A DNA stretch of 13,195 bases, taken from Microcaldota archaeon. GTDB taxonomy: Archaea > Micrarchaeota > Micrarchaeia > Norongarragalinales > UBA8480. The notes beneath the pieces were generated by a model. It saw nothing but the letters and a program-made list of their open reading frames with translations. It did not search any database and was not told the origin of the DNA. The stretch is taken from assembly GCA_023247085.1 (NCBI GenBank), contig JAHFHC010000002.1, positions 1 through 13,195 on the forward strand. The letters run 5' to 3'. A program made the translations under genes and the position numbers. Positions 1 through 13,195 of this stretch are shown here, in pieces; within the stretch, counting starts at the first letter, position 1; each line of letters begins with the position of its first letter.

Positions 1-412
1 GCAAAAAATGAAAATTGAAGCAATTCCTGCTAGCTATCTTGTGCTTGAGCCCGGCAGGGCAGTTGGTTGGATTGGTAATGCCAATTTAGTCCCACGAGAC
101 AGGCCTGATTTAGCATACGCTTGTGCCCTAGCATCAAAATACATGGGCGCGCACGTTGTGATAAGTGATTCAGGCAGCGGCGCAAGCGACCCCGCTCCGA
201 TTGACGTTATTGCGGCAATGGCAAAAGCATGTGGCGATGACGTATTCTACGTTTATGGCGGCGGAGTAAAAAACGGCGACCAAGCAGGGGATATAATCGC
301 AGCAGGCGCACATGGCATCCAAATCGGAACTGCTTTTGAAAGTGGCAATATAACTGACAAAATAAAGAAAATAAAAGCCGAAATGCTAGCCAGTGGAAAA
401 AAGAGAATTTAA
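1..412 (+). CDS. Geranylgeranylglyceryl phosphate synthase, 3' part (5' end cut by window)
   Basis: This enzyme joins geranylgeranyl diphosphate to sn-glycerol-1-phosphate, the first ether-bond step of archaeal membrane lipid synthesis, at the cytoplasmic membrane surface. The visible piece (about 136 codons) is the C-terminal half of a PcrB/GGGPS TIM barrel. Seen in order are YLVLEPGRAVGW (the conserved Y-x4-PG strand), PRDRPD, a GSGA segment followed by PAP, GGGVKNGDQA (the phosphate-binding glycine loop), and AGAHGIQIGTAFE near the end. The reading frame is open to the window edge upstream of the Met at position 8, and full-length members are roughly 230-250 residues. That Met is therefore internal and the gene is truncated by the window, not broken. 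It ends at TAA 410-412, about 50 bases before the next gene, which has its own TATA-like box. The family call is firm; the GGGPS subgroup is not resolved. Confidence 0.9.
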   Translation, partial: QKMKIEAIPASYLVLEPGRAVGWIGNANLVPRDRPDLAYACALASKYMGAHVVISDSGSGASDPAPIDVIAAMAKACGDDVFYVYGGGVKNGDQAGDIIAAGAHGIQIGTAFESGNITDKIKKIKAEMLASGKKRI

Positions 413-420
413 AAAAGTCT

Positions 421-428
421 TTTTATAC
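421..428 (+). promoter_or_regulatory. TATA-like box upstream of the MgtC/DUF4010 gene
   Basis: The sequence TTTTATAC follows a short A-rich stretch right after the GGGPS stop codon. An archaeal TATA box here would start transcription near 448-450, giving a leader of about 15 nt before the ATG at 465. I see no Shine-Dalgarno motif in that short leader. Inferred from position and composition only. Confidence 0.4.
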
Positions 429-464
429 TTGGGTCGTCTTGTTTTCTTTTATTGAGTTAGTTTC

Positions 465-1694
465 ATGCTTGACTTTTCTGCTTTTGTCTCTTCATCTCTC
501 CTAGCACTGGCGCTTGGTGCACTCATTGGCTTAGAACGCGAACGCACTAGTTCATCAATTGTTGGACTACGCACATTTGCGTTTGTTTCATTTCTTGGTT
601 TTATGGCCACGCTTATTGGCAACGTAGTTAACTTTACTCCGGTTGTAGCCGCAATTGGTTTTATTGGCTGTCTAACTTTTGCTTTTCTCTATTACTATTT
701 TCGCTCTTTTCACGAAAAGGCACTCCCGGGGTTGACAACTGCATTATCGGTTCCACTCACTTATCTACTTGGCGTTTTAATCGGGCTTGGCTACAGCATA
801 GAGGCAGTTACAAGCGCAATTGCAATTGCTTTATTGTTAGTTGAACGGCAAAAAGTCCACGCAGTTGTCAAAACCGTTACAGTTAGTGAAATAATCGATG
901 GGTTGATATTTGCAGTAATAGCTTTTGTCCTGTTTCCCCTTCTTCCAACAGCGCCACAAGTGTTTCTGGGCTACGTACTTGATTTGCAACTAGCTTGGAA
1001 AATAGTTGTAATCGGTTCCCTATTGTCGTTCGGTGCGCACTTGTTGACTAAATACTTGCATGGTCGGGGTGCAATTCTCGCTGCGTTTTTTGGCGGCGCA
1101 GTTTCTTCAATTGGTGTAATTTACTTATTTTTACAAGAGTCAGTCAAGCGACCGGGGGTTATTCGACTTGCATTAGTTGCAAGCAGCGCAGGCGCCTATT
1201 TAGCAGACTTAGTGTTTTTGCTATTTCTTGCTCCAACTTTGTTTGAAGTTGCTGGCTTTCCAATTGCGGTTATTGGTATTATTCTATTGGCATTTACCTT
1301 TTTCTACAAGCGCGGCACTGAGCTTGCAGACGTGACGTTTTCTAAGCCGCTTTCACTTGCATTTGTAGCTGAATTTGCTGTACTTTTCTTTCTTGTTAAA
1401 TTTCTTTCAGATTTCTTAACGGCCTACTTTGGCCAAACTGGATTATTTTTCTCTTCATTTCTTGGTGGCGTAGCAAGTTCATCGGCGGTTTTTGCATCTA
1501 CAATTGCCTTATTCTCGCAAGGCACAATTACTTCTAAACAAGCAGCGCTTTCTCTTTTGATTGGGCTAACTGGAAGCATGCTCGTGAAAACACTTCTAGT
1601 TGCCTATAAATTAAAATGGCGTGACCCAGTAAAAGTATTTGCCCCGGCGGTTATACCGCTCGCTGTTGGGTTTATAGTATTTTTACTTTCATAA
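465..1694 (+). CDS. MgtC/SapB family membrane protein with C-terminal DUF4010
   Basis: A 409-residue, very hydrophobic polytopic membrane protein. The N-terminal part (about residues 10-130) has the MgtC hallmark LALGALIGLERER followed by VGLRTF, then several transmembrane helices. The second half (about 180-405) has the DUF4010 pattern: helices with small-residue motifs such as GAILAAFFGGAVSSIGV and a related FFSSFLGGVASSSAVFAST near the end, which suggests an internal pseudo-repeat of the same element. MgtC proteins are linked to magnesium homeostasis and virulence in bacteria, but the biochemical role of the fused MgtC-DUF4010 form is unknown, so I assign only a membrane protein of this family. 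The ATG at 465 places the signature helix at the N-terminus, as expected. The rtcA gene starts 9 bases after its stop, so the two are probably co-transcribed. Confidence 0.85.
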   Translation: MLDFSAFVSSSLLALALGALIGLERERTSSSIVGLRTFAFVSFLGFMATLIGNVVNFTPVVAAIGFIGCLTFAFLYYYFRSFHEKALPGLTTALSVPLTYLLGVLIGLGYSIEAVTSAIAIALLLVERQKVHAVVKTVTVSEIIDGLIFAVIAFVLFPLLPTAPQVFLGYVLDLQLAWKIVVIGSLLSFGAHLLTKYLHGRGAILAAFFGGAVSSIGVIYLFLQESVKRPGVIRLALVASSAGAYLADLVFLLFLAPTLFEVAGFPIAVIGIILLAFTFFYKRGTELADVTFSKPLSLAFVAEFAVLFFLVKFLSDFLTAYFGQTGLFFSSFLGGVASSSAVFASTIALFSQGTITSKQAALSLLIGLTGSMLVKTLLVAYKLKWRDPVKVFAPAVIPLAVGFIVFLLS

Positions 1695-1703
1695 TTTATT
1701 TCA

Positions 1704-2735
1704 ATGATTGAAATAGATGGCTCAACTGGAGAATCTGGCGGTCAAATTCTGCGAACCGCATTATCACTTGCGTGCATAACTGGCCGGCCATTTTCAATAA
1801 CCAATGTCCGGTCAAAGCGACCAAAACCCGGCTTACAGCCACAACACTTAATGTGCGTAAAAGCGTTGGCAAAAATAAGCAACGCAGAAGTTCGCGGAGA
1901 CGCGCTCGGTTCACAAACCCTTGAATTTTGGCCAGGCGAAATCGAGTCAGGCGAATACTCTTTTGACATAGGCACCGCTGGCTCAATTACGTTGCTTGCA
2001 CAATGCCTCTTACCCGTACTTGCAAAAGGAGATTCAAAAAGCAAAGCGGTTTTTCGCGGTGGAACTCACGTGCAATACAGCCCAGTTGTCGAATATTTTT
2101 CTGAAGTATTCTTACAAACCCTTTTTCAAATGAAACTCGACGCGGCCTTTAAATTAACTAAAGTTGGTTGGTTTCCAGTTGGCGGTGGGGAAGCTGTGCT
2201 TGAAGTAGCCCCAAGCGAATTTTCATCGATTCAACTAGCAAAAAGAAAACAAGCAACTCCAGTTGTTTCAGTGCATTCTATTTATTCTCAATTACCCGCA
2301 ACGGTTGGTCAACGGCAACTTGACTCAGTATTTACGTCAAACATTCCAAATGTCGTAAAGAAACTAGAAGAGAGAAAAGCAAAGTGTCCTGGAACGTGCG
2401 TATTCATCAAAGCCGATTATGGAAATTGCCTTGCTGGATTTTCATCTCTTGGAGAAAAAGGAAAGCCCGCCGAAACAGTTGCAAAAGACGCAGCAGAGCA
2501 ATTCAAAGCATTTAACTGCATAATGAATGCGTGTGTTGACCCACACTTAGCAGACCAATTACTGTTATATGCTGCTATTTCTAGAGGCAAATCCGCTTTT
2601 ACGACAAGTGAATTAACCCAGCATTTTGAAACAAACGCTTGGGCGATTTCGTGCTTTTTACCAATAGAAGTAAAAACGCAGAGAAAAGCCGAAGGCTCAG
2701 GAACTTATTTTGAAGTAACCGTCAGAGGAAAATAA
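1704..2735 (+). CDS. rtcA: RNA 3'-terminal phosphate cyclase
   Basis: RtcA converts RNA 3'-phosphate ends to 2',3'-cyclic phosphates with ATP, through an enzyme-AMP intermediate on histidine. The 343-residue length matches the family. Visible features are the opening IDGSTGESGGQILRTALSLA, the RPKPGLQPQHL segment, FDIGTAGSITLLAQCLLPVL, RGGTHVQYSPVVEY, VGWFPVGGGEA, and near the C-terminus DPHLADQLLLYAA, whose His (about residue 281) corresponds to the adenylated histidine. All family landmarks are present, so it looks functional. The gene starts 9 bases after the MgtC/DUF4010 gene with no Shine-Dalgarno visible, suggesting operon expression. Its end overlaps the convergent peptidase gene by 14 bases. 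The cyclic phosphate product is what RtcB-type ligases use when archaeal tRNA exons are joined, so a role in RNA repair or tRNA splicing is plausible, but that is inference. Confidence 0.95.
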   Translation: MIEIDGSTGESGGQILRTALSLACITGRPFSITNVRSKRPKPGLQPQHLMCVKALAKISNAEVRGDALGSQTLEFWPGEIESGEYSFDIGTAGSITLLAQCLLPVLAKGDSKSKAVFRGGTHVQYSPVVEYFSEVFLQTLFQMKLDAAFKLTKVGWFPVGGGEAVLEVAPSEFSSIQLAKRKQATPVVSVHSIYSQLPATVGQRQLDSVFTSNIPNVVKKLEERKAKCPGTCVFIKADYGNCLAGFSSLGEKGKPAETVAKDAAEQFKAFNCIMNACVDPHLADQLLLYAAISRGKSAFTTSELTQHFETNAWAISCFLPIEVKTQRKAEGSGTYFEVTVRGK

Positions 2736-3633
2736 ATAGAGTAATAGCATTGAGATAAAGCAAGTGAATTACTAGGCTAACTAAAACGTATGGAACGAAC
2801 CTCGGTAAATTTTTATACACTGGAAAAGTTTTTTCGCCTGTTTTTTGTTGAATGACTTTCAATTTTTCAACTTGATTTTTGGTCAGTACTTTTTCCAACT
2901 TGTATTGTTCAACCAACTTTTTATCTAGATTTTCTAATGCTAGAATATCTTCATCTTCAATTTCAGAAACCCGCAATTGTTTTACAATTATCTCTTGCAT
3001 CACTTGTCTTCGCGTTGAAACCGCAAAAATTACTGCTGCAAAAATAATTGCGAGTATTACAAATTGCAATATTGAAAATTCTACTGCTGCGGATTTTATT
3101 TTAAACCAGAAAAAAATAAATCCAACTGATGCGGTTGTTGATATTGCTAAGATGAGGTTGTTTGGCTGCCACAATTTCTTGCTTTTCCATAACTTATGCG
3201 CATAGCCTATGCTGCTTCCAACAAGTGCCAACATTGACGCCGTAATAACAATTGAAAGGACGAATGGTACAATTTGTGCTATTTGCGAGTATGCTGTTGA
3301 TTGCACAAGTGGAGTGGCGTTGATGTACTTTGCAAATTCAATTGCTGGAAATGGGAGCAAAGTGTGCAAGGCAACAAATAACAGGGAATCACCTAAACCA
3401 AACTGGCCAGTTCTATATGCGTAGTAGCCAATTGCTCCAATTGCAATTACGCCTCCAATTGAAAATAAAATGAACTGATTGTCAAATGTAAGCAAATCAA
3501 GTATGGCGCCTATGGCTATCATTGCATAAACTATTTTTTCTTCAATAAAACTAGTTTTGTGATCTTGATACGCCAGAATAGCTGTTCCAATAAGTGCAAC
3601 AACTATTCTAAGTAATTCAAAATTAAGCAGCAT
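2722..3633 (-). CDS. Archaeal-type prepilin peptidase (A24 aspartic peptidase)
   Basis: A 303-residue membrane aspartic peptidase of the FlaK/PibD/type IV prepilin peptidase group, which cuts class III signal peptides from pilins and archaellins at the inner membrane face. The first catalytic Asp lies after the first helix in YQDHKTSFIEE (D24), and the second is in the FGLGDSLLF motif (D82); the spacing resembles other archaeal members. Several more membrane segments follow up to about residue 195. Then comes a charged cytoplasmic stretch (about 197-270, with LTKNQVEKLK), and a final helix begins near PRFVPYVLV. The start is ATG at 3633. A TATA box about 20-25 bases upstream argues for a leaderless transcript independent of srp54. 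No pilin or archaellin gene is in the window, so the substrate is unknown. Confidence 0.85.
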   Translation of the reverse strand: MLLNFELLRIVVALIGTAILAYQDHKTSFIEEKIVYAMIAIGAILDLLTFDNQFILFSIGGVIAIGAIGYYAYRTGQFGLGDSLLFVALHTLLPFPAIEFAKYINATPLVQSTAYSQIAQIVPFVLSIVITASMLALVGSSIGYAHKLWKSKKLWQPNNLILAISTTASVGFIFFWFKIKSAAVEFSILQFVILAIIFAAVIFAVSTRRQVMQEIIVKQLRVSEIEDEDILALENLDKKLVEQYKLEKVLTKNQVEKLKVIQQKTGEKTFPVYKNLPRFVPYVLVSLVIHLLYLNAITLFIFL

Positions 3634-3648
3634 AGCATCCGTTAAGCT

Positions 3649-3660
3649 CTATAAATATAT
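3649..3660 (-). promoter_or_regulatory. TATA box of the prepilin peptidase gene
   Basis: Read on the minus strand this is ATATATTTATAG, centred about 21 bases upstream of the ATG at 3633. That spacing predicts transcription starting at or very near the start codon (leaderless mRNA). It lies in the 84-base gap after srp54. Confidence 0.5.
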
Positions 3661-3717
3661 TAGCGTTGTTTTAGTGATTTTTCTTCTTGCGCGTGTTGAC
3701 CCCTTGTTTTGCAGAGC

Positions 3718-5055
3718 TTATCCTTTGCCCATTCCGCCGAGTTTTGACAAATCAAAACCTGCAGGCAATTTTCCCGACAAGCGTTTCATTAGCCCCTTGT
3801 TTTTCTTTGCGCCTGACATGAACTTGTTAATCATATTAAACTGGCGCACTAATTCGCGCACTTCATCTGCTTTTATTCCCGCTCCTTTTGCAACCCGCTC
3901 TTGTCTAGCTTTGCTAGTCATTAAATCTGGATTTTGCCGTTCTGCTTTTGTCATACTTGCAACTGCTATTTCAAAAGTTTTTAACTTCTCTTCGCTTTTT
4001 GACAACATGTCGTCGGGTATATCGTACATTCCCAGCATTTGTAATATTTGTTTCATTGGCCCCATTTTCTTCATTGAACGCATTTGTGCCATGAACGACT
4101 CGTAGTCAAGCTTGCCTGTTTCCATCACTTTTTGCATTGCTTGCCCATCGCTTGCCTCTTTCACCTTATGCAAGAGCGACTCTAAATCAGCAAATCCAAC
4201 TAAGCTTGCTACAAACTTCTTTGAATCAAAAACCTCTAAAGCATCTGGCTTTTCGCCTGTACCAATAAACGCTACTTTGCTTTTTGAAGCATGCACTGAC
4301 GAAAGCGCCCCGCCTCCTTTTCCACTACCGTCCATTTTCGTGACAATTACGCCGCTAATTGAAACATATTTAGAAAACTCTTGAGCTTGCTTGCCAGCAA
4401 CTTGGCCAATGTCCGCGCTTACAACTAAAAATGCGTCAGTTGGCTTAAACTTTTCATTTATAACTTTCAATTCGTGTGACAGTTCCGCATCGAAACCACT
4501 TCGGCCAGCTGAATCATAAACAATTACGTCGCATTGCCTGAGTTTGTCAATCCCCTCAATTACTATTAACTCAGCACGTTGGCCTTTGTTTCCGTAAAAG
4601 TCACACTTAACTTGCTCTGAAAGTTGCTTAAGTTGTTCAAAAGCCGCTGGCCGGTGAACGTCCCCGCAAATAACCCCCACGCGCAGGCCTTGCTTTTGGT
4701 AAAACTTAGCTAGCTTTGCAATTGTAGTCGTCTTGCCTGCACCATAGAGACCGCACATCAAAATGCGTTGACCCTTTTCAAATTTTGGCTCAAACTTTTC
4801 TCCAAGCAACGCAACAAGTTCATCGTAAACTATTTTTGCAATGTGTTCCCGAATCGCTAAACTCTCTATTTTCTTTTCAGCAAGCGTTTTTGCCTCTACA
4901 TTATTACAAATTTGTTTAACGAGCTTAATCTCAACATCATTAGCGATCAAAACCCGCTGGAGTTCCTTTACAAGTTCCTTCACCGCAACCTCATCTATAA
5001 TAGCCGCGCCGGTTACCCTTGCTAGTGCCTTTCGAATCCCTTGACCTAAATCCAT
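3718..5055 (-). CDS. srp54: Signal recognition particle 54 kDa protein (SRP54/Ffh)
   Basis: The SRP GTPase binds signal sequences on ribosomes and docks with FtsY to deliver nascent membrane and secreted proteins. The 445-residue length is normal. The N domain is about 1-95. The G domain has P-loop GLYGAGKT (102-109), GDVHRPAAFEQL (about 131-142), G3 DSAGR (181-185), and G4 TKMDGSGKGGGA (239-250). The methionine-rich M domain is about 300-445, with the SRP-RNA binding helix SKARQERVAKGAG (381-393). G3 has Ser where most SRP GTPases have Thr (DTAGR), a conservative change. The ATG at 5055 is preceded by a GGGAGG-like element about 16 bases upstream. The phosphatidyltransferase gene ends 57 bases upstream on the same strand, so the two may share a transcript. 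In many archaea srp54 follows ftsY; here it is separate (ftsY begins at 12363 on the other strand). Confidence 0.97.
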   Translation of the reverse strand: MDLGQGIRKALARVTGAAIIDEVAVKELVKELQRVLIANDVEIKLVKQICNNVEAKTLAEKKIESLAIREHIAKIVYDELVALLGEKFEPKFEKGQRILMCGLYGAGKTTTIAKLAKFYQKQGLRVGVICGDVHRPAAFEQLKQLSEQVKCDFYGNKGQRAELIVIEGIDKLRQCDVIVYDSAGRSGFDAELSHELKVINEKFKPTDAFLVVSADIGQVAGKQAQEFSKYVSISGVIVTKMDGSGKGGGALSSVHASKSKVAFIGTGEKPDALEVFDSKKFVASLVGFADLESLLHKVKEASDGQAMQKVMETGKLDYESFMAQMRSMKKMGPMKQILQMLGMYDIPDDMLSKSEEKLKTFEIAVASMTKAERQNPDLMTSKARQERVAKGAGIKADEVRELVRQFNMINKFMSGAKKNKGLMKRLSGKLPAGFDLSKLGGMGKG

Positions 5056-5112
5056 AACTAAAAATTAGCCTCCCGAAGCCATAAAACCATTTCACTTATC
5101 GCTTTTAGGCTC

Positions 5113-5592
5113 TCACAATTTATTCAACTTAAACGGCGTCACCATTGCCAATGCGCTTACAGCCAATGCCCAAACAGTAAACATCGGTAAAAACGCGTTT
5201 ACTAGCAAAACTATTAATGCCGCAAATGGAGTTGGCAACCCCCAAAAATACCGTTTGTCTTTTTGCAAATTAAACCAAGCTAACCGCAACAACCCAGTAC
5301 AAGCGAATAACGCACTTGCAATTGTCAAAAACACATCTGGCGAAAGCTTCATCGCAACAACCGTTGGCGCAACAACAAAAGAAACCGTATCTGCCAACGA
5401 GTCCAACTCTTTGCCAAACTCATTAGTGGCTTTTGTCCTCCTCGCTACTCTCCCGTCTAGAAAGTCAAACAACACAGCTGGAAAAATATAAAGCCAAGCA
5501 AAACCTTGTCCAGAAATCGCAAGTGAAATGCCCACTATGCCACATAATGCATTGCAAAGTGTCAATAAATCCTTTGAACCAAGTTTTTCCAT
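5113..5592 (-). CDS. CDP-alcohol phosphatidyltransferase, probably archaetidylserine synthase
   Basis: A small membrane enzyme (159 residues from the chosen start) that transfers a CDP-activated lipid to an alcohol. The complete family signature DxxDGxxARx8GxxxDxxxD is visible as DFLDGRVARR, then an 8-residue spacer, then GKELDSLAD, giving all the metal-binding aspartates. It is flanked by hydrophobic helices. The opening LGSKDLLTLCNALCGIVGI and the GLPTPFAALIVLL segment resemble the phosphatidylserine/archaetidylserine synthase branch, so L-serine is the likely acceptor, but archaetidylglycerol or -inositol phosphate synthases share the motif. I chose ATG 5592. An upstream TTG at 5619 would add nine residues but lies inside the TATA-like sequence, which instead predicts a leaderless transcript beginning at about 5588-5592. 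The gene faces srp54 head-to-tail with a 57-base gap. Confidence 0.85.
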   Translation of the reverse strand: MEKLGSKDLLTLCNALCGIVGISLAISGQGFAWLYIFPAVLFDFLDGRVARRTKATNEFGKELDSLADTVSFVVAPTVVAMKLSPDVFLTIASALFACTGLLRLAWFNLQKDKRYFWGLPTPFAALIVLLVNAFLPMFTVWALAVSALAMVTPFKLNKL

Positions 5593-5606
5593 CGTGTTTA
5601 AAACAT

Positions 5607-5628
5607 TGTTTTTATACAATTAAAACAG
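5607..5628. promoter_or_regulatory. Divergent AT-rich promoter between the phosphatidyltransferase gene and the tRNA
   Basis: On the minus strand GTATAAAAAC (5608-5617) sits about 21 bases before the ATG at 5592, a good archaeal TATA box for a leaderless message. On the plus strand the adjoining AATTAAAAC (5619-5627) lies about 30 bases before the tRNA 5' end at 5655. The two promoters appear to abut or share this AT-rich island. Motif reading only. Confidence 0.45.
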
Positions 5629-5674
5629 TAGCCCCAACTTACTAGGGGATAAAAGGGCCTATAGCTTAGCCTGG

Positions 5675-5724
5675 CGAACACCTATCTTCCTTATGAATAA
5701 TGGGATGAAAGGGAATTCGGGCAA
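5675..5724 (+). other. D-loop intron of tRNA-Ile (50 nt, bulge-helix-bulge)
   Basis: A bulge-helix-bulge can be drawn. The central 4-bp helix is exon GCCT (5669-5672) with intron GGGC (5719-5722). The 5' bulge is GG|C (5673-5675), the 3' bulge AA|T (5723-5725), and the inner helix GAA (5676-5678) with TTC (5716-5718). Cleavage after the second base of each bulge gives a D-loop reading AGCCTGGTTG. The intron body can fold further, for example TTA (5691-5693) with TAA (5698-5700). An alternative cut would give an A at position 21, but it has no comparable helix. Confidence 0.7.
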
Positions 5725-5743
5725 TTGGAGCGCCAGTCTTATA

Positions 5744-5785
5744 AGACGTCAACAGAAACCAAAAACGCTGTTGTAGCTCCAAGTT
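5744..5785 (+). other. Canonical 37/38 intron of tRNA-Ile (42 nt)
   Basis: This interrupts the anticodon loop between A37 (5743) and A38 (5786); the ends may shift one base because of a repeated A. The exon CTTA (5738-5741) faces intron CAAG (5780-5783): three pairs and an A-C mismatch, so the bulge-helix-bulge is relaxed. Inside, CAACAG (5750-5755) and CTGTTG (5768-5773) form a perfect 6-bp stem. Confidence 0.75.
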
Positions 5786-5821
5786 AACTGGTGGTCGTGA
5801 GTTCAAATCTCACTAGGCCCA

Positions 5822-5827
5822 CTTTTT
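5822..5827 (+). terminator. T-run terminator after tRNA-Ile
   Basis: A run of five T residues starts two bases after the discriminator base. Archaeal RNA polymerase terminates at such T tracts, so this is the likely end of the tRNA transcript. It is a short site judged by position. Confidence 0.5.
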
Positions 5828-5880
5828 ATTTAACGTATGAAAATAACACGAAAGTGTCGTTTGGATTAGTGTAATAACAA

Positions 5881-5926
5881 AGCCGACTATAAACCGCGGA
5901 CATATATATATAAATCTTAGTCGGTT
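5881..5926. promoter_or_regulatory. Promoter of the surface-protein gene, enclosed by an inverted repeat
   Basis: The TATA box is ATATATATATAAA (5902-5914), about 21 bases before ATG 5929, which predicts a leaderless message. The flanks form a 9-base inverted repeat: AGCCGACTA (5881-5889) and TAGTCGGTT (5918-5926), with eight Watson-Crick pairs and one G-T. The arms sit on either side of the TATA box, one immediately before the start codon. This is the layout expected of an operator or of a DNA-shape element. The TATA call is strong; the operator role is inference. Confidence 0.6.
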
Positions 5927-5928
5927 TT

Positions 5929-8900
5929 ATGTTTGCTATGTCAAAATCTAAACATAGTGAAAAAAGTAAAAAGCATGGTTTTTGGAAGAAGACTCTTTTT
6001 GGCGTTTTTGTAGTTCTGCTCGTTGTAGTAGCTGCAAATGTTTTTCAAACACAATCTAGTTTAACTGGATATCCTGTATACTCTCGCTCATATATTGGCG
6101 AAGCTGGAGGGGTGTCGCCAGTTGGTTTACATGATTTTGTAATCACGATGGAGAATCGCACTTTGACCCTTGACGGAGCGGTAAGAAATTTAACTTTACT
6201 GCGTTTGTTAGGAGCGAACAATACTTTGCGGTTAGAAAATGGTTACCAAAACTATTTCCTCTATGTGGTAATAGATTCTAGAGATAACCCTTTATCTTAT
6301 ACGACATCTTACATTGGTCGTGTGGTTTACTATAATTACACTGCAAACCAGTGGAAAACGTTATCACTTTATAGAGACGGCGTACGCTATAACAATATTC
6401 TCAATACCACTTCCCCGCGTAGAGGATTTGGAATAACTTACATTACAAATAATTTAACAAACGCAAGAACGCCAACAGCGCAAATACTTGTAAGTGGTAC
6501 GATTAATCCTGGTAACTACTTTAGTGGAAACCTTCAAGTGATAGATGGCTTTAATGCAACTGCGTTTAACTCTACACTCGGCCAAGGTGGGACGTGGGAT
6601 ATTCCGTTTTCAAAAGTGGGTTTAGGAGCCACAAACAACACGTCCGCGAACTATTTGTATTATGACTCTGCAGTCGGACCTCAAAACAGCTGCTATGGCC
6701 CACACTGTGCACGAGTCAGCCCGCCAATTAGCTATACTGCGAATGTACGCTATTATAACTCTCCTGCTGGAGTAATGCTTGAAACTTTTAGTCGAACTCG
6801 AATTCAATTACGTGAAACTAGTTCGCCATTGAATTCATTTAAGTTTACTTGTACTGATTCAGACCCCGCGAACGATCCTTACATTGCAGGGAGTGTAAGT
6901 TTAGCAAATCCGCTAAATTTAAGTTCTGGCTACGCAGCGGGATATGACCGATGCATGTCAGCGAGCACCGCAAATGCAACAAATGAATATGTCTGTACAA
7001 CTGGGTTAAGCGACAACCTTGACAACAATGGATGTGGAACTAGTTCCAGTGCATTGAGCAGGTCAACTAACAAAGCCGCTTACAACGCTGCACTTCCAAG
7101 AACTTGGAAAGAAGTATCTGACTCTGACTGGAGTGCGCTTGGACTTGGATCTGCCGGAACTGTTGGCGTTATAGGTTCGTCTACCGCCTCTTCAACACAA
7201 CGCCAATTCTTGGAAGTTTTCTCAAAAACTCAATATGACGACCAACAGGATTCTTATGTTGCAAATGGAATGGAAGCAATGTGGAGAACGACTTTTTCAG
7301 CTCCACTTCCAATGTGTGCTGACACTTCGAAGTCATATGCCGCTTGTGATGCGTCTGATAAAATAGACGCAACTTCTGCACCAACTATAATCACTATCCT
7401 TGGTTACTCGTGGGTAGTTACTGGTGCAGCAATGACTGGTACAAATGCGGCAATTAGTTCACTAAACGTTGGAAAGGCCTATTTAGTGAGAAAGACGCTC
7501 AGAGTCGGTGAAGAAACAGCAGTTGCTGGCACTCCGTTTAAGATAAGAGTTGACCAAGTCAATGCTCCGGCTGGGGTAAGTTCACTACCATCTTGTAATA
7601 TAGTGATTTCAGATGCAACGAACCGTTCAGTTCTAATAACAAGGGATCGAGACAGTCCAGCGGTTAAGGTAACTGAACTTGGAGACATCTACGTTAAAGT
7701 GAGTGCAATTGGTTACTCTGCAGCAGCAGGGGCAATTAACACTTGTGAAGTGTCAGCTTACTCTGACTCAATCACATTGTCCAACAGTACAATTAATCAA
7801 ACCCTTTATCCAAACTGGAAAGCAGTACTTGATTCAAACAATAGGTCGGGAACTCAAGGTTTGTCTGATTTGAGAATTTACAATGACAACTGGGTCTACC
7901 CCTCAACTGGCAACATCAAAGCCAAGCCAGGTGACAAGTTCACGATGGTTAATGGTTTAACCTCTAATGCGAGTTATGTGCTTGAATTCAGGGGCTCTGA
8001 CTTAAAGCCAGCTGACTTTGACACTTTGACTGTTAGTGAAGATGAGGGATTCTCAGCCACTATTGGAGGCACTGCTGGTGAATGGGCTGCTCTTAAGTTC
8101 TGTTCTAATCGAACTGATGCATTTAGGTTTGGAACTGAAAACGTGCGGTGTGTAAACTTGATAACCAAGAACAAGACTAGCCCCGGGTCTAACAATAACT
8201 ACACTGGGTACGTTGTGTACCAAAACTCGTCTGGAACCTGGGTAAATGCATCTGGATCTGATGTCACTAGGACATTTTACAACTCCACTCGTGGAGCTAA
8301 CTTAACTGTTGTTCTACCTTTGTATTACTATGGGGCTGGAGGCGGGTCAGACACAAGCGTCCGAATCAACGTAACTTTTGATGGAATGTCAAGTGGAAAG
8401 GGTGACTGTGTTACGAAACCGCGCGGTTGCTCTGCCTTTATGGGCAGCGGTAACTATGGCTGGAACTACACTAGGTTAATCATCCAGATTCCTGAAATAG
8501 ATAATGAAAGTACGAGTTCAGTAGCTGGATCTGGCATTTGGACTACGTATTACCTTTTTGACTCAGCAGCAGGTGCTGCAGGTAACTTCAGGGACGCAAC
8601 TGCGGATGGTACAACTACCAACAGGAACGTTAACTACACTGCAAACGCATTTGGAATTGTATTCAATTCAGAACCACCTTACTGTAGCGTAAGGGGTTCA
8701 TGTGTTGAAGCAGCTGGGCATGGTGCAAGTTCATTCATCCTTAAGTACGCAACTCGCCTTGGAAAGGCAGTATACGTGCTACGCAAGATAGCGAGCACCG
8801 TAAATGCAACAACAACTGCAAACGCAATGATTACTCAAAGCGCTGATTGCAATGCCTTAACACAACTGCCGCAAGTTAACTATACTTCGGTTATGTGTCC

Positions 8901-8943
8901 AACTTCGCTATGTAACGCTGCAAATACTGCTTGCGCTCGATAG
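5929..8943 (+). CDS. Large secreted or cell-surface glycoprotein, S-layer-like, family not recognised
   Basis: A 1004-residue protein with a basic N-terminus (residues 5-21, rich in Lys and Ser) and one hydrophobic segment (about 22-38, LFGVFVVLLVVVAANVF), then SSLTGYPV: a signal peptide or signal anchor. The rest is outside-type sequence, rich in Ser, Thr, Asn, Gly and Tyr, with about thirty N-x-S/T sequons and about twenty cysteines, some closely paired (CYGPHC, CVTKPRGC). I see no C-terminal membrane helix and no sorting motif, so anchoring would be N-terminal. The size, single anchor, glycosylation potential and strong promoter fit an S-layer or major surface protein, but I recognise no named domain. 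ATG 5929 fits the TATA spacing; an in-frame ATG at 5938 is an alternative. Codon choice shifts along the gene: AGG is rare among Arg codons in the first half and common in the second. Confidence 0.8.
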   Translation: MFAMSKSKHSEKSKKHGFWKKTLFGVFVVLLVVVAANVFQTQSSLTGYPVYSRSYIGEAGGVSPVGLHDFVITMENRTLTLDGAVRNLTLLRLLGANNTLRLENGYQNYFLYVVIDSRDNPLSYTTSYIGRVVYYNYTANQWKTLSLYRDGVRYNNILNTTSPRRGFGITYITNNLTNARTPTAQILVSGTINPGNYFSGNLQVIDGFNATAFNSTLGQGGTWDIPFSKVGLGATNNTSANYLYYDSAVGPQNSCYGPHCARVSPPISYTANVRYYNSPAGVMLETFSRTRIQLRETSSPLNSFKFTCTDSDPANDPYIAGSVSLANPLNLSSGYAAGYDRCMSASTANATNEYVCTTGLSDNLDNNGCGTSSSALSRSTNKAAYNAALPRTWKEVSDSDWSALGLGSAGTVGVIGSSTASSTQRQFLEVFSKTQYDDQQDSYVANGMEAMWRTTFSAPLPMCADTSKSYAACDASDKIDATSAPTIITILGYSWVVTGAAMTGTNAAISSLNVGKAYLVRKTLRVGEETAVAGTPFKIRVDQVNAPAGVSSLPSCNIVISDATNRSVLITRDRDSPAVKVTELGDIYVKVSAIGYSAAAGAINTCEVSAYSDSITLSNSTINQTLYPNWKAVLDSNNRSGTQGLSDLRIYNDNWVYPSTGNIKAKPGDKFTMVNGLTSNASYVLEFRGSDLKPADFDTLTVSEDEGFSATIGGTAGEWAALKFCSNRTDAFRFGTENVRCVNLITKNKTSPGSNNNYTGYVVYQNSSGTWVNASGSDVTRTFYNSTRGANLTVVLPLYYYGAGGGSDTSVRINVTFDGMSSGKGDCVTKPRGCSAFMGSGNYGWNYTRLIIQIPEIDNESTSSVAGSGIWTTYYLFDSAAGAAGNFRDATADGTTTNRNVNYTANAFGIVFNSEPPYCSVRGSCVEAAGHGASSFILKYATRLGKAVYVLRKIASTVNATTTANAMITQSADCNALTQLPQVNYTSVMCPTSLCNAANTACAR

Positions 8944-8985
8944 TAACTATTGGTGAAACCAGCCGGTGGAGGGCGGGTGCATCAT

Positions 8986-9026
8986 CTAGCGTTTATTATT
9001 GGGTTTTTTATTTATTCAAACGCTAG
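8986..9026. terminator. Inverted repeat with internal T-tract after the surface-protein gene
   Basis: The arms CTAGCGTTT (8986-8994) and AAACGCTAG (9018-9026) match perfectly over 9 bp. The 23-base loop is T-rich and contains six T in a row (9004-9009). It lies 42 bases after the stop of the surface-protein gene and 42 bases before rnp4. It could terminate or protect the 3' end of a highly expressed message. The rest of this 125-base gap holds only small alternative hairpins around 8951-8970. Confidence 0.45.
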
Positions 9027-9068
9027 TTTACACTATGTGTGTGCGTTTCCTGAAGGGATTGTTAGAAA

Positions 9069-9353
9069 ATGAATGTTGAAAAAATAGCAATGCAGCGGTG
9101 CAGTGAATTACTAGTTCTTGCCAAGCAAATGTGGAAAAAAGATAGTGTGCTATCAAAGCGTTACGTTCAACTAGCGCGTAAAATAGCGATGCGGCATAGG
9201 TTAAAACTAAGGCGGCGAACGTTTTGCAAAAAGTGCAACGCAATTTTCATATTTGGAGAAAACGTAACTAGCCGCACTTCAAAAAAAGAAAACGCTGTAC
9301 TATGGAAATGCAATTGCGGAAACGTATTGAAATTTCCTATAAAGCGCAAGTAA
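9069..9353 (+). CDS. rnp4: Ribonuclease P protein component 4 (Rpp21/Rpr2 family)
   Basis: A 94-residue basic protein that pairs with Rpp29 on the specificity domain of archaeal RNase P RNA, which removes 5' leaders from pre-tRNAs. The N-terminal helical part (about 1-50, with LLVLAKQMW and LSKRYVQLARKIAMRHRLKL) matches the family. It is followed by a zinc ribbon with cysteine pairs FCKKC (53-57) and CNC (about 80-82) flanking a TSRTS segment. The length is typical (90-120). The chosen ATG 9069 begins just before the conserved helix; a weak GGGAT-like element lies some 12-15 bases upstream. It is separated from rps19e by 164 bases carrying a separate promoter, but the same-strand placement fits a translation and RNA-processing cluster. 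Confidence 0.9.
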   Translation: MNVEKIAMQRCSELLVLAKQMWKKDSVLSKRYVQLARKIAMRHRLKLRRRTFCKKCNAIFIFGENVTSRTSKKENAVLWKCNCGNVLKFPIKRK

Positions 9354-9375
9354 CCTTTTTCGACTCTTGGCTGAG

Positions 9376-9392
9376 CGAAGTGTTAAATACCC
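9376..9392 (+). promoter_or_regulatory. BRE and TATA box for the rps19e operon
   Basis: CGAAGTG followed by TTAAATA (9383-9389) matches the archaeal BRE-TATA order. Transcription would start near 9411-9414, leaving a 5' leader of about 105 nt before rps19e. A second AT-rich candidate, TTTTATAAT (9402-9410), would give a leader near 85 nt. Long leaders are unusual among the genes in this window. Confidence 0.5.
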
Positions 9393-9433
9393 TTTTCTTT
9401 CTTTTATAATCTGCCAATTTACTAGAAAAATTG

Positions 9434-9451
9434 TTCGCCGTGGCTGGCGAA
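9434..9451 (+). promoter_or_regulatory. Hairpin in the rps19e leader
   Basis: TTCGCC (9434-9439) and GGCGAA (9446-9451) form a perfect 6-bp stem with loop GTGGCT, within the predicted leader about 65-85 bases before the S19e start. It may be a control element for this ribosomal operon. Apart from promoter boxes and the GAGG ribosome-binding site (9505-9508), I see nothing else in the 164-base gap. Confidence 0.4.
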
Positions 9452-9517
9452 AATGTAAAAAGATAGGAAAACCCATCCGTTTTCAATTTGATTTACTCGA
9501 ACAAGAGGATTTTTTGA

Positions 9518-9970
9518 ATGTCAGCTTTAGATGTTAATGCAAATGATTTAATTGCAAAAGTAGCGCAGGCTTTGAAAGCAAATCACAAGGATACTATTGT
9601 CCCCCCTGCTTGGGTTAACTTAGTTAAAAGCGGGGCTCACAACGAACGCCCGCCTCAAGAGCCGGACTTCTGGTACTTGAGATGCGCTTCACTTCTTTAC
9701 AATTCTTACAAATATGGTTCAATTGGCGTACGCGAAATGCGCAGAAAATACGGTGGAAGAACCCAGCACATTGTAAGTCGAAGTCACCACAGGCGAGCTG
9801 GAGGAAAAATCATTCGTTTAGCATTTCAACAACTTGAAAAATCCGGTTTAATGAAACTAGAAAAAGCAAAAGTACAAAAAGAACCGTCAAAGCCAGTTTA
9901 TTCTGGTAGAGTAATTTCCAGTAAAGGTAAATCTTTGCTTGATAAAACTGCAAAGGAATTAACGAAGTGA
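9518..9970 (+). CDS. rps19e: Small ribosomal subunit protein S19e
   Basis: A 150-residue ribosomal protein found in archaea and eukaryotes, located in the small-subunit head and needed in eukaryotes for late 40S maturation. The conserved core is clear: PPAWVNLVKSGAHNERPP, then DFWYLRCASLLYNSYKYGSIGVREMRRKYGG, a basic SRSHHRRAGGKIIR segment, and LEKSGLM near the winged-helix end, closing with GRVISSKGKSLLDKTA. Length is typical. ATG 9518 has a GAGG element (9505-9508) nine bases upstream. It leads the cluster S19e, PDCD5-like, L39e, L31e, aIF6, prefoldin alpha, FtsY. Its TGA stop overlaps the ribosome-binding site of the next gene, indicating translational coupling. Confidence 0.97.
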   Translation: MSALDVNANDLIAKVAQALKANHKDTIVPPAWVNLVKSGAHNERPPQEPDFWYLRCASLLYNSYKYGSIGVREMRRKYGGRTQHIVSRSHHRRAGGKIIRLAFQQLEKSGLMKLEKAKVQKEPSKPVYSGRVISSKGKSLLDKTAKELTK

Positions 9971-9977
9971 TGTAATC

Positions 9978-10259
9978 TTGCAAGATGAAGAACAACTTGC
10001 AAAAACCAAGTCGGTCAAAGAAGCTGAGCTTAAAGTTCAACTTGCTTTGAAAGCGATACTTCAAGACAATGCGATTCAACGCTTGTCATTAATGCGAATG
10101 TCAAACGAGTCGCTGTACAATCAAGTTGTTTCATATTTGTTTTCCCTTTATAATTCGGGAAGAATAACGAGTAAAATAAGCGAAGAGCAATTGAAGCGCA
10201 TTGCTTCAACTTTCTTGCAAAACAAGCCAGAAAGTAAAATCACAAGAGTTTCAAAATAA
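9978..10259 (+). CDS. PDCD5-family DNA-binding protein (TTG start)
   Basis: A 93-residue, helical, charged protein of the PDCD5/TFAR19 family, common in archaea and usually encoded beside S19e and L39e. The family pattern is visible in the helix AELKVQLALKAILQDNAIQRLSLMRM and in the turn SGRITSKISEEQLKRI, followed by a basic C-terminal tail. Function in archaea is unsettled; nucleic-acid binding and chaperone-like roles have been suggested. The start is TTG at 9978, preceded by GTGAT (9967-9971), which complements the 16S rRNA 3' end and overlaps the S19e stop. That gives 7 bases between genes and probable coupling. The spacing and the perfect frame make TTG better than any later start. Confidence 0.88.
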   Translation: MQDEEQLAKTKSVKEAELKVQLALKAILQDNAIQRLSLMRMSNESLYNQVVSYLFSLYNSGRITSKISEEQLKRIASTFLQNKPESKITRVSK

Positions 10260-10320
10260 AATACTGAAAGGATAATGCTAAAATAATAGCGAATAAGAAC
10301 AATAGAAGTAGTGAATTAAA

Positions 10321-10482
10321 ATGTCTCGATATAAAACAAGTGAATTAAAGGCCAAACTCTCAAAGGCAATGAAGCAAAACCGGAGAATGCCAGTATTCGT
10401 AGTTGCCAAGACAAAGCGCAAGGTTACTTATAACCGAAAAACGCGTAACTGGAGACACAAGAAACTCCAATTGAAAAAGTGA
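10321..10482 (+). CDS. rpl39e: Large ribosomal subunit protein L39e
   Basis: A 53-residue, very basic protein lining the peptide exit tunnel of archaeal and eukaryotic ribosomes. The sequence begins MSRYKTSELKAKLSKAMKQN and contains the family-typical RRMPVFVVAKTKRKV and NRKTRNWRHKKL segments; its length is standard. It starts 61 bases after the PDCD5-family stop and ends 10 bases before rpl31e, within the same operon. The gene is short, so size-based gene finders can miss it. Confidence 0.96.
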   Translation: MSRYKTSELKAKLSKAMKQNRRMPVFVVAKTKRKVTYNRKTRNWRHKKLQLKK

Positions 10483-10492
10483 TTTTAAGTTT

Positions 10493-11101
10493 ATGACTGA
10501 ACAAGCTGCTCAAGGATTACAAAAAGGAAAAACAGAAGAAAAAGATGAAAAGGAAGCTGTAGCGCCCGTTGAAAAAACAAGCGAAAAGGCTGAAGTAGTT
10601 GTAGTGAATAGTCCTGATAAGCTTGAGGCAGTTGCTAAAAAAGTTAAAGAAAGACTCGCTGCTAAAAAAGCCGAGCAAAATGCAATTGAAAGAACAACCG
10701 GTGTGAAAAACGCTGAAAAAGCTGAAGTGAAGAAGCCTGAAGAAAAGAAAGTTGAAGTGAAAAAGCAAGAGGAAAAGAAGCCAGAGGTAAAGAAACCTGG
10801 AGAAAAGGCAGTTGACTTGAATAAGGTTGACTCCAAGAAAGTTGAATATGTTTTACAGCGTAAAGCGGTTGTTCCACTTCTAAAAGCTTATGCAAAGCCA
10901 GCTAAGAAACGCGCTCGTGCAGCTATTATACTTTTGAGAAAATTCGGCGCTCGCCATGGCAAAACTGCGATTGAAAACGTTAAGATTGACGAAAAACTCG
11001 CTTCTTTTATAAATAGCCGTGGTGCTAAAAAGCCACCAAAGAAATTAAAAGTCACGCTCCTTAAAGACAAAAGTGGCAACGTGAAACTCGTGCCAGCTTA
11101 A
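10493..11101 (+). CDS. rpl31e: Large ribosomal subunit protein L31e with a long charged N-terminal extension
   Basis: L31e sits beside the peptide exit of the large subunit. The C-terminal ~86 residues (about 117-202) are a normal L31e core: VEYVLQRKAVVPLLKAY, KKRARAAIILLRKFGARH, then the hallmark ASFINSRGAKKPPKKLKVTLL. The unusual part is residues 1-116, an Ala/Lys/Glu/Val-rich extension with no L31e similarity. It ends in three 10-residue repeats (residues 80-109) of the type KKPEEKKVEV. Usual archaeal L31e is 80-95 residues, so this is more than twice the expected size. The frame is open throughout with no stop or better internal start before the core. ATG 10493 lies 10 bases after rpl39e. 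Core identity is secure; the role of the extension is unknown. Confidence 0.92.
   Translation: MTEQAAQGLQKGKTEEKDEKEAVAPVEKTSEKAEVVVVNSPDKLEAVAKKVKERLAAKKAEQNAIERTTGVKNAEKAEVKKPEEKKVEVKKQEEKKPEVKKPGEKAVDLNKVDSKKVEYVLQRKAVVPLLKAYAKPAKKRARAAIILLRKFGARHGKTAIENVKIDEKLASFINSRGAKKPPKKLKVTLLKDKSGNVKLVPA
10730..10819 (+). repeat. Three tandem 30-bp units coding K/E/P/V decapeptides in L31e
   Basis: The encoded units are KKPEEKKVEV, KKQEEKKPEV and a degenerate KKPGEKAVDL, in direct succession. The first two differ by two residues. The DNA is similar but not identical between units, so the array is not a very recent duplication. It likely forms a charged, flexible or helical linker before the ribosomal core. 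Confidence 0.75.
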
Positions 11102-11139
11102 GAAACAGCTACACAGCCAAAACCGGAGTTGAGACTCGA

Positions 11140-11820
11140 TTGTCGTTTCAAGTTGTAAAAATTGAAGTAAACCGTAACCCATTCATTGGACTATATTTAA
11201 CCGCTTCTGACGACGCAGTTCTATGCTCTCATTTTGTGCCTGACAATTTATTGCGGTTAATTTCTGATGTTTTAAAGCCATCAAAAATCGTTCCAGTTTC
11301 AATCGCAGATTCGCATTTAACTGGAATTTATACTGCAATGAATTCAAGTGGTGTAGCTTTACCTGGATTTACAGATGACAAAACGTTGCATTTCTTAAAG
11401 CGAGAACTTGGCGTAAACGTTTGCAAAATAGACGATCGGTTTTCAGCAGTTAGGAGCAATGTGCTTGTAAATGACTCGCTGTGTATGGTTAATGCACACA
11501 TGGCTAGGGCAGAGCATAAGAAACTAGCTGATTGTTTTGATGTGGAAGTTATTCCAATCAAGTTTGGTCGGGTGTCTACAATAGGTGCAGTTAATGTAGT
11601 TACGAACAATGGCGTGCTTGCTTATAATGACGCATCTGAAAATGAATTACAATTGCTTTCAAAAGCGTTTAAATTCAAAGCAATTCCAGCTACTTGTAAC
11701 TTTGGAACACCAGCCACTTCATTTGGCGTAGTTGCCAATAAAAACGGCGCTTTAATAGGAAGTAACTCCACTGGATTCGAAGCTGGCCTTGTTTACGAAG
11801 CACTTTCAGGAGAACAATAA
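11140..11820 (+). CDS. eif6: Translation initiation factor 6 (aIF6), TTG start
   Basis: aIF6 binds the large ribosomal subunit and keeps it from joining the small subunit. The 226-residue length is that of the five-bladed propeller family. Recognisable blades include NRNPFIGLYLTASDDAVLC, KIVPVSIADSHLTGIYTAMN, GVALPGFTDD, RFSAVRSNVLVND, STIGAVNVVTNNGVLAYNDAS, and the C-terminal SFGVVANKNGALIGSNSTGFE. The start is TTG 11140, with a GGAG element (11125-11128) eleven bases before it. Translation from it gives the usual short lead into the first blade, and no ATG is available there. It lies 38 bases after rpl31e and 21 bases before pfdA. The LX/L18a gene often found directly downstream in other archaea is absent. 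Confidence 0.96.
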   Translation: MSFQVVKIEVNRNPFIGLYLTASDDAVLCSHFVPDNLLRLISDVLKPSKIVPVSIADSHLTGIYTAMNSSGVALPGFTDDKTLHFLKRELGVNVCKIDDRFSAVRSNVLVNDSLCMVNAHMARAEHKKLADCFDVEVIPIKFGRVSTIGAVNVVTNNGVLAYNDASENELQLLSKAFKFKAIPATCNFGTPATSFGVVANKNGALIGSNSTGFEAGLVYEALSGEQ

Positions 11821-11841
11821 ACGACACAGAGAACATCAAAT

Positions 11842-12315
11842 ATGCAAACCAAATCCAATAATCGACCAAACGATAAATCTGAAAAACCAGCTAGTGATGA
11901 CTATGCTGACCAGTTCGATAATGCATCTGATCAAAGAGAATTACAAATGCAATTTCAATACTTAACTTCACAAATTGAACAAGCAAAGCAGCAATTCACT
12001 GAATTAAAAGTGGTTTTGGAAGAGGCACAAGAGACTCTACTTGCACTTGCAGAACTTGAACAGAAGCCAGCTACTACGATGACTTCGCTTGGCTCAAGCA
12101 TTTTTGTAAAGTCCGCAATTTCTCCTAATTCGGTTATTGCCCCAATTGGAGCAAATGTTTATTGCCAAAAGTCAATTACTGAAGCAAGGCAAATAGTTGA
12201 AATGCAAGCCAATAAAGTGAACCAGCTTACTGTAAACGTAGAAAAGGCATTAACGCAAATGATGCAAGCAAGACAACAAATAATTCAACAAGCACAACAA
12301 ACTCAAAATCAATAA
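11842..12315 (+). CDS. pfdA: Prefoldin alpha subunit
   Basis: Prefoldin is a jellyfish-shaped hexamer (two alpha, four beta subunits) that holds unfolded nascent proteins and passes them to the thermosome. This 157-residue protein has the alpha-subunit layout: an N-terminal coiled coil (about 32-72, LQMQFQYLTSQIEQAKQQFTE), a beta-hairpin region (about 80-118) with SLGSSIFVKSAISP and VIAPIGANVYCQKS, and a C-terminal coiled coil (about 119-157) ending in a Gln-rich tail. A hydrophilic N-terminal extension of about 30 residues precedes the first coil and has no clear counterpart in shorter family members. The gene lies between aIF6 and ftsY, its common archaeal position. Confidence 0.9.
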   Translation: MQTKSNNRPNDKSEKPASDDYADQFDNASDQRELQMQFQYLTSQIEQAKQQFTELKVVLEEAQETLLALAELEQKPATTMTSLGSSIFVKSAISPNSVIAPIGANVYCQKSITEARQIVEMQANKVNQLTVNVEKALTQMMQARQQIIQQAQQTQNQ

Positions 12316-12349
12316 ACCGCAAGTAAAACTTTTTGTGTTCCAAAGAAGA

Positions 12350-12355
12350 GTGATC
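12350..12355 (+). promoter_or_regulatory. Shine-Dalgarno site for ftsY
   Basis: GTGATC is complementary to the archaeal 16S rRNA 3' end (GATCACCTCC) and lies seven bases before ATG 12363. It fixes the ftsY start and resembles the GTGAT used by the PDCD5-family gene, showing that internal operon genes here use leader-type initiation. Confidence 0.6.
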
Positions 12356-12362
12356 GAAACTA

Positions 12363-13195
12363 ATGTTTGGCTTCTTAAAGAAAAAAATTGCCGATTTCGT
12401 ACAAACCGTCAGCACAAGTGCAAAGTCACTAGTAAATGAACCGGCAACTGAAAATTCCACACTAGCTACGCATAATGTTGAACAAAAACCTGAAGAATCG
12501 TTCCTACCACAAGTGCAATTGCCAATAGAAGAACAACCACATAGAAGCGAACCGTTACGCGAAGAAAAACCCGTAGAACAATCACGTGAAAAGTTGCCTG
12601 TTGCACAATCGGTTAAACCACATGGGGCGGTTGTTACGCCAAAAACTTCAACTGTGCAACCGGCAGAAAAACAAGAGGCACAAAAGCCACAACCGCCAAA
12701 GCCTGTTCAAAAAACAAAACCAGTTGAAAAATCACTGCCTTCGATTGTTTCCGAAGTTGAGCTTAAACCAAAATCATCTGTTTCTCCTCCAATTCAGCCA
12801 CTTCAAGCAAAAACGGTGGATAAGCAAGAAAAAACTTTTGCGCCGCAAGTTAGCATCTTTAAAAAAATCACCGGCATTTTTTCAAGTGACGTTGAATTAA
12901 CTGAAAAAGATGTTGGAAACGTTTTTGATGATATGGAACTTTCTTTGCTTGAAAGCGACGCTTCGCTTGACACCGCGCAATTTATGGTCAGCGACTTACG
13001 CTCCAGATTAATCGGCAAAAAGATTCAGAAGAATAAACTAAACGACTATGTGCAAGCCGCTGTGCACGATTCTTTACTCAACGTTTTTGCTAATTCAACT
13101 CCCCCTAGTGCATTTTTTGAGTTAGTTGAACAGCATAAAAAAACAAGCGAGCCACTAGTTGTACTTTTTGTTGGCCCGAACGGCGCTGGAAAAAC
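12363..13195 (+). CDS. ftsY: Signal recognition particle receptor FtsY, 5' part (3' end cut by window)
   Basis: FtsY is the membrane-associated GTPase that receives SRP54-ribosome complexes at the translocon. Visible are 277 codons. The N-terminus MFGFLKKKIADFVQTV is a short amphipathic basic helix that could touch the membrane. Residues about 20-160 are low-complexity sequence rich in Gln, Glu, Pro, Lys and Val. The N domain starts near SIFKKITGIFSSDVELTEKD (about 165), with the helical bundle DDMELSLLESDASLDTA. The frame reaches the P-loop GPNGAGK at the window edge, with the following Thr codon cut, so the G domain is missing only because the window ends. ATG 12363 has a strong GTGATC element. 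Its partner gene srp54 is not the next gene seen here but lies at 3718-5055 on the opposite strand. Confidence 0.93.
   Translation, partial: MFGFLKKKIADFVQTVSTSAKSLVNEPATENSTLATHNVEQKPEESFLPQVQLPIEEQPHRSEPLREEKPVEQSREKLPVAQSVKPHGAVVTPKTSTVQPAEKQEAQKPQPPKPVQKTKPVEKSLPSIVSEVELKPKSSVSPPIQPLQAKTVDKQEKTFAPQVSIFKKITGIFSSDVELTEKDVGNVFDDMELSLLESDASLDTAQFMVSDLRSRLIGKKIQKNKLNDYVQAAVHDSLLNVFANSTPPSAFFELVEQHKKTSEPLVVLFVGPNGAGK

Follow-up and report, generated by a model that had tools for sequence, protein, structure and literature searches.

Positions 5655-5821 of the window, by which we mean the whole 13,195-nucleotide stretch of DNA analysed, hold what looks like a tRNA-Ile(UAU) gene interrupted in both its D loop and its anticodon loop. 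The question is whether such a locus can be a working gene and which part it would play in reading AUA codons. We consider it almost certain that it is a single functional tRNA-Ile(UAU) gene, from which two BHB introns would be excised to leave a tRNA that reads AUA. The anatomy, splice motifs, conservation, enzyme genes and lack of a detectable TiaS are read from sequence; from them we infer transcription, actual splicing, charging and decoding.

The host is a very small groundwater archaeon, represented by a Candidatus Micrarchaeota MAG of 892,562 bases in 36 contigs, about 92% complete. The SRP54 protein encoded in the window is 96% identical to its counterpart in nzgw34, a Candidatus Micrarchaeota MAG; the following four matches are likewise Micrarchaeota. 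The tRNA gene is flanked upstream by a gene for a CDP-alcohol phosphatidyltransferase (5113-5619, reverse strand, identified by Pfam) and on the other side by a gene for a 1004-aa protein. The latter (5929-8943, forward strand) carries a hydrophobic stretch at its N terminus, matches no Pfam family, and lies between the tRNA gene and that for Rpp21 (9069-9353).

Exons, introns and splice motifs

The gene comprises three exons of 20, 19 and 36 nt and two introns, of 50 nt in the D loop (19/20) and of 42 nt in the anticodon loop (37/38), all on the forward strand. Exon 1 (5655-5674, GGGCCTATAGCTTAGCCTGG) carries the 5′ strands of the acceptor and D stems and the D loop through G19. Exon 2 (5725-5743, TTGGAGCGCCAGTCTTATA) supplies the remaining D arm, the 5′ strand of the anticodon stem and the anticodon UAU through A37. 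Exon 3 (5786-5821, AACTGGTGGTCGTGAGTTCAAATCTCACTAGGCCCA) holds A38, the 3′ strand of the anticodon stem, the variable loop, the T arm, the 3′ acceptor strand and A73. The exons were assigned from splicing and conservation, and both introns (5675-5724 and 5744-5785) from the BHB scan. Intron 2 contains an internal hairpin (5750-5773) in which CAACAG (5750-5755) pairs with CTGTTG (5768-5773).

Joining the exons gives a 75-mer in which the acceptor stem has seven pairs, the anticodon and T stems have five each, and the D stem includes one G-U; ARAGORN folds it as a complete cloverleaf and names it tRNA-Ile(tat). A first-pass annotation had proposed this gene in three exons, with 50 nt removed from the D loop and 42 nt from the anticodon loop to leave 75 nt; splicing, the ARAGORN call and the BHB scan bear it out to the base. 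It had also expected standard scans to miss the gene on account of the interrupted D arm, as indeed they do. ARAGORN detects nothing in the unspliced window, and with the Rfam tRNA model the unspliced gene scores 22.6 bits, below the cut-off of 29, its 5′ half being placed wrongly inside intron 1.

The hallmark of an archaeal BHB intron is a 4-bp helix with a 3-nt bulge on either side, spanning the junctions of intron and exons; our scan compared only border choices that leave the tRNA, including its D arm, intact. Both window introns show this motif. The central helix of intron 1 has all four pairs (GCCU:GGGC), formed between the exon strand GCCT at 5669-5672 and the intron strand GGGC at 5719-5722, with three outer and three inner pairs; the next-best borders give 2/4. 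Intron 2 has the relaxed form with 3/4 central pairs, the exon strand CTT (5738-5740) pairing as CUU:AAG with 5781-5783, and A35 facing a C as the mismatch. A fold of the window pre-tRNA with the cloverleaf and both BHBs enforced has an energy of −47.0 kcal/mol compared with −55.5 kcal/mol unconstrained; the BHB form is thus reachable and not the predicted minimum. Among the 37/38 introns longer than 12 nt across the class (n = 84, the window included), 66 have 4/4 central pairs and 83 at least 3/4, with UAGG, UAAG, UGAG and others as variants of the central helix.

The predicted gene is therefore a multiple-intron tRNA gene, with two introns in one contiguous gene. A split or permuted tRNA is ruled out, as the three exons are contiguous and in order. 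Group I introns are likewise ruled out by the lack of an Rfam match at the gathering score and by lengths (50 and 42 nt) that are far too short. A box C/D guide in intron 2 was discarded, as neither RUGAUGA nor CUGA boxes are seen by eye.

One could suppose that only the anticodon intron is spliced and that the D-loop insert is retained, enlarging the mature D arm, given that by inspection the anticodon and T arms fold with or without intron 1. This is extremely improbable. Removing both introns yields exactly the D arm (TAGCTTAGCCTGGTTGGAGC) of the genome's own intronless tRNA-Ile(GAU) (L008), and if intron 2 alone is taken out ARAGORN fails to call tRNA-Ile(UAU). Furthermore, D-loop introns recur in the tRNA-Lys and tRNA-Glu of the same genome, and the insert sits in a full BHB that is kept in the relative G001 with a different inner helix (AACC:GGTT) around the same 4/4 central helix. 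Rejection by the standard scanners, and the fact that a contiguous D arm is impossible without removal of 50 nt, might instead point to a tRNA pseudogene broken by a D-loop insertion, AUA being decoded by another tRNA. We regard this too as very unlikely: a full BHB surrounds the insertion.

Relatives, multiple introns and splicing enzymes

Two further species of the same genus, G001 and G002, carry both introns with the same architecture and in the same place. The exons of G002 are identical at 75/75 positions and those of G001 at 72/75, but intron 1 is 50 nt in the window, 98 nt in G001 and 46 nt in G002, the last with six mismatches and four gapped positions relative to the window and with 3/4 central BHB pairs. 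Near-identical exons around introns that have diverged in sequence and length exclude chance, and across three species they speak against a pseudogene. The genome is a metagenome assembly and the arrangement could in principle be an assembly or binning artefact; as separate genomes share the architecture in the same place, we find this vanishingly unlikely. The same-site D-loop intron was seen beyond the three-species genus only in G063, of another family, and the D arm is uninterrupted in G003 and G005 (same family) and in G008 and G017 (same order).

Within the window's order the tRNA-Ile(UAU) gene has one to five introns, and two or more are common. The G009 orthologue (L134, G009:C92, ~5.4-5.8 kb) has four, at 9/10, 29/30, 37/38 and 59/60 (37, 29, 38 and 61 nt). 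That of G015 (L144, G015:C17, ~19.3-19.8 kb) has five, at 9/10, 29/30, 37/38, 53/54 and 59/60 (94, 92, 35, 85 and 23 nt), which leave one exon of just 6 nt (TTCAAA). No intron in either gene falls below 3/4 central BHB pairs, and each gene yields a clean tRNA-Ile(tat) once spliced. From the open reading frame list, a similar CDP-alcohol phosphatidyltransferase gene adjoins the G015 gene.

Multiple introns are a frequent feature of the host genome itself. A survey that drew on 24 Rfam tRNA matches found at least six other two-intron tRNAs, Lys(UUU), Lys(CUU), Thr(UGU), Arg(CCU), Gly(GCC) and Gln(CUG), each intron with 3-4 of the 4 central BHB pairs. In tRNA-Gly(GCC) (L023) both introns, one at 53/54 and the other at 59/60, fall within the T arm and enclose a 6-nt exon TTCAAA as in G015. 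We also observed partial tandem copies of tRNA 5′ ends (GCCTCCGTAGCTCAG; CGCCTTAGCTCAACGGTAGAGCAC) directly upstream of the full tRNA-Thr(UGU) (L022) and tRNA-Tyr (L012) genes. Hairpins with arms CTTTTCTTT / AAAGAAAAG recur in tRNA introns, flanks and intergenic DNA (e.g. L017, L022, L027), a pattern suggestive of the spread of a single short element.

Multiple-intron tRNA genes have been described in Thermoproteales and in ARMAN-1/2 (Sugahara 2008 and Fujishima 2011, as reviewed in PMC4033280 and PMC6379350). The gene is thus of a known kind. The first-pass annotation, correct in every structural respect, overstated only its rarity for this lineage, in view of the ARMAN-1/2 cases (PMC4033280), the other two-intron tRNAs of the genome and the frequency with which tRNA-Ile(UAU) itself has two or more introns in the order; a two-intron tRNA-Ile(UAU) is ordinary here. 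The published genes likewise combine a BHB intron at 37/38 with others elsewhere in one tRNA, relaxed motifs and an EndA type of broad specificity. The window gene differs in isotype and in its lineage within Micrarchaeota, and its orthologues reach four and five introns whereas the tRNAscan-SE 2.0 paper gives three per tRNA as the archaeal maximum (PMC8450103). A non-exhaustive literature search found no archaeal tRNA with more than three. In the Asgard archaea Atabeyarchaeia and Freyarchaeia, which are not Micrarchaeota, most tRNAs similarly contain introns, often more than one and often away from the canonical site (PMC11291895). A tRNA-Ile(UAU) of Cyanidioschyzon merolae has three introns, in the D, anticodon and T arms (PMC9602550); isotype and interruption of the D and anticodon arms are shared, but the organism is a eukaryote and the case presumably independent. 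Less ordinary is that tRNA-Ile(UAU) occurs class-wide, that its orthologues reach four and five introns and that intron and D arm show a conserved complementarity, to which we return below.

The enzymes that such introns call for are present. A 193-aa fragment of the genome's EndA aligns with residues 198-387 of the ARMAN-2 epsilon2 EndA (PDB 4fz2) at E 3.7e-82, compared with 2.6e-19 for the next entry; in the assembly a stretch of N breaks the gene, and in G002 the orthologous frame is open over 409 aa. The endonuclease is accordingly assigned, by homology, to the epsilon2 (ARMAN) type with a three-unit protomer, alphaN-alpha-betaC. Reviews describe enzymes of this type as cleaving relaxed BHBs at numerous sites within tRNAs (PMC6379350, PMC12397907). 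The RtcB ligase is intact (G000:C19). Elsewhere, RtcB frames of ~950 aa with a large, intein-like insert near model position 50 are found in G008, G011, G014, G018, G020 and G027, and the RtcB frame of G015 is split and contains in-frame stops. We propose that the gene would be transcribed as one pre-tRNA, that the three-unit endonuclease, accepting relaxed and off-site BHBs, would excise the 19/20 and 37/38 introns, and that RtcB presumably joins the exons.

Decoding of AUA

AUA accounts for 69 of the 3741 codons in the window's genes. An intact tRNA-Ile(UAU) elsewhere, which the first-pass annotation had named among the findings that would count against its reading, was looked for, and no second gene was found in the ~92% complete genome. 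TiaS (PF08489) was detected in none of 114 relatives, with four of four archaeal controls positive. As neither a second tRNA-Ile(UAU) nor TiaS was found, the UAU tRNA is probably the only AUA decoder of the host; the same two results speak against a pseudogene, which presupposes another decoder. The mature tRNA would replace the agmatidine-modified CAU tRNA of most archaea.

tRNA-Ile(UAU) occurs across the class: of 295 genomes, 224 match a search pattern in which the D arm of this tRNA runs uninterrupted. In a 2018 survey of 167 archaeal genomes (PMC6000648) this tRNA was recorded in two, those of Korarchaeum cryptofilum and Nanoarchaeum equitans, where a UAU anticodon likewise serves AUA. 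The Korarchaeum tRNA-Ile(UAU) also bears an intron and its tRNA-Ile(GAU) none (PMC6000648), as in the window's genome. In contrast to those two genomes, the tRNA is class-wide here and the window gene has a second intron.

The anticodon intron and the D arm

Intron 2 contains a segment, GCTCCAA (5776-5782, forward strand), that is the full complement of the D-arm exon TTGGAGC (5725-5731) and overlaps the BHB strand; about 1% of shuffled introns equal it. In the class outside families f10/f14 and outside the window's order (e.g. L156-L179, L191-L219), a complement to the D arm lies at fixed intron positions 6-13. There, 83% of the intron-D-arm pairs hold in 44 distinct sequences, compared with 22-52% in slid registers, and 0 of 2000 permutations reach the observed value, sequence relatedness being retained in this test. 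Covariation is observed at two positions of the helix as T-A, C-G and G-C exchanges. Intron positions 2-4 are GAC or GGC (GRC) outside f10/f14 with few exceptions, as assessed with a search pattern free of GAC, and can pair with G30-U31-C32, which would place UUAUA in a hairpin loop.

These features are not universal. Families f10/f14 have neither the D-arm complement nor the conserved GRC, and two of their genomes (L184, L189) are intronless at 37/38, by which the anticodon intron is rejected as an absolute requirement. Within the window's own order the helix is strong in G000 (the host), G002, G003, G017 and G024 and weaker in G001; it does not occur in G010, G014, G021, G023, G026 and G027, so we rejected the idea that it is universal there.

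Where it occurs, the helix crosses the anticodon stem and must therefore be an alternative or pseudoknotted form. In yeast, the intron of tRNA-Ile(UAU) is required for Pus1 to form Psi34 and Psi36 (PMC4090602). As the yeast intron is needed for modification of the same tRNA, intron-dependent modification is our preferred reading of the complement. We suggest, tentatively and with the greater part of our belief withheld, that selection may keep the Micrarchaeota anticodon intron as part of an alternative hairpin formed before splicing. D-arm positions 20-26 would pair with intron 6-13 and G30-U31-C32 with GRC 2-4, exposing UUAUA to an anticodon-modifying enzyme, so that the UAU anticodon would decode AUA but not AUG in the absence of TiaS. 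The window intron would be a variant in which the D-arm complement has moved to the 3′ side. The yeast tRNA is alike in anticodon, intron site and decoding problem (AUA versus AUG). It differs in that the part of PMC4090602 available to us describes no conserved intron-D-arm helix.

The tRNA-Ile(UAU) that the 2018 survey found in 2 of 167 archaeal genomes (PMC6000648) thus spans a class whose examined members yielded no TiaS. Standard scanners overlook the gene, so the tRNA repertoires of Micrarchaeota are probably underestimated and their decoding of AUA described incorrectly. The orthologues with four and five introns, one with a 6-nt exon, test the limits of tRNA splicing. If the intron-D-arm helix is functional, archaea and yeast may have reached the same intron-dependent solution for reading AUA.
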